The notes beneath the pieces are model-generated. The model did not search any database. It was not told where the DNA came from and was given only the letters and a program-made list of their open reading frames with translations. A DNA stretch of 58,932 nt from Rhodoluna sp. (GTDB lineage Bacteria > Actinomycetota > Actinomycetes > Actinomycetales > Microbacteriaceae): NCBI RefSeq assembly GCF_024639375.1, contig NZ_JAHEIM010000008.1, positions 1 through 58,932 on the forward strand. Direction: 5' to 3'. Below are positions 1 to 58,932 of this stretch, piece by piece (position 1 is the first letter of the stretch; every line of letters starts with the position of its first letter). The position numbers and the translations under genes were made by a program.

Positions 1-3000
1 AGCCCTCGGCCACCGCAGTGACACCGGAGTTGCGCACCAAGAAACGTTCCCCGACGATGCCGCGAAGCAACATGGTTCCGCTGGTAGCACCGTAGCCAAT
101 AACGTTTCCGGCGATGATGTTTTGCTCGGCTGCAAACACGCTTGCACGGTCTGGACGAACCACGATGGTTCCACCTGAAAGACCCTTGCCGACGTAGTCG
201 TTCGAGTCACCCTCAAGCGAAAGTTTGATTCCCTTAGGCACAAATGCGCCGAATGACTGACCGGCTGAACCCTTTAGCGTGATGTCGATGGTTGCCTCAG
301 GCAATCCATCCGCAGCAAAGCGCTTGGTTAGCTCGTTGCCCAGCATGGTGCCCACTGCTTGGTCAACGTTGGTTATGTCGAGTGAAATCTTTACCGGCTG
401 TGCATCTTCAAGGGCTGCGGTTGCCAAAGCGATCAACTTGTGGTCGAAGTGCTTCTCAAGCTCGTGGTCTTGCACAGTGATGCGGCGACGAGAAGCGCCT
501 GCAGGCAAGGCTGGTGAACTAAGGATTGGAGTCAGGTCCAAACCGTCGGCCTTCCAGTGCGAGATTGCTCGGTTGACATCGATGAGTTCGCTGTGACCAA
601 TCGCTTCGTCTAGTGTGCGGAAACCAAGAGCAGCCAGGTACTCGCGAACTTCTTGAGCCAAGAATTCAAAGAAGTTAACTACGAACTCCGGCTTACCAGT
701 GAAACGCGCACGCAAGGTTGGGTTTTGAGTAGCTACACCAACTGGGCAAGTGTCAAGGTGGCAAACCCGCATTAAGATGCAGCCCTCAACCACCAACGGC
801 GCAGTTGCGAAGCCGAATTCTTCAGCACCTAGCAGCGCTGCGATAACAACGTCGCGACCGGTCTTCATCTGACCGTCAACCTGAACCGAAACACGATCGC
901 GCAAACCGTTTAGCAACAACGTTTGCTGAGCTTCGGCAAGACCAAGTTCCCAAGGGGTGCCGGCGTGCTTCAAAGAGTTCAATGGGCTTGCGCCGGTTCC
1001 GCCGTCGTGGCCGGAAACCAAGATCACATCGGCCTTTGCTTTGGCAACACCCGCAGCAACGGTTCCGATACCAACCTGCGAAACAAGCTTCACGTGCACA
1101 CGTGCGGCACGGTTAGCGCGCTTCACATCGAAGATCAATTGCTTGAGGTCTTCGATTGAGTAGATGTCGTGGTGAGGTGGTGGCGAAATCAGACCAACAC
1201 CCGCGGTTGAGTGACGAGTCTTAGCGATCCACGGGTAAACCTTATTAGGTGGCAATTGGCCACCCTCGCCTGGCTTGGCACCCTGGGCCATCTTGATTTG
1301 AATGTCATCTGCGTGAGTCAAATACATGCTGGTTACACCGAAGCGACCAGATGCAACCTGCTTAATTGCAGAGCGGCGAGTTGGGTCGAGAAGACGTTCA
1401 ACATCTTCACCGCCTTCACCGGTGTTTGATTTTGCACCAAGTTGGTTCATAGCGATTGCTAGAGTTTCGTGCGCCTCAGCCGAAATCGAACCATAAGACA
1501 TGGCTCCCGTTGAGAAGCGCTTAACGATCGATGAAACCGGTTCGACTTCGTCAATCGAAACAGCAGGGCGAACACCCTCGCGCAATGAGAACAAACCACG
1601 CAGAGTCATTAGGTTCTCTGCTTGGTCGTCAATTGCCTTGGTGTATTCGCGGAAGATGTCGTATCGCCTGTTGCGAGTTGAGTGCTGCAACTTGAAGACG
1701 GTTTCAGGGTTGAAAAGGTGTGGTGGGCCTTCGCGACGCCACTGGTATTCGCCACCGGTCTCGAGAGACTCGTGAACATTGGTTGAAAGCTCAATTGGGT
1801 AGCCAAATGCGTGACGTGAAGCGATTTCGTCGGCGATAACTTCGATACCGATTCCACCGAGTTGGCTGGTGGTTCCGGTGAAGTAGGTGTCAACGAACTC
1901 TTGGCTCAAACCGATAGCTTCAAAACACTGAGCGCCTGAGTAAGACGACACTGTTGAGATGCCCATCTTCGACATGATCTTCAGAACACCCTTGCCGAGC
2001 GCCTTCACCAAATTGGCGTGAGCCTTCTCGGTGGTTAGACCAACAATTGCGCCTGACTTAACCATTTGCTCAACAGATTCAAGAGCTAGATATGGGTTGA
2101 TTGCTGCAGCTCCGTAACCAATCAAAGCTGCAACGTGGTGAACTTCACGCACGTCTCCGGCCTCAACAACAAGACCAACATTGTTGCGCAGCCCTTCACG
2201 AATTAGGAAGTGGTGCACTGCGGAAGTTAGTAGCAACGAAGGAATCGGTGCCATTTCACGGTTGCTGTCTCGGTCAGAAATAATCAGGTAGGTAGCGCCA
2301 GACTTAATTGCGTCGTGCACCTGACCGAAAATCTCGCGAATGCGTTCGGCCAGAGCTTCTGCACCACCATCAACACGGTAGGTTCCCTTGACGGTGTAAG
2401 CCTGACCAACACCTGGGCGCTCGTCGATGTGCTGAATCTTTGCCAACTCGTCGTTGGTGATTACCGGGAAATTCAAAATTACCTGCTGAGCGTGTTCAGG
2501 AGTGGCAGTTAGCAAGTTGCGAACTGGTCCAATTCCGGTGCTCAGTGAAGTGACAACTTCTTCGCGAATCGAGTCAAGTGGCGGGTTGGTGACCTGTGCA
2601 AATTGCTGAACGAAGTAGTCGAACACCAAACGTGGGCGGTCTGAGATTGCCGCAATTGGAGTGTCTGAACCCATTGCACCAAGAGGCTCTGCGCCGGTGC
2701 GCGCCATTGGCGCCAAAAGAATGCGCAGTTCTTCTTCGGTGTAGCCGAAAGTGCGCTGACGGCGGTTTACCGAAGTAGCGGTGTGGGCAATGTGCTCACG
2801 CTCAGGTAGGTCTTTCAAATTGATGCGGTTGCCTTCAAGCCACTCGCCCCAAGGTTCGAAAGAAGCAATCTCTGCCTTGATTTCGTCGTCATCAATTAGT
2901 CGACCATTAACGGTGTCGGCCAGGAACATGCGACCAGGCTGCAAGCGACCCTTGCGAACAATCTTGCTCGGGTCAATGTCGACCACACCAATTTCTGATG

Positions 3001-4144
3001 CAAGCACAACAAGGCCGTTGTCGGTGATGATGTAGCGACCTGGGCGCAGACCATTGCGGTCAAGGGTTGCACCAACCAATGAGCCGTCGGTGAAGATAAC
3101 CGCCGCTGGGCCATCCCAAGGTTCCATCAACATCGAGTGGTACTCATAGAAGTTCTTGCGACTCTCGTCGATGTCGCTCTGCTTTTCCCACGCTTCAGGA
3201 ATCATCATCATCATTGCGTGAGGTAGCGAACGACCACCCATGTAGAGCAACTCAACAACTTCGTCGAACGACGCCGAGTCACTAGCACCAGGAGTAATGA
3301 TTGGGGTCAACTGCTTGATGTCGCCAAGTACATCGGCGCCAAGTTGAGCTTCACGTGCGCGCATCCAGTTGCGGTTACCCTTGACGGTATTGATTTCACC
3401 GTTGTGCGCAATCATGCGGAATGGGTGTGCCAATGGCCAAGAAGGGAAAGTGTTGGTTGAGAAGCGAGAGTGCACCAACGCCAGAGTTGATTCAAAACGC
3501 TCGTCGCTTAGGTCAGGGTAGAACGGCTCAAGCTGAAGCGTTGTAACCATGCCCTTATAAACAATCGTGCGTGACGACAGTGACGGGTGGTAAGCGCCGG
3601 TTGAGCGCTCTGATCGGTTGCGCAAACGGAAAGCGCGCCGTTCAAGTTCAATGCCAGTTGCAGCATCTGGGGCTGAAACAAACACTTGACGAATCACAGG
3701 CATCGCAGCGCGAGCCAAGTCACCCAAAACGCTTGGGTTAGTTGGCACTTCACGCCAGCCCAAAACCTGAAGTTTTTCTTCGGTGGCTAGGTTTGCAAAA
3801 GCTGCTTCGACCTGCTGCTCTTGGCCAGGTTCAATGAAAACTAGACCAGCGGCGTATGTGCCCTTGGCTGGCAATTCAAACCCGGCAACTGCTCGCAAGA
3901 AAGTGTCTGGTAGCTGCGAAAGGATTCCCGCACCATCACCGGTGCCGGCGTCTGAACCAACCGCGCCACGGTGCTCAAGGTTGCGCAGGGCGTTGAGCGC
4001 GGTGTCAATAATGTCGTGACCAGCCTTGCCGCGAAGAGTCGCAACCATGGCAAGGCCACAGGCGTCTTTCTCGTTAGCTGGGTTGTAGAGTCCGGTTGCT
4101 GCAGGCGCAGTACCAAATCTCTCAAACGGCGACATTACGGGCAT
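1..4144 (-). CDS. gltB: Glutamate synthase large subunit (partial, C-terminus outside window)
   Basis: Large subunit of glutamate synthase, which transfers the amide nitrogen of glutamine to 2-oxoglutarate. About 1381 residues are visible; the family usually has about 1500, so only the extreme C-terminus is lost at the left edge. The ATG at 4144 is chosen because GGAG lies six bases upstream; an in-frame ATG at 4135 is an alternative. Cys29 in DACGLAMVA is the expected Ntn-amidotransferase nucleophile, behind a propeptide. Cys1122, Cys1128 and Cys1133 (CxxxxxCxxxxC, within [15 protein letters not shown]) match the 3Fe-4S ligands. [11 protein letters not shown] near residue 1346 belongs to the C-terminal GXGXG domain. 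It follows lgt in the same direction. The small subunit gltD is not visible and is expected beyond the edge. Confidence 0.97.
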
Positions 4145-4185
4145 GCCACGCTCCAATCTTTAATCAGAGGGACAACACTGGCCCA

Positions 4186-4207
4186 GAAAAAGGCGTCGAA
4201 ATGACGC
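4186..4207 (-). terminator. Possible terminator after lgt
   Basis: On the minus strand, a 5-bp GC-rich stem (GCGTC/GACGC) with a 5-base loop is followed by CCTTTTTCT. It sits 14 bases past the lgt stop and upstream of gltB. The stem is short, so it is probably weak or partial. Confidence 0.4.
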
Positions 4208-4220
4208 AGGAAACAAGGGG

Positions 4221-5111
4221 TTATTTAGGTTCCGAGTCTAATGCATCGGGGGCAACATCAAGGGCTTTTGGCCCCTTACCAGGCAAGTAAACCGTGGTCT
4301 CCAGGCCCGGGTGGCGCATTCGCTGCACAAAGAAGATGGCCAAACCAATGGCGATGCCAAACAAAGCCGACCAAATGTTAGTTCTAAGACCTAGGATGAT
4401 GTCGCTCGGATCTATGCGCAAAGACTCGGTCCAAACGCGGCCAATTGAGTAGAAAACCAGGTACAGGCCAAACAACTTTCCCCAGCGAAGCTCATATTTG
4501 CGGTCTAGCCACAGCAAAAGGGCCACGCCAATCAGGCTCCAGATCGACTCGTAGATAAAAGTCGGGTGAAAAAGGGTCTCCGTTGGCAACCCCTGCGGAA
4601 TCGCCTGGTTGCCTGGATCAATCTGAAGACCCCAAGGCAGATCGGTTGGCAGACCAAAAAGTTCTTGGTTGAAATAGTTTCCCCAGCGACCCAGGGCCTG
4701 CGCCAACAAAATGCCAGGTGCCACGGCATCGGCAAAAGACCAGAACTTGATTCCAGCGCTGCGAGCACCAAGCCAGGCGCCGAATGCACCGCCAATCAGT
4801 CCGCCATAAATTGCAATGCCGCCCTCCCACACGCGAAATACTGCGGTGAGGTCGGCGCCGTCATAGAAATAGTCATTGGTGTGGGTAAGCACGTGAAAAA
4901 TTCGGGCGCCAATAATGCCGATCGGCACAGTCCAGAGCGCAACATCCAAAGCAAGGCCACCATCGGCCCCGCGCGCCTTTAGTCGACGATTAGCCAACCA
5001 AATTGCCAAGACGATGCCAGCCAAAATAAAGAGAGCGTAAAAGTGAACGCGCACTGGCCCCAGATCGACATAACTAATCGAAGGGCTAGGGATGCTTTGC
5101 AAGATGTTCAA
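4221..5111 (-). CDS. lgt: Prolipoprotein diacylglyceryl transferase
   Basis: Membrane enzyme that moves diacylglycerol from phosphatidylglycerol to the lipobox cysteine of prolipoproteins. It has 296 residues and several hydrophobic segments (for example 24-40, 57-73 and 100-115). The family signature GRWGNYFNQE is at 141-150. At the place of the catalytically important histidine of E. coli Lgt (HGGLIG) this protein has Tyr102 (IYGGLIGG); from memory, actinobacterial Lgts often lack that His. The start is TTG with no clear ribosome site, 11 bases after the trpA stop, so it may depend on coupling. The trpA-lgt adjacency is common in actinobacteria. The C-terminus is short, without the long charged tail seen in some relatives. 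Confidence 0.95.
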   Translation of the reverse strand: MNILQSIPSPSISYVDLGPVRVHFYALFILAGIVLAIWLANRRLKARGADGGLALDVALWTVPIGIIGARIFHVLTHTNDYFYDGADLTAVFRVWEGGIAIYGGLIGGAFGAWLGARSAGIKFWSFADAVAPGILLAQALGRWGNYFNQELFGLPTDLPWGLQIDPGNQAIPQGLPTETLFHPTFIYESIWSLIGVALLLWLDRKYELRWGKLFGLYLVFYSIGRVWTESLRIDPSDIILGLRTNIWSALFGIAIGLAIFFVQRMRHPGLETTVYLPGKGPKALDVAPDALDSEPK

Positions 5112-5122
5112 TTTGGAAACGA

Positions 5123-5911
5123 CTACTTTCTAAGGGGTTTGGAAAGTTCTTGAACTTTGGCTTTGAGAGCTTCTAGCCCGCCGTCTTGATATGCGCGCAC
5201 GAAGGCTGAACCCACGATGGCGCCATCGGCATATTGATTTACTTCAAGCACCTGATCGGCGGTTGAAATTCCGATTCCAACGGCAGTGTTTTGCTCGGTC
5301 GAAGCGTGACGAACCGAAGAAACAACTTGCTTGGCGAGTTGATCTACTTCTTTGCGAGCACCGGTGATGCCCATCGTTGAGACGGCATAAACAAATCCGC
5401 GGCTCAGATCCACTGCGGTTTGCACTCGCTCGGATGAAGAAGACGGTGCCGCCAAAAATACTCGGTCTAGTTCAAATTCGTCAGAGGCTTGCAGCCATTC
5501 TTTTGCTTCGTCTGGAATCAAGTCAGGAGTAATCAGGCCTGCTCCCCCGGCTGCAGCAAGGTCACTGGCAAATTTCTCGACGCCGTAGCTGAGCACCGGG
5601 TTCCAATAGGTCATCACCAAAACCGGTGTGTCAACTTGCTGGGTAATGCGCTTGACTGCCTCAAATACTTGCTTAAGTTTGAAACCGTTTTCTAGCGCAA
5701 CCAATGTTGCAGCCTGAATCACGGGGCCGTCCATCACCGGGTCGCTGTATGGCACGCCCAATTCAAGAACGTCAACACCGTTTTGACACATAGTGACTGC
5801 GGCTTCAACCGAGTCATCAAGGGTTGGATAACCGGCTGGGTAATAACCAATTAGCGAGCCAAGCCCTGCGGCTTTGTTGGCCTTTAGTTTTTGTGAGGTT
5901 TTACTTGCCAT
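5123..5911 (-). CDS. trpA: Tryptophan synthase alpha chain
   Basis: Alpha subunit that cleaves indole-3-glycerol phosphate to indole and glyceraldehyde 3-phosphate. The frame is open further upstream, but the ATG at 5911 gives 262 residues, the normal family length, and an N-terminus MASKTSQK. Glu50 ([12 protein letters not shown]) and Asp61 (VMDGP) match the catalytic Glu49/Asp60 of the Salmonella enzyme. The start overlaps the end of trpB by 11 bases (ATGGCAAGTAA), which indicates translational coupling of the two subunits. Confidence 0.97.
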
Positions 5912-7115
5912 CTTTTGCACCATCCAAGATGCCGAAGTACTTGGCGGCAGTTTCCATGTCTTTATCGCCACGACCACTGTTGTTCACCAAGATGTTCGAA
6001 CCGGCTGGCAGGTGCCTGCCAAGCTTTAGTGCGCCGGCAAGACCGTGTGCGGTTTCAATCGCCGGGATAATTCCTTCGGTGCGGCTAAGCAGTCGAAGAG
6101 CATCCATAGCTTCGGCATCTGAAATGCCCCAGTACTGGGCACGGCCGAGGTCTTTCAACCATGCATGCTCTGGGCCAACACCTGGGTAGTCGAGGCCAGC
6201 TGAAATTGAGTGGCTATCCATGGTCTGACCGTCTTCGTCTTGAAGCATGTAGCTCTTTGCTCCGTGCAACACACCTGGGCGCCCATAGTTCAAAGTAGCT
6301 GCGTGCATTGGGGTGTCCATGCCCGCGCCGGCCGCTTCAAAACCAAACAGTTGTACATCGGCATCATCTAAGAATGCATGGAAGAGACCAATGGCGTTTG
6401 AACCGCCACCAACACAAGCCGCAAGTGCGGTTGGCAAGAAGCCGAATTCGTCGAGCATCTGCTGGCGAGCCTCAATGCCGATTACCGAGTGGAAGTCGCG
6501 AACCATCTGCGGAAACGGGTGCGGGCCCGCAACGGTGCCAAGCAGATAGTGAGTGTTGTCAACATTGGCAACCCAGTCTCGAAGAGCTTCATTGATGGCA
6601 TCTTTTAGAGTGCGGCTGCCGGTCTTCACCGGAATAACCTCGGCCCCGAGCAAACGCATTCGTGCAACGTTGAGAGCCTGACGTTCGGTGTCGACCTCAC
6701 CCATGTAAACCACACACTCGAGACCAAATAGTGCTGCCGCGGTTGCCGAGGCAACACCGTGCTGACCGGCACCGGTTTCGGCAATCACACGAGTTTTGCC
6801 CATGCGCTTGGTTAGCAGTGCTTGACCCAACACGTTATTGATCTTGTGCGAACCGGTGTGGTTCAAATCTTCACGCTTTAGAAAAATACGAACATCTCCA
6901 GCGTGCTCGGCGAAACGCTTTACCTCGGTAATGATCGAAGGGCGACCAGTGTAGGTGCGGTGCAACTCGGCAAGCTCGTGTTGAAACGAAGGATCTTTTT
7001 TTGCCACGTTGTAGGTGGCTTCAAGTTCGTCTAGTGCTGCAATCAGCGATTCAGGCACAAAGCGGCCACCGTATTCGCCGAAATATGGACCTTGTTGATC
7101 TCTGAGGTTAGACAT
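5901..7115 (-). CDS. trpB: Tryptophan synthase beta chain
   Basis: PLP enzyme that condenses indole with serine to give tryptophan; it forms the alpha2-beta2 complex with TrpA. It has 404 residues and starts [19 protein letters not shown]. Lys91 in HTGSHKINN is the PLP lysine, Glu113 in AETGAGQHG is the catalytic acid, and a glycine-rich phosphate loop (CVGGGSNA) is present. It lies 10 bases after trpC. A TAGAAT hexamer seven bases before the ATG could drive an extra, leaderless transcript of trpBA. Confidence 0.98.
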
Positions 7116-7122
7116 GAGTTAA

Positions 7123-7128
7123 ATTCTA
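7123..7128 (-). promoter_or_regulatory. Candidate -10 box for a leaderless trpB transcript
   Basis: TAGAAT (5 of 6 matches to TATAAT) overlaps the trpC stop codon and is separated from the trpB ATG by seven bases. No good ribosome site precedes trpB. No convincing -35 box was seen. Confidence 0.3.
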
Positions 7129-7905
7129 AGACTTGCCGGCTTGCAAGAAGGACTGCAGCATGGCCGCTGGATCATTGGTGACTAGGGCCTCGCCTACCAA
7201 CACCACGTCTGCCCCAGCTGCACGGTAGTGAGCCACGTCATCAGCATTGCGAACCGCTGACTCGGCAATCTTGATTACATCGCTTGGAATCAGGTGCACA
7301 AGTTTGCCGAATAGATTGCGGTCAGTTTCGAAGGTTGACAGGTCACGCGCATTGATTCCAATCAACTTCGAATCGATGTCGAGCGCGGCCTTGAGCTCAT
7401 CTTCACTGTGAGTTTCGACAAATGGAGTCATGCCCAGCTCATGCGTAAAGGTTTTTAGGCGTTGAATTTGAGCAAGTGGAAGGCCTGCCACAATCAACAG
7501 GATGATGTCGGCACCAGCGGCTCGAGCCTCAAGAATTTGATATTCATTTGCGATGAAATCTTTGCGCAAAAGTGGCACAGACACCGCGGCACGCACGGCA
7601 ACAAGATCTTCGAGTGAGCCCTTGAACTTGCGCTCCTCGGTTAACACACTGATTGCGCTGGCACCATTTTGGGCATAAGTTTTGGCTAGTTCGGCCGGCT
7701 CGGCAATTTCGGCTATGTCACCACGGGATGGCGATGCGCGCTTAACCTCGGCAAGAACCTTGATTTGATCAATCGGAGCCAAAGTCACCATGGCATCAAG
7801 TGCTTTAGGAGCAGCAAGCGCCAACGATTCAATTTTGCTTAGAGAAATTTGCTCTTGTCTGCGCTGAGCATCAGCGATGGAGCCAGCAAAAAGCTGATCG
7901 AGCAC
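7126..7905 (-). CDS. trpC: Indole-3-glycerol phosphate synthase
   Basis: TIM-barrel enzyme that closes the indole ring of CdRP in tryptophan synthesis. It has 259 residues. The hallmark VLAEVKRASPSRG (about 50-62) supplies catalytic Glu53 and Lys55, and VPLLRKDFI carries a second catalytic lysine. The start is GTG at 7905, sharing one base with the stop of the upstream small membrane gene (TAGTG). It is not fused to trpF. Phosphoribosylanthranilate isomerase is probably supplied elsewhere, in actinobacteria often by a bifunctional PriA/HisA (inference). Confidence 0.97.
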   Translation of the reverse strand: MLDQLFAGSIADAQRRQEQISLSKIESLALAAPKALDAMVTLAPIDQIKVLAEVKRASPSRGDIAEIAEPAELAKTYAQNGASAISVLTEERKFKGSLEDLVAVRAAVSVPLLRKDFIANEYQILEARAAGADIILLIVAGLPLAQIQRLKTFTHELGMTPFVETHSEDELKAALDIDSKLIGINARDLSTFETDRNLFGKLVHLIPSDVIKIAESAVRNADDVAHYRAAGADVVLVGEALVTNDPAAMLQSFLQAGKS

Positions 7906-8144
7906 TAGTGGCTGTTCTTGGACTTCGAGCCGCCAACACCATAGCCCTGGCGCTTTAGCACGAATCCAACGCCAACACCTGCAACGGCAACCACTGCAGA
8001 AAGAATGACTAGAACCGGCTGGTCAAGCCAGAAGAACAAGGTGCCCGCCGCTGATGCCACCATGATGATGGTTACGGCAGCCCAAGAGGCTACTGAATCG
8101 CCGTGGCCTGGGTCGCCTGCTGGCAGGTTGTGGTTCTGAGACAT
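7905..8144 (-). CDS. Small two-helix membrane protein of the trp operon
   Basis: A 79-residue protein with two hydrophobic segments (about 20-40 and 43-63), a short polar N-terminus with GDPGHGDSVASW, and a basic C-terminus. It resembles the small actinobacterial HGxxx...W membrane proteins (DUF6704-like) found between trpE and trpC, recognised from memory of the motif. The function is unknown. The ATG is preceded by AAAGG at good spacing, and the stop overlaps the trpC start, so it is co-translated with the tryptophan genes. Confidence 0.8.
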   Translation of the reverse strand: MSQNHNLPAGDPGHGDSVASWAAVTIIMVASAAGTLFFWLDQPVLVILSAVVAVAGVGVGFVLKRQGYGVGGSKSKNSH

Positions 8145-8172
8145 GCTTGCCTTTCTGGTTCTTTACTAAATC

Positions 8173-8727
8173 TTAGCGTTGAGAATCCCACAGCGAGATG
8201 CTGTCGGTAGGAGCTTTTGCTACGGATTGTCGCCGCTCGATCTTTGCCACGCGGGCAGGCCAATGGCGCTCGGTTAGCAAAACGATCGCGGTGGCCAGCA
8301 CAAGCAATACAAACCCAGCGATTCCAACTTGAGCCCAAAACGTGGTGACCACGTCGACATTCTTAATTCCGTGATTGGCCGCGATTCCCGTGGCTTTCTC
8401 AATCTGAACACTGAGACCGGATATATCCGAGGTAGACACACGGCTAATTAGCAGAGCCAAGCCGGCAACTGAAAGCAGCAACGCAAAACTCGCAATTATC
8501 TTGCGGGCAAGAGTGCCCACAAATGAAATCACGAACGCGGCGGCCAAGCTGGCCAGCAAAACTGCCGAGATGAATGAATAAGAAGTGAAGCCGTCGAATT
8601 CAGAAATGGTGACCGCATCGCCGTTGGGTGACATGCTCAATTGAAACCAGGTTTGACTTGCCGCAATTGTGGCGGCACCAAGGGCAATAAACCACAAGCC
8701 AAGCGCGCTGGTCTTCTTGATTTTCAA
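8173..8727 (-). CDS. Trp biosynthesis-associated membrane protein
   Basis: A 184-residue protein with about four hydrophobic segments (near 8-25, 50-70, 77-95 and 133-152). It fits the Trp_oprn_chp family, found next to trpE in actinobacteria, with the typical early SQTWF motif and a polar segment between helices 1 and 2. Its role is not established; a function in the membrane linked to tryptophan supply is only inferred from position. The TTG start directly follows the trpE stop with no gap, so expression depends on trpE translation. Confidence 0.85.
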   Translation of the reverse strand: MKIKKTSALGLWFIALGAATIAASQTWFQLSMSPNGDAVTISEFDGFTSYSFISAVLLASLAAAFVISFVGTLARKIIASFALLLSVAGLALLISRVSTSDISGLSVQIEKATGIAANHGIKNVDVVTTFWAQVGIAGFVLLVLATAIVLLTERHWPARVAKIERRQSVAKAPTDSISLWDSQR

Positions 8728-10239
8728 TTAATTTCCTCGAAGTGAATTTGCTGCGACCACAGCACGCATCGGTGCCCCTGCTTTTGAAAGAGTCTCTTGA
8801 TACTCGGTTTCGGGAACCGAATCGAGCACTAGGCCTGCGCCTGCCTGCACGTGTGCAACACCGTCGCGAATAAACGCGGTTCTAATGGCAATCGCAAGGT
8901 CTGCGTTTCCGGCGAAGTCAAAGTAGCCAATGACGCCACCATAAACACCACGGTTTGAGTCTTCGAGTTCATCGATGATTTCAAGCGCGCGTGGCTTGGG
9001 TGCTCCAGATAGCGTTCCCGCTGGGAACGTGGCGCGGAACACATCCACAGGTGATTGATTCTCGCGAAGCTCTCCCTCAACGGTTGAAACCAAGTGCATG
9101 ATGTGGCTGTATCGGTGAATCTGCATGAACTCGGTGACAGTGACCGAGCTTGGCTCGCAAACTTTCAGTAGGTCGTTTCGGGCCAGGTCAACCAGCATAA
9201 GGTGCTCGGCTTTTTCTTTGTGATCTATCAATAACGATTCTGCGTGTTCGGCATCTTGCGCGTCGGTCTTGCCGCGCGGGCGTGAACCAGCAATCGGGTG
9301 TGTGATCGCCTTGCGATCGATAACTTTGACAAGAGCTTCGGGCGAAGAGCCAACCACTGCGTATGGCCCTGCTTCGTCTACGAAATTAAGCAGGTACATG
9401 TAGGGGCTTGGGTTCAATTCGCGCAATGCACGGTAAACCTCGAGTGGGCTGGCAACGCAATCAATGTCGAAGCGCTGCGACAACACCACCTGGAACACAT
9501 CGCCGATGCGCACGTAATGCTTGGCTTTCTCGATTGATTCGAGGAAGTCTGATTTGAGCGAACGATTGCGTGGGCGCAGTTCACCATCGAGCTCAAAAGT
9601 ACCCTCGTGCACAGCACTTGGCTTCTTGAGGTCTTGCAACATTTGATCGATGTGCAAGAGGCTTAGTGAATGTGCCGCTGAAAGGTCAATGTTGTCTTCG
9701 ACAAAGACATTCGAAACCAAAAGCATGGTTTGCTCTAGATGGTCGACAACCACCAAATCACGGAACATAGCCAAGGCCATGATTGGTGCCGGGTAATCAG
9801 CCTTTGGCGCTGGGCCAAGTTTTTCAATTTCACGAATTAGATCCCAGCCAAAAAGACCCACCAAGCCAGAAGTAAGTGGCGGCAAATTTTCGTGCGCAGC
9901 TGAATGCCAAGCCGTCTGAATCTGAGCCACGGCATCCAAAGCGTGCTCTGAAAGTTCCTCGCCATTGGGCAATGGTTGTGAACCGGTTTCGGAAACCCAA
10001 TTGACCAAACCAGAAGCGCTTTGAATCAAGGTGCCGCGGTTGCGCACACCGATAAAGCTGTAGCGCGACCAAATGCCCTGTTCTGCAGATTCAAGCAAAA
10101 AACTGCCAGCCACATCGGCCGCAAGCTTTTCAAAAACCGAAAGCGGAGTCTCAGCGTTTAGTGGAACAGTTTCGATGATCGGCACCACACGGTGCACAGT
10201 CGCCAACTTTTGCAAATCGGCAAGTGTGAAATTGACCAT
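8728..10239 (-). CDS. trpE: Anthranilate synthase component I
   Basis: Converts chorismate, with ammonia or a glutamine amidotransferase partner, to anthranilate. It has 503 residues. The LLES motif at 48-51 is the known tryptophan feedback-binding element. The chorismate-binding core shows ITHPIAGSRPRGK, EHLMLVDLARNDL and the C-terminal GAPKPRA and QAGAGLVLDS. The amidotransferase subunit (trpG) and trpD are not in this window. The start forms TAATG with the stop of hisI, which ties tryptophan synthesis to the histidine genes in one transcript. Confidence 0.97.
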   Translation of the reverse strand: MVNFTLADLQKLATVHRVVPIIETVPLNAETPLSVFEKLAADVAGSFLLESAEQGIWSRYSFIGVRNRGTLIQSASGLVNWVSETGSQPLPNGEELSEHALDAVAQIQTAWHSAAHENLPPLTSGLVGLFGWDLIREIEKLGPAPKADYPAPIMALAMFRDLVVVDHLEQTMLLVSNVFVEDNIDLSAAHSLSLLHIDQMLQDLKKPSAVHEGTFELDGELRPRNRSLKSDFLESIEKAKHYVRIGDVFQVVLSQRFDIDCVASPLEVYRALRELNPSPYMYLLNFVDEAGPYAVVGSSPEALVKVIDRKAITHPIAGSRPRGKTDAQDAEHAESLLIDHKEKAEHLMLVDLARNDLLKVCEPSSVTVTEFMQIHRYSHIMHLVSTVEGELRENQSPVDVFRATFPAGTLSGAPKPRALEIIDELEDSNRGVYGGVIGYFDFAGNADLAIAIRTAFIRDGVAHVQAGAGLVLDSVPETEYQETLSKAGAPMRAVVAANSLRGN

Positions 10240-10586
10240 TAGTCCTGCACCTCAAAAAGGGTTGCGGTGTCAAAGCATGACTCGGTTCCATTGTGACAAG
10301 CCGGACCTGTTTCATGAACCTGAATCAGCAAGGCGTCTGAATCACAGTCAACTTCGATAGAAACAACTTTTTGCACGTTGCCCGAAGTTTCACCCTTGTG
10401 CCACAACGCATTACGAGATCGCGAATAAAAGACAGTCTCGCCAAGTTCGATCGTTTTCAGCAAAGATTCTTGGTTCATCCAAGCCATCATCAAGACGCGC
10501 TTTGATTCAGCACTCTGCACAATTGCAGGAATCAAGCCTGATTGGTTATAGGCAAAACCAAAAACTGCATCGCTGTTGAAATCCAT
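10239..10586 (-). CDS. hisI: Phosphoribosyl-AMP cyclohydrolase
   Basis: Third step of histidine synthesis: opens the adenine ring of PR-AMP. It has 115 residues, the stand-alone form without the HisE domain, which is encoded separately at 12210. Features are [29 protein letters not shown], the acidic metal motif VDCDSDALL, and zinc-type cysteines in [12 protein letters not shown]. It begins two bases after hisF and ends in a TAATG junction with trpE. Confidence 0.97.
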
Positions 10587-10588
10587 TG

Positions 10589-11350
10589 TTATCTCGTCTC
10601 GTATCCTGCTGATTTTAACGCCTGTTTGGCTTGCGCAATCGAGACAGAACCCTCGTGAAAAATCGAAGCCGCAAGAATTGCGTCGGCACCCGCAGCCGCA
10701 GCAACCGGAAAGTCTTCTGCCTTGCCCGCTCCACCGGATGCAATCACTGGAATCGGCGAGATGGCGCGAATGGCGGTTAGCATCTCGGAGTCAAAGCCCT
10801 CGCGAGTGCCATCGGCGTCGATGCTGTTCACCAGCAACTCGCCAGCACCAAGCTCGATGGTTTGCTCAACCCAGGATAGAGCGTCAAGATCAGTTTCGTT
10901 GCGGCCACCGTGAGTGGTGACAATAAAGCCAGACTCCGTTTTTTCAGAGCGTTTCAGATCGAGAGAAATGACCAAGACTTGGTTTCCAAAGCGGTTCGCA
11001 ATGTCACCAAGAAGCGCTGGATTGGAAATTCCCGCTGAGCCAACGCTCACCTTGTCAGCACCAGCACCCAGCAGTCTTGCTACGTCGTCAACCTCACGAA
11101 TACCGCCGCCAACCGTGAGTGGAATGAAAACCTGCTCGGCGCAAGCAGTCACCAGGTCATACATAGTCGAGCGATTGTCAACAGTTGCGTGCACGTCAAG
11201 AAAAGTTAGTTCGTCGGCACCGTCGAGGTAATAGCGAGACGCAAGTTCAATTGGGTCACCGGCGTCGCGCAGGTTAAGAAAGTTGACACCCTTAACTACT
11301 CGCCCATCGGCAACGTCGAGACAAGGAATGACTCGAATTGATAGGGCCAC
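10589..11350 (-). CDS. hisF: Imidazole glycerol phosphate synthase cyclase subunit
   Basis: Cyclase half of IGP synthase: uses ammonia from HisH to turn PRFAR into IGP and AICAR. It is a 253-residue (beta/alpha)8 barrel. Asp12 ([13 protein letters not shown]) and Asp131 (VISLDLKR) match the catalytic pair of the family; Lys20 follows the first. The start is GTG and forms TAGTG with the hisG stop. The partner hisH is not in the window. Confidence 0.97.
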
Positions 11351-12189
11351 TAGATTCTCGCTGCGTGAATTGCACTAACTAGAATCGCGCGTGCACCAAG
11401 TTGATAAAGTTCGTCCATCTTTGAGTTGATGTCTTGTGTGCGCACCAGGGCACGAACAGCAACCCAATCTGCGTCACGCAACGGCGAAATTGTTGGCGAC
11501 TCAATGCCCGGAGTAATTGCCGAAGCCTGCTCTACCAAATCAGTTGGGCAGTCGTAATCAAAAATTACGTACTCGCGCGCAACCAAAACGCCCTGCATGC
11601 GACGCAAAAGTTGTGCGTGCTCATCTTTGATGTTCGGAGCAATGATCAAGTGAGCCGAGCTCTCGAGAATCACCGGGCCGAAAATCTCTAGCCCAGCTTG
11701 ACGCAAGGTGTTGCCGGTTGAAACCACATCGGCTACGGCATCTGCAACGCCAAGACGAACGGCCACTTCAACGGCACCGTCGAGCTGAACCAATTGAACG
11801 TTCACGCCCTCTTTTTTTAAGAAGTCCTCAACTAGGTGTGGGTAGGCAGTGGCAACACGCTTGCCGGCAAGATCAGCAATCGACTTGAATGCACCCACCG
11901 GGCCCGCAAATCTAAAAGTCGAACCGCCGAACCCAAGGTCGGCAACCGAGTTTGCAGTTGATCGACTGTCAAGCAATAGGTCAAGGCCGGTGAAACCAAC
12001 ATCCAAAGAGCCTGAACCAACATAGGTTGCAATGTCGCGTGGACGAAGGTAAAAGAATTCAATTTCGTGTGCTTGGTCTACCACGTGCAGATCTTTTGGA
12101 TCGCGACGAACGGTATAACCGGCTTCTTTCAACATCAGAATTGCTGAGTCAGAAAGGATGCCCTTGTTTGGAACAGCTACCTTTAGCAT
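11350..12189 (-). CDS. hisG: ATP phosphoribosyltransferase (long form)
   Basis: First, feedback-regulated step of histidine synthesis. At 279 residues it is the long form: a periplasmic-binding-like catalytic core ([47 protein letters not shown], which contains the PRPP loop) followed from about residue 205 by a regulatory ACT-like domain. A separate hisZ is therefore not needed. It lies 20 bases after hisE with a GAAAGAGA ribosome-site-like stretch. Confidence 0.96.
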
Positions 12190-12209
12190 TTGTCTCTTTC
12201 GTAAAATTT

Positions 12210-12473
12210 TTAGAAGTTTTTCTCGAGGTCGTCAAGGGTGATTCCCTTGGCGGTCATCAGCACCTGCAGATGGTAGATCAACTGAGAGATCTCCTCTGCG
12301 GTGCGCTCCTTGCCTTCATATTCGGCGGCCATCCACACCTCGGCGGCTTCTTCGACAATCTTTTTGCCAATGGTGTGAACCCCGGCATCAAGCCATTTCA
12401 CGGTTTCGGAGCCCGCAGGACGCGAGGCAGCCTTTTCGGTGATTTCGGCGAGTAGTTGTTCGAAGGACTTCAT
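12210..12473 (-). CDS. hisE: Phosphoribosyl-ATP pyrophosphatase
   Basis: Second step of histidine synthesis: hydrolyses PR-ATP to PR-AMP and pyrophosphate. It is an 87-residue all-helical MazG-like protein with [15 protein letters not shown] carrying the metal-binding acids. It is the first gene of the his-trp block and is preceded by a probable promoter with the ATG very close to the start of transcription. GAGGG directly abuts the ATG, too close for a normal ribosome site. Confidence 0.96.
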
Positions 12474-12479
12474 CCCTCT

Positions 12480-12485
12480 AGGTTA
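12480..12485 (-). promoter_or_regulatory. Candidate -10 box of the his-trp operon (leaderless hisE)
   Basis: TAACCT lies exactly six bases before the hisE ATG. The same hexamer and spacing occur before aroQ. Transcription would start at or next to the ATG. No clear -35 box is seen. Confidence 0.4.
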
Positions 12486-12511
12486 CCCGTAAACCCCTGA
12501 TTCATTCGGTT

Positions 12512-13183
12512 CTAGTGATGGTGTGCGAACCCGGCGGTCGCTAAATCGCGCAGATTATCGATTTGCTTGGCTCGATCATCGGCCTTAAACACCGCACTTC
12601 CGGCCACGAAAGTGTCGGCGCCTAGTTCGGCTACTCGAGCAATGTTTGATTCATCAATTCCGCCATCAACCTGAAGCCACACGTCAAGCTTCTCTTGATC
12701 GATTTTGCGACGTGCAGCCGAAACCTTTTCAAGTGTGCTCTCAATAAGCGATTGTCCGCCAAAGCCCGGCTCAACAGTCATCACCAGTAATTGGTCAAAT
12801 TCAATCAGGGAGTCAAGAATGCTATCCACCGAGGTTCCTGGCTTGACTGCCACACCGGCACGGGCGCCAATGCTGCGCAACCTTCTGGCCAGCGCGATCG
12901 GGTCGGCAGCTGCTTCAAGGTGAAAGGTCACAGAGAACGCACCCGCCTCGGCGTATCCGGGGGCCCATTTATCGACTTCTGAAATCATCAAGTGCACGTC
13001 TAGCGGCTTAGGGGTAATTTGCTGCATTCGATGCACCATTGGCAGACCAAAAGTTAGGTTCGGCACAAAGTGGTTGTCCATGACATCCACATGAATAAGG
13101 TCGGCGTTAGCAATGGTGTTGAAGTCGCGCTCGAAATTGGCGAAATCTGCCGAAAGAATGCTTGGGTTGATGCGCGCTGACAT
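12512..13183 (-). CDS. rpe: Ribulose-phosphate 3-epimerase
   Basis: Interconverts ribulose 5-phosphate and xylulose 5-phosphate in the pentose phosphate pathway. It is a 223-residue TIM barrel. Metal and acid/base residues are in IHVDVMDNHFVPN (His31, Asp33), DVHLMI (His64) and QVDGGIDESN. It ends in a histidine-rich GFAHHH. It lies downstream of rsmB, whose stop is four bases before this ATG. The rsmB-rpe order is common in actinobacteria. Confidence 0.97.
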   Translation of the reverse strand: MSARINPSILSADFANFERDFNTIANADLIHVDVMDNHFVPNLTFGLPMVHRMQQITPKPLDVHLMISEVDKWAPGYAEAGAFSVTFHLEAAADPIALARRLRSIGARAGVAVKPGTSVDSILDSLIEFDQLLVMTVEPGFGGQSLIESTLEKVSAARRKIDQEKLDVWLQVDGGIDESNIARVAELGADTFVAGSAVFKADDRAKQIDNLRDLATAGFAHHH

Positions 13184-13187
13184 GCAT

Positions 13188-14564
13188 TTAGCCTAATGAC
13201 TTGTGCAATAAAGCGATGAACATGGCATCGGTCTGATGCAGGTGTGGCCACAGTTGCACTGTCTTGCGCTTGGTGTTGAGCTGCAGGTTTGGGTTAATCT
13301 TTGCCAACACGGCGTTGCCGTCAAGCAATTCAACCCCGGATAACTTTCGCGTCGCCCATTCCACAACCGAATTAGTCTCGGCGATGTGAGGTGAACAGGT
13401 CACATAAGCGAGCACGCCACCGGGTTTGAGTGCGGCCCAAGCGCTGGTCAGCAACTCTTCTTGCAGTTTGCTCAGTTGCGCAACGTCGCTTTGCTGTTTG
13501 CGCCATCGGGCTTCTGGCCGTCTGCGCAACGCACCAAGACCTGTGCAAGGCGCGTCGAGCAAAATTCGATCGAACTTGTTTGGGCTGTCGGTGCCAATTT
13601 CGCGTCCATCTTCGATGGTCACCCTGATTGAGCTATCAACCGGCTTTAGAGCTTGTGCCACGAGTTTGGCTCGATGCTCCGAAACCTCGTTGCAAACCAA
13701 CTTGGCTCCGGCGAGCTTGGCTTCAGCGGCAAGCAGCGCAGCCTTGCCACCTGGGCCAGCACACATGTCGAGCCAGAGCTCATCCTTGGCAACCGGTTTC
13801 ACATCGACTAACGCGAGGGCTGCAAGTTGCGAGCCCTGATCTTGCACACGCACGCGGCCTTCTCTAAAGGCAAGCAGTTGATTCGGGTCGCCGCCATCGA
13901 GTTGTGCGCCGATTGGGCTGGCTGGGCCCACTTCGAGATCTTCGAAATCGTCTTGATTGGCCAAGCCCGGCAGGGCAACCAAACTAACTAACGGCGCAAT
14001 GTTGTCGGCTAGCAAAAGGTCTTGCAGCTCCCCCTCATGGCCGTCTAGTTTTAGCGCAGTGCCAAGAGCGCGAACTACCCAGATTGGATGTGAAAACTCA
14101 ACGGCCAATCGCTCATCAGGGTTCTCAAGACCTTCCAAAACAATCGCGAGCCATTCCTCGCGCGTGCGCTCAGAAACACGGCGCAGCACACCGTTGACAA
14201 ATCCGACCGCACCTTGACTGAGTGCTGCCTTAGCAAGGTTTACGGTTTCGCTAAGCGCCGCGTGCGACGGAACTCGCATGCCCAGAATTTGGTGTGCACC
14301 GAGTCGCAGAACTACTAAAGCTTTGATGTCTATCTCGTCGCTGTAACGCTTGGCGCATTCTTCAATCACGCGGTCGTAGAACAACTGCCAGCGCAAAGTT
14401 CCAAAAGCTAGTTCCTGCGCGAAACCAGTGTCACGGGTGTCTAGACCAGAGCGATCGAGCAACTTGGGTAAGAGCAAGTTTGCATATGCATCTTCAAGTT
14501 CGACAGCCAGAAGCAATTCGAGCGCAACTGATCGCGAAGAAGTCTTGCCTTTAAATTTATTCAA
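13188..14564 (-). CDS. rsmB: 16S rRNA (cytosine-967 C5) methyltransferase
   Basis: SAM-dependent m5C methyltransferase of 16S rRNA (Sun/Fmu family). It has 458 residues: an N-terminal NusB-like RNA-binding domain (about 1-150) and a C-terminal Rossmann methyltransferase domain with the SAM motif DMCAGPGGKAALLA. The two expected cysteines are in LDAPCTGLGALRRRP and YVTCSPH. The start is TTG, overlapping the fmt stop as TTGA. Confidence 0.96.
   Translation of the reverse strand: MNKFKGKTSSRSVALELLLAVELEDAYANLLLPKLLDRSGLDTRDTGFAQELAFGTLRWQLFYDRVIEECAKRYSDEIDIKALVVLRLGAHQILGMRVPSHAALSETVNLAKAALSQGAVGFVNGVLRRVSERTREEWLAIVLEGLENPDERLAVEFSHPIWVVRALGTALKLDGHEGELQDLLLADNIAPLVSLVALPGLANQDDFEDLEVGPASPIGAQLDGGDPNQLLAFREGRVRVQDQGSQLAALALVDVKPVAKDELWLDMCAGPGGKAALLAAEAKLAGAKLVCNEVSEHRAKLVAQALKPVDSSIRVTIEDGREIGTDSPNKFDRILLDAPCTGLGALRRRPEARWRKQQSDVAQLSKLQEELLTSAWAALKPGGVLAYVTCSPHIAETNSVVEWATRKLSGVELLDGNAVLAKINPNLQLNTKRKTVQLWPHLHQTDAMFIALLHKSLG
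13190..13195 (-). promoter_or_regulatory. Candidate -10 box for leaderless rpe
   Basis: TAGGCT lies six bases before the rpe ATG, built from the last codons of rsmB (TTA GGC TAA). The same sequence and spacing occur before gmk, also formed by the last codons of its upstream gene. Confidence 0.35.
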
Positions 14565-15514
14565 TTGAATGCCACCGATGTTTTAGAGATTTGACCGCGA
14601 GCCCAGTCGGTAGCCAGCATTGCTTTTTTTCCAGCCGGCTGCACTTCTTTGAGTTCGAGCAAAGTGCCGCCCCCGCAATTAACAATTACTTGTTCAGAAA
14701 TAGAAACTGTGCCCACCTGGGAATCCTGTTGAGAAAGCGCCGACCAGTCCGTTGCTCCTAGCGCGCGAGCATCAAGAATTCGAAAAGTCTCTTCATTGAG
14801 ATTGGTCCAAGCCATTGGTTCTGGATTCATCGCCAATACGCGGCGCTCAATGCGCACCGCAGTTTCATTCCAGTCAATCGCACCATCATTGCGGGAGAGT
14901 TTGGCGGCTAACGGCAACTCCTTGGCTAGTTCTTGGTCTTGCGGCTGGGCCGAGATCAAACCGGCCTCAATTTGTGGCAATACTTCAAGCAACGCACTGA
15001 TACCAAGGGTAGTTAGTCGATCAAGCAAGCGGGCGGAATTCTCCCCCGGTTCGATTAGTGACGGCACCCGCAAATAAACCGGCCCGGTGTCCATTCCTTC
15101 ATCAAGCCTGAAAACAGTGACGCCGGTTTCACGGTCACCAGCAAGAATGGCTCGCTGCACTGGGGCGGCACCTCGCCAATGCGGCAAAAGACTGTAGTGA
15201 ACGTTGAGCCAACCCTTGTCTAATGCAGCTAGAGCTTTGGTTTTTAAGAATGCGCCATACGCAACAACGACTCCCAGCTCGGCGCCGCTGGCTGCGATTA
15301 GTTCTAGAGCAGTGTCGTCAATCACATTGGTCTTGAGCAATGGCAAACCGAGCGCATCAGCCATTTCGGAAACTGGCGATGGCGTAATTACCTTTTTGCG
15401 TCCAATTGCCGCATCCGGGCGAGTAATAACCAGAGCAATCTCTGTGCCGTTTAGGTGAAGTGCCTTGAGGGTAGCCGCAGCGTTATGTGGAGTACCCGCA
15501 AAAACTAACTTCAA
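14561..15514 (-). CDS. fmt: Methionyl-tRNA formyltransferase
   Basis: Formylates initiator Met-tRNA using 10-formyl-THF. It has 317 residues. The catalytic region HYSLLPHWRGAAPVQRAI and the following DEGMDTGPVYL are intact; the C-terminal OB-like domain starts near 210. The start is TTG with only a distant AAAGG, so the exact N-terminus is slightly uncertain, but MKLVFAGTP is a typical Fmt beginning. It lies between priA and rsmB, a common actinobacterial arrangement. Confidence 0.96.
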   Translation of the reverse strand: MKLVFAGTPHNAAATLKALHLNGTEIALVITRPDAAIGRKKVITPSPVSEMADALGLPLLKTNVIDDTALELIAASGAELGVVVAYGAFLKTKALAALDKGWLNVHYSLLPHWRGAAPVQRAILAGDRETGVTVFRLDEGMDTGPVYLRVPSLIEPGENSARLLDRLTTLGISALLEVLPQIEAGLISAQPQDQELAKELPLAAKLSRNDGAIDWNETAVRIERRVLAMNPEPMAWTNLNEETFRILDARALGATDWSALSQQDSQVGTVSISEQVIVNCGGGTLLELKEVQPAGKKAMLATDWARGQISKTSVAFN

Positions 15515-15536
15515 ACTGCACCAAGCCTTTCAGCCT

Positions 15537-17402
15537 CTAGATTACTTGCGAGTCATCCATCTTGATGCGAATTGGGCGCACTGCCCGACCCGATTTTGCA
15601 CTCACACGACTCTGCCCCGCCGATAGTTGAAGACTCAACGCCTTGAGAAACTCAGCCAACTTAGCGCCTTGAGAGTATTCGTAGCGCAAAAGAATGCGCC
15701 AGGTTTGCACAGCGGGCTGTTGGTTTGAAGCAATTGGGCCGAGTACTTCGACTCCTTCGAAAGAAGACATGGCAGTTACTACTTGCTCAAGCAGTGGTCG
15801 CTCGGCTTCTACCGATGCCATTCTTACCGCAGGTGCGAATCGAAGTTCTTTGCGATGCTGCAACTCAATTTTTGCCAGTTCAACCTGTGACCAGAGCGCA
15901 AGCTGTTGCCCAAGTTTCTGAGATAAGCCAGTGATAACCGCGTGCCCACTTGGCGCCAATAATGCAATTGAATTGCTCCATGATCGCAGTGCATCCTCGG
16001 TTGCCCTGAGGCTGTCTTTCGAAAGTGTTTCTTTTGCATCAAGAATTACCACTGCCGCGTAACCACCCGGCACTCTTGGTTCGGCACCTGGGGTTGCCAC
16101 CACGATCGTCTTACCTGGTTTGATCCACTGCAGTCGATGTTCAGCGTTGGCTTCGATTATTTGCGCCTGCGCGAAGGCTTTGCCGAACTCAGAAGTTGTG
16201 CGGGTAGAACCGGCGCGACCTTGCTTGAGTGCTCTGCCACCACAACTTTGACAGGTGAAATTCAGATTCGTGGCGTTGCACCAACGACAACGTGGATGTT
16301 TATCGGCGCCCAGCCAAATTGGACCAGCACAAATATTGCAACTTGCTCGGTCTGAGCAATCAGCACAGTAGGCAGAAACGGATTGACCCTTGTTTGCCAC
16401 TTGAACCAGCACGGCCCCTGAATCAAGGCCAGTGCGAATCGCTTGCCAGGCCATCGCGTCTACCCGAGACTCAGCCGTTGATACTGCTAGTTTGGGAACC
16501 GCAAAACTGCGGGTGACGTCACTGAGATAACCAAGCTCGACCAACCGCTGTATTTCGGTTGAGCGCGAGTGAGCTGCAAAAAATATGTTGCAACCACTCT
16601 GCTGTTGACGAATCAGTGCAACATCACGCACATGAAAATACGGCGAGGTCGGCTCAACCAGCGCTTGGTCACCGTCATCCCAAATCAGTATTGATCCAAG
16701 ATTGTTTACCGGTGCGAAAATTGCAGCCCTGGAACCTATAACTACGCTCGCGCTTTTTTGCAAGGCCGCGAGAAACGCAGAGTAGCGTTTCGACGGGGTT
16801 TGGTCGGTTGAGTAATCAACAACCTGATCTGCAAACTCGCTTTTAGCAAGTGCCGATAACAACAGCGCCTGGTCTCGATAGTCGGGCACGATCGCGATAG
16901 TCGAGCGACTCTGCGAAACCTCGGATTTTATTCGCGCTAGAAATTCGGCTACCCAAAGCGGCTCATCGGCAATTTGAACCGGCTGCTGCAAAGCGGTTTC
17001 GCGCAAACCCTGGGGTTTGTTTAGCGCAGCAATAATTTCGCCATTTTGGTCAATAGCTTTTTTCTCAACTGCAACAGAACGGGCCGGAATAGCTAATTTG
17101 AGAACATCCGAGGCAGTGGCAGCTTGGCGATCGGCTACTGCCCTAGCCAACTTATAAATATCGGCGGTAAGCACAGTTAGCGGCGAAATCACTTCAGCAA
17201 CTTCGGATAATTGCCCATCGAAACTTGGCGTCTGGACAAGTTCAACTACGAACGCCGAATGTTTAGCTGTGCCCCTGCCAAAAGGAACCTGCACACGCAC
17301 ACCTGGTTTTACCGAGTCAACTAAATGCTGCGGAATTGCGTAATCAAATAGGCGATCGAGTTGCGGCAACGGCGAGTCAATAGCAACTCTCGCGAAGGTC
17401 AA
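15537..17402 (-). CDS. priA: PriA-like primosomal protein N' with degenerate ATPase
   Basis: Replication restart protein. The N-terminal 3'-DNA-binding domain (about 1-105) is recognisable (DRLFDYAIP; VRVQVPFGRG), and a zinc-binding cluster remains (CADCSDRASCNIC; CRWCNATNLNFTCQSCGG). The helicase core lacks a Walker A GxGKT motif, and the expected DEEH box reads DDGD (ILIWDDGDQALV). Length is 621, against about 730 for active PriA. Loss of helicase motifs is known for actinobacterial PriA homologues, so this is probably a structural primosome factor and not a pseudogene: the frame is intact. The start is TTG with AGGAG six bases before it. Confidence 0.9.
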   Translation of the reverse strand: MTFARVAIDSPLPQLDRLFDYAIPQHLVDSVKPGVRVQVPFGRGTAKHSAFVVELVQTPSFDGQLSEVAEVISPLTVLTADIYKLARAVADRQAATASDVLKLAIPARSVAVEKKAIDQNGEIIAALNKPQGLRETALQQPVQIADEPLWVAEFLARIKSEVSQSRSTIAIVPDYRDQALLLSALAKSEFADQVVDYSTDQTPSKRYSAFLAALQKSASVVIGSRAAIFAPVNNLGSILIWDDGDQALVEPTSPYFHVRDVALIRQQQSGCNIFFAAHSRSTEIQRLVELGYLSDVTRSFAVPKLAVSTAESRVDAMAWQAIRTGLDSGAVLVQVANKGQSVSAYCADCSDRASCNICAGPIWLGADKHPRCRWCNATNLNFTCQSCGGRALKQGRAGSTRTTSEFGKAFAQAQIIEANAEHRLQWIKPGKTIVVATPGAEPRVPGGYAAVVILDAKETLSKDSLRATEDALRSWSNSIALLAPSGHAVITGLSQKLGQQLALWSQVELAKIELQHRKELRFAPAVRMASVEAERPLLEQVVTAMSSFEGVEVLGPIASNQQPAVQTWRILLRYEYSQGAKLAEFLKALSLQLSAGQSRVSAKSGRAVRPIRIKMDDSQVI

Positions 17403-17411
17403 TTGCTACTC

Positions 17412-18605
17412 CTAGGCGTTTGCTGCTGCGCGCAAATCTGCTGCGCGATCAGTTGCTTCCCAAGTGAAGTCTGGTAGTTCACGACCAAAGTGACCGTAGC
17501 TTGCGGTCTTTGAATAAATCGGGCGAAGCAAATTCAGTGCATCGATAATCGCCTTTGGGCGCAGATCAAACACGTCGTTGATTGCGGCAACGATAGCTTC
17601 GTCGGCAACCTTGCCGGTACCAAAAGTTTCTACATAAAGACCAACTGGACGTGCGACACCGATTGCATAAGCAACCTGCACTTCAACGCGATCGGCCAAG
17701 CCCGCGGCAACAACATTTTTAGCAACCCAGCGCATCGCGTAAGCAGCCGAGCGGTCAACCTTTGAAGGGTCTTTGCCTGAGAATGCTCCACCACCGTGAC
17801 GACTTGCGCCACCGTAGGTGTCGACAATAATTTTGCGACCGGTTAAACCGGCGTCACCCATTGGGCCACCGATTTCAAATTTGCCGGTTGGGTTGATAAA
17901 CAACTTAACGTTTGAGAAATCCAGACCCGATTGAGACAAGATCGGATCGATAACACTTGACTTCATTGCCTCAACAATTTGATCGTGAGTAACACCTGGA
18001 TTGTGCTGGGTTGACAAAACAACCGCTTCAATTGTGCGCGGCGTGGTGCCTTCGTAGCCGATGGTCACCTGAGTCTTGCCATCAGGGCGCAAGAAATCTA
18101 CAGTCTTGTTTTTGCGCACCGCGGCCAATTGCTCACTCAAGCGGTGAGCCAAGTTGATTGCTGTCGGAATCAGCGTTGGCGTTTCGTTTGTGGCATAGCC
18201 AAACATGATGCCTTGGTCACCGGCGCCCTGCGAGTCATACTCATCCGCAGATTTGCCAACTCGGGATTCAAGACCCACGTCAACACCCTGTGCGATGTCA
18301 GGAGACTGTTGACCAATCGAAATTGAAACACCACAGCTGTCGCCGTCAAAACCGATATCAGAAGAGGTGTAGCCAATCTCACGAATCTTCTCGCGAACCA
18401 ACTTTGGAATCTCAACGTAACCAGATGTGGTTACTTCGCCGGCCACATGAACTAGGCCGGTGGTCACCATGGTCTCAACTGCAACACGTGATGTTGGGTC
18501 TTGCTCGAGCATGGCGTCGAGAATCGTGTCACTGATTTGGTCACAGATTTTGTCTGGGTGACCTTCGGTGACTGATTCTGAGGTGAATAGGCGAAGGGAA
18601 GTCAT
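17412..18605 (-). CDS. metK: S-adenosylmethionine synthetase
   Basis: Makes SAM from methionine and ATP. It has 397 residues with the family motifs [12 protein letters not shown] at the N-terminus, [12 protein letters not shown] in the middle, and [19 protein letters not shown] in the C-terminal half. It is separated from coaBC by 37 bases that contain a perfect palindrome and a -10-like TATACT, so it may have its own promoter as well as read-through from upstream genes. Confidence 0.98.
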
Positions 18606-18614
18606 AATTGCTCA

Positions 18615-18637
18615 AGTATATCGTCGCGATGCGACGA
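18615..18637 (-). promoter_or_regulatory. Candidate metK promoter with palindrome
   Basis: TATACT (18615-18620) is a near-consensus -10 box nine bases before the metK ATG. Immediately upstream is a perfect inverted repeat TCGTCGC-GAT-GCGACGA (18621-18637), which fills most of the expected -35/-10 spacer. It could be a repressor site or a hairpin; there is no T-run to make it a terminator. Confidence 0.35.
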
Positions 18638-18642
18638 AGCGG

Positions 18643-19842
18643 CTAGGCCAACTCAGATTCGATCACGTCAAGCAACTCAGCGGCCACCAGAGCCTTTGAT
18701 CCCTTGGCGCTAACTGCCCGACCCGACTTGGTGAGGATGAGCGTGTCATTGGTTTCGGCCCCGAAAACTGCTCCATTCGAGACATCATTGGCAACCAAAA
18801 TGTGGCAACCCTTGCTTGCCAATTTGTGCTGAGCAAATTTTTCAAGTGCCTCGCCACCCGCAGTTTCAGCTGCAAAGCCAACAGTGATGCACTTGCTATT
18901 GTCAGCAGCAAGTTGGGCAACGGCGTCAGCCAAGATGTCTGGGTTCTGCTCCAAGGTAATTTGAATGCTGCTTTGCTCTGCAAACAATTCAGCACGCTTG
19001 AGTTTTTGCTCGGCACCATTGGCGACTTTGAAATCAGAGACCGCAGCAGTCATAACCAAAACGGTTGCCTCGGATAGCGTTGCCGCTACCGCAGCCTGCA
19101 GTTCTGCAGCGGTGTGCACATTCAGTTGAGCGTCGAATTCATTGCTGTCTTCTAGATTTGCTGCAATCAGGGTAACTCGCGCGCCACGCGCCTTCGCCTC
19201 ACGAGCAATAGCGATGCCCTGCTTGCCACTCGAGTGATTGCCAATGAATCGCACCGGGTCAATTGGTTCTTGGGTGCCACCCGCGGTGACCACAAAGTGC
19301 TTGCCGGCTAGCGAACTCACCGGATAATTTGCCAAAGCAAATTTCACAATTTCTTCTGGTTCCGGCAATCGCCCGATTCCATAATCTGCACCGGTTAGGC
19401 GGCCTTCGGCAGGAACCATCACGCGAACACCGCGCTCTTCAAGTGTTGCCACATTCTCTTGAGTTGAAGGGTGATTCCACATTTCGGTGTGCATTGCCGG
19501 GGCAACCACCACAGGTGCCTTGGTGACCAAGAGAGTGTTGAGCAATAAGTCATCGGCGATGCCGGCCGCATAACGACCCAAGAAAGCGGCAGTGGCAGGT
19601 GCAACTAAGACAAGGTCTGCTTCTTGACCCAAGGCAACATGTTTTACCGAATCAACATCGGTGTAGAGATCTGGGTCAACGGTGTTGTGCGACAGTGCCT
19701 CAAGCGTGGTTGCGCCAATAAAACGCAATGCGTTAGCGGTTGGAATTACTTTGACCGAGTGGCCAGCCTCGGTGAGCTGGCGAATAATCGAAGTTGCCTT
19801 ATATGCAGCGATACCGCCGGTGACACCAACGATTATGCGCAT
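18643..19842 (-). CDS. coaBC: Bifunctional phosphopantothenoylcysteine decarboxylase / phosphopantothenate-cysteine ligase
   Basis: Two successive steps of coenzyme A synthesis. It has 399 residues. The N-terminal flavoprotein CoaC domain shows GVTGGIAAYKA, VLVAPATAAF and PAMHTEMW, with the flap region GADYGIGRLPEPEE. The CoaB domain begins near 175 (VVTAGGTQEPIDPVRFI, NHSSGKQG). PAMHTEMW, with His where many bacteria have Asn, is as I recall it from mycobacterial CoaBC. It lies 20 bases after rpoZ. Confidence 0.96.
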   Translation of the reverse strand: MRIIVGVTGGIAAYKATSIIRQLTEAGHSVKVIPTANALRFIGATTLEALSHNTVDPDLYTDVDSVKHVALGQEADLVLVAPATAAFLGRYAAGIADDLLLNTLLVTKAPVVVAPAMHTEMWNHPSTQENVATLEERGVRVMVPAEGRLTGADYGIGRLPEPEEIVKFALANYPVSSLAGKHFVVTAGGTQEPIDPVRFIGNHSSGKQGIAIAREAKARGARVTLIAANLEDSNEFDAQLNVHTAAELQAAVAATLSEATVLVMTAAVSDFKVANGAEQKLKRAELFAEQSSIQITLEQNPDILADAVAQLAADNSKCITVGFAAETAGGEALEKFAQHKLASKGCHILVANDVSNGAVFGAETNDTLILTKSGRAVSAKGSKALVAAELLDVIESELA

Positions 19843-19862
19843 GATCTAATTCGCTAAAGCGA

Positions 19863-20117
19863 TTATTCGGTGGCGTGCTTCTGAAGCTTGTTCTGGTCGA
19901 TCTCGTGCATTGCAATGGTCAACGGCTTCTCGTCAACGGTTGCCTCAACCAATGGACCTACGTTGTTGAAAAGGCTGCCTTCGTGCAACGCAGAGTAGTA
20001 GTCGTTAATCTGGCGCGCGCGCTTTGACGCAAAAATAACCAATTCGTACTTTGAGTTCACCTTGGTTAGCAAGTTGTCGATTGCTGGTGAAACGATTCCT
20101 TCAAGCTTGTCAGACAT
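19863..20117 (-). CDS. rpoZ: RNA polymerase omega subunit
   Basis: Small assembly subunit of RNA polymerase that helps fold beta prime. It has 84 residues with the conserved [20 protein letters not shown] and RARQINDY. It lies between gmk and coaBC, as is typical. An AGAAAG stretch precedes the ATG. Confidence 0.96.
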
Positions 20118-20175
20118 GATTCAACTTTCTGTTGTCTTTAGCGAGGCTTAAAAATGTGGGCGATTTGAATAATCG

Positions 20176-20727
20176 CTAGGCCTGCATCAATTCTACGACT
20201 TCGGTGGCACATCTGGCCACCTGATCGTTGATAACCACGTGATCAAACTCAGACTGGGCAGCCAATTCAGCTTTGGCAGTTTCAAGGCGACGCGCCTGTT
20301 CTTCGGGGCTCTCTGTGCCTCGAGACTCGAGGCGACGCACCAATTCATCCCAAGATGGTGGCGCAATGAAGATGAGCCTGGCCTCTGGTAGGGCCTGCTT
20401 TACTAGCCGGGCGCCCTGAATGTCGATTTCGAGAAGCATCAATTGGCCAGTTGCCAATGCTTCTAGAACGCGTTTTTTGGGAGTGCCGTACTTGTTTTCA
20501 CCGTGAACCACGGCGTATTCAAGCATCTCTCCCCTGGCAATCAGGTCATTAAACTCAGCCATGCTTAAGAAGAAGTAGTCCTTGCCGTCGACTTCGCCTG
20601 GTCGCGGTGACCTTGTGGTGGCCGAAATTGAAAGCTTTACCTGCGGATAGTGATCGAGGATGTACTTGACCACAGTGCCCTTGCCCACCGCGGTGGGGCC
20701 GGCAATTACGGTCAACTTATTAGTCAT
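20176..20727 (-). CDS. gmk: Guanylate kinase
   Basis: Phosphorylates GMP to GDP. It has 183 residues with P-loop AGPTAVGKGTVV, the GMP-binding SISATTRSPRPGEVDGKDY and the LLEIDIQGARLV core. It starts four bases after the pyrF stop; the small nucleoid gene mihF that usually separates these two in actinobacteria is missing here. Confidence 0.97.
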   Translation of the reverse strand: MTNKLTVIAGPTAVGKGTVVKYILDHYPQVKLSISATTRSPRPGEVDGKDYFFLSMAEFNDLIARGEMLEYAVVHGENKYGTPKKRVLEALATGQLMLLEIDIQGARLVKQALPEARLIFIAPPSWDELVRRLESRGTESPEEQARRLETAKAELAAQSEFDHVVINDQVARCATEVVELMQA

Positions 20728-20731
20728 GCGC

Positions 20732-21595
20732 TTAGCCTAAACCGACAACTAATTCGGCCTTTGCGGCATCGATTGCCTTGGCCATGCCGTTGGCACCGGC
20801 TGACAGAACACTTCGTGAAACCGAGTGCAGAGTTTGTGCCGATGCAGCGCCGAACAGAATTTTGCTGGCCGAAAGTTCGGCACCCTGGGCACCGAATCCC
20901 GGAGCCAAAATTAGTGTGCCGGCTGAGGCTTGACCCTCGAGCACCGATGACAAACCGAAACTATTTAGGTTCAGAGTGGCACCGAGCACAGCGCCGAAAG
21001 AACCAAACTTTTCATTTGGTCCGGCGGTTACCCTGTTGATTTCGCCGAGACCGTGCCAAATCTGTGCAGCGATGGTTTCATTGCCAGTGGTGGCTCGTTG
21101 CAAAGCGGCGCCTTCGGGGTTTGAAGTTGCCGAAAGCACAAATAGGCCCTTGCCTCGCTCTAGACATTCTTTCATCAATGGCTTCAAAGAGTCGAAGCCA
21201 AGGTATGGCGAAACGGTAAGTGCATCGCAAACAAATGGAGCGTTGGCACCGAGCCAGGCGTCGAAGTAGGCGTCCATTGTTGTGCCAATGTCCCCGCGCT
21301 TTGCATCCATGATGACAACAACATCGGTGGCTGCAGCTCTCTCGGCAAGCTTCTCAAGCACAGCAAAACCAGCTGAACCGTGACGCTCAAAGAAAGAAAC
21401 CTGTGGCTTGATGATTCCAACTCGACCTACCGCTGCATCGAGTGCACGGTTGGCGAACTCTTCGAGACCAGTCACGTTATCGTCAAGACCCCAGTCCGAC
21501 AACAAAGCTGCGTGCGGGTCAATGCCAACGCAAAGCTGACCGTATTTCTCGAATGCGGTTTCTACCTTTTTTGCGAAACTAGTTGGCAAGTGCAA
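20732..21595 (-). CDS. pyrF: Orotidine 5'-phosphate decarboxylase (type 2)
   Basis: Last step of UMP synthesis. It has about 287 residues, the longer actinobacterial/type-2 form: [15 protein letters not shown] near the N-terminus and the catalytic [14 protein letters not shown]. The frame begins inside the end of carB. The start is a TTG at 21595, or a second TTG at 21589 that has better spacing to AGGG. Either way it overlaps carB by 11-17 bases and is translationally coupled to it. Confidence 0.95.
20734..20739 (-). promoter_or_regulatory. Candidate -10 box for leaderless gmk
   Basis: TAGGCT, formed by the last codons of pyrF (TTA GGC TAA), ends exactly six bases before the gmk ATG, as at rpe. 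No ribosome-binding site is visible. Confidence 0.35.
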
Positions 21596-24500
21596 CCGCC
21601 CTGTCGTGTGCGTGCTCCTGAAGTGACTTCACTGAGAATGGTCCAGCGATAACAGCCTCGAATGAGCCAATCGCTGCACTCAACTGTGCAATCGTCGTGA
21701 AGATTGCCTTATCGGCTGCCGTAGTAGCGGCACGAATCTCGTAGCCATCCTTGCGTGCACTTGAACCCGATGGAGTGTTCACCACAACATCCACCTTGCC
21801 TGCACCAATCAAATCAACAATCGAGGGTGTGCCATCTGTTGAAGTTTCAGAGTGCTTGCTCACTACTTCAACTTCAATTCCGTGGCGCGCCAGGATTGCA
21901 GCTGTGCCACTGGTTGCCAAGACGCGGTAACCAAGTTGCTGCAAACGACGCACTGGCAAAACAACCTGTGGCTTATCGCGGTCGGCAACCGAGATGAAGA
22001 TGCTTCCCGAGGTAGGTAACGCACTTCCTGCGCCAGCCTGACTCTTGGCAAACGCCTTTGGAAAGTCAACGTCGATGCCCATAACTTCACCGGTTGAACG
22101 CATTTCTGGACCAAGCAGCGAATCAACGAAGCGACCATCCTTGGTAGCAAAACGCTTGAACGGAAGCACCGCTTCTTTCACGGCAATTGGCGCGCCAGCT
22201 GGAATGTAGGTGCCATCCTTTTCTGGCAAGTGACCCTCACTGATCAGTTGCTTGATAGTTTTGCCAACCATCACGAGTGAAGCGGCCTTTGCCAATGTGA
22301 TGCCGAGCGCCTTTGAAACAAAAGGCACGGTGCGAGATGCACGTGGGTTTGCCTCTAGCACGTAAAGCACATCCGCAGCTAATGCGAACTGCACGTTTAG
22401 CAAACCGCGAACGCCAATGCCCTGAGCAATCTTTAGAGTTGCTTCACGCACGCGTGCAATCTGTGAATCGCTCATCGTGATTGGCGGCAAGGTACAGCTT
22501 GAGTCACCAGAGTGAATTCCGGCCTCTTCAATGTGCTCCATCACGCCACCTACGAAAAGATCGGTGCCGTCAAACAACGCGTCAATGTCAATCTCGATTG
22601 CGTCATCCAAGAAACGGTCAACCAATAGTGGGTGGCTCGGGCCAACAATTCCTTGGTCTTCGATGCGATCGAAGTAATCACGAATTCCATTTTGGTCATA
22701 GACGATCTCCATGCCGCGACCACCAAGAACGAATGATGGACGAACCAAAACTGGGTAGCCAATGCGGTTAGCAATGATTTCTGCGTCGGCAAGGGTCGTT
22801 GCGGTTCCGTTGGCCGGTGATAGCAATCCACCGTCATCAAGAATCTTGGAGAACAGGCCTCGCTCTTCGGCAAGGTCAATTGCACTCGGGCTGGTGCCAA
22901 GAATTGGAATACCTTCGGCCTCAAGACCCTTTGCCAAACCAAGTGCGGTTTGACCGCCCAGCTGAACCACAACGCCAACCAATTGACCACTCTGCTGCTC
23001 GGCGTGAATTACCTCAAGCACGTCTTCAAGAGTCAGTGGTTCGAAGTACAAGCGGTCTGAAGTGTCGTAGTCGGTTGAAACCGTTTCAGGGTTGCAGTTG
23101 ATCATGATGGTTTCGTAGCCGGCATCAGAGAGCGCGAAAGATGCGTGCACACAGCTGTAGTCGAACTCGACGCCCTGACCAATTCGATTAGGGCCTGAAC
23201 CCAAAATTACAACTTTCTTGCGGTCAGAAGGAACGACTTCGGTTTCTTCTTCGTAGGTGCTGTAGTGATACGGAGTCAATGCTGGGAACTCACCGGCACA
23301 GGTATCCACGGTCTTGAAAACTGGGCGCAACATGAGGTCATGGCGCATCAAACGAACTTCGGTTTCAGACAAACCACGCAAGTCAGCGATTTGAATGTCG
23401 CTAAAGCCGTGATCCTTCGCGTTGCGAATAACCTCAGCATCAAGTGAAGGCGCAGCAGCAATATCATCAGCAACCTCGTTGATCAAAACAATCTGATCAA
23501 TGAACCAAGGGTCCATCTTGGTTGACTCGAATACTTCGGCAGCGGTTGCACCGGCGCGAAGAGCTTGCTGCAACAGCACGATGCGGCCATCGGTTGGCGT
23601 CTTAATTGCTTCCAACAGTTCGGCCTTATTTCCTGGCACCCCATTCCAGTGGAATGAAGAGCCGCGACGTTCAAGGCTTCGCAGCGCCTTTTGCAACGCC
23701 TGTGAATAGTTGCGGCCGATTGCCATGGCCTCACCAACTGATTTCATGGTGGTGGTTAGTTCTGGGTTTGCTGCCGGGAACTTCTCGAAAGCAAAGCGTG
23801 GAACCTTCACCACGATGTAATCAAGCGTCGGTTCGAAGCTGGCAGGAGTCACGCGAGTGATGTCGTTTGGAATCTCATCGAGCGTGTAACCAATTGCAAG
23901 TTTTGCGGCAATCTTGGCGATTGGAAAACCAGTTGCCTTCGAAGCAAGTGCTGATGAACGGCTAACGCGCGGGTTCATCTCGATAACTACCACTCGCCCA
24001 TTCTCTGGGTTCACTGCAAACTGAATGTTGCAACCTCCTGTGTCGACACCTACGGCACGAATGATGTCAATGCTGATGTCGCGCAGGTTCTGGTATTCGC
24101 GGTCGGTAAGCGTAAGTGCCGGTGCAACGGTGATTGAGTCACCGGTGTGCACACCGACTGGGTCAACGTTTTCGATTGAACACACCACAACACAGTTGTC
24201 ATTGGTGTCGCGCATCAATTCGAGCTCGTATTCTTTCCAACCCAAAATTGATTCAGAAAGCAGAACCTGTGAAACCGGGCTCGCCTGAAGACCTGAACCA
24301 CAAATGCGACGTAGCTCTTCTTCGTCGTAAGCAAAGCCTGAACCCAAACCACCCATGGTGAACGAAGGCTGAACCATTAGCGGGTAGCCAAGTTCACCGG
24401 CAGCGTCGATACATTCATCCAAAGTGCCACAAATAACCGACTTTGCAACATCGGCACCAGCATCAAGCACCAACTGCTTGAAGATTTGGCGGTCTTCACC

Positions 24501-24875
24501 CTTTTTAATTGCATCAACCTTGGCGCCAATTAGCTCAACGTTGTACTTCTCTAGAATGCCCAGCTCATGCAACGCCATTGCAGCGTTCAATGCGGTTTGG
24601 CCACCAAGGGTAGGCAGAATTGCGTCTGGCTTCTCTTTGGCAATGATTGCCTCAATTACTTCTGGAGTAATTGGCTCGATGTAAGTTGCATCGGCGAAGT
24701 CTGGGTCGGTCATGATTGTGGCCGGGTTTGAGTTAACCAAGATCACACGGATGCCCTCGGCGCGAAGTACGCGGCAAGCCTGTGTTCCTGAATAGTCAAA
24801 CTCGCAAGCCTGGCCAATAACGATTGGGCCTGAGCCGATAACTAGAACGCTTTGAATGTCTGAACGTTTTGGCAT
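21579..24875 (-). CDS. carB: Carbamoyl-phosphate synthase large chain
   Basis: Makes carbamoyl phosphate from bicarbonate, ammonia and two ATP, for pyrimidines and arginine. It has 1098 residues: two homologous ATP-grasp halves (about 1-550 and 550-940, each with a GSGPxxIGQ-type opening) and a C-terminal MGS-like allosteric domain ([16 protein letters not shown] and onward). The start is an ATG in a TAATG junction with carA; the end overlaps pyrF. Confidence 0.98.
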
Positions 24876-26005
24876 TACTTGGCCACCTTGTTGGTCTTGA
24901 CGAGTTCAACCAAACGGTCGAAAAGATAATTTGAATCGTGTGGGCCGGCTGCGGCCTCTGGGTGATATTGAACAGAGAAGGCAGGAATGTCTAGGCACTC
25001 CAAACCTTCAACGCAGTCGTCATTTAGCGAGACGTGGCTAACCTGAACGCGACCGAAGCCAGCTGGGCTTTGCACTTCTGGGCCGCCATCAATCTTTACT
25101 GCGAAACCGTGGTTGTGAGCAGTCACTTCAACGCGACCAGTGCGGCGATCGAGCACCGGCTGGTTGATGCCGCGGTGTCCGAAAGGCAACTTGTAGGTGT
25201 CAAAGCCAAGTGCGCGACCTAGCAATTGGTTGCCAAAGCAAATGCCGAAGAACGGAATCTTCGCTTTGAGAATTTCTTGAAGAACAGTTACCTGACCAGC
25301 TGCGGCCTCAGGGTCACCTGGACCATTCGAATAAAACACCGCGTCTGGGTTTTGCTCGAGAATAGTTGCCGCATCTGATTTTGCTGGCAGCACCACAACG
25401 TCGAGACCACGTGCGGTCATGTGTTCGATTGTCGACTTCTTGATGCCAAGATCAAGAATGGCAACCTTGCCAACTTTCTCACCTTCGGCTGCAACCGAAT
25501 AGGTTTCGGCTGTTGTCACAACATCGCTCAGCGAAAGACCCTTCATCTTTGCCGCGCCATTCACCTGGGCTAGAAGCTCGGCAATCGGCTGGGTAGCCGC
25601 ATTGCCAGAAAATACTCCGGCACGCATGGAGCCTGCAGAACGCAGGTGACGAGTTAGCGCACGGGTGTCAATGTTTGAAATGCCCACGATGTTGTATTTA
25701 GTAAGTTCCTCATCGAGGCTCGCCTCGGCGCGAAAGTTTGAAACGATGCGAGACGGGTCACGCACAACATAGCCAGCAACCCAAACTTTGGCTGACTCCT
25801 CGTCGCGAGCGTTTACTCCGGTGTTGCCAATGTGAGGCGCGGTCTGCACCACAATTTGACCTGCATAAGAAGGGTCAGTGAGCGTCTCTTGGTATCCGGT
25901 CATGCCGGTTGCAAAAACGATCTCGCCGAGAGAAGAACCAATTGCGCCATATGGCTTGCCGTGAAATACACGACCGTCTTCTAGAACTAGTAAGGCTTGG
26001 GTCAT
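24875..26005 (-). CDS. carA: Carbamoyl-phosphate synthase small chain
   Basis: Glutaminase subunit that feeds ammonia to CarB. It has 376 residues: an N-terminal CPSase domain, then a class I amidotransferase with the nucleophile Cys in [16 protein letters not shown] and the His/Glu pair in [11 protein letters not shown]. The start overlaps the upstream PH-like gene by four bases (ATGA). Confidence 0.98.
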
Positions 26006-26502
26006 TTGGTTACCTCTCGAGTGATGCTCATTAGTGAATTCAAGATTGCGCGTCGCTGTTTTTCGTCAACGATGCGAAGGTGGGTTGCCAGCTGAGATTG
26101 CTCGTGCTGCCATTCGATAGAAATCAAGCCGCCTGGCTCAACGGCGCGATCAATAACAGCCTGGTTGGTGCCCACACGCAAGATTGAAGCCTTGTCGATG
26201 GCCAGCGGCACTTCGCCGGTGCGAACGATTAGCACACCCTCGGTGAATACGACCACCTTTGCAACCCCACGACCACCAAGGCCATAGGCGGCGATGCGCT
26301 CTAGAGGATTCTGGGCATAAGTTGTCGCAACATAAAAACCAGTTGCTTCAGCGAGTTGCTCACCAAAGAATTCGAGGGCCTCAAGTGGGCGAGAAAAATT
26401 TGCCGACTGCTGCGTTTTTCGTCGAATCCAAGATCGAACTGCAAGGCCTGCGAAACCAACCACCAGAACGATGGCAATCAAAGCCATTGTGTTTTTAGTC
26501 AT
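26002..26502 (-). CDS. Membrane-anchored PH-like protein of the pyrimidine operon
   Basis: A 166-residue protein with one N-terminal hydrophobic segment (about 5-22), a basic stretch RSWIRRK, then a soluble domain of mostly beta strands ([23 protein letters not shown]). It fits the actinobacterial PH-like family regularly found between pyrC and carA. The function is unknown; position suggests a link to pyrimidine synthesis at the membrane. It overlaps its neighbours at both ends (TAATG with pyrC, ATGA with carA). Confidence 0.8.
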
Positions 26503-27797
26503 TAAGCACGCCCCTTTGCCGACAACTTGCCGTCGCGAACAGTGAAGTATCCGCGGTAAATTGTGTGCTTCACTCGCCCAGGCAACTGCATGCCGATGTA
26601 AGGCGAGTTCTTTGACTTCGATGCGCTGTCGGCAATGATAGTTCGCTTAGCGGTTGGGTCAACCAGTGCGATGTTCGCCACCGAACCAACTTCGATCGCC
26701 TGACCGGCTTCTTCGTCACGTGCAATTTGAGCTGGGTTATGTGACATCACCTGAGCCAAACGAGCCCAATCAGACTTGCCACTGTCGATGAGAACCTCTT
26801 GCGCAATTGACGCCGCAGTCTCGAGGCCTAACATTCCGAACGCCGCAGCAGACCATTCGCAATCTTTTGCTTCGATTGGGTGCGGAGCATGATCGGTAGC
26901 GATGATGTCGATGGTGCCGTCAATCAGAGCTTCACGAAGAGCAAAAACATCTTGCTGAGTGCGAAGCGGCGGGTTCACTTTGTAGACAGCGTCATACGAA
27001 CGCACAAGCTCATCGGTTAGCAATAAGTGGTGTGGGGTGACCTCTGCAGTCACATTGATGCCGCGCGCTTTTGCCCAACGGATAATCTCAACCGAGCCAG
27101 CGGTAGACAGGTGACAAATGTGAACTCTTGAACCAACGTGCTCGGCTAACAAAACATCTCGAGCGATGATCGACTCTTCTGCAACAGCCGGCCAGCCAAC
27201 TAGTCCAAGCTCGGCAGAAACCGCTCCCTCGTTCATCTGAGCACCTTCGGTGAGGCGAGGCTCTTGCGCGTGCTGTGCAATCACACCGTCGAACGCTTTT
27301 ACATATTCCAAGGCGCGACGCATGATCACTGGATCGTGAACACACTTGCCGTCATCCGAGAAAACTCGAACCTTGGCCTTTGAGTTTGCCATTGCCCCTA
27401 GCTCAGCCATCTGCTTGCCGTCGAGGCCAACGGTGACCGCACCAATCGGGTGCACGTCGGCATAGCCGGCCTCGCGACCCAAAGTGGCAACCTGCTCGAC
27501 TACGCCGGCGGTGTCAGCAACTGGCGAGGTGTTAGCCATGGCATGCACAGCCGTGAAGCCACCAACTGCAGCAGCCTGAGTGCCGGTCAAAACCGTTTCG
27601 CTTTGCTCAAAACCTGGCTCACGTAAGTGCGTGTGCAAATCAACAAAACCTGGCAGAGCAACCAAGCCGGTGCAGTCGATTTCTTCGATGCCAGAAAGAC
27701 TCGTGCCGATTGCCGTGATTTGTTCACCCGTGATGGCGATGTCAGCAATGGTGCCATCGACCAGAGTGGCGTTCTTCAAAATGTAATTAGCTGACAT
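26502..27797 (-). CDS. pyrC: Dihydroorotase
   Basis: Zinc amidohydrolase that cyclises carbamoyl aspartate. The frame is open 40 codons further upstream into pyrB, but the ATG at 27797 gives MSANYILKN, 431 residues, the normal length of the long-form enzyme, and an 11-base overlap with pyrB. Metal ligands are in [20 protein letters not shown] and ATDHAPHP. It is followed by a TAATG junction. Confidence 0.97.
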
Positions 27798-28755
27798 CAG
27801 TGGCCCTTTCGCCCGAAAGAAGTGTGAACAAAACTGCCATGCGCACTGAAACACCATTGGCCACTTGTTCAAGCACCGTCGACTTTGGTGAATCTGCAGA
27901 AACCGCGTCAATCTCAAGACCGCGGTTCATAGGCCCTGGGTGCATCACGATTGCAGTGTCCTTTAGGCGCAACAAGCGTTCGCCGTTTAGACCCCAGATG
28001 CGCGAGTACTCACGCTCGCTCGGAAAGAAAGATGCGTTCATGCGTTCAGTTTGCACTCGAAGCATCATCAGCACGTCGGGCTTTTCTAAATCAATCACGT
28101 CATCCAGGCTGTAGTGCAGCTTGGCATTCCAATTGCTTGGGTTAGCCGGTAGCAAAGTAGGTGGCGCAACAAAGTGCACCTCAGCTCCAAGTGTGTTCAG
28201 CAACAGCAGGTTCGAGCGAGCAACGCGCGAGTGCAACACATCCCCAGTAATTGCTACCTTCACACCGTCAAGGCCCTTGCCTGCAGAAGCGGTGCCGTGA
28301 ATTCGCTTGCGCATGGTGAATGCATCAAGCAGCGCCTGAGTCGGGTGTTCGTGAGTGCCGTCTCCAGCGTTCACGATCGCGCCGTTGATCCAACCGCTGT
28401 GTGCGAGAACATTTGCTGCCCCGGATGCGTGATGGCGAATGACCACAGCATCGGCACCCATGGCTTCAAGAGTTTGTGCGGTGTCCTTTAGGCTCTCGCC
28501 TTTTGAAACGCTCGAACCCTTGGCGGAAAAATTGATTACATCTGCCGACAAACGCTTGGCAGCCAATTCAAATGAAATGCGAGTGCGTGTTGAATCCTCG
28601 AAGAATAGATTCACCACGGTCTTGCCCCGCAGAGTTGGCAACTTCTTGATCTCCCGGTCATTCACATCGGCCATGCCTTCGGCAACGTCAAGCAAGTGAA
28701 TTGCAAAGTCGCGGTCTAGATCACCGGCTGACAACAAATTCTTCAAATTGCTCAT
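27787..28755 (-). CDS. pyrB: Aspartate carbamoyltransferase catalytic subunit
   Basis: Condenses carbamoyl phosphate with aspartate. It has 322 residues. The carbamoyl-phosphate loop [12 protein letters not shown] is intact; [11 protein letters not shown] and HPGPMNRG are the other signatures. No pyrI regulatory subunit is present. It overlaps the pyrR stop by four bases (ATGA). Confidence 0.98.
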
Positions 28756-29306
28756 GATTCGATCACCACACCGTTCTGACCATCGGCTTCGGTTAGCTGC
28801 ACGCGAATGCGCTCTTCACGAGCAGTCGGCAGGTTTTTGCCAACAAAATCGGCTCGAATTGGCAACTCACGGTGACCGCGATCAACCAACACCGCGAGTC
28901 GCACCGCGCGCGGGCGTCCGTAGTCGTTTAGCGCATCCAAAGCCGCTCGAATTGTGCGACCACTAAACAAAACGTCGTCAACAAGAACCACAACTTTGTC
29001 GTCGATGCCCTGACTTGGAATGTGAGTTTCGGTGACGCTGCGAGTTGGGTTTGAAGCCAAATCATCGCGGTACATGGTGATGTCAAGACGACCAAGCAAC
29101 TGCTCGCGGTCTACTCCAGGTTCGGCTTTTTCAATAACTTTGGCAATGCGCTCAGCCAAAATGACGCCACGGGTTGGAATGCCCAGAATTACTAGGTTTG
29201 CGGTGCCGCTCTTCTGCAAAGCAGTGTTGGCTTCAAGAATCTCGTGAGCTATTCGAGTAACTGCGCGATCTATGTCGTCGCTGCTCAAGACGGTGCGTGA
29301 AGACAC
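28752..29306 (-). CDS. pyrR: Pyrimidine operon regulator / uracil phosphoribosyltransferase
   Basis: RNA-binding regulator that senses UMP/UTP and also has UPRT activity. It has 184 residues from the GTG at 29306, chosen because a perfect AAGGAGGT (29311-29318) precedes it; a GTG at 29312 overlaps that site. The PRPP loop is in [18 protein letters not shown]. It is the first gene of the pyrimidine operon, with a PyrR-binding loop in the 70-base leader just upstream of the ribosome site, which indicates autoregulation. Confidence 0.97.
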
Positions 29307-29320
29307 GCCCACCTCCTTCT

Positions 29321-29336
29321 CCGCCTCTCTGGACGG
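29321..29336 (-). promoter_or_regulatory. PyrR-binding loop in the pyr operon leader
   Basis: On the minus strand GTCCAGAGAGGC matches the core of the known PyrR anti-antiterminator consensus ARUCCNGNGAGGYU (12 of 14, mismatching only at the two ends). Flanking CCG/CGG plus U-G and C-G pairs close a hexaloop CAGAGA, which fits the conserved CNGNGA loop. It ends three bases before the AAGGAGGT site, and no terminator follows. This fits the translational repression model described for mycobacterial PyrR. Confidence 0.75.
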
Positions 29337-29376
29337 TCTTTAAAGGATGTTGTGGATACTCTAACAGGCTACTGCC

Positions 29377-29796
29377 CTACTGCGCAGCCTTTGTAGCCGA
29401 GATTCTGGTCAGCAATCCGTTGATAAATGCCCCGGATTCATCCGTAGACAACTCTTTGGCCATCTCAACGGCTTCATTTATGGCTACCGCGTCGGGTACC
29501 TCATCGTTGAACATGATTTCCCAAACTGCCACACGCAAAATGGCGCGGTCAACGTTTGGCATGCGGTCGATGGCCCAACCCTGCGAATAGGTGTCAAGCA
29601 GGTCATCGATTTCGTTGTGGTTGTCGACAATGCCTTGAACGATCTGCTTGGCGTAGCCAAAGATTGCGTCTTGGTTTTGGCGGTCGGCCGTGAGCTCAGC
29701 TACCTCGTTGATCAGAGTAAGCGGAGAAATCTTGCGCAGGTCTGCGGCGAATACCGCATCAACTGCGCGCTTACGTGCTTTTGTGCGAGCGCTCAA
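29377..29796 (-). CDS. nusB: Transcription antitermination protein NusB
   Basis: RNA-binding factor of rRNA antitermination; binds boxA with S10. It has 139 residues, beginning SARTKARKRAVDAVFAADL, the typical actinobacterial NusB N-terminus. That supports the TTG start at 29796 although no ribosome site is visible. It lies four bases after the efp stop, so it is coupled to efp. Confidence 0.95.
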   Translation of the reverse strand: MSARTKARKRAVDAVFAADLRKISPLTLINEVAELTADRQNQDAIFGYAKQIVQGIVDNHNEIDDLLDTYSQGWAIDRMPNVDRAILRVAVWEIMFNDEVPDAVAINEAVEMAKELSTDESGAFINGLLTRISATKAAQ

Positions 29797-29800
29797 AGGA

Positions 29801-30364
29801 TTATTCGGTTACTCGACCGAGGTAGTCACCGGTGCGAGTGTCAACGCGAACCTTGGTGCCGTTCTCAAGGAACAACGGAACCTGAATCTGAAGACCGGTC
29901 TCAACGGTTGCTGGCTTGGTGCCACCGCTTGAGCGGTCACCCTGCAAACCAGGCTCGGTGTAGGTAACTTCTAGAACTACTGAGGCTGGAAGTTCAACGT
30001 AGATTGGGTTGCCCTCGTGCATCGCAACAACGGCTTCCTGGTTCTCAAGCAGGTAGTTCTTTGCATCGCCAACAGTGGCGTCGTTAAGGCTCACCTGGTC
30101 GAAAGTCTCGCCATCCATAAAGATGTAGCCTTCACCGTCGTTGTATAGGTAGGTCATGTTGCGCTTGTCAACGTTGGCGGTTTCAACCTTCACACCAGCG
30201 TTAAAAGTCTTGTCAACAACCTTGCCAGTCATCACGTTCTTTAGCTTTGAACGCACAAATGCGGCGCCTTTGCCAGGCTTTACGTGCTGGAATTCGATGA
30301 CAGCCCATAGCTGACCTTCGATGTTTAGAACCATGCCGTTCTTCAAGTCGTTTGAAGTTGCCAT
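29801..30364 (-). CDS. efp: Elongation factor P
   Basis: Relieves ribosome stalling at polyproline stretches. It has 187 residues from the ATG at 30364 ([11 protein letters not shown]); the frame extends three codons further to a GTG. Three beta-barrel domains; the tip loop is [11 protein letters not shown], with a lysine at the position modified in E. coli. No modification genes are visible nearby. Confidence 0.97.
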
Positions 30365-30396
30365 GACAATCACTCACTCATTTCGGTGTTTAAGGT

Positions 30397-30402
30397 TTTA
30401 TA
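30397..30402 (-). promoter_or_regulatory. Candidate -10 box for efp-nusB
   Basis: TATAAA lies just after the upstream terminator and about 32 bases before the efp ATG, the only room for a promoter between terminator and gene. No convincing -35 was found; the terminator hairpin occupies that place. Confidence 0.3.
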
Positions 30403-30405
30403 CAT

Positions 30406-30427
30406 AAAAAAAGGCGGACTCAGCCGC
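30406..30427 (-). terminator. Terminator of the shikimate gene cluster
   Basis: On the minus strand GCGG-CTGAGT-CCGC forms a compact stem, followed by C and a run of seven T. It lies 30 bases past the aroQ stop, so it ends the long rpsD-to-aroQ gene run and separates it from efp. Confidence 0.7.
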
Positions 30428-30457
30428 ATTCACTGGATTAAGTGTAGTCGACGCGGG

Positions 30458-30895
30458 TTATTTAGATGCCAGCTGAGTCAAGGCCAAAAGGTAAGAATTG
30501 ACGCCAAAACCGGCGATGTAGCCGGTAGCAACCGCTGAAATCACGCTGGTGTGGCGAAATTCTTCACGCGAGTGTGGGTTGCTCAGGTGAACCTCAATCA
30601 AGCGCTTGCCAGACTTGGTGATCTGAACGGCGGCATCTCGAACTGCATATGAGTAGTGCGTGAAAGCTGCTGGGTTTAGCACAACGTCGATTTGGCGATC
30701 TACTGCCTCATGCAGCCAAGAAATAAGTTCTGCCTCGCTGTCGGTTTGGCGTACCTCAACGGCAATTCCCTCGGATGCCCCGTGGGCCTCAAGCGCTGTG
30801 ACCAGCCCAGCGTAGTCGGTTGCCCCATAGATCTCGGGTTCGCGAGCACCTAGGCGACCAAGATTTGGGCCATTCAAAACCAACACAGTTTGCAT
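30458..30895 (-). CDS. aroQ: Type II 3-dehydroquinate dehydratase
   Basis: Third step of the shikimate pathway. It has 145 residues from the ATG at 30895 (a TTG two codons earlier is less likely). [17 protein letters not shown] carries the catalytic Arg and Tyr; [12 protein letters not shown] and [15 protein letters not shown] are the other type II signatures. It is the last gene of the aro cluster. TAACCT six bases before the ATG suggests an additional leaderless transcript. Confidence 0.96.
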
Positions 30896-30901
30896 AAGCA
30901 A

Positions 30902-30907
30902 AGGTTA
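30902..30907 (-). promoter_or_regulatory. Candidate -10 box for leaderless aroQ
   Basis: TAACCT-TTGCTT-ATG on the minus strand. The nearly identical TAGCCT-TTGCTT-ATG precedes rarA. No ribosome-binding site precedes aroQ. Confidence 0.4.
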
Positions 30908-30910
30908 CCG

Positions 30911-31993
30911 CTAGCCTTCAACAATCTCTTGGAAGGCGGCGTGCAAAAGTTCAATCGCAGGCGCAGTCATGATGGTTGGCTTGGCAATGTCATCGAGAAC
31001 CACAAAACGCAAGGTGCCGGCGCGAGTCTTTTTATCGCGCTGCATGGTCTCCTGCAGTTGGCCCCATTTTGCAGCCGGGTAAGTAGTCGGCAAGCCAAGC
31101 AAGTTGAGCACACTGCGATGACGGTCAACTGCAGCATCGTTTAGGCGCCCGGCAAGGCGAGCGAGCTCTGCAACGAACACCATGCCAATCGAAATCGCGG
31201 CACCGTGACGCCACTTATAGCGTTCGGCGTGCTCAATGGCGTGACCAAGCGTGTGGCCGTAGTTCAAAATTTCGCGCAGACCAGATTCCTTGAAATCTTC
31301 ACCCACTACTCGCGCTTTGATGGCGACCGATCGCTCAATAATTTCTTGAAACACTTCGGATGTTGGATCAGTTGCAACAGCTACATCGGCCTCAATCAAT
31401 TCAAGGATGCGCTCGTCGGCGATGAAGCCATATTTCACAACTTCACCAAAGCCGGCCAAGATTTCGTTGCGAGCCAAACTTTGCAAGGTGTCGAGGTCAA
31501 TGATCACAGCGCTCGGTGCGTGAAAAACACCAACGAGGTTTTTACCTTCGGCAGTGTTGATTCCGGTTTTTCCGCCAATTGCGGCATCCACCATGCCAAG
31601 CAAAGTGGTTGGCACTTGAATCAGTTTTACGCCGCGCAACCAAGTTGCTGCAACAAAGCCCGCTAGGTCGGTAGTTGAACCGCCACCAAAACCAATCACC
31701 GCATCGGTGCGAGTGAAATCGGCTTGACCCATGACTCCCCAGCAAAAAGCTGCAACCTCCACGCGCTTGGCATCTTCGCTGTCTGGCACGCCAGCAAGAA
31801 TTGCTTCATAGCCGGCCTCAACAAGGGTTTCGCGCAAAAGTTCGGCACTTGGTGAGAGCCCCACCGGGTGCACAATCAATACCTTGCTAACCGACTTGGC
31901 AAGAGCTGCTGGCACTTCACCCAGCAACGCGCGACCAATGACAACCGAGTACGGGTTATCTCCAGAGACTTCAATCACAGTTTTGTCTGACAT
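30911..31993 (-). CDS. aroB: 3-Dehydroquinate synthase
   Basis: NAD- and zinc-dependent cyclisation of DAHP to 3-dehydroquinate. It has 360 residues; GFGGGSTTDLAGFVAATWLRG and VPTTLLGMVDAAIGGKTGIN are the nucleotide and active-site motifs, and LNYGHTLGHAIEH supplies metal ligands. The start forms TAATG with aroK. Confidence 0.98.
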   Translation of the reverse strand: MSDKTVIEVSGDNPYSVVIGRALLGEVPAALAKSVSKVLIVHPVGLSPSAELLRETLVEAGYEAILAGVPDSEDAKRVEVAAFCWGVMGQADFTRTDAVIGFGGGSTTDLAGFVAATWLRGVKLIQVPTTLLGMVDAAIGGKTGINTAEGKNLVGVFHAPSAVIIDLDTLQSLARNEILAGFGEVVKYGFIADERILELIEADVAVATDPTSEVFQEIIERSVAIKARVVGEDFKESGLREILNYGHTLGHAIEHAERYKWRHGAAISIGMVFVAELARLAGRLNDAAVDRHRSVLNLLGLPTTYPAAKWGQLQETMQRDKKTRAGTLRFVVLDDIAKPTIMTAPAIELLHAAFQEIVEG

Positions 31994-32493
31994 TAGATAC
32001 CTAGTTTCTCGCGGATTTCTGAAATCGTGGTGTTGAGGGTTTGACCCGAGGTGTTGACTTCGATGTCAGCTAACTTTTCATAGATTGGTTTGCGTTCGTT
32101 GTAGATGCGCTTCCAATCTTCAACGCCCGATTTGATCAAAGGGCGGTTTCCATTTTTCAATCGTGACCCAATGTGCTTGCCATCGGTTGAAAGGTAAATC
32201 ACCGTTGCCTCACCGAGAAGCTCTTGATTCTTCGGCAATAGCACTGCTCCGCCGCCGGTTGCAATTACAGCCGGTTGCGCCAGAGCTTTCAGCAATGCTT
32301 CGTGCTCTAATTCTCGAAACGCTGATTCACCGTGAGCCGCAAAGTATGCAGCAATTTCACCGTGTTCTTCAACAAACAACGCGTCGGTGTCGATAAACGG
32401 AACCTTGAGCGACTTGGCAAGTTTTCGACCAACGGTGGTTTTGCCGACCCCCATCGGGCCGACAAGAACTAGTAGCTCACTTTTATTAGGCAC
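31993..32493 (-). CDS. aroK: Shikimate kinase
   Basis: Phosphorylates shikimate. It has 166 residues; P-loop [15 protein letters not shown], the shikimate-binding DTDALFVEE, and GGGAVL before the lid region. The start is GTG at 32493, overlapping the aroC stop by eight bases. Confidence 0.97.
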
Positions 32494-33697
32494 GCCAAGA
32501 AGTGGTGTCGGTTGATGCCAACACCGCAGGGATGTTTTCTAGGTAGCTGGTTAGATTGCGCTTGCTTTCAGCAACTGAATCGCCACCAAACTTTTCAAGC
32601 ACTGAGTTAGCAATCACCAGAGCGACCATGGCTTCAGCAACAACACCGGCAGCAGGAACCGCACAAACATCTGAGCGCTGGTGGTGTGCCTTTGCAGCCT
32701 CACCGGTGGCAACATCGATTGTCGATAGCGCTTTAGGAATCGTTGAGATTGGTTTCATTGCTGCACGAACGCGCAAAATTTCACCATTGCTCATGCCACC
32801 TTCAATGCCACCGGCGCGGTGGGTCAAACGGTGAACAACACCAGAGGCGTCACGTTCAATTTCGTCATGCGCAACTGAACCGCGACGACGAGCGGTTTCG
32901 AAACCGTCGCCCACTTCGACACCCTTAATTGCCTGGATGCCCATCAGTGCGCCAGCAAGTTGAGAGTCAAGCCTGCGATCCCAATGAACAAAGCTGCCAA
33001 GGCCGGGTGGCAAGCCGTAAACCAAAGTTTCAACTACACCACCAAGGGTGTCGCCTTCTTTGTGACACTCGTCAACTTCAGCAACCATTGCGGCTGAGAC
33101 ATCTGCATTGAAACAACGCATTGGGTCTTCATCTAGCTTGGCCACATCACTTGGAGTAGGCACTGGTGCATCTGCTGGTGCCATAACCGGGCCAATGCCA
33201 ACGGTGTGAGTCACCAAGAAGATGCCAAGTTCATTCAAGAATTTTGAAGCCACGGCGCCAAGTGCAACACGTGCTGCAGTCTCTCGAGCACTCGCACGCT
33301 CAAGCACCGGGCGGCTGTCAAGAAAACCGTACTTCTGCATGCCGGTGAAGTCAGCGTGGCCAGGACGAGGGCGCGTTAGCGCTTCAGCGCGAGCTCCAGA
33401 AAGTTTTGCTTCATCCACCGGGTCAGCCGACATTACGTCTTGCCACTTTGGCCACTCGGTGTTGGCCACGGTGATGGCAACCGGACCACCCATAGTTAGG
33501 CCGTGACGCACGCCACCAGATAGCGAAACCTCGTCTTGCTCGAACTTCATGCGAGCACCGCGACCATATCCCAAGCGACGGCGAGCAAGAGCATCTTGCA
33601 CCTCGGCAGTGGTGATAGGGGTTCCGGCTGGCAGGCCTTCTAGAACAGCAACAAGCTCAGGGCCGTGCGATTCTCCTGCGGTGATCCAACGTAACAT
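32486..33697 (-). CDS. aroC: Chorismate synthase
   Basis: FMN-dependent final step of the shikimate pathway. It has 403 residues from the ATG at 33697 ([13 protein letters not shown], the typical N-terminus). The frame is open eight more codons upstream, which I do not count. FMN-contact motifs [14 protein letters not shown] and [15 protein letters not shown] are present. It supplies chorismate to TrpE, also encoded in this window. Confidence 0.97.
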
Positions 33698-33749
33698 GCC
33701 TGCAATTCTCTCACAGACCAAGACAATGCTGGTTAGGCTGCCTGGCTAC

Positions 33750-34601
33750 TTAGGCGTTAGATTCTGAAACCGAGATGCGCATAGCTTCAAGCACTGCGAT
33801 TTCATTCGGCAATTCTTGGGATGGATTCGAGAACGTGAAGATGCGAATCTGCGCAATTGCCTGCCAAATCAGCATTTCTAAGCCACTGGCAACACCTGCT
33901 CCCCTTGCTGCAAAAACAGTGGCCAACTTGCTCGGCCAAGGGTTGTAAGCCACATCAAGCAGCATGCCGCCTGGCTTCCAGAGTTCGAGTCGCTCAAGGC
34001 GAACGGCAAGATCATCCATGGCTTGAGCCGGAACCGTGCTGACAGTCAACTGTGCACCAGCGATCGAGTTTGAAATACTCCAAGAGCGCTTGGCTTTGAG
34101 CCCAATCGATTTTGCGAACGCGATGGTTGATTTGCGCGTGCTTGAATTGCGGGCGGAAATTAGCACTTCGCATGATGGGTTGAGTTTTGAAATCGCAACC
34201 AGCGCTGACGTTGCGGTGGCCCCTGAACCAATCACTACGGCCTTTTTTGGCGGATTCGATTGAACTTGGCGAACTGCCTGCATGATTCCGAAGACGTCGG
34301 TGTTGTAACCGAACCAGGTGCCATCTTCGCGATGTTCCAATGTATTGACCGCTTTGGTTGCCGCCGCCAGCTCATCAACCTGATTGGCAAATCTGAAAGC
34401 TTCTTCTTTCAGCGGCATGGTCACGCTGAAACCGTTCCACTGTTGCTGCAGGGCGCCAATAAAAGTGCGCAATGCACCCTTCTTTACTTCAGCGCGGCCA
34501 TACTCCCAGTCGGTTCCCAAAACTCGGTAAGCGGCAAGATGAATTGCCGGTGATTTTGAGTGCTCAATTGGGGAACCCAAAACCGCAAACTTTTTACTCA
34601 T
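33750..34601 (-). CDS. aroE: Shikimate dehydrogenase
   Basis: NADPH-dependent reduction of 3-dehydroshikimate. It has 283 residues: GSPIEHSKSPAIHLAAY binds substrate, SVTMPLKEEA holds the catalytic Lys, GYNTDVFGI the Asp, and VIGSGATATSAL is the NADP loop. The start overlaps the mltG stop by eight bases. Confidence 0.96.
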   Translation of the reverse strand: MSKKFAVLGSPIEHSKSPAIHLAAYRVLGTDWEYGRAEVKKGALRTFIGALQQQWNGFSVTMPLKEEAFRFANQVDELAAATKAVNTLEHREDGTWFGYNTDVFGIMQAVRQVQSNPPKKAVVIGSGATATSALVAISKLNPSCEVLISARNSSTRKSTIAFAKSIGLKAKRSWSISNSIAGAQLTVSTVPAQAMDDLAVRLERLELWKPGGMLLDVAYNPWPSKLATVFAARGAGVASGLEMLIWQAIAQIRIFTFSNPSQELPNEIAVLEAMRISVSESNA

Positions 34602-35646
34602 AACCAGGGTTCTCTTTCATCCAGGCTCTCCAAAGCGCTACCGCCTTTTCGTGCTCCGCATAAGTATTGCTGAAAACCGTTTCGCCGGTTTCAAGATTGA
34701 TGGTGCAGAAGTACAGCCATTTTCCATTCGCCGGGTGAAGTGCTGCGTCGATTGCCAGTGCACCGGGTGCGCTGATTGGCGCAACGGGCAAACCATCTTG
34801 CAAATAGGTATTCCAAGGATTATCGTTGGCGCGATCGGCTGCACTGGTACTCACCGTTGAGCCATTTACTCCGTAGCTCACAGTTGCGTCAGATTGCAAA
34901 CGCATACCCGCCTTGATGCGATTCAGGAATGTTGCTGAAACCTTAAAGAAGTCACTTTCGATGCGAGCCTCTTTTTGCACCACCGAAGCCAATGTCAAAA
35001 CTCGATTTGCATCCTTTGCCGCAATTCCGAATTTGTCGAGCTCTTGCTGCATGCGGTCAACCATCACTTGCAAGATTTCTTTTGCAGAAGAACCCGGCAC
35101 AAATGTGTAGGTTGCCGGGAACAAGTAGCCCTCGATGCTGGGCAGGTTAGCGCTCAAGCCAAATGCTGTTGGCTGTTTGAAATATTGCTGAAAATCAGAA
35201 ACAGGCATTCCGGTTTTTTCACTTAACACCGCAAAAACGTTGCTGGCACGAAGGCCCTCTTTGATTACGGCCCTCTCGAGAGATGCCGAGTTTCGATCGG
35301 ATAGCACGGCAATCGCGGCTGCCGAAGTCATGTGCGTCTTCATTGCAAAAGTGCCCGGATAAAAAGTTGGGTTCAAATCCAGAATTAATTGATAGGTCAC
35401 ACGGAAATTCTTGGTGATGCCTGCGTCAACAAGGTGTTGCGCAATGACTTCTCCGGTATCACCAGAGTTCACAGTGAATTTAACTTCCTCAACACCAGGG
35501 CCCGAGTAGTCGTTGCCAAGCAGTTGATCCAAACCTGCTCGAATCACGCCTCGGTTCACATATGCAACACCGGAACCCACTGCAAGCACTAGAACCAACG
35601 CGAGCAGGGCGGCAAGGCGACGACGAACAAAAACGCGCTTAGTCAT
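34594..35646 (-). CDS. mltG: Endolytic murein transglycosylase
   Basis: Membrane-anchored lytic transglycosylase that cuts nascent glycan strands. It has 350 residues from the ATG at 35646, which overlaps ruvX by eight bases; the open frame continues upstream but without family similarity. A basic start (TKRVFVRRRL) precedes a single hydrophobic segment (about 11-30). The catalytic Glu is in SVVQKEARIESDFF, followed by FLNRIKAGMRLQSDATVSYG. Confidence 0.95.
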   Translation of the reverse strand: MTKRVFVRRRLAALLALVLVLAVGSGVAYVNRGVIRAGLDQLLGNDYSGPGVEEVKFTVNSGDTGEVIAQHLVDAGITKNFRVTYQLILDLNPTFYPGTFAMKTHMTSAAAIAVLSDRNSASLERAVIKEGLRASNVFAVLSEKTGMPVSDFQQYFKQPTAFGLSANLPSIEGYLFPATYTFVPGSSAKEILQVMVDRMQQELDKFGIAAKDANRVLTLASVVQKEARIESDFFKVSATFLNRIKAGMRLQSDATVSYGVNGSTVSTSAADRANDNPWNTYLQDGLPVAPISAPGALAIDAALHPANGKWLYFCTINLETGETVFSNTYAEHEKAVALWRAWMKENPGYE

Positions 35647-36106
35647 CGATTTGCTCCAAACTCTTACCCGGTTTCCCGCCACTGGATTTTTCCAACTCCA
35701 TGGCTTGTTCCAAGATAACGGTGGCAGCCACCTGATCAATAATCGGTCGTGATTGCTTAGAATTCTTGCCTGAGGATTGCAGTGCTGCCGTGGCAGCCAC
35801 AGTGGTCAGTCGCTCATCGATCATGCGAACCTCAACCGGCGACAGCGCAGCCAACGCCTTAGCAATCGAGATCGCATCCGCAGTTGATGCCGTTTCGCCA
35901 CCTGACATGTTCAATGGCAGGCCGACATAAATTTCGATCACTTCTTCACCAGCCAGAGCAGCAAGAATATCTTTTGCGGTTTGCTCGGCACTCTCGGCGC
36001 GGGCAACGGTTGCCAAACCACTTGCAAGAATTGCGTGGAAATCAGAGATAGCCAAACCAACGCGAACCTTGCCCACGTCGACGGCCAAACGGCGCCCAGA
36101 ACGCAC
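35639..36106 (-). CDS. ruvX: Putative pre-16S rRNA nuclease / Holliday junction resolvase-like
   Basis: YqgF/RuvX family, RNase H-like fold, linked to 16S rRNA 5' maturation. It has 155 residues. RRLAVDVGKVRVGLAISD carries the first catalytic Asp, VEIYVGLPLNMSG follows, and RMIDERLTTVAA holds the Glu. The start is GTG in a TAGTG junction with alaS. The alaS-ruvX-mltG order is widely conserved. Confidence 0.94.
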   Translation of the reverse strand: MRSGRRLAVDVGKVRVGLAISDFHAILASGLATVARAESAEQTAKDILAALAGEEVIEIYVGLPLNMSGGETASTADAISIAKALAALSPVEVRMIDERLTTVAATAALQSSGKNSKQSRPIIDQVAATVILEQAMELEKSSGGKPGKSLEQIDD

Positions 36107-38763
36107 TATGCGTTCAACGCCCCTTCGATTGCAACCACGGCTGCATCAATTTTGCTAACGTCTTGACCGCCACCTTGGGCCATGTCATCCTTGCCGCCGC
36201 CACCGCCGCCAAGAATTGCACTGGCAACCTTCACCAATGCTCCAGCTTTGATGCCGTGCTGACGTGCAGTAATTGTGGTTGCTACAACCAGCATTGGCTT
36301 TTCTGCAATGACTGCAAACAGCGCTGCCGTGGCAGAGGTGTCGCCAAACTTGTCGCGCAACTGTGAAGCAAGTGTGCGAAGGTCATCCACAGAGTCAAGT
36401 TCACCAAGGTTTGTTGCAACAAATTTGCTGCCCTTGAACTCTTTGGCACTTGCAATAAGTTCTGGAATTCGGGTAGCCAGCTGGCTTGCCTGCACTGCAG
36501 CAAGTTTGCGCTGAGCAACCTTTAGTTCTTCGATGGTTTGGGCCAATCGCTCTTCAAGCTGCTCTTTAGGTGCCTTCATTGATTCAGAAAGACGTGCAAC
36601 CAAAGCACGCTCGGCAGAGAGTGCACGGAATGCCTCGATGCCAACAAGTGCCTCAACACGACGTGAACCAGAGCCAACGCTTGATTCGCCGATCAACGAA
36701 ACCAAACCAATTTGCGAACTGCGTGCAACGTGAGTTCCACCGCAGAGTTCGCGCGACCACGGGCCACCAACCTGAACAACGCGAACACTCTCGTCGTAGG
36801 TCTCACCAAACAGCGCAACCGCTCCCCATGTCTTTGCCTCAGGCAATGACATGTATTGCGCGCTTACTGCAAGATCACCGCGGATAGCCAAGTTAGTGAC
36901 TTCTTCGATTTCGCTGCGTGTTTCAAGCGACAGCGCCTGTGTCCAAGCAAAGTCCAAGCGCATGTAGCCAGGCTTGTTGTATGAGCCGCTCTGCAATGCA
37001 GACGGGCCAAGTACCTGACGAAGAGCTGCGTGCACAACGTGGGTTGCCGAGTGAGCTTGGCAAGCACCGAGGCGCCAGTCGGCGTCAACCTGAGTGGTCA
37101 CTTTTTGACCAACTGAAACCTCACCGCTGCGAACCAAAACCTTGTGGCTGATTAGACCCTTGACCGGCTTCTGCACATCTAGAACCTCTAGCTGCATTCC
37201 ATCAGCAACGATGAAACCTGCGTCAGAGTCCTGACCACCAGATTCGGCATAGAACGATGTCTCGTTCAAAATTACTTCGGCAATTTGACCCTGCTTGGCG
37301 TGCTTGGCGTCGGCGCCATCAACAATCAGACCCAATACCTCGGCGCCCGTGGCCAGCTCTTCGTAGCCTGCGAACTTGGTAACACCCTTGGCGCGGAAAG
37401 CCGAGTAAACCGAAAGATCGGTTCCGCCGAGTTTCTTTTCGCGAGCATCGGCCTTGGCGCGATCACGTTGTTCAGCCATCAACGACTTGAAGCCATCGCG
37501 GTCAACAGTGAGCCCAGCTTCTTCGGCAATTTCAAGAGTTAAATCAATTGGAAAACCGTAGGTGTCGTGCAACAAGAACGCAGCGTCGCCAGCAAGTTGT
37601 TTCGAGCCCGAAGCTTTGACCGCATCAAGAGCCTCGTCGAGATAAACGGTGCCCGCGGTAAGAGTGCGCAAGAAGGTTTCCTCTTCGGCAATAGCGGTTT
37701 TCAAAATTCGCTCGAAGTCGGTTTCCAACTCCGGATACGCGGCCTTCATCGCGTCCTTAGATGCAGTGAAAAGAATCTTGAAAATCGGAGTGTCAACACC
37801 AAGCAAACGCATGGCTCGAACCGAACGACGAAGCAAACGACGCAATACGTATCCGCGGCCATCGTTAGCCGGAGTGACGCCGTCACCAATCAACATCAAA
37901 GCTGAACGCACGTGATCGGCAACCACACGCATGCGCACGTCGTCTTCTACAACAGCGCCATATGTTTTGCCCGAAAGCTGCGCAGCCAAATCAAGCACTG
38001 GGCGAACCTGGTCGATCTCATAAAGATTCTCAACACCCTGCATCAAGAACGCAACGCGCTCCAGACCCATTCCGGTGTCAATGTTTTTCTTCGGCAGTTC
38101 ACCAAGAATTTCAAAGTTGTCTTTTCCGGTTCCTTGGCCACGCTCATATTGCATGAACACGAGGTTCCAGATTTCGATGTATCGATCTTCGTCGGCCTCT
38201 GGGCCACCCTCGCGACCATATGCCGGGCCACGGTCGTAATAAATCTCAGAACAAGGGCCAGCAGGCCCAGGCTGGCCAGTGGACCAGTAGTTGTCTTTCA
38301 TGCCACGGCGCTGAATACGCTCCATCGGAATGTCGGCAACATCACGCCAAATCGAAATAGATTCGTCGTCGTCTTGAAAAACAGTCACCCAAAGCAGCTG
38401 TGGGTCTAGGCCCAGGCAACCTGATTCTTTTGAACCGGTTAGAAACTCCCACGCATAAGCGATTGCTTCTTTTTTGAAGTAATCGCCGAATGAGAAGTTG
38501 CCGTTCATCTGAAAGAAGGTGCCGTGACGAGTGGTCTTGCCTACTTCTTCAATGTCTAGGGTTCGCACACACTTTTGAACGCTGGTTGCGCGTGGGTATG
38601 GCGCAGGCACCAAGCCACTCATGTATGGAATAAAAGGAACCATGCCGGCCACTGTGAAAAGCAGTGACGGGTCTTCGCTAATTAGCGATGCAGATGGAAC
38701 AACAGTGTGGCCTTTGCCCTCAAAAAAGTTGAGCCAGCGTTGGCGGATTTCTGCCGTCTGCAT
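36106..38763 (-). CDS. alaS: Alanyl-tRNA synthetase
   Basis: Class II synthetase. It has 885 residues: a catalytic core at the N-terminus (RWLNFFEGKGHTVVPSASL), a tRNA-binding region, an editing domain with the zinc motif HSATHVVHAAL and ELCGGTHV, and a C-Ala domain with a glycine-rich GGGGGGKDDMAQGGG near the end. It begins three bases after a small membrane gene. Confidence 0.98.
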   Translation of the reverse strand: MQTAEIRQRWLNFFEGKGHTVVPSASLISEDPSLLFTVAGMVPFIPYMSGLVPAPYPRATSVQKCVRTLDIEEVGKTTRHGTFFQMNGNFSFGDYFKKEAIAYAWEFLTGSKESGCLGLDPQLLWVTVFQDDDESISIWRDVADIPMERIQRRGMKDNYWSTGQPGPAGPCSEIYYDRGPAYGREGGPEADEDRYIEIWNLVFMQYERGQGTGKDNFEILGELPKKNIDTGMGLERVAFLMQGVENLYEIDQVRPVLDLAAQLSGKTYGAVVEDDVRMRVVADHVRSALMLIGDGVTPANDGRGYVLRRLLRRSVRAMRLLGVDTPIFKILFTASKDAMKAAYPELETDFERILKTAIAEEETFLRTLTAGTVYLDEALDAVKASGSKQLAGDAAFLLHDTYGFPIDLTLEIAEEAGLTVDRDGFKSLMAEQRDRAKADAREKKLGGTDLSVYSAFRAKGVTKFAGYEELATGAEVLGLIVDGADAKHAKQGQIAEVILNETSFYAESGGQDSDAGFIVADGMQLEVLDVQKPVKGLISHKVLVRSGEVSVGQKVTTQVDADWRLGACQAHSATHVVHAALRQVLGPSALQSGSYNKPGYMRLDFAWTQALSLETRSEIEEVTNLAIRGDLAVSAQYMSLPEAKTWGAVALFGETYDESVRVVQVGGPWSRELCGGTHVARSSQIGLVSLIGESSVGSGSRRVEALVGIEAFRALSAERALVARLSESMKAPKEQLEERLAQTIEELKVAQRKLAAVQASQLATRIPELIASAKEFKGSKFVATNLGELDSVDDLRTLASQLRDKFGDTSATAALFAVIAEKPMLVVATTITARQHGIKAGALVKVASAILGGGGGGKDDMAQGGGQDVSKIDAAVVAIEGALNA

Positions 38764-38766
38764 TTA

Positions 38767-39087
38767 TTAGATGTCTGAAGCGGGCGCGCTAGCCGGCTTT
38801 GTTGCAGGAGCAGTCTTTGCAGCAGGCTTCTTGGCAGCCGCTGGCTTTTTGGCCGCAGGCTTCTTTGCTGCCGACTTCTTAGCTGCTGGCTTGCGAGGAG
38901 TTCCGCGAAGTTCTGAAGTGCGCTCCTTGAAACCCTCGGTTACCTGCTCGGCAATCTGCTCGCCAAATTCACGAGCACGCTTAGTAGCGTCATCAAGTTT
39001 TGCCTGAGCTTCAGGGTTCTTGTCGAGCTGCTTCTTAATCTCAACACCGGCAAAGATGCCAACAATAATCCAGAACAACTTCTTCAT
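38767..39087 (-). CDS. Small membrane protein with Lys/Ala/Pro-rich tail
   Basis: A 106-residue protein: short N-terminal hydrophobic segment (LFWIIVGIFAG, 4-14), a charged helical region (about 15-60), then an imperfect KKPAAKK-type repeat tail (about 66-100). It belongs to the small proteins found between DUF948 genes and alaS in actinobacteria. The function is unknown. The repeat tail resembles that of YajC at 48710; such basic tails may bind nucleic acid or cell envelope polymers (inference). Confidence 0.75.
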   Translation of the reverse strand: MKKLFWIIVGIFAGVEIKKQLDKNPEAQAKLDDATKRAREFGEQIAEQVTEGFKERTSELRGTPRKPAAKKSAAKKPAAKKPAAAKKPAAKTAPATKPASAPASDI

Positions 39088-39096
39088 GGTCGTTAC

Positions 39097-39444
39097 CTAC
39101 TTCTTCTTAGTGAGATTTGAACGCAAACCTTGGGCAAGGCCTGCAAGTTTTACCAGTGGTGAACCAACGGTCGAAGAAAATACGGCAACCAGCGAACTGA
39201 TGTTGGCACTAACTTCGGCAACGTTTTCAGTGATTACATCCACGCGAGCCAACTGCTTGTTGGCTTCGGTGACTGTGTCGGTAAGTTCAGTGAGCAGTGG
39301 AGCCACGCTGTTGTTGAGATCGCGAATTGATTCACGAGTCTCGTCTAGCACGCGGCCAAGCTTTAGCAATGGCACTGCAATAAACAGCACCAAGAGCGCG
39401 AACGCTCCGGCTGCAATCAAAGCTGCAATGTCTCCACCGCTCAT
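39097..39444 (-). CDS. DUF948 membrane protein
   Basis: A 115-residue protein with one N-terminal hydrophobic segment (about 5-28) followed by a long amphipathic helical stretch (LDETRESIRDLNNSVAP and onward) typical of DUF948. The function is unknown. The ATG has AGGAG five bases before it. It lies just after rpsD, an order conserved in actinobacteria. Confidence 0.85.
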   Translation of the reverse strand: MSGGDIAALIAAGAFALLVLFIAVPLLKLGRVLDETRESIRDLNNSVAPLLTELTDTVTEANKQLARVDVITENVAEVSANISSLVAVFSSTVGSPLVKLAGLAQGLRSNLTKKK

Positions 39445-39462
39445 CTGAACTCCTAAGTTGTT

Positions 39463-40092
39463 TTATCGAGCTGCGTAGTACTCAACAACAAGCTGAACTT
39501 CACAGGTAACTGGAACTTCAGCACGCTTTGGGCGTCGAGTCAAGGTCACGTGCAACTTGTCAAGAGCAACATCCAAGTAACCAGGAACTGGAGGCAATAC
39601 GTCGACGTGACCGCCGGCTGCCGCAATCTGGAAAGGCTCGGTCTTCTCTGACTTCTCGTGCACGTGCACTAGCTGACCTGGCTTCACACGGAATGAAGGA
39701 CGGTCAACTCGCTCGCCGTTTACCAGGATGTGACGGTGTACAACCATCTGACGTGCCTGAGCAATTGTGCGAGCGAAACCTGCGCGTAGCACGATTGCGT
39801 CAAGACGCATCTCTAGAAGCTCAACTAGGTTTTCACCAGTTAGGCCGTCGGTGCGCTTTGCCTCTTGGAAGGTCTTGCGAAGCTGTGCTTCACGAATACC
39901 GTACTGGGCGCGCAAACGCTGCTTCTCGCGAAGACGAACGGCGTAGTCGCTGTCGGCCTTCTTCTTGGTGCGACCGTGCTCACCTGGAGCATACGGGCGC
40001 TTTTCTAGGTACTTTGCTGCCTTCGGCGTTAGGGCTAGGCCCAACGCACGAGACAAACGCGTTTTACTGCGGGTACGTGTGGTTTTAGACAC
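39463..40092 (-). CDS. rpsD: 30S ribosomal protein S4
   Basis: Primary 16S rRNA-binding protein that nucleates 30S assembly. It has 209 residues; the S4 RNA-binding domain is seen in RLDAIVLRAGFARTIAQAR and HILVNGERVDRPS. The cysteine zinc motif of some S4 proteins is absent. It is here a lone r-protein gene away from the alpha operon, preceded by an unusually long structured leader, which suggests autoregulation. Confidence 0.98.
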   Translation of the reverse strand: MSKTTRTRSKTRLSRALGLALTPKAAKYLEKRPYAPGEHGRTKKKADSDYAVRLREKQRLRAQYGIREAQLRKTFQEAKRTDGLTGENLVELLEMRLDAIVLRAGFARTIAQARQMVVHRHILVNGERVDRPSFRVKPGQLVHVHEKSEKTEPFQIAAAGGHVDVLPPVPGYLDVALDKLHVTLTRRPKRAEVPVTCEVQLVVEYYAAR

Positions 40093-40262
40093 GTGTTCCT
40101 TTCATGCAACTGCAATTAAGCGGTCGCGGTTATAGCGGTCAATGTTCACAAAAGGGGATCTTGGATTGGATCCTCTGCCACGGACCCTCCGGCTATTAGA
40201 GGGTCGCACCGTGAATTGAGCACTCGCACAGCCGCGTTTGAGTGCTCCAGTCGGCAACCTGT
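40093..40262 (-). promoter_or_regulatory. Structured leader of rpsD
   Basis: About 170 bases lie between the predicted transcription start and the rpsD ATG. Three strong hairpins are visible: 40218-40225 with 40240-40247 (8 bp, GAGCACTC/GAGTGCTC); 40183-40189 with 40199-40205 (7 bp); and 40153-40160 with 40169-40176 (8 bp including one G-T). None ends in a T-run. S4 is a known autoregulator in other bacteria, so this may be its RNA target (inference). Confidence 0.5.
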
Positions 40263-40264
40263 CA

Positions 40265-40294
40265 ATCCTAACAGCGAAAGGGCTATTTTTTGAA
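40265..40294 (-). promoter_or_regulatory. Candidate rpsD promoter
   Basis: TAGGAT (40265-40270) as -10, with TTCAAA (40289-40294) as -35 and an 18-base spacer, overlapping the last codons of rarA. It would give a leader of about 170 bases. Confidence 0.35.
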
Positions 40295-41623
40295 GCCTCG
40301 GATGATTGCGCGCAGCCTTGGCCAGCGATCGACGTATTCGCGCTCGGCCCCGATGTCTTTGGGTAGGTAATAAGTGCGACCGAGTGACTTATCGGCCAAA
40401 TAGCGCTGTGGCACAACCGATTTGGGGTCATCGTGCGGGTAGGCATAGCCCACCCCTGCCCCGGTCTTCTTAGCTCCGGCATAGTTTGAACTGCGCAGCG
40501 GCTTTGGCACTTCGCCAAACACCCCGGCGCGAACGTCATCCAAAGCGCTATTAATTGCGTTGTAGGCGGTGTTGCTCTTTGGGGCCAGGGCCAAATAAAT
40601 AGTCACCTCGGATAGCGGAATGCGCCCTTCGGGCATGCCGATCATGGCGACAGCTTCGGCGGCGGCTACCGCGATGCCAAGTGCCTGCGGGTCGGCCAGG
40701 CCAATGTCCTCCGCTGCCAAAATGATGAGCCGTCGAGCGATGAAGCGCGGGTCTTCTCCGGCTTCGATCATGCGGGCCAAATAGTGCACCGCGGCATCGG
40801 CATCTGAACCGCGAACCGACTTGATAAAGGCGCTAATGACGTCGTAATGCTGATCGCCATCTTTGTCATAGCGAACCAGGGCGCGATCCATGGCCTTGGC
40901 TACGTCGTCTACCGTGATTTTCACGGCCTTCTTGCCGGCGCGAGCGGTGGCAACGGCGGCAGAGGCCTCGAGAACGGTGAGAGCGCGGCGGGCATCGCCA
41001 TCGGCCAGGCGCACAATGTGGGGAATCACTTCGGCTTCAAGCTCGACCTTGGCGGCCAGGCCACGTGGGTCTTCAACCGCACGCTTGAGCAGGGTTTCGA
41101 TGTCATCGTCGCCCAGCGAGTTCAATGTGAGCATTAGCGATCTTGAAAGCAGCGGTGCAATTACTGAGAAACTCGGATTTTCGGTGGTTGCCGCAATCAG
41201 CACAATCCAGCCGTTTTCCACGCCAGGCAGCAAGGCGTCTTGTTGGGCCTTTGAGAAGCGGTGAATCTCGTCCAAGAACAAAATCGTGCTTACGCCATAC
41301 GTGTCGCGATCGGCTCGGGCGCGTTCCATCACTTCACGAACATCTTTGACGCCTGCTGTGATGGCGCTTAGTTCAACGAAACGGCGACCGCTGAGTCGAG
41401 CCACCAGTTGAGCGATGGTGGTCTTACCGGTTCCCGGCGGGCCCCAAAGGATCACCGAAACAGTGCTGGCCTTCTCTCCTGGTTCGGCTTTTTGAGCCAA
41501 GGCTCGCAATGGAGAACCCGCGCCCAGCAGATGCTTTTGGCCTACCAACTCATCCATAGTCGAAGGGCGCATTCTGGCGGCCAATGGCATCACCGATGAA
41601 TAGAACCCCGACTGATCAGACAT
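40283..41623 (-). CDS. rarA: Replication-associated recombination protein A (AAA ATPase)
   Basis: MgsA/RarA-type AAA+ ATPase acting at stalled forks. It has 446 residues from the ATG at 41623. Walker A GPPGTGKTTIAQ, Walker B TILFLDEIHRF, and sensor LIAATTENPSF; the C-terminal tetramerisation domain includes SVRGSDADAAVHYLARM. Divergent from the cyclophilin gene. TAGCCT sits six bases before the ATG. Confidence 0.96.
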   Translation of the reverse strand: MSDQSGFYSSVMPLAARMRPSTMDELVGQKHLLGAGSPLRALAQKAEPGEKASTVSVILWGPPGTGKTTIAQLVARLSGRRFVELSAITAGVKDVREVMERARADRDTYGVSTILFLDEIHRFSKAQQDALLPGVENGWIVLIAATTENPSFSVIAPLLSRSLMLTLNSLGDDDIETLLKRAVEDPRGLAAKVELEAEVIPHIVRLADGDARRALTVLEASAAVATARAGKKAVKITVDDVAKAMDRALVRYDKDGDQHYDVISAFIKSVRGSDADAAVHYLARMIEAGEDPRFIARRLIILAAEDIGLADPQALGIAVAAAEAVAMIGMPEGRIPLSEVTIYLALAPKSNTAYNAINSALDDVRAGVFGEVPKPLRSSNYAGAKKTGAGVGYAYPHDDPKSVVPQRYLADKSLGRTYYLPKDIGAEREYVDRWPRLRAIIRGFKK

Positions 41624-41629
41624 AAGCAA

Positions 41630-41635
41630 AGGCTA
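41630..41635 (-). promoter_or_regulatory. Candidate -10 box for leaderless rarA
   Basis: TAGCCT-TTGCTT-ATG, the same layout as aroQ. rarA is the first gene of its strand run, so a promoter is required here, and no ribosome site is visible. Confidence 0.45.
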
Positions 41636-41706
41636 ATCGAAAGCCTGCAAGCCAGTCGCTAATAACTTGCGTAATATCGAGCGAGAGCATTTCTAGAGGG
41701 GCACTA

Positions 41707-42468
41707 ATGGCATCGAAAAAGAAGCACCAGAACATTTATGCAAGCGCAGCCGCACGCTTGGCTGAGTATGAAGCTAAGCAGGGTCAAAACGAGGTTGCCA
41801 AAGCGCGCCGTAGTCGCGATAACCGCTTGGCACTAATTGTTTCTGCCGGCGCAGTGGTGTTGGCTGCCATTTTGCAACTCAGCTACTTTGGCTTCGGCCC
41901 GGGTCACGTGGCCAGCTCGCCAACCCCAAGCGCTAATGCTTCAGCTGCTCCAGCCCCTAGCGTTGCCGAATCTCGCACCTGGAACGGCACCATGAAAATC
42001 AACGGCGAGAGCCTTTCGGTCTCACTCGATGGCAAGAAGGCACCTCAGGCCGTTGCCAACTTCATCACCTTGGCCAAATCTGGCTTCTATAACGATGTCA
42101 GCTGTCACCGACTTACTACTGCAGGCATTTTTGTGTTGCAGTGTGGCGACCCTAAGGGGGATGGCACCGGTGGCCCGGGCTACTCATTCGGCCCAATCGA
42201 AAACGCACCGGCCGACAACGTCTACAAGACCGGCGTCTTGGCAATGGCTCGCCAGGGTGGCAACGCTGCCAGCATGGGCAGCCAGTTCTTCATCGTTTAT
42301 AAAGACAGCCCGATTCCTGCGGATGCCGTTGGTGGCTACACCGTATTTGGTGAAATCACTAAGGGCTTGGACTCACTTCAGCCGATCATTAAGGCCGGCG
42401 TTGCCGATGGTGGCAGTGATGGCAAGCCAAAGGTCGAAACAAAGCTCGGCGCCATCAGCCTAAAATAA
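41707..42468 (+). CDS. Membrane-anchored cyclophilin-type peptidyl-prolyl isomerase
   Basis: A 253-residue protein: basic cytoplasmic N-terminus (1-40), one transmembrane segment (about 42-62), a Ser/Pro/Ala linker (70-88), then an extracytoplasmic cyclophilin domain. Recognisable motifs: FYNDVSCHRL, GDGTGGPGYSFGPIEN, GVLAMARQGGNAASMGSQFF and YTVFGEITKG. The canonical FHR of active cyclophilins reads CHR, so Arg is kept. GAGGGG precedes the ATG. It neighbours rel, as in other actinobacteria. Confidence 0.93.
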   Translation: MASKKKHQNIYASAAARLAEYEAKQGQNEVAKARRSRDNRLALIVSAGAVVLAAILQLSYFGFGPGHVASSPTPSANASAAPAPSVAESRTWNGTMKINGESLSVSLDGKKAPQAVANFITLAKSGFYNDVSCHRLTTAGIFVLQCGDPKGDGTGGPGYSFGPIENAPADNVYKTGVLAMARQGGNAASMGSQFFIVYKDSPIPADAVGGYTVFGEITKGLDSLQPIIKAGVADGGSDGKPKVETKLGAISLK

Positions 42469-42508
42469 AACTAAGCGTATTCACGGACACCAAACTCAGG
42501 AGCCTCAA

Positions 42509-43747
42509 GTGTCAACAACCACTAATTCATTCGGTCGCGTCGATTCAGAAAACAACGTTTATGTGACCGAGTCTGGCTCCGAGCGCAAAGTTGGTCAGTA
42601 CCCAAACGTGCCAGCCGCCGATGCACTCGCTTATTTTGAGCGCAAGTTTGCCGACATCGAAGCACAGGTTCGAATTCTCGAGCAGCGTGTGGCAAACAAG
42701 GTTGACGCTCACGGTTTGAAGAAGGCAGCGCAAAAGCTTGCCGAAGAATTAAAAGAACCAGCAGCAGTTGGCGACATTGCCGACCTTCGCCGTCGCGTTT
42801 CAAACCTTGACACAAAGATTGCAGCGTTAGTTGCTGAGAAGCACGAATCTTCAAAAGAAGCAACCGCCGAGGCAATTGCTAAGCGCACCGAGATTGTGAC
42901 CAAGGCCGAAGCAATCGCTAACCAAGACACCACAAAAACCCAGTGGAAAAATTCAACTGTTGAACTGACTGCTCTTTTCGAAGAGTGGCAAGCCGTTCAG
43001 AAAAATGGCCCAAAGGTTTCTAAGTCTGAAGCAGATGCACTTTGGAAGCGCTTCTCGAGTGCACGCACTCGCTTTGAAGGAAACAAGCGCCAGTACTTCG
43101 CAGGCCTAGACGCTGTCACCAAGGCAGCAAAGTCAAAGAAGGCCGACATCGTTGCCCGCGCAGAAGCTTTGGTTTCTAAGGGTGCCGATGCAGTTGTTGA
43201 ATATCGCAAACTGCTTGATGAGTGGAAGGCCAGCGGCCGCACTCCTGGCAAATCAGACGACGCCATGTGGGCTCAGTTCAAGGCAGCCGGAGATGCAATC
43301 TATTCTGCTAAGTCAGAGCAGGTTGCGGTTGAAAGCGTTGAATATGCTGCAAACCTAGAGACCAAACTTGCACTGCTTAAAGAAGCAGAGCAGATTGACC
43401 CAACCAAGAATCTTGCTGAAGCAAAGAAGCAACTTGCAGCGGTGCAGACCAAGTGGGAAAAAGCCGGCAAGGTTCCTAAAGAGAAGCTTCGCGAGACCGA
43501 AGACAAACTTCGTGCAATTGAAGCCAAGGTTCGCAAGGTTGAAGAAGACGAGTGGCGCAAGAGTGACCCTGAGGTTATTGAGCGTTCAAACGGCGTTCTT
43601 GCTCAACTTGAAGACTCGATCAAGAAGCTTGAGGCAGATCTAGCTAAAGCAACTGCAGCTAAAGACGCCAAGAAGACTGCCGCTGCAACCGAAGCCCTAG
43701 CCGCACGCAAGGCATGGCTTGAAGTTGTTAAAGCTTCAATGGCCTAA
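42509..43747 (+). CDS. DUF349 coiled-coil protein
   Basis: A 412-residue, highly charged, almost wholly helical protein rich in Lys, Glu and Ala, with repeated segments of the DUF349 type (WKNSTVELTALFEEWQA; YRKLLDEWKASGR; KKQLAAVQTKWEKAG). The N-terminus (FGRVDSENNVYV) fits actinobacterial members. The function is not established. The start is GTG with AGGAG six bases before it. It converges with rel, with eight bases between the stops. Confidence 0.88.
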   Translation: MSTTTNSFGRVDSENNVYVTESGSERKVGQYPNVPAADALAYFERKFADIEAQVRILEQRVANKVDAHGLKKAAQKLAEELKEPAAVGDIADLRRRVSNLDTKIAALVAEKHESSKEATAEAIAKRTEIVTKAEAIANQDTTKTQWKNSTVELTALFEEWQAVQKNGPKVSKSEADALWKRFSSARTRFEGNKRQYFAGLDAVTKAAKSKKADIVARAEALVSKGADAVVEYRKLLDEWKASGRTPGKSDDAMWAQFKAAGDAIYSAKSEQVAVESVEYAANLETKLALLKEAEQIDPTKNLAEAKKQLAAVQTKWEKAGKVPKEKLRETEDKLRAIEAKVRKVEEDEWRKSDPEVIERSNGVLAQLEDSIKKLEADLAKATAAKDAKKTAAATEALAARKAWLEVVKASMA

Positions 43748-43755
43748 GCATTTAT

Positions 43756-45999
43756 TTACGAACTAACTCGATACACGTCGTAGACGGCTTCGATTCGACG
43801 CACCGCATTTAGCAAGTGCTCAAGCACTGCCGGGTCGCCCATCTCAAATACAAATCTGCTGAGTGCGACTCGGTCGTTTCTGGTTGAAACCGAAGCCGAC
43901 AAAATGTTCACGTGATGCTCGGAAAGCACACGGGTGACATCACTAAGCAAACCTGCGCGATCGAGCGCTTCAATTTGAATCTGAACCAAGAACAAGGTCT
44001 TTGAAGTTGGCGCCCAACTTACTTCCATCAAACGCTCTGGTTCGTGCTTTAGTTCTTCAACGTTCTTACAGTCTTCACGGTGAACCGAAACGCCACTGCC
44101 GCGAGTTACGAATCCGATAATTTTGTCACCTGGCACTGGCGTGCAGCAACGGGCCAATTTAACCAACACATCGGCGTCGCCCTTTACCAAGATACCTGAG
44201 TCGGTAGAGCGCTGACGGTTGATGCTTCGTGGAGAAGATGGAAGCGTGAATTCAGTTTCATCAACGTCTTCTGCGTTGATTGCTGCGGTTAGCTTCTCAA
44301 CCACCGATTGCGCAGATGTGTGGTTGTCACCAATTGCGGCATACAGACCGGCAACGTCTGGAAACCGCAACTCCCCCGCTAGTTTCACAAGTTCATCGGC
44401 AGCCATCAGCTTTTGCAGCGGAAGGTTTTGCTTGCGCATTGCCTTGGCAAGCATTTCTTTACCTTGCTCAATGGCATCGTCACGTCGACCAACTGCAAAC
44501 CATTGCTTGATTTTTGCTCGTGCACGTGGCGACTTAACAAAGTTCAACCAGTCTTTGCTCGGGCCAGCATCCTCAGACTTCGAAGTGAAAATTTCTACAA
44601 CGTCACCAGACTGCAATGCTGTTTCGAGTGGCACCAGGCGGCCATTAACTTTGGCGCCCATGGTGCGGTGGCCAACCTCGGTGTGCACCGTGTAGGCAAA
44701 GTCAACCGGGGTCGCTCCGCTTGGCAAGCCGATGACCTTGCCCTTCGGTGTGAATACATAAACTTCTTTGGCACCAATTTCAAAACGAAGCGAGTCCAAG
44801 AACTCGGATGGGTCTTGAGTCTCAGCTTGCCAATCGGTGAGGTGCTTTAGCCAGGCTAGATCTTCATCCTTAGTGGCCTCGGTTTTGCCAACCTGCTCCT
44901 TGTATTTCCAGTGAGCCGCCACACCATATTCGGCACGCTGGTGCATTTCGAAGGTGCGAATTTGAATTTCCACTGGACGACCAGCGGGGCCAATAACTGT
45001 GGTGTGCAGCGATTGATAGAGGTTGAACTTTGGCATTGCGATGTAATCTTTGAAGCGCCCTGGCACTGGCGACCAGCGTGCGTGGATTGCACCAAGAACT
45101 GCGTAGCAATCTTTGACATCGGCTACCAAAACACGAATGCCAACGAGGTCATAGATGTCGTCAAATTCGCGACCACGCACCACCATCTTCTGGTAAATCG
45201 AGTAATACTGCTTTGGTCGGCCGGCTACCTTGCCCTTGATTCGAGCATCGCGCAGATCAGATTCGATAGCGCTAATCACGCTCTCGATGAACTCTTCGCG
45301 CTTAGGCGTGCGCTGCTTTACAAGGTTGACGATTTCTTCATAAACCTTCGGATACAACACTGAGAAGGAAATATCCTCAAGCTCCCACTTGATGGTGTTG
45401 ATGCCAAGTCGGTGCGCGAGCGGTGCATAAATCTCAAGGGTCTCTTGAGCCTTGCGCTTGGCTGATTCTTCGGGAACAAAGCCCCAGGTGCGAGCATTGT
45501 GAAGACGGTCTGCCAGTTTGATTACCAGAACACGGATGTCTTTTGACATCGCGACAACCATTTTGCGAACAGTTTCAGCTTGGGCATGGTCGCCAAACTT
45601 TACTTTGTCGAGTTTGGTGACGCCATCAACCAACATGGCAACTTCTTCACCAAAGTCTTTGCGCAGTTGCTCTAGTGAATAGTCGGTGTCTTCTACGGTG
45701 TCATGCAGCAGTGCCGCGGCGAGTGTGATTGGCCCAATGCCCAATTCGGCCAAGATCAACGTGACGGCAAGTGGGTGCGTGATGTAAGGCTCACCAGATT
45801 TGCGCTTTTGTGGTCGGTGAGCTTCCTCAGCAACCGCAAACGCACGATCAATAATCGAGATGTCGGCTTTGGGGTGATTGGCGCGAACCAAACGAATGAT
45901 CTCGTTTAGCTCTGCGGCGTAAGGCCCACTTCTGGCAAACAAACGCGGCAAGCGTGATCGCAGTGTTGCGATGCTGCCGGTTGGTGTTGCGTCACTCAC
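43756..45999 (-). CDS. rel: Bifunctional (p)ppGpp synthetase/hydrolase
   Basis: Stringent-response enzyme. It has 747 residues: HD hydrolase domain (LAAALLHDTVEDTDYS), synthetase domain (REFDDIYDLVGIRVLV; NLYQSLHTTVIGP), TGS domain (VYVFTPKGKVIGLPSGATP), conserved linker and C-terminal ACT domain. An intact HD motif suggests that it both makes and destroys (p)ppGpp. The start is GTG. The apt gene often found between secF and rel is missing. Confidence 0.97.
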   Translation of the reverse strand: MSDATPTGSIATLRSRLPRLFARSGPYAAELNEIIRLVRANHPKADISIIDRAFAVAEEAHRPQKRKSGEPYITHPLAVTLILAELGIGPITLAAALLHDTVEDTDYSLEQLRKDFGEEVAMLVDGVTKLDKVKFGDHAQAETVRKMVVAMSKDIRVLVIKLADRLHNARTWGFVPEESAKRKAQETLEIYAPLAHRLGINTIKWELEDISFSVLYPKVYEEIVNLVKQRTPKREEFIESVISAIESDLRDARIKGKVAGRPKQYYSIYQKMVVRGREFDDIYDLVGIRVLVADVKDCYAVLGAIHARWSPVPGRFKDYIAMPKFNLYQSLHTTVIGPAGRPVEIQIRTFEMHQRAEYGVAAHWKYKEQVGKTEATKDEDLAWLKHLTDWQAETQDPSEFLDSLRFEIGAKEVYVFTPKGKVIGLPSGATPVDFAYTVHTEVGHRTMGAKVNGRLVPLETALQSGDVVEIFTSKSEDAGPSKDWLNFVKSPRARAKIKQWFAVGRRDDAIEQGKEMLAKAMRKQNLPLQKLMAADELVKLAGELRFPDVAGLYAAIGDNHTSAQSVVEKLTAAINAEDVDETEFTLPSSPRSINRQRSTDSGILVKGDADVLVKLARCCTPVPGDKIIGFVTRGSGVSVHREDCKNVEELKHEPERLMEVSWAPTSKTLFLVQIQIEALDRAGLLSDVTRVLSEHHVNILSASVSTRNDRVALSRFVFEMGDPAVLEHLLNAVRRIEAVYDVYRVSS

Positions 46000-46025
46000 T
46001 TCGGGCCAATCTCTCTGTGCAGAAC

Positions 46026-46031
46026 AGCCTA
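46026..46031 (-). promoter_or_regulatory. Candidate -10 box for rel
   Basis: TAGGCT in the 55-base gap between secF and rel; transcription would start about 20 bases upstream of the GTG. No good -35 is seen. Confidence 0.25.
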
Positions 46032-46054
46032 CAAGTCGCGCTTAGCAATGAGCG

Positions 46055-47026
46055 CTAGTTGGCTGCTGCAACCTTTTTTGCCGCCTTGCGGAACTTTGCT
46101 TCACCTTCACGAAGGTGACTGTAAAGCGGCGCAGCAATAAAGATTGTTGAGTAGGTGCCCACGATCATACCCACGAACAAAGCCAAAGCGATGTCGCGCA
46201 AGGTTCCGGCACCCAGAAGAGCAGAGCCCACGAACAAAATCGAAGCAACCGGAAGAATCGCAACCACTGAGGTGTTGATCGAACGGACCAAGGTCTGGTT
46301 AATTGCGTAGTTAACCTGCTGAGCAAAAGTTGTTGTCTCGCTGAATTCGACCTCGAAGGTGTTTTCGCGAATCTTGTCGAAGACCACCACTGTGTCGTAA
46401 AGCGAGTATCCGAGGATGGTCAAGAAACCAATAACAGCGGCCGGGGTTACTTCAAAGCCGGTGGCTCCGTAGATTCCAGCCGTGATTACCAAGTCGTGCA
46501 CCAGTGCAATAACTGCAGCAAGTGACATCTTGATTGTGCGGAAGTAAAGCGCCATCAGCACTGCGGCTAGTGCGATGAAAACCAAAAGGCCGTTGATGGC
46601 CTTGCCAGTTACATCCGCACCCCAGTTTGCGCCGATGAATGAGCTAGCGACTGCGCCGCTCTTCACGTCATAGGCCTTGGCCAGCGCAACACGAACCTCT
46701 TCAGACTTCACGTCGGTAAGTTGTTCGGTCTGCACACGAATTGCATCGGTGCCTACGTTGGTTACCAGAGGGTCAATGTTTGCTTCAACCGAGTGCACTG
46801 CATCAATAGCAAGCTGCTGAGAGGTGTTGCTCGCGCCTGAAACGCGGAACTCTGAACCACCACGGAATTCAATTCCGAAGTTGAAGCCACCGCGTGCAAT
46901 TGGCAGCACAACTGCCAAAATAACCATCACAACGGCAATCGAGTAGTAAACCTTGCGCTTGCCGATGAAATCGAATGAACGCTTTCCGGTGTATAGGTCG
47001 TTACCGAAATCACTGAACTTAGACAT
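46055..47026 (-). CDS. secF: Protein translocase subunit SecF
   Basis: RND-type membrane partner of SecD that uses the proton gradient to finish protein export. It has 323 residues and six transmembrane segments, with the large extracytoplasmic loop after the first. GIEFRGGSEFRV and GYSLYDTVVVFDKIREN are family motifs. TAATG junction with secD. Confidence 0.97.
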   Translation of the reverse strand: MSKFSDFGNDLYTGKRSFDFIGKRKVYYSIAVVMVILAVVLPIARGGFNFGIEFRGGSEFRVSGASNTSQQLAIDAVHSVEANIDPLVTNVGTDAIRVQTEQLTDVKSEEVRVALAKAYDVKSGAVASSFIGANWGADVTGKAINGLLVFIALAAVLMALYFRTIKMSLAAVIALVHDLVITAGIYGATGFEVTPAAVIGFLTILGYSLYDTVVVFDKIRENTFEVEFSETTTFAQQVNYAINQTLVRSINTSVVAILPVASILFVGSALLGAGTLRDIALALFVGMIVGTYSTIFIAAPLYSHLREGEAKFRKAAKKVAAAN

Positions 47027-48690
47027 TAGTTGTTCTCCCCTGCCTTGTTGGCAGAATTTGCTTGAGCAGCTTTGCGCTCAGCGATGGTTTGACGCTTGTT
47101 TGCTTCTTTAGAGGCCTTAGCAACCTTGGCTGCCGACAAGCTTGCTGAGGTTCGGAACTGGCCGCGACCTACATAACCCGCTGCGCCAAGTGCTTTTGAA
47201 TCAAAGCCAGACCAAGGGTGGCCCGAGCTAAAGAAACGAGTCTTTGCTAGCAACTGCAAGATCGGGTGGGTGAAGATCATTGCCACACCAAGGTCCACCA
47301 ATGTGGTTAGACCAAGAGTGAAGGCGAATCCGCGAACGTTTCCTACGGTAAGCGCATAAAGCACAACCGCAGCAAGCAAGCTAACGCCACCAGAAACCAG
47401 AATGGTGCGAATAGCGCGCTTCCAACCCTGATCAACCGCCGCGCCTAGTGTGCGACCGTCACGAATTTCATCACGAACGCGCTCGAAGTAAACAATGAAC
47501 GAGTCGGCGGTAATACCGATGGCCACAATCAAACCGGCAACACCGGCCAGCGATAGGCGGTAGCCCTGACGCCAAGCCAATAGCGAGATAAATAGGTAAA
47601 CCAGGATCGCTGCAACTACCAGCGAACCAATGGTGACCACTGCAAGGCCGCGGTATTGGAACAGTGAGTAGATAACCACTAGCAAGAGGCCAATGGCTCC
47701 AGCAAGAAGGCCTGATGAAAGCTGCTCTGAACCCAAGGTTGCCGAGATGTTCTCTTGGCTCTGAACCTCAAAACCAATTGGCAACGAACCATACTTCAGC
47801 TGATCAGCCAAAGACTTTGAAGAGTCCTTGTCAAAGCTTCCGGTGATTTGTGCGCTTCCGTTGCTGATAACTGCGTTAGTGGTTGGCGCAACAATTACGT
47901 AGCCATCTAAAGTCACAGCAAAACGGTTCAACGGTTCTTTTTGCGGGTAAAGCCTTGAAGTTACATCTGCAAACTTCTTGGTGCCGGCGTCGTTGAAGTC
48001 TAGGTTTACTGCCCAGGTGTTTGTTGATGCACCGGTAGAAGAAGTAACTGTTCCGGCGTTTGCATCTGAAATGTCAGAGCCTTCAATTTCAACCGGGCCA
48101 AGCACGAACTTCTCGTAGCCGTTTACATCACAGGTGACTAGCTCCTTGGTTGGGTCATCAACTTGCCCCGGAGTGCGGAAAGCAGTTGAACAGTCTAGCT
48201 TGTCGAAGATCTGCTGGGTCGTGCCGGTAGGTGGAGCAACCGGAGCGGCAGAAGTCGAAGGTGACGGTGATGCACCCACGGTTGCTGAGGCGCTCTGCGA
48301 TGACTGCAAAACCGGACGGAACTCAAGCTTCGCGCTTGAGCGAATTAGCTTCAATGTGTTTTCGTCTGGAACACCTGGAATCTCAACGATGATGTTGTTG
48401 TTTCCCTGAGTTTTAACTGAAGCTTCGCTTACACCGCTGGCGTCAACACGCTGACGAATGATTGCCACTGCCTGAGACAACTGTTGTTCGGTAACTGTCT
48501 TGCCGTCTTCTAGCAACGGAGCAAGAATAATTTGGGTACCGCCCTGAAGGTCAAGCGCAAGCTTTGGTGCAAATGATGCACCAGCGTTTGTGACAGAACC
48601 TAGGCCAATGATGCCGGCTAAGCCAACAATCAAAACGCCCAGCCAGGTAAGGCGCTTGCGAGCGCTCTTGGTTACAGATGAATCAGACAC
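47026..48690 (-). CDS. secD: Protein translocase subunit SecD
   Basis: It has 554 residues: an N-terminal helix, a long extracytoplasmic domain with LALDLQGGTQIIL and IIRQRVDASGVSE, and five C-terminal helices with IGITADSFIVYFERVRDE. A Ser/Pro/Ala-rich insert (about 136-153) and two cysteines around it (DCST, TCDV) lie in the first periplasmic-type domain, as in other actinobacteria. The start is GTG with AAGGA. Confidence 0.97.
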   Translation of the reverse strand: MSDSSVTKSARKRLTWLGVLIVGLAGIIGLGSVTNAGASFAPKLALDLQGGTQIILAPLLEDGKTVTEQQLSQAVAIIRQRVDASGVSEASVKTQGNNNIIVEIPGVPDENTLKLIRSSAKLEFRPVLQSSQSASATVGASPSPSTSAAPVAPPTGTTQQIFDKLDCSTAFRTPGQVDDPTKELVTCDVNGYEKFVLGPVEIEGSDISDANAGTVTSSTGASTNTWAVNLDFNDAGTKKFADVTSRLYPQKEPLNRFAVTLDGYVIVAPTTNAVISNGSAQITGSFDKDSSKSLADQLKYGSLPIGFEVQSQENISATLGSEQLSSGLLAGAIGLLLVVIYSLFQYRGLAVVTIGSLVVAAILVYLFISLLAWRQGYRLSLAGVAGLIVAIGITADSFIVYFERVRDEIRDGRTLGAAVDQGWKRAIRTILVSGGVSLLAAVVLYALTVGNVRGFAFTLGLTTLVDLGVAMIFTHPILQLLAKTRFFSSGHPWSGFDSKALGAAGYVGRGQFRTSASLSAAKVAKASKEANKRQTIAERKAAQANSANKAGENN

Positions 48691-48709
48691 AGGAAATCCT
48701 TAGAGGGTA

Positions 48710-49129
48710 TTAGTTGGCAGCTGGCTTGTTTGCAGCAGGCTTCTTAGCTGCTGGCTTAGCGGCCGGCTTCTTTGCTGCAGGCTTTGCAGCAGCAGGCTTA
48801 GCGGCCGGCTTCTTTGCTGCAGGCTTAACTGCAGCCTTAGCAGCGGCAGCTGGCTTCTCAGCAACAACTGGCTTTGCGTTTAGGTCAACAGTGCGCACGG
48901 CACCCTTTAGAACGGCGATCTTTACACCAGGAGTGGTCTCAACAACCAAACGGTCGTCTGACTGTGAAACTACGGTGCCAACGATTCCGCTGTAAAGAAT
49001 TACTGAAGCGCCAACTTTAACGCTGTCTAGAAGTGCCTGAGCAGCCTTCTTGCGCTTGCGTGAGCTTAGGAACATGAAAACGATCATTACGGCAAGAGCT
49101 GCAAAGAGGAACAAATCTGTGGGCTGCAT
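48710..49129 (-). CDS. yajC: YajC-type preprotein translocase subunit with repeat tail
   Basis: A 139-residue protein: one N-terminal transmembrane helix (about 5-22), basic RKRKK, and the YajC core (SVKVGASVILYSGIVGTVV). An unusually long tail of alternating KPAAKK/KPAAKPA repeats (about 90-139) makes it longer than the usual 85-110 residues. A similar tail is on the small protein before alaS. First gene of yajC-secD-secF. Confidence 0.93.
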   Translation of the reverse strand: MQPTDLFLFAALAVMIVFMFLSSRKRKKAAQALLDSVKVGASVILYSGIVGTVVSQSDDRLVVETTPGVKIAVLKGAVRTVDLNAKPVVAEKPAAAAKAAVKPAAKKPAAKPAAAKPAAKKPAAKPAAKKPAANKPAAN

Positions 49130-49154
49130 CAGGACCTAACTTTTTGGGTAAAAG

Positions 49155-49160
49155 ACTATA
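49155..49160 (-). promoter_or_regulatory. Candidate -10 box for yajC-secDF
   Basis: TATAGT, 26 bases before the yajC ATG. A second, perfect TATAAT lies at 49198-49203, on the ruvB stop codon. Either could serve; -35 boxes are weak for both. Confidence 0.4.
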
Positions 49161-49198
49161 AATACGACAAGAGACGCAACTGCGCCTCATCCGCTCAA

Positions 49199-50221
49199 TT
49201 ATAGGTCAATACCCTTGTCAGCCTCTTCAGCAGGCGCGTTTTGACCAAGGTGTCGAAAGCCCGCGGATGTCGCCTGGCGACCCCTAGAGGTGCGTGCAAT
49301 TAGACCTTTTCGAAGCAAAAACGGTTCAACTACTGCCTCAATGGTGTCTTGCTCTTCTCCAACCGCCACAGCAAGGGTTGATAGGCCAACCGGCTTGCCG
49401 GCAAATCGATTCACCAAGACATCGAGAATTGCTTGGTCTAGGCGGTCAAGGCCTAAATCGTCTACTTCATAAAGCTTCAGCGCGCCCTGGGCATCGGCCA
49501 ATGAGATTGACTCATGGCCCTTAACCAAGGCAAAGTCGCGCACGCGACGAAGCAATCGATTGGCGATTCTTGGTGTGCCGCGGCTTCGAATTGAGATCTC
49601 GGTAAGGGCTTGATTTTCAATCTGCAGGCCAAGCTTGTCGGCGGCACGCGCCAAAACCTGCGCCAATTCGCTGTCTTCATAAAACTCGAGGTGAGCCGTG
49701 AATCCGAATCGATCGCGAAGTGGGTTCGGCAGCATGCCCGAACGAGTGGTTGCGCCCACCAAAGTAAACGGAGCTAGGTCAAGAGGAATCGAGGTTGCCC
49801 CCGGCCCCTTGCCCACCATCACATCGATGCGGAAGTCTTCCATTGCCAAATAGAGCATTTCTTCGGCAGAGCGAGCCATGCGATGAATTTCGTCGATAAA
49901 CAAAATTTCACCCGGTGCTAGTGATGACAAAACAGCTGCCAAGTCACCCGCGTGCTGGATAGTTGGCCCGCTGGTCAATCGGAGCGGTCGACCGCTTTCG
50001 TGAGCCACGATCATGGCCAAGGTGGTTTTGCCAAGTCCCGGAGGGCCCGCCAACAAAATGTGATCGGCCGTGCGGTTTTGAATTTTGGCAGCTTCGAGCA
50101 ACAACGAAAGTTGGGCTCGAACTTTGTGCTGGCCGACAAATTCAGAAAGTGACTTGGGTCGCAGTGCCGATTCAAAAGCCAACTCGTTATCGGCTGCCAA
50201 TGGAGAAGTCTCGTCACTCAT
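49199..50221 (-). CDS. ruvB: Holliday junction branch migration ATPase RuvB
   Basis: AAA+ motor that drives branch migration with RuvA. It has 340 residues from the ATG at 50221, which overlaps ruvA by eight bases; the open frame goes nine codons further. Walker [15 protein letters not shown], Walker [22 protein letters not shown], and the winged-helix C-terminus ([16 protein letters not shown]). Confidence 0.98.
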
Positions 50222-50819
50222 CGGTTGCCCCAACCGATTTCGAAGCACCTAGTTGAGCAAGAGCTGCACGCAGCAACTCATCGGTTGACAAATCACCATC
50301 ACGTGAGGCAACTGCTACCGCTTGCTCGGCAAGGCGCTCAGGCCATCCGAGGCCAGTGATTGCGGCAATCACGGTGGCCGAATTCGAGCTCTCTTCGGTG
50401 TAATTGATTGCCACACCGCTGATCTGCAATTTGCCAGCAAGTGTGAGCGTAATTAGTTTCGCGGTTTTTGGCCCAATGCCACTGACAGCTTTAAACACTG
50501 AGTCTTGGTCGTTAACTACGGCCGACTTGATGGCGTCAACCGAAAGCTGCGCAAGCACCGCAAGCGCCGATTTGGGGCCAACGCCGGTTACTGAACGTAG
50601 CAGGTCAAAAATTTGCTGCTCTTCAGATGTGACGAAGGCAAAGAGAGTGTGGGAATCTTCGCGAATAATCAGCGAAGTGAAAACTAGTGATTCAGAACCA
50701 AGCGAAAGCGAGCGGAGGGTTGCTGGTGTGGCATGAACTTGATAGCCCACCCCGCCTACTTCGAGCACAGCGGTGCTGGCCTCAATGGCCATAACAATTC
50801 CGCGCAATGATGCAATCAC
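50214..50819 (-). CDS. ruvA: Holliday junction DNA helicase subunit RuvA
   Basis: Junction-binding tetramer. It has 201 residues: an N-terminal OB fold ([11 protein letters not shown]), two HhH motifs ([13 protein letters not shown] and [12 protein letters not shown]), and a C-terminal domain that contacts RuvB. GTG start; TAGTCT lies six bases upstream. Confidence 0.97.
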
Positions 50820-50825
50820 TGCATA

Positions 50826-50831
50826 AGACTA
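50826..50831 (-). promoter_or_regulatory. Candidate -10 box for leaderless ruvA
   Basis: TAGTCT-TATGCA-GTG, just after the ruvC stop. Could uncouple ruvAB from ruvC. Confidence 0.3.
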
Positions 50832-50832
50832 A

Positions 50833-51396
50833 CTAACGGCGCTTCGAAGCACTGGCAGCGCGCTCGGCGGCGTGCCAAGCCTTTTGGGCTCCAGTCATTT
50901 CCCCGGATGGCGTTGCCGTTGATCCAGCCGCACGCCAAGCGTGACAAATTGCAATTGCCAAACTGTCGGCGGCATCGGCAGGCTTTGGCACTTCCGCTAG
51001 CCCAAGAATTTTTGCAACCATCGCACCAACCTGAGCTTTCGCGGCACGGCCTGAACCGGTGACGGCAAGTTTGACCTCGGTTGGAGTGTGCAGATAAACA
51101 GGAATTTCGGCCTGATGAGCAAGCATCAAAACTACGCCGCTAATTTGAGCGGTACCCATTACCGAGCGCACGTTTTGCTGTGAAAAAACTCGTTCTAATG
51201 CAATTGCTTGGGGCTTTGATTCGGCGATCAGTTGCTGAAGGCGAACTCCAATTGAACCCACGCGTTCACTTAACTCGAGATCTGCCGAACTTGTGAATGT
51301 GTCAACCGAAATAAGACTTACTTTGCGAGAGGCGCCAAGCTCGATAACTCCAACACCGCATCTGGTGAGACCTGGGTCAATACCAAGAATGCGCAT
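50833..51396 (-). CDS. ruvC: Crossover junction endodeoxyribonuclease RuvC
   Basis: Holliday junction resolvase. It has 187 residues: Asp7 in RILGIDPGLTRCGVG, Glu in AIALERVF, and the C-terminal acids in PADAADSLAIAICHA form the RNase H-type site. It lies six bases after yebC, the usual yebC-ruvC-ruvA-ruvB order. Confidence 0.97.
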   Translation of the reverse strand: MRILGIDPGLTRCGVGVIELGASRKVSLISVDTFTSSADLELSERVGSIGVRLQQLIAESKPQAIALERVFSQQNVRSVMGTAQISGVVLMLAHQAEIPVYLHTPTEVKLAVTGSGRAAKAQVGAMVAKILGLAEVPKPADAADSLAIAICHAWRAAGSTATPSGEMTGAQKAWHAAERAASASKRR

Positions 51397-51402
51397 TGGC
51401 TG

Positions 51403-52161
51403 TTAGTCGTTTTCTAGTTCTGCAAGAACCTCAGGAGTCATGTCGAAGTTTGAATACACGTTCTGAACTTCTTCACAGTCTTCAAGAGCGTCGATCAATT
51501 CAATAACCTTGCGAGCGGTGTCTGCATCAACCTGAATTGGCATGCCAGAGATGAACTCAACATCTGCAGACTCATAGTCGATGCCTGCAGCCTGCAAAGC
51601 GGTTCGCACGGCAACCATGTCGCTCGGGTCGGTGGTCAAAACAAACTGCTCGCCGCGGTCTTCGATGTCTTCAACGCCAACCTCCAGAACAGCTTCAAGA
51701 ATGCTGTCTTCAGAAACGCCGTCAGCTTTGGCAACCACAATTACACCCTTGCGGCTGAACTGATATGAAACGCTGCCAGGGTCGGCCATGGTTCCGTGGT
51801 GACGAGAAACAGCGAGGCGCACTTCGGCAGCCGCACGGTTTTTGTTATCGGTCAAACATTCAATGAGAACAGCAACGCCGTTAGGGCCATAACCCTCATA
51901 CATGATGTTCTGATATTCAACTGCGTCTGCGCCAACACCAGAGCCACGCTTGATGGCACGTTCGATGTTGTCGTTTGGCAATGAGCTTTTGCGGCCTTTT
52001 TGAACTGCGTCATAAAGGGTTGGGTTGCCGTCGATGTCTGGGCCACCTAGGCGTGCAGCAACTTCAATGTTCTTGATGAGCTTGGCAAAAAGTTTTGCAC
52101 GACGACCATCGATTACTGCTTTTTTGTGTTTGGTCGTTGCCCATTTGGAGTGGCCAGACAT
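51403..52161 (-). CDS. yebC: YebC/PmpR family protein
   Basis: It has 252 residues with [20 protein letters not shown] and the acidic C-terminal domain typical of YebC/TACO1. Members have been described as DNA-binding regulators and, more recently, as ribosome factors that help polyproline translation; which role applies here cannot be told. AGGAG precedes the ATG. It lies between pdxT and ruvC. Confidence 0.95.
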
Positions 52162-52211
52162 GATGCTCCTAGATTGCGAAAAAGATTTCTCTAAGTTTAG
52201 AGCAAAGGCGA

Positions 52212-52796
52212 TTAGGCATTTTTGATCTGGCGCACAAAGAGCTCGTGAATGCGGGTCTCCCCCGCAACCTCAGGGTGAAACGAGATGCCCAAGGCATTGT
52301 TTTGACGCACACCAACGATGCGGCCATCATCAAGCTTTGAAAGCACCTCAACACCAGCGCCTACCCGATCAACAATCGGGGCGCGAATAAAAGCCGCGTG
52401 TACCAAGCCGTCAACGCCTGCGAACTCGAGATCGGCTTCGAACGAATCTAATTGGTGACCAAAGGCGTTGCGACGAACTGAGACGTCGAGGCCACCAAAG
52501 CCTGCTTGGCCAGGAATGCCGTCAAGAATTTCTTCGGCCAACATGATCAAACCTGCGCAGGTTCCAAAGACCGGAAATCCGTTGTGAATTTTGTTTTTGA
52601 TCGGCTCAAACAAATCGTAAGCAACGGCAAGTTTTTGCATCACCGTGGATTCGCCGCCGGGAATTATCAGCCCAGAAACTTTTTCAAGTTCAGAGATGCG
52701 GCGAACTTCAATCGACTCAACACCAATTGCATGCAAGGTTGCCGCGTGCTCGCGAAAGTCTCCTTGCAGCGCTAGAACGCCAACCGTTAGTGACAA
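52212..52796 (-). CDS. pdxT: Pyridoxal 5'-phosphate synthase glutaminase subunit
   Basis: Supplies ammonia to PdxS. It has 194 residues: [26 protein letters not shown], the nucleophile Cys in [11 protein letters not shown], and [13 protein letters not shown]. The TTG start directly follows the pdxS stop, so it is translated by coupling. Confidence 0.97.
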
Positions 52797-53702
52797 TTAC
52801 CAGCCGCGATCAGCCAGACGGTGAGGTGCCGGCAAGTCAGAAACGTTAATGCCAACCATGGCCTCTCCCAAACCACGGCTGACCTGCGCCAATACATCTG
52901 GGTCATTGAAGAATGTTGTGGCCTTTACCACTGCCTTCGCGCGCGCTGCAGGGTCGCCAGACTTAAAGATTCCTGAACCAACAAATACGCCGTCGGCTCC
53001 CATCTGCATCATGAGAGCTGCATCGGCAGGAGTTGCAACACCGCCGGCAACAAACATCACGACAGGGAGTTTGCCTGAGGCGGCAACTTCGCGAACCAAT
53101 TCATACGGTGCCTGAAGCTCTTTAGCCGCAACATAAAGCTCGTCTTCTGACTTTGCAGCCAGCGCACGAATTTCACCGCTGATTGTGCGAATGTGCTTCA
53201 TAGCTTCAGAAACGTCACCGGTACCGGCTTCACCCTTTGAACGAATCATCGCTGCACCTTCGGTGATGCGACGAAGCGCTTCACCAAGGTTGGTGGCACC
53301 ACAAACAAAAGGAACATCGAAGTTCCACTTGTTGATGTGGTTTACGTAATCAGCCGGGCTCAATACTTCTGACTCGTCAATGTAGTCAACCTTTAGCGAC
53401 TGCAAGATTTGCGCTTCAACAAAGTGGCCAATGCGAGCCTTTGCCATCACTGGAATCGACACAGCACTGATGATGCTGTCAATCATGTCTGGGTCGCTCA
53501 TGCGAGAAACACCACCCTGGGCGCGAATGTCTGCGGGAACACGCTCAAGGGCCATTACGGCAACAGCGCCAGCATCCTCGGCAATTTTTGCTTGCTCAAC
53601 GTTTACTACGTCCATGATTACGCCACCCTTGAGCATCTCGGCAAGGCCGCGCTTTACAAGTGGGGTACCGGTCACAGGTTTTGAAGTTTGGGCATCAGTC
53701 AT
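52797..53702 (-). CDS. pdxS: Pyridoxal 5'-phosphate synthase lyase subunit
   Basis: Makes PLP from ribose 5-phosphate, glyceraldehyde 3-phosphate and ammonia. It is a 301-residue barrel with [35 protein letters not shown] (catalytic Lys) and [25 protein letters not shown] seven bases before the ATG suggests a leaderless transcript. PLP made here serves TrpB, among other enzymes. Confidence 0.98.
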
Positions 53703-53709
53703 AGTGTCA

Positions 53710-53715
53710 AGTGTA
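53710..53715 (-). promoter_or_regulatory. Candidate -10 box for leaderless pdxST
   Basis: TACACT-TGACACT-ATG; seven bases separate the hexamer from the ATG and no ribosome site is visible. Confidence 0.4.
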
Positions 53716-53742
53716 AACCTTGCTCTGCGACGGTGCTAAACA

Positions 53743-54288
53743 CTACGAAACAGAAGACCAGCTTTGCGCAATCTGCTCGCGCACTTCACCAAGAAGTCTT
53801 GGTAATGCCTTGGTTTCGGCAATGATCGGGAAGAAGTTTGCATCATTACGCCAGCGCGGCACGATGTGTTGGTGAAGATGCGCGGCAATTCCAGCGCCAG
53901 CAACCTCGCCCTGGTTCATCCCAAGGTTAAAACCGTGAGCCCCGGATACCTTGCTGAGAACCCTCATGGCCTGCTGGGTAATTTCACCAATCTCGGCAAC
54001 TTCTTCTGGTGTTGCCAGATCGTAGGTAGAGATGTGGCGATAAGGGCAGACCAAGAGGTGGCCCGAGTTGTATGGGTAGAGATTCAACAGAGCATATGCG
54101 GTTTTGCCACGGTAAACGATCAGGCTCTCTTCATCTGACTTATTGACGGCAAGGCAAAATGGGCACTCGTGATCAGCAGGTTGTTGGCCGTGCTGAATGT
54201 AAACCAAACGGTGCGGAGTCCACAGGTGCTGAAACGCATTCGGCACTCCAGGAAGTTCTGAAGACAACTCAACGCGTGGCTCAGACAT
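53743..54288 (-). CDS. HIT-family hydrolase/phosphorylase
   Basis: It has 181 residues with the HIT triad GIAAHLHQHIVPRW, CPFC near the N-terminus (possible zinc with the histidines), and LLNLYPYNSGHLLVCPYRH. It matches the actinobacterial HIT protein encoded after thrS, related to Ap4A phosphorylases; the substrate is not proven. It starts two bases after the thrS stop. Confidence 0.92.
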   Translation of the reverse strand: MSEPRVELSSELPGVPNAFQHLWTPHRLVYIQHGQQPADHECPFCLAVNKSDEESLIVYRGKTAYALLNLYPYNSGHLLVCPYRHISTYDLATPEEVAEIGEITQQAMRVLSKVSGAHGFNLGMNQGEVAGAGIAAHLHQHIVPRWRNDANFFPIIAETKALPRLLGEVREQIAQSWSSVS

Positions 54289-54290
54289 TT

Positions 54291-56288
54291 TTAGACCTGA
54301 ACCTTGTCATCGATGGCCTTCAGAATTCGAGCCACAGCTTCAGCAACTGGAATTCCGTTTTCTTGCGAACCATCACGGAAGCGGAAACTCACAGCACCGG
54401 CAGCTTGGTCGTTCTCACCAGCAATCAGCATGAACGGAACCTTTGCCATGGTGTGGTTGCGAATCTTCTTTTGCATGCGGTCATCTGAATCATCTACCTG
54501 CGCACGCACACCATGCTTGCGTAATTCACCAACAATGTCGTGAAGGTATTCAGAGAATGCTTCAGCGATTGGAACTGCAACAACCTGAACCGGAGCCAAC
54601 CAAGGCGGAAAGTGACCCGCGTAGTGCTCGGTTAGCACACCGAAGAAACGCTCAACCGAACCGAACAACGCACGGTGAATCATTACTGGACGCTGCTTGG
54701 TTCCATCCTGAGTGGTGTATTCAAGATCGAATCGTTCTGGCAAGTTAAAGTCCAGTTGAATGGTCGACATCTGCCAGGTGCGACCGATTGCGTCACGGGC
54801 CTGCACCGAAATCTTTGGACCATAGAAGGCAGCGCCTCCTGGGTCTGGCACCAGTTCGAGTCCGGAATCCGAGGCTACTTGCTCAAGGGTTTCGGTTGCG
54901 GTCTTCCAAATTTCATCGCTGCCCACAAACTTTGGATTTCCGTCTTCCTTGGTCGAAAGCTCAAGGTAGAAATCGTTTAGGCCATAGTCCTTTAGCAAAT
55001 CAAGCACGAACTTCAACACATCGGTTAGTTCTTGCTTCATGCTTTCTTGAGTCACGAACAAGTGAGCGTCATCTTGGGTCAAACCGCGCACGCGAGTTAG
55101 ACCGTGCAGCACACCGCTCTTTTCGTTGCGGTAAACAGTGCCGAATTCAAACATGCGCAACGGCAGATCGCGATATGAACGTGGTTGGCTGCGGTAAATC
55201 AAAATGTGGAAAGGGCAGTTCATTGGCTTTAGGTAGTAATCCTGACCAACTTTTTTAACGTTGCCTTCGTCATCCAATTCTTCATCCATGCGAATCGGCG
55301 GAAACATTCCGTCGGCATAGGTTTGCAAGTGACCTGAAATTTCAAAGAGGTTGCTCTTCGAAATGTGTGGAGAGTAAACGAAGTCATAGCCAGACTCTTC
55401 GTGGCGCTTGCGTGAGTAGTCCTCCATCACCCGACGCATGATGCCGCCCTTTGGGTGGAACACGGCAAGACCAGAACCAATTTCTTCTGGGAAAGAGAAA
55501 AGATCTAGGTCAACACCAAGGCGACGGTGGTCGCGGCGGGCTGCTTCTTCAAGACGCTCTTGGTGAGCGCGAAGCTCATCTTTGCTTGGCCAAGCAGTGC
55601 CATAAACACGCTGAAGCTGCTTGTTGTTTTCATTGCCTCGCCAGTAGGCAGATGCCAAACGAGTTAGCGCAAAGCCGTTGCCAATCATGCGAGTGTTTGG
55701 CAGGTGAGGGCCACGGCAAAGGTCGCGCCAAACTGTGTCGCCAGATTGCGGGTCAACGTTGTCGTAAATGGTCAGCTCGCCGGCGCCAACCTCGGCGGCG
55801 CCTTCGCCAACATCGCCACCCTTTAAACCAATCAGTTCAAGCTTGTATGGCTCGTTGGCTAGCTCAACTCGAGCGTCACCGTCGTTGGTTACGCGACGCA
55901 TGAAACGCTGGCCCGAACGAATGATTCGCTCCATGGCCTTTTCAAGGGCCTTGATGTCTTCGGGGGTAAACGGGTTCTCAACGTCAAAGTCGTAGTAAAA
56001 GCCATCTTTGATTGGAGGCCCAATTCCCAACTTGGCTTCTGGATTGATGCTCTGCACGGCCTGAGCCAAAACGTGAGCGGCCGAGTGACGCAAGATGTTT
56101 AGGCCATCCGGGGATGAAATGTCAACACCTTCAATGACGTCGCCATCGGCAATTTTGTGGGCTAGGTCGCGCAATTCACCATTTACGCGCTGCGCAACGA
56201 TGGTCTTTGTCGTGAAAAGGCCAAAACCATCGGCTCCTGGCGCGGCCTCAACCGGCGCTCCGTCAACAGTCAGCTTTAGAACAGACAC
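54291..56288 (-). CDS. thrS: Threonyl-tRNA synthetase
   Basis: Class II synthetase. It has 665 residues: TGS-like N-terminus, editing domain with [11 protein letters not shown], catalytic core with the zinc Cys in MNCPFH, motif 2 [16 protein letters not shown], and an anticodon-binding C-terminus. The start is GTG with GAGG seven bases before it. First gene of its strand run. Confidence 0.98.
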
Positions 56289-56386
56289 AACAAACCTCGT
56301 CTAAGTAATCAATAGAGCAATCCTACTTCTTGAACTTAGGCGAGCCTTGCTGGACTCAGCGCCGTTGCTGGTGTTTTCTGGTGCTT

Positions 56387-57139
56387 ATGACTACACCAGC
56401 CAGCAAGAAAACAGACCTAAACAAGCTCGACGAAGAAATCATGGCTAGCCAGGAATTTCAGCGAAGCACCATGGCAGCCAAACTTAACTGGCTTCGAGCC
56501 GGTGTGCTTGGCGCTAACGACGGAATTGTTTCCACCGCAGGCCTAGTAATGGGTGTTGCTGGCGCAACCACCAACTCTGGAGCGATCTTGATTGCCGGGG
56601 TTGCTGGCTTGGTTGCCGGCTCGATCTCGATGGCAGGTGGCGAATACACCTCGGTTAGCGCGCAAAAAGACAGCGAAAAGGCCGCACTCGACAAAGAGCG
56701 CCAAGAACTTGCCGATAACCCTGAAATGGAGCTTCGCGAACTGGCTTGGTTTTATGAGCAGAAGGGTCTTTCACTTGAGTCTGCAATGCAGGTAGCTAAA
56801 GAACTAACTGCTAAGGATGCCCTCAAGGCCCACGCAGAGGCCGAACTTGGCATTGACTCCGAGGCACACGCGAGCCCAGGCCAAGCCGCACTCGCATCAT
56901 TCGTGGCATTTGCCGGCGGCTCGCTTCTACCTTTGCTTGCGGTCACAGGCCCTTGGATCGAATTCCGTATTCAAGTCACCGTGGTGGCAGTGGTTGCATC
57001 GCTGGCCATCACTGGCTATGTGGGCGCAAAAATCGGTGGAGCCAAGTCTGGCAAGGCAATTATTCGCAACGTGCTTGTGAGCCTATTAACCATGGCAACC
57101 ACCTACGGCATTGGTTTGCTAGTCGGCCAGAACGTCTAA
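56387..57139 (+). CDS. VIT1/CCC1-family Fe/Mn transporter
   Basis: A 250-residue membrane protein. RAGVLGANDGIVSTAGLVMGVAG (first helix) and AGSISMAGGEYTSVSAQKD (second helix) are family hallmarks; a cytoplasmic charged, helical region (about 85-145) is the metal-binding domain, then three more helices. The ATG at 56387 is chosen over an open extension of 19 codons; no ribosome site is clear. A weak DtxR/IdeR-like sequence lies upstream at 56336. Likely exports or stores Fe or Mn (inference). Confidence 0.92.
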   Translation: MTTPASKKTDLNKLDEEIMASQEFQRSTMAAKLNWLRAGVLGANDGIVSTAGLVMGVAGATTNSGAILIAGVAGLVAGSISMAGGEYTSVSAQKDSEKAALDKERQELADNPEMELRELAWFYEQKGLSLESAMQVAKELTAKDALKAHAEAELGIDSEAHASPGQAALASFVAFAGGSLLPLLAVTGPWIEFRIQVTVVAVVASLAITGYVGAKIGGAKSGKAIIRNVLVSLLTMATTYGIGLLVGQNV

Positions 57140-57154
57140 GTTCTTAGAGAAAGT

Positions 57155-57160
57155 TATGCT
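57155..57160 (+). promoter_or_regulatory. Candidate -10 box for leaderless mqo
   Basis: TATGCT-TGCCTA-GTG: the hexamer ends six bases before the mqo GTG; no ribosome site lies between. No clear -35. Confidence 0.4.
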
Positions 57161-57166
57161 TGCCTA

Positions 57167-58642
57167 GTGAGCAATCCAAAGGTAATCGACGTCGTTCTTA
57201 TTGGCGGTGGCATCATGAGTGCCACCTTGGCAACATTTCTAAAGTTGCTAAACCCAAAACTTGAGATCCAAATTTTTGAACGATTAGAAGCAACCGCTCT
57301 AGAGAGCTCATTCGCCTGGAACAACGCAGGCACCGGTCACGCTGCATTGTGTGAGCTCAACTACATGCCTGACTCAAAAGATGGCAGCTTGCCTAGCGCG
57401 ACCAAAGCTATCGAAATCAACGAACAGTTTCAGTTAAGCCGTCAATTTTGGTCTTACTTGGTAGAGCAGGGAATTCTTAAGAATTCAGATTTCATCAACG
57501 CAACGCCACACATGACTTTTGTACACGGCGCAAAGAATGTTGATTACCTTTCACGACGCTTCGAGGCGTTGAAGAACCAGCCACTTTTTGCTGGCATGCA
57601 ATTCAGCACCGATTCCAAAGTCATTGGGCACTGGGCGCCGCTTTTGACCGCTGGTCGCAAACCCGGCGAACCAATTGCAGCTACCAGAATTGAATCTGGC
57701 ACCGACGTTGACTTTGGTTCAATCACCAACCAGCTCTTCGACTGGCTAACCGAAAATGGCGCGAAGTTACACACCTCACACGAGGTGAAGGGGCTTGAGC
57801 GCAACGATGATGGTTCTTGGAACATCACGGCCCAAAACTTGCGCAATACCCGCATGCACTTTGTGAATGCCAAATTCGTTTTTGTTGGCGCAGGCGGTTG
57901 GGCACTCAAGCTGTTGCAAAAATCTGGAATCGAAGAAGCCAAGGGCTACGGCACTTTTCCGGTGGGTGGCCAATGGCTGCGCACCGACAACCCTGCTTTG
58001 GTTAAGCAACACCAAGCGAAGGTTTACAGCCAGGCTTCGGTTGGTGCTCCCCCAATGTCTGTGCCTCACCTTGACACCCGTGTGGTTGATGGCAAAACCA
58101 GTTTGTTGTTTGGCCCATACGCCACCGCTAATCCGAAGTTTTTGAAGAATGGTTCGCTATTAGATTTGCCGGCATCTTTGCGACCATCGAATTTAATTCC
58201 ATACATCGCAGTTGGCCTAAGCAACTTTGGCTTGATTAAGTATTTGGTTGGCGAACTTCTAAAGAGCAAATCAAAGAAATTTGAATCGCTGCTTGAATTT
58301 GTGCCGAATGCAAAAGCAAAGGATTGGCAATTGCTTGACGCTGGTCAACGCGCGCAGGTAATTAAGAAAGATGCAGTGAAGGGTGGCGTGCTTCAGTTTG
58401 GCACCGAAGTAATTACCTCGGCAGACGGCTCAATCTCAGGTCTGCTTGGCGCCTCACCAGGCGCTTCAACAGCTGTGCACGTGATGCTTCAAGTGCTTGA
58501 GCGCAGCTTTCCAAAAGAATTCAAGAAGTGGTCAAAAGAACTGAAGACATTCATTCCGAGTTTTGGCACCAAATTGAATGCCGACCCAACCAAGGCCGCA
58601 GAATCTTTGGCCTCAACTGCCAAAGTCCTCGGCATCAAATAA
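57167..58642 (+). CDS. mqo: Malate:quinone oxidoreductase
   Basis: FAD-dependent peripheral membrane enzyme that oxidises malate to oxaloacetate with quinone as acceptor. It has 491 residues: the FAD loop VVLIGGGIMSATLATFL, AWNNAGTGHAALCELNY, and GVLQFGTEVITSADGSI near the C-terminus are typical. GTG start. The last coding gene in the window, closed by a strong terminator. Confidence 0.97.
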   Translation: MSNPKVIDVVLIGGGIMSATLATFLKLLNPKLEIQIFERLEATALESSFAWNNAGTGHAALCELNYMPDSKDGSLPSATKAIEINEQFQLSRQFWSYLVEQGILKNSDFINATPHMTFVHGAKNVDYLSRRFEALKNQPLFAGMQFSTDSKVIGHWAPLLTAGRKPGEPIAATRIESGTDVDFGSITNQLFDWLTENGAKLHTSHEVKGLERNDDGSWNITAQNLRNTRMHFVNAKFVFVGAGGWALKLLQKSGIEEAKGYGTFPVGGQWLRTDNPALVKQHQAKVYSQASVGAPPMSVPHLDTRVVDGKTSLLFGPYATANPKFLKNGSLLDLPASLRPSNLIPYIAVGLSNFGLIKYLVGELLKSKSKKFESLLEFVPNAKAKDWQLLDAGQRAQVIKKDAVKGGVLQFGTEVITSADGSISGLLGASPGASTAVHVMLQVLERSFPKEFKKWSKELKTFIPSFGTKLNADPTKAAESLASTAKVLGIK

Positions 58643-58655
58643 TCCTTAAACGAAT

Positions 58656-58686
58656 AATCCCGAAGCCAATGGTTTCGGGATTTTTT
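58656..58686 (+). terminator. Strong terminator after mqo
   Basis: Twelve-bp stem (AATCCCGAA paired with TTCGGGATT, extended by GCC/GGT including one G-T), three-base loop AAT, ending in a run of six T. It lies 14 bases after the mqo stop. Confidence 0.92.
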
Positions 58687-58722
58687 GTTTGTGACGTTAT
58701 CGGTCACTGGTTCGGAGGATGT
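58687..58722. other. Spacer with small palindrome before the repeat array
   Basis: Thirty-six bases between terminator and array. They contain GTGAC-N7-GTCAC (58691-58707). No promoter or reading frame is convincing. GTCAC also occurs inside each repeat unit. Confidence 0.4.
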
Positions 58723-58811
58723 TTGGTGGTCGATACTGGGATCGAACTAGCAAATTCAATGACAGTTGAATTTGGAGGTCACGTTTTTCGATCGTATCGA
58801 TACCAAGGAAA
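58723..58811. repeat. 89-base tandem repeat, copy 1
   Basis: First complete unit. It folds into a long interrupted hairpin: TGGT 58727-58730 with ACCA 58802-58805; CGATAC 58731-58736 with GTATCG 58794-58799; GATCGAA 58740-58746 with TTCGATC 58787-58793; CAAATTCAA 58751-58759 with TTGAATTTG 58766-58774, loop TGACAG. Bulges lie at 58737-58739 and 58800-58801. The loop TGAC can pair with GTCA at 58778-58781. No start codon with a sensible reading frame was found. Confidence 0.95.
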
Positions 58812-58900
58812 TTGGTGGTCGATACTGGGATCGAACTAGCAAATTCAATGACAGTTGAATTTGGAGGTCACGTTTTTCGATCGTATCGATACCAAGGAAA
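58812..58900. repeat. 89-base tandem repeat, copy 2
   Basis: Identical base for base to copy 1 and directly adjacent, with no spacer. On the minus strand the unit ends TTCGATCCCAGTATCGACC followed by ACCA, resembling a tRNA T-loop, acceptor strand and CCA end. A D-arm, box A and a normal T-stem are missing. Confidence 0.95.
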
Positions 58901-58932
58901 TTGGTGGTCGATACTGGGATCGAACTAGCAAA
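58901..58932. repeat. 89-base tandem repeat, copy 3 (cut by window end)
   Basis: The first 32 bases of a third unit, identical to the others. The true number of copies cannot be known from this window. Confidence 0.95.

Follow-up and report, generated by a model that had tools for sequence, protein, structure and literature searches.

The window, the whole stretch of DNA analysed here (58,932 nucleotides), is an entire contig (G000:C16, 1-58932, with G000 the label of the window's own genome) of an assembly of 22 contigs and 1.287 Mb, and its last 210 bases consist of two identical, adjacent 89-bp units followed by 32 bases of a third. Since the window covers this contig in full, the array ends at a genuine break in the assembly and not at an arbitrary cut. 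TRF returned a period of 89, 2.4 copies, 100% matches and a score of 420 (the top of ten rows for the window), confirming the identical, directly adjacent units and partial third described in a first-pass annotation of this DNA. Since the whole unit repeats and there are no spacers, a CRISPR array was rejected. The gene upstream is malate:quinone oxidoreductase (mqo) according to profile models, which the gene at a relative's locus, L007, matches too. Elsewhere in the window, imperfect 12-42 bp tandem repeats at 38814-38892 and 48713-48849 are possibly repetitive Ala/Lys-rich coding tails. The features at the contig end are:

58656..58682, plus strand: intrinsic terminator stem-loop following mqo, 40 bp ahead of the array
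58702..58714, plus strand: GGTCACTGGTTCG, tRNA-Val fragment in sense orientation (variable loop, T-stem), from the sequence
58723..58811, plus strand: unit 1, 89 bp, from TRF and the sequence
58723..58747, minus strand (antisense on plus): within unit 1, copy of the tRNA-Val(GAC) 3' end (part of the T-arm, 3' strand of the acceptor, CCA)
58751..58774, plus strand: within unit 1, hairpin with 10-bp arms (one T-G) and loop GACA, from folding
58775..58811, plus strand: within unit 1, GAGGTCAC and a degenerate, sense-oriented tRNA-Val 3' half
58812..58900, plus strand: unit 2, identical to unit 1
58901..58932, plus strand: first 32 bases of a third unit, ended by the contig end

The array unit thus has three parts: an antisense copy of a tRNA 3' end, a hairpin and an inverted tRNA piece. 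The tRNA origin of the last (58775..58811) was judged by eye against L007, and RNAfold pairs it with the first third of unit 1. The hairpin is of a short form (10 bp, loop GACA) shared with G059 and two tRNA-Met arrays. With three flanking bases, a single unit folds more stably on the plus strand (-33.8 kcal/mol, z -5.6, equalled by 0 of 200 shuffles) than on the minus strand (-25.6 kcal/mol, z -5.3, likewise 0 of 200). These values (z about -5.5), together with the identity of the units, bear out the earlier description of a structured intergenic array that was recently expanded or homogenised. The interrupted hairpin proposed at the same time holds up as a structure with one-sided bulges, but its stem count of 4+6+7+9 bp was not exactly reproduced, RNAfold giving 33 pairs on the plus strand. 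Similarly, the proposed pairing of a TGAC loop with GTCA is present in the window unit but is not general over the hairpins compared by eye, and a general loop-flank pseudoknot was not upheld in that inspection.

The tRNA-Val(GAC) context of the array

ARAGORN found no tRNA gene within the window. When 178 bp of the array were compared with 67 genomes of the genus (own included), there were matches in 40, nearly all confined to about 25-38 nt at the unit start, a stretch that ends in the tRNA-Val 3' end. At 28 of 29 relatives' loci (L002-L030), ARAGORN identified tRNA-Val(GAC), antisense on the plus strand and often followed by tRNA-Cys and tRNA-Gly, and 17 of the 29 have a gene for an mqo-like protein upstream. 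Among the 36 tRNA genes found in the own assembly, tRNA-Val(GAC), tRNA-Val(CAC) and tRNA-Cys are absent, and another contig, C21, starts inside tRNA-Cys. Given this start and the missing tRNAs, the gap between C16 and C21 should, judging from synteny, hold the remainder of the array, an intact tRNA-Val(GAC) and, before C21, part of tRNA-Cys. It is well supported that the array is the 3' flank of tRNA-Val(GAC), with the anatomy given above. The first-pass placement of the array after mqo is right in that mqo lies upstream, but the unit is built from the tRNA-Val(GAC) 3' end and mqo merely neighbours it.

Two of the 29 loci (G059 and G019) carry one unit each, with quite different hairpin arms, in the order tRNA 3' end, TAG, hairpin, GGGCACTGG or GGTCGTTGG, intact tRNA. 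The remaining 27 have a single tRNA core; one of these, L018, retains a lone sense fragment, and L004 (G012) has an apparent integrase element after the core (by reading only). A piece the same as or similar to GGTCACTGGTTCG comes after the hairpin in relatives' units, and the copy at 58702..58714 is probably the relic of an older, decayed distal unit.

Related units at other tRNA genes and in other genera

The same composite, with other hairpin sequences, lies behind tRNA-Val(GAC), Val(CAC), Ala(GGC), Ala(CGC) and Met-type(CAT) genes in at least four genera of Microbacteriaceae. Each unit combines a copy of the local tRNA 3' end, often with its terminator, an inverted piece from the T-arm region and a hairpin; unit size across the relatives ranges from 60 to about 138 bp, which leaves no room for an ordinary gene. 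Read in the orientation of the tRNA, the layout is tRNA, terminator, an inverted piece such as CCAGTGACCT, hairpin, CTGGTTCGATCCCAGTATCGC... again, and terminator. The terminator copies are identical in G164 and G458, one base apart in G433 and different in G270 and Agrococcus, where the order presumes that contigs L041 and L037 adjoin.

The exact motif was found in seven stretches of GTDB contigs: two of Candidatus Agrococcus pullicola, two of Leucobacter and three of Microbacteriaceae MAGs. A pattern of tRNA end, hairpin gap and GGTCACTGG matched 5 of 398 family genomes, a figure limited by the search pattern, with 0 control matches; the same pattern was present in 8 of 54 genomes of genus g14 and 2 of 11 of g20. 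The CTAG form was confined to the own genome across the family (1 of 398), most other units carrying CCAG. A viral origin was rejected: the 19-nt motif had 0 matches in IMG/VR, and the five matches to the unit pattern there, which by reading have no such hairpin, were judged to be chance. A search with one Leucobacter unit gave no match among phages and one weak match among plasmids (Streptomyces, E 0.01).

A covariance model matched at least 41 of 54 g14 genomes at E up to 0.1 (among the matches listed). The best 32 places of this model fall in 19 genomes, for 17 of which tRNA-Val was seen in the examined stretch, and it was absent from the examined stretches of G471 and G484. In G470, tRNA-Val lies 9.6 kb from the model match. 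A second group of matches comprises 104-107 bp arrays or single units behind tRNA-Ala(GGC) and Ala(CGC), and isolated cases occur at tRNA-Leu(CAG) and, with less clarity, at tRNA-Arg(ACG). When up to 450 bases of 3' flank were examined for 35 own tRNA genes and 43 of G470, copies of a tRNA end measuring 11 nt or more turned up at two Ala genes of G470 and at own Met(CAT) and Arg(CCT). At tRNA-Arg(CCT) (L188, G000:C3:52360-52870), a 13-nt 3'-end copy lies 38 bases downstream, after a short GC-rich hairpin. The Met(CAT) copies belong to a second array in the own genome:

L235:300-713 (G000:C9): array at tRNA-Met(CAT), with 64-bp units on either side of a run of N

Here the order is TACTCCCCACCA, spacer, ACGGGACTT (an inverted T-arm piece), hairpin and TACTCCCCACCA again. 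This layout is present in 3 of 67 genus genomes, among which the hairpin arms vary, with a compensatory change between G000 and G023. Both own arrays end in gaps; such arrays interrupt assembly from short reads at tRNA genes and are able to conceal these genes. As a separate observation, G477 (L064:5100-6560) has a 713-bp tandem duplication that takes in a complete Gly-Cys-Val tRNA cluster and the hairpin units belonging to it.

Comparison of the nearest tRNA copy with the resident 13-14-nt tRNA end showed identity in 22 of 32 array rows, many of the Leucobacter rows in this comparison having one common sequence; three rows show one mismatch, four show two, and in three the copy was not found. 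Copies track variants of the gene, as in G019, G059 and the CAC gene of G316, and a displaced tRNA 3' fragment in direct orientation is present in 29 of the 32 rows. Reverse transcription halted at a modified T-loop base was rejected because the start of the copied piece varies among Val, Ala and Met. The arrays also have a polarity: in nine of the ten Val arrays where two or more units were scored, the lowest-scoring unit is furthest from the tRNA, the contrary case being G462 (proximal 56.5, distal 59.2). L067 agrees, with a proximal unit at 67.2 and a distal unit giving only partial matches (15.2 and 12.3 bits). Distal decay is seen in two of four Ala arrays (G470 GGC and G491), with ties in G472 and G470 CGC. 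This polarity fits addition near the tRNA, but also erosion at the outer edge.

Conservation of the hairpin fold and how it may have arisen

The first-pass annotation had proposed a covariance comparison with relatives, and its outcome supports the hairpin. The unit list for this comparison dropped two duplicates and skipped the cut third unit of the window, copy a of L042 and an N-containing unit of L064; L038 was not entered. The alignment (A1) holds 19 of the 23 units, those from the window, L039 and L040 and an odd unit of L067 being excluded for lacking the two-part hairpin, so the covariation figures describe long-type units only and not the window's short form. The long-type hairpin has a 10-bp outer stem, a one-sided bulge of 4-5 nt, an 8-bp inner stem and a loop of 3-4 nt, a structure that RNAalifold recovers independently. 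Across the 19 units, 98.2% of cells are paired and 13 of 18 hairpin pairs show compensatory changes on both sides, although several of the units share an array and the changes are thus not independent events. The covariation score was 0.678 against 0.223 after shuffling (a level reached by 0 of 500 shuffles) and no more than 0.129 for slid versions, while the number of further pair types was unexceptional by itself (28 against 25.6; 85 of 500 shuffles).

What is conserved across the relatives is the shape of the hairpin and not its sequence. In 31 of 34 Val and Ala hairpins the geometry of a one-sided 4-5 nt bulge, inner stem and 3-4 nt loop is kept, and a bulge fixed in place between arms of free sequence argues that something recognises the fold. 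Among 37 hairpins extracted with a script (24 Val, 10 Ala and 3 Met, excluding L109, L113 and the short Val hairpins of the window's genus), the antisense strand is the stabler in 30, the less stable in one and equal in six. By this folding measure, the asymmetry would suggest which strand is recognised.

G-U pairs on the antisense strand, and its stabler folds, would also suit an array whose antisense strand is transcribed and whose hairpin acts as RNA, for example as an antisense or sponge for the tRNA 3' end, of which such a transcript would bear a perfect antisense copy. We nevertheless regard this as improbable. A simple consensus scan of sigma-70 type found nothing resembling a promoter or a terminator within the window's array (outside it there was one promoter-like match, against 0.6 expected by chance), and the mqo terminator stands just before the array. 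At the gathering score, Rfam had no match at the window end and gave tRNA only at 14 relatives' loci, and presence within the family is patchy (the 5 of 398 genomes above, pattern-limited). The non-coding RNA array among the first-pass suggestions thus found no backing in either promoter-like matches or an Rfam family.

A more serious rival, though one we doubt, is slippage alone, in which replication slippage and template switching at tRNA T-arm and terminator hairpins would have produced the arrays passively and quasi-palindrome correction would keep the hairpin arms matched, with no dedicated enzyme and no function. The identity of the tandem units, the inversion of the tRNA pieces, the local terminators that are identical or nearly so in G164, G433 and G458 and the duplication of a whole tRNA cluster in G477 are all in keeping with it. 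However, palindrome correction should erase bulges, yet the one-sided 4-5 nt bulge is kept in 31 of 34 hairpins, and hairpins resembling one another are found both beside different tRNA genes and at other places in the genomes.

Those dispersed hairpins bring in a mobile palindrome of the REP kind, a dispersed genome repeat that would have inserted beside tRNA genes and dragged tRNA ends along. Leucobacter has model matches away from tRNAs; 16 of 20 retrieved stretches with weaker matches have a second stem of at least five pairs directly after the match, outside the model and commonly of the CTGGCGC-CAC-GCGCCAG type (the match in L144 looks like chance); and L127 and L128 have copies in tandem, spaced at about 60 bp and lacking tRNA parts. 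In two genomes (L128 and L141), a dispersed hairpin overlaps the end of what is apparently, by eye, the same gene (..LTFRWQRR, stop). REP and REPIN palindromes with RAYT (compare PMC3116915) are likewise short, and the dispersed Leucobacter hairpins are sometimes doublets or tandem. Against such an origin, a search of 62 genomes gave 0 with a Y1/RAYT transposase (Y1_Tnp), 5 of 14 control genomes being positive, and the units are composites with tRNA 3' ends whose inverted pieces beside the hairpin are specific to each tRNA. We consider a history of this sort unlikely.

Candidate mechanism and relation to known systems

Our tentative preference, held with somewhat less than even confidence, is that these mini-units are non-coding and multiply in situ at the 3' ends of tRNAs, probably by recombination that involves a folded single strand. 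When single-stranded, during replication or uptake, the DNA strand antisense to the tRNA would fold, T-arm sequence pairing with its inverted copy to give a structure that has one-sided bulges and carries a terminal hairpin. This fold would be acted on by a DNA recombinase or by the machinery of replication and repair, and units would be added or duplicated beside the intact tRNA gene, which would stay functional because every unit restores the 3' end; units at the far end would be older and decaying. Of the readings weighed here, recombination of folded single-stranded DNA accounts best for the arrays, the restored tRNA ends and the inverted T-arm pieces together. The anatomy, the spread over tRNA genes and genera, the constraint on structure, the strand asymmetry of folding and the match of most tRNA copies to the resident gene are shown; that the fold acts as DNA and that recombination, rather than slippage alone, makes the arrays are inferred, as are the enzyme responsible and any benefit to the cell. 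A recombination site or the edge of a larger element was among the first-pass options, and its inclusion is counted right. Several points speak against the recombination reading: units of about 60-138 bp are too short for easy circularisation as double-stranded DNA, the identical or near-identical terminator copies in G164, G433 and G458 fit plain tandem duplication, the distal unit boundaries are ragged, the copied tRNA piece begins at different points in Val, Ala and Met, distal decay holds in only two of the four Ala arrays, and the similar hairpins away from tRNAs in Leucobacter mean that the link to tRNA is not exclusive.

An enzyme for the units was sought in a PF00589 search and in two integrative elements:

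G000:C6:90047-106600 (L247): defence-type integrative element of about 15 kb at tRNA-Tyr(GTA), own genome
L115:1745-11345 (G470, Leucobacter luti): 9.6-kb mobilisable element in the tRNA-Val T-loop, with integrase and relaxase

The search found three PF00589 proteins in the own genome (contigs C15, C1 and C6), none of them typed as IntI or on the array's contig. Two are open frames of 312 and 323 aa, which we take to be the size of XerC and XerD; the third is the 407-aa integrase of the tRNA-Tyr(GTA) element, which also encodes an HKD+Snf2-type helicase and a type IIG-like restriction-methylase. None of these sources yielded an enzyme linkable to the units. The arrays inspected have no integrase gene between tRNA and fragment, G470 tRNA-Val being the exception, and the arrays read have no longer open reading frames between units, apart from a 2.46-kb stretch beyond the G470 element, where frames of 177, 84 and 439 aa lie between two 95% identical hairpin units.

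Such elements make it conceivable that the arrays are leftover attachment sites, with repeated integration and loss having left displaced 3' fragments behind: integrase elements use tRNA-Val (G470 and, by reading only, G012) and tRNA-Tyr (own genome), and displaced tRNA-Tyr 3' fragments lie at L247:15416, 16598 and 16699. We judge this highly improbable, since both elements examined lack the hairpin, which by reading is absent beside the tRNA-Tyr fragments and was not found at the G470 element's own ends, and since relics would not be expected to retain a covarying hairpin.

In the titles and abstract openings searched, mostly outside subscription journals and preprints, we found no description of such arrays, which does not prove its absence. 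The arrays represent a class of structured repeats that is linked with several tRNA genes within a single bacterial family and has no Rfam model. They provide a natural setting in which to ask whether amplification at specific sites can be driven by single-strand folds where neither an integron nor a Y1 transposase is involved. Genomic islands at tRNA genes, as far as the accessible part of the Islander paper describes them (PMC4383910), similarly leave direct-orientation tRNA 3' fragments downstream of an intact gene, but the present units are 60-138 bp without an integrase gene, often tandem, and each carry a conserved hairpin and an inverted tRNA piece. Mitochondrial hairpin elements (RHE), many of which lie in spacers next to tRNA genes in one sponge, also come as single and double hairpins that move by uncertain means, but they are organellar, and the accessible text of that report does not mention tRNA-end copies (PMC2800124).

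Compared with integron attC arrays, our units have no gene, their fixed site is the tRNA T-arm, tRNA copies of about 12-28 nt stand at each junction, and no integron integrase is shown for them. Of the two units checked by eye against the attC R-box consensus (RYYYAAC / GTTRRRY), ATCGAAC of the window unit and GTTCGAT of L002 each miss by one base. The form may be called attC-like, but this likeness does not demonstrate integron status, and a tRNA-anchored, gene-less counterpart of the integron, in which the T-arm would be the fixed site and folded single-stranded units of 60-140 nt would recombine in, restoring the tRNA with the newest unit beside the gene, seems to us rather unlikely. In the accessible part of the attC literature (PMC8946536), integron arrays are built of imperfect palindromes in which shape and not sequence is conserved and one strand folds better through one-sided bulges; our arrays share the imperfect palindromes, the structural conservation, the strand asymmetry (by folding), the variable terminal hairpin and the arrangement as direct repeats beside a fixed site, which here is a tRNA gene.
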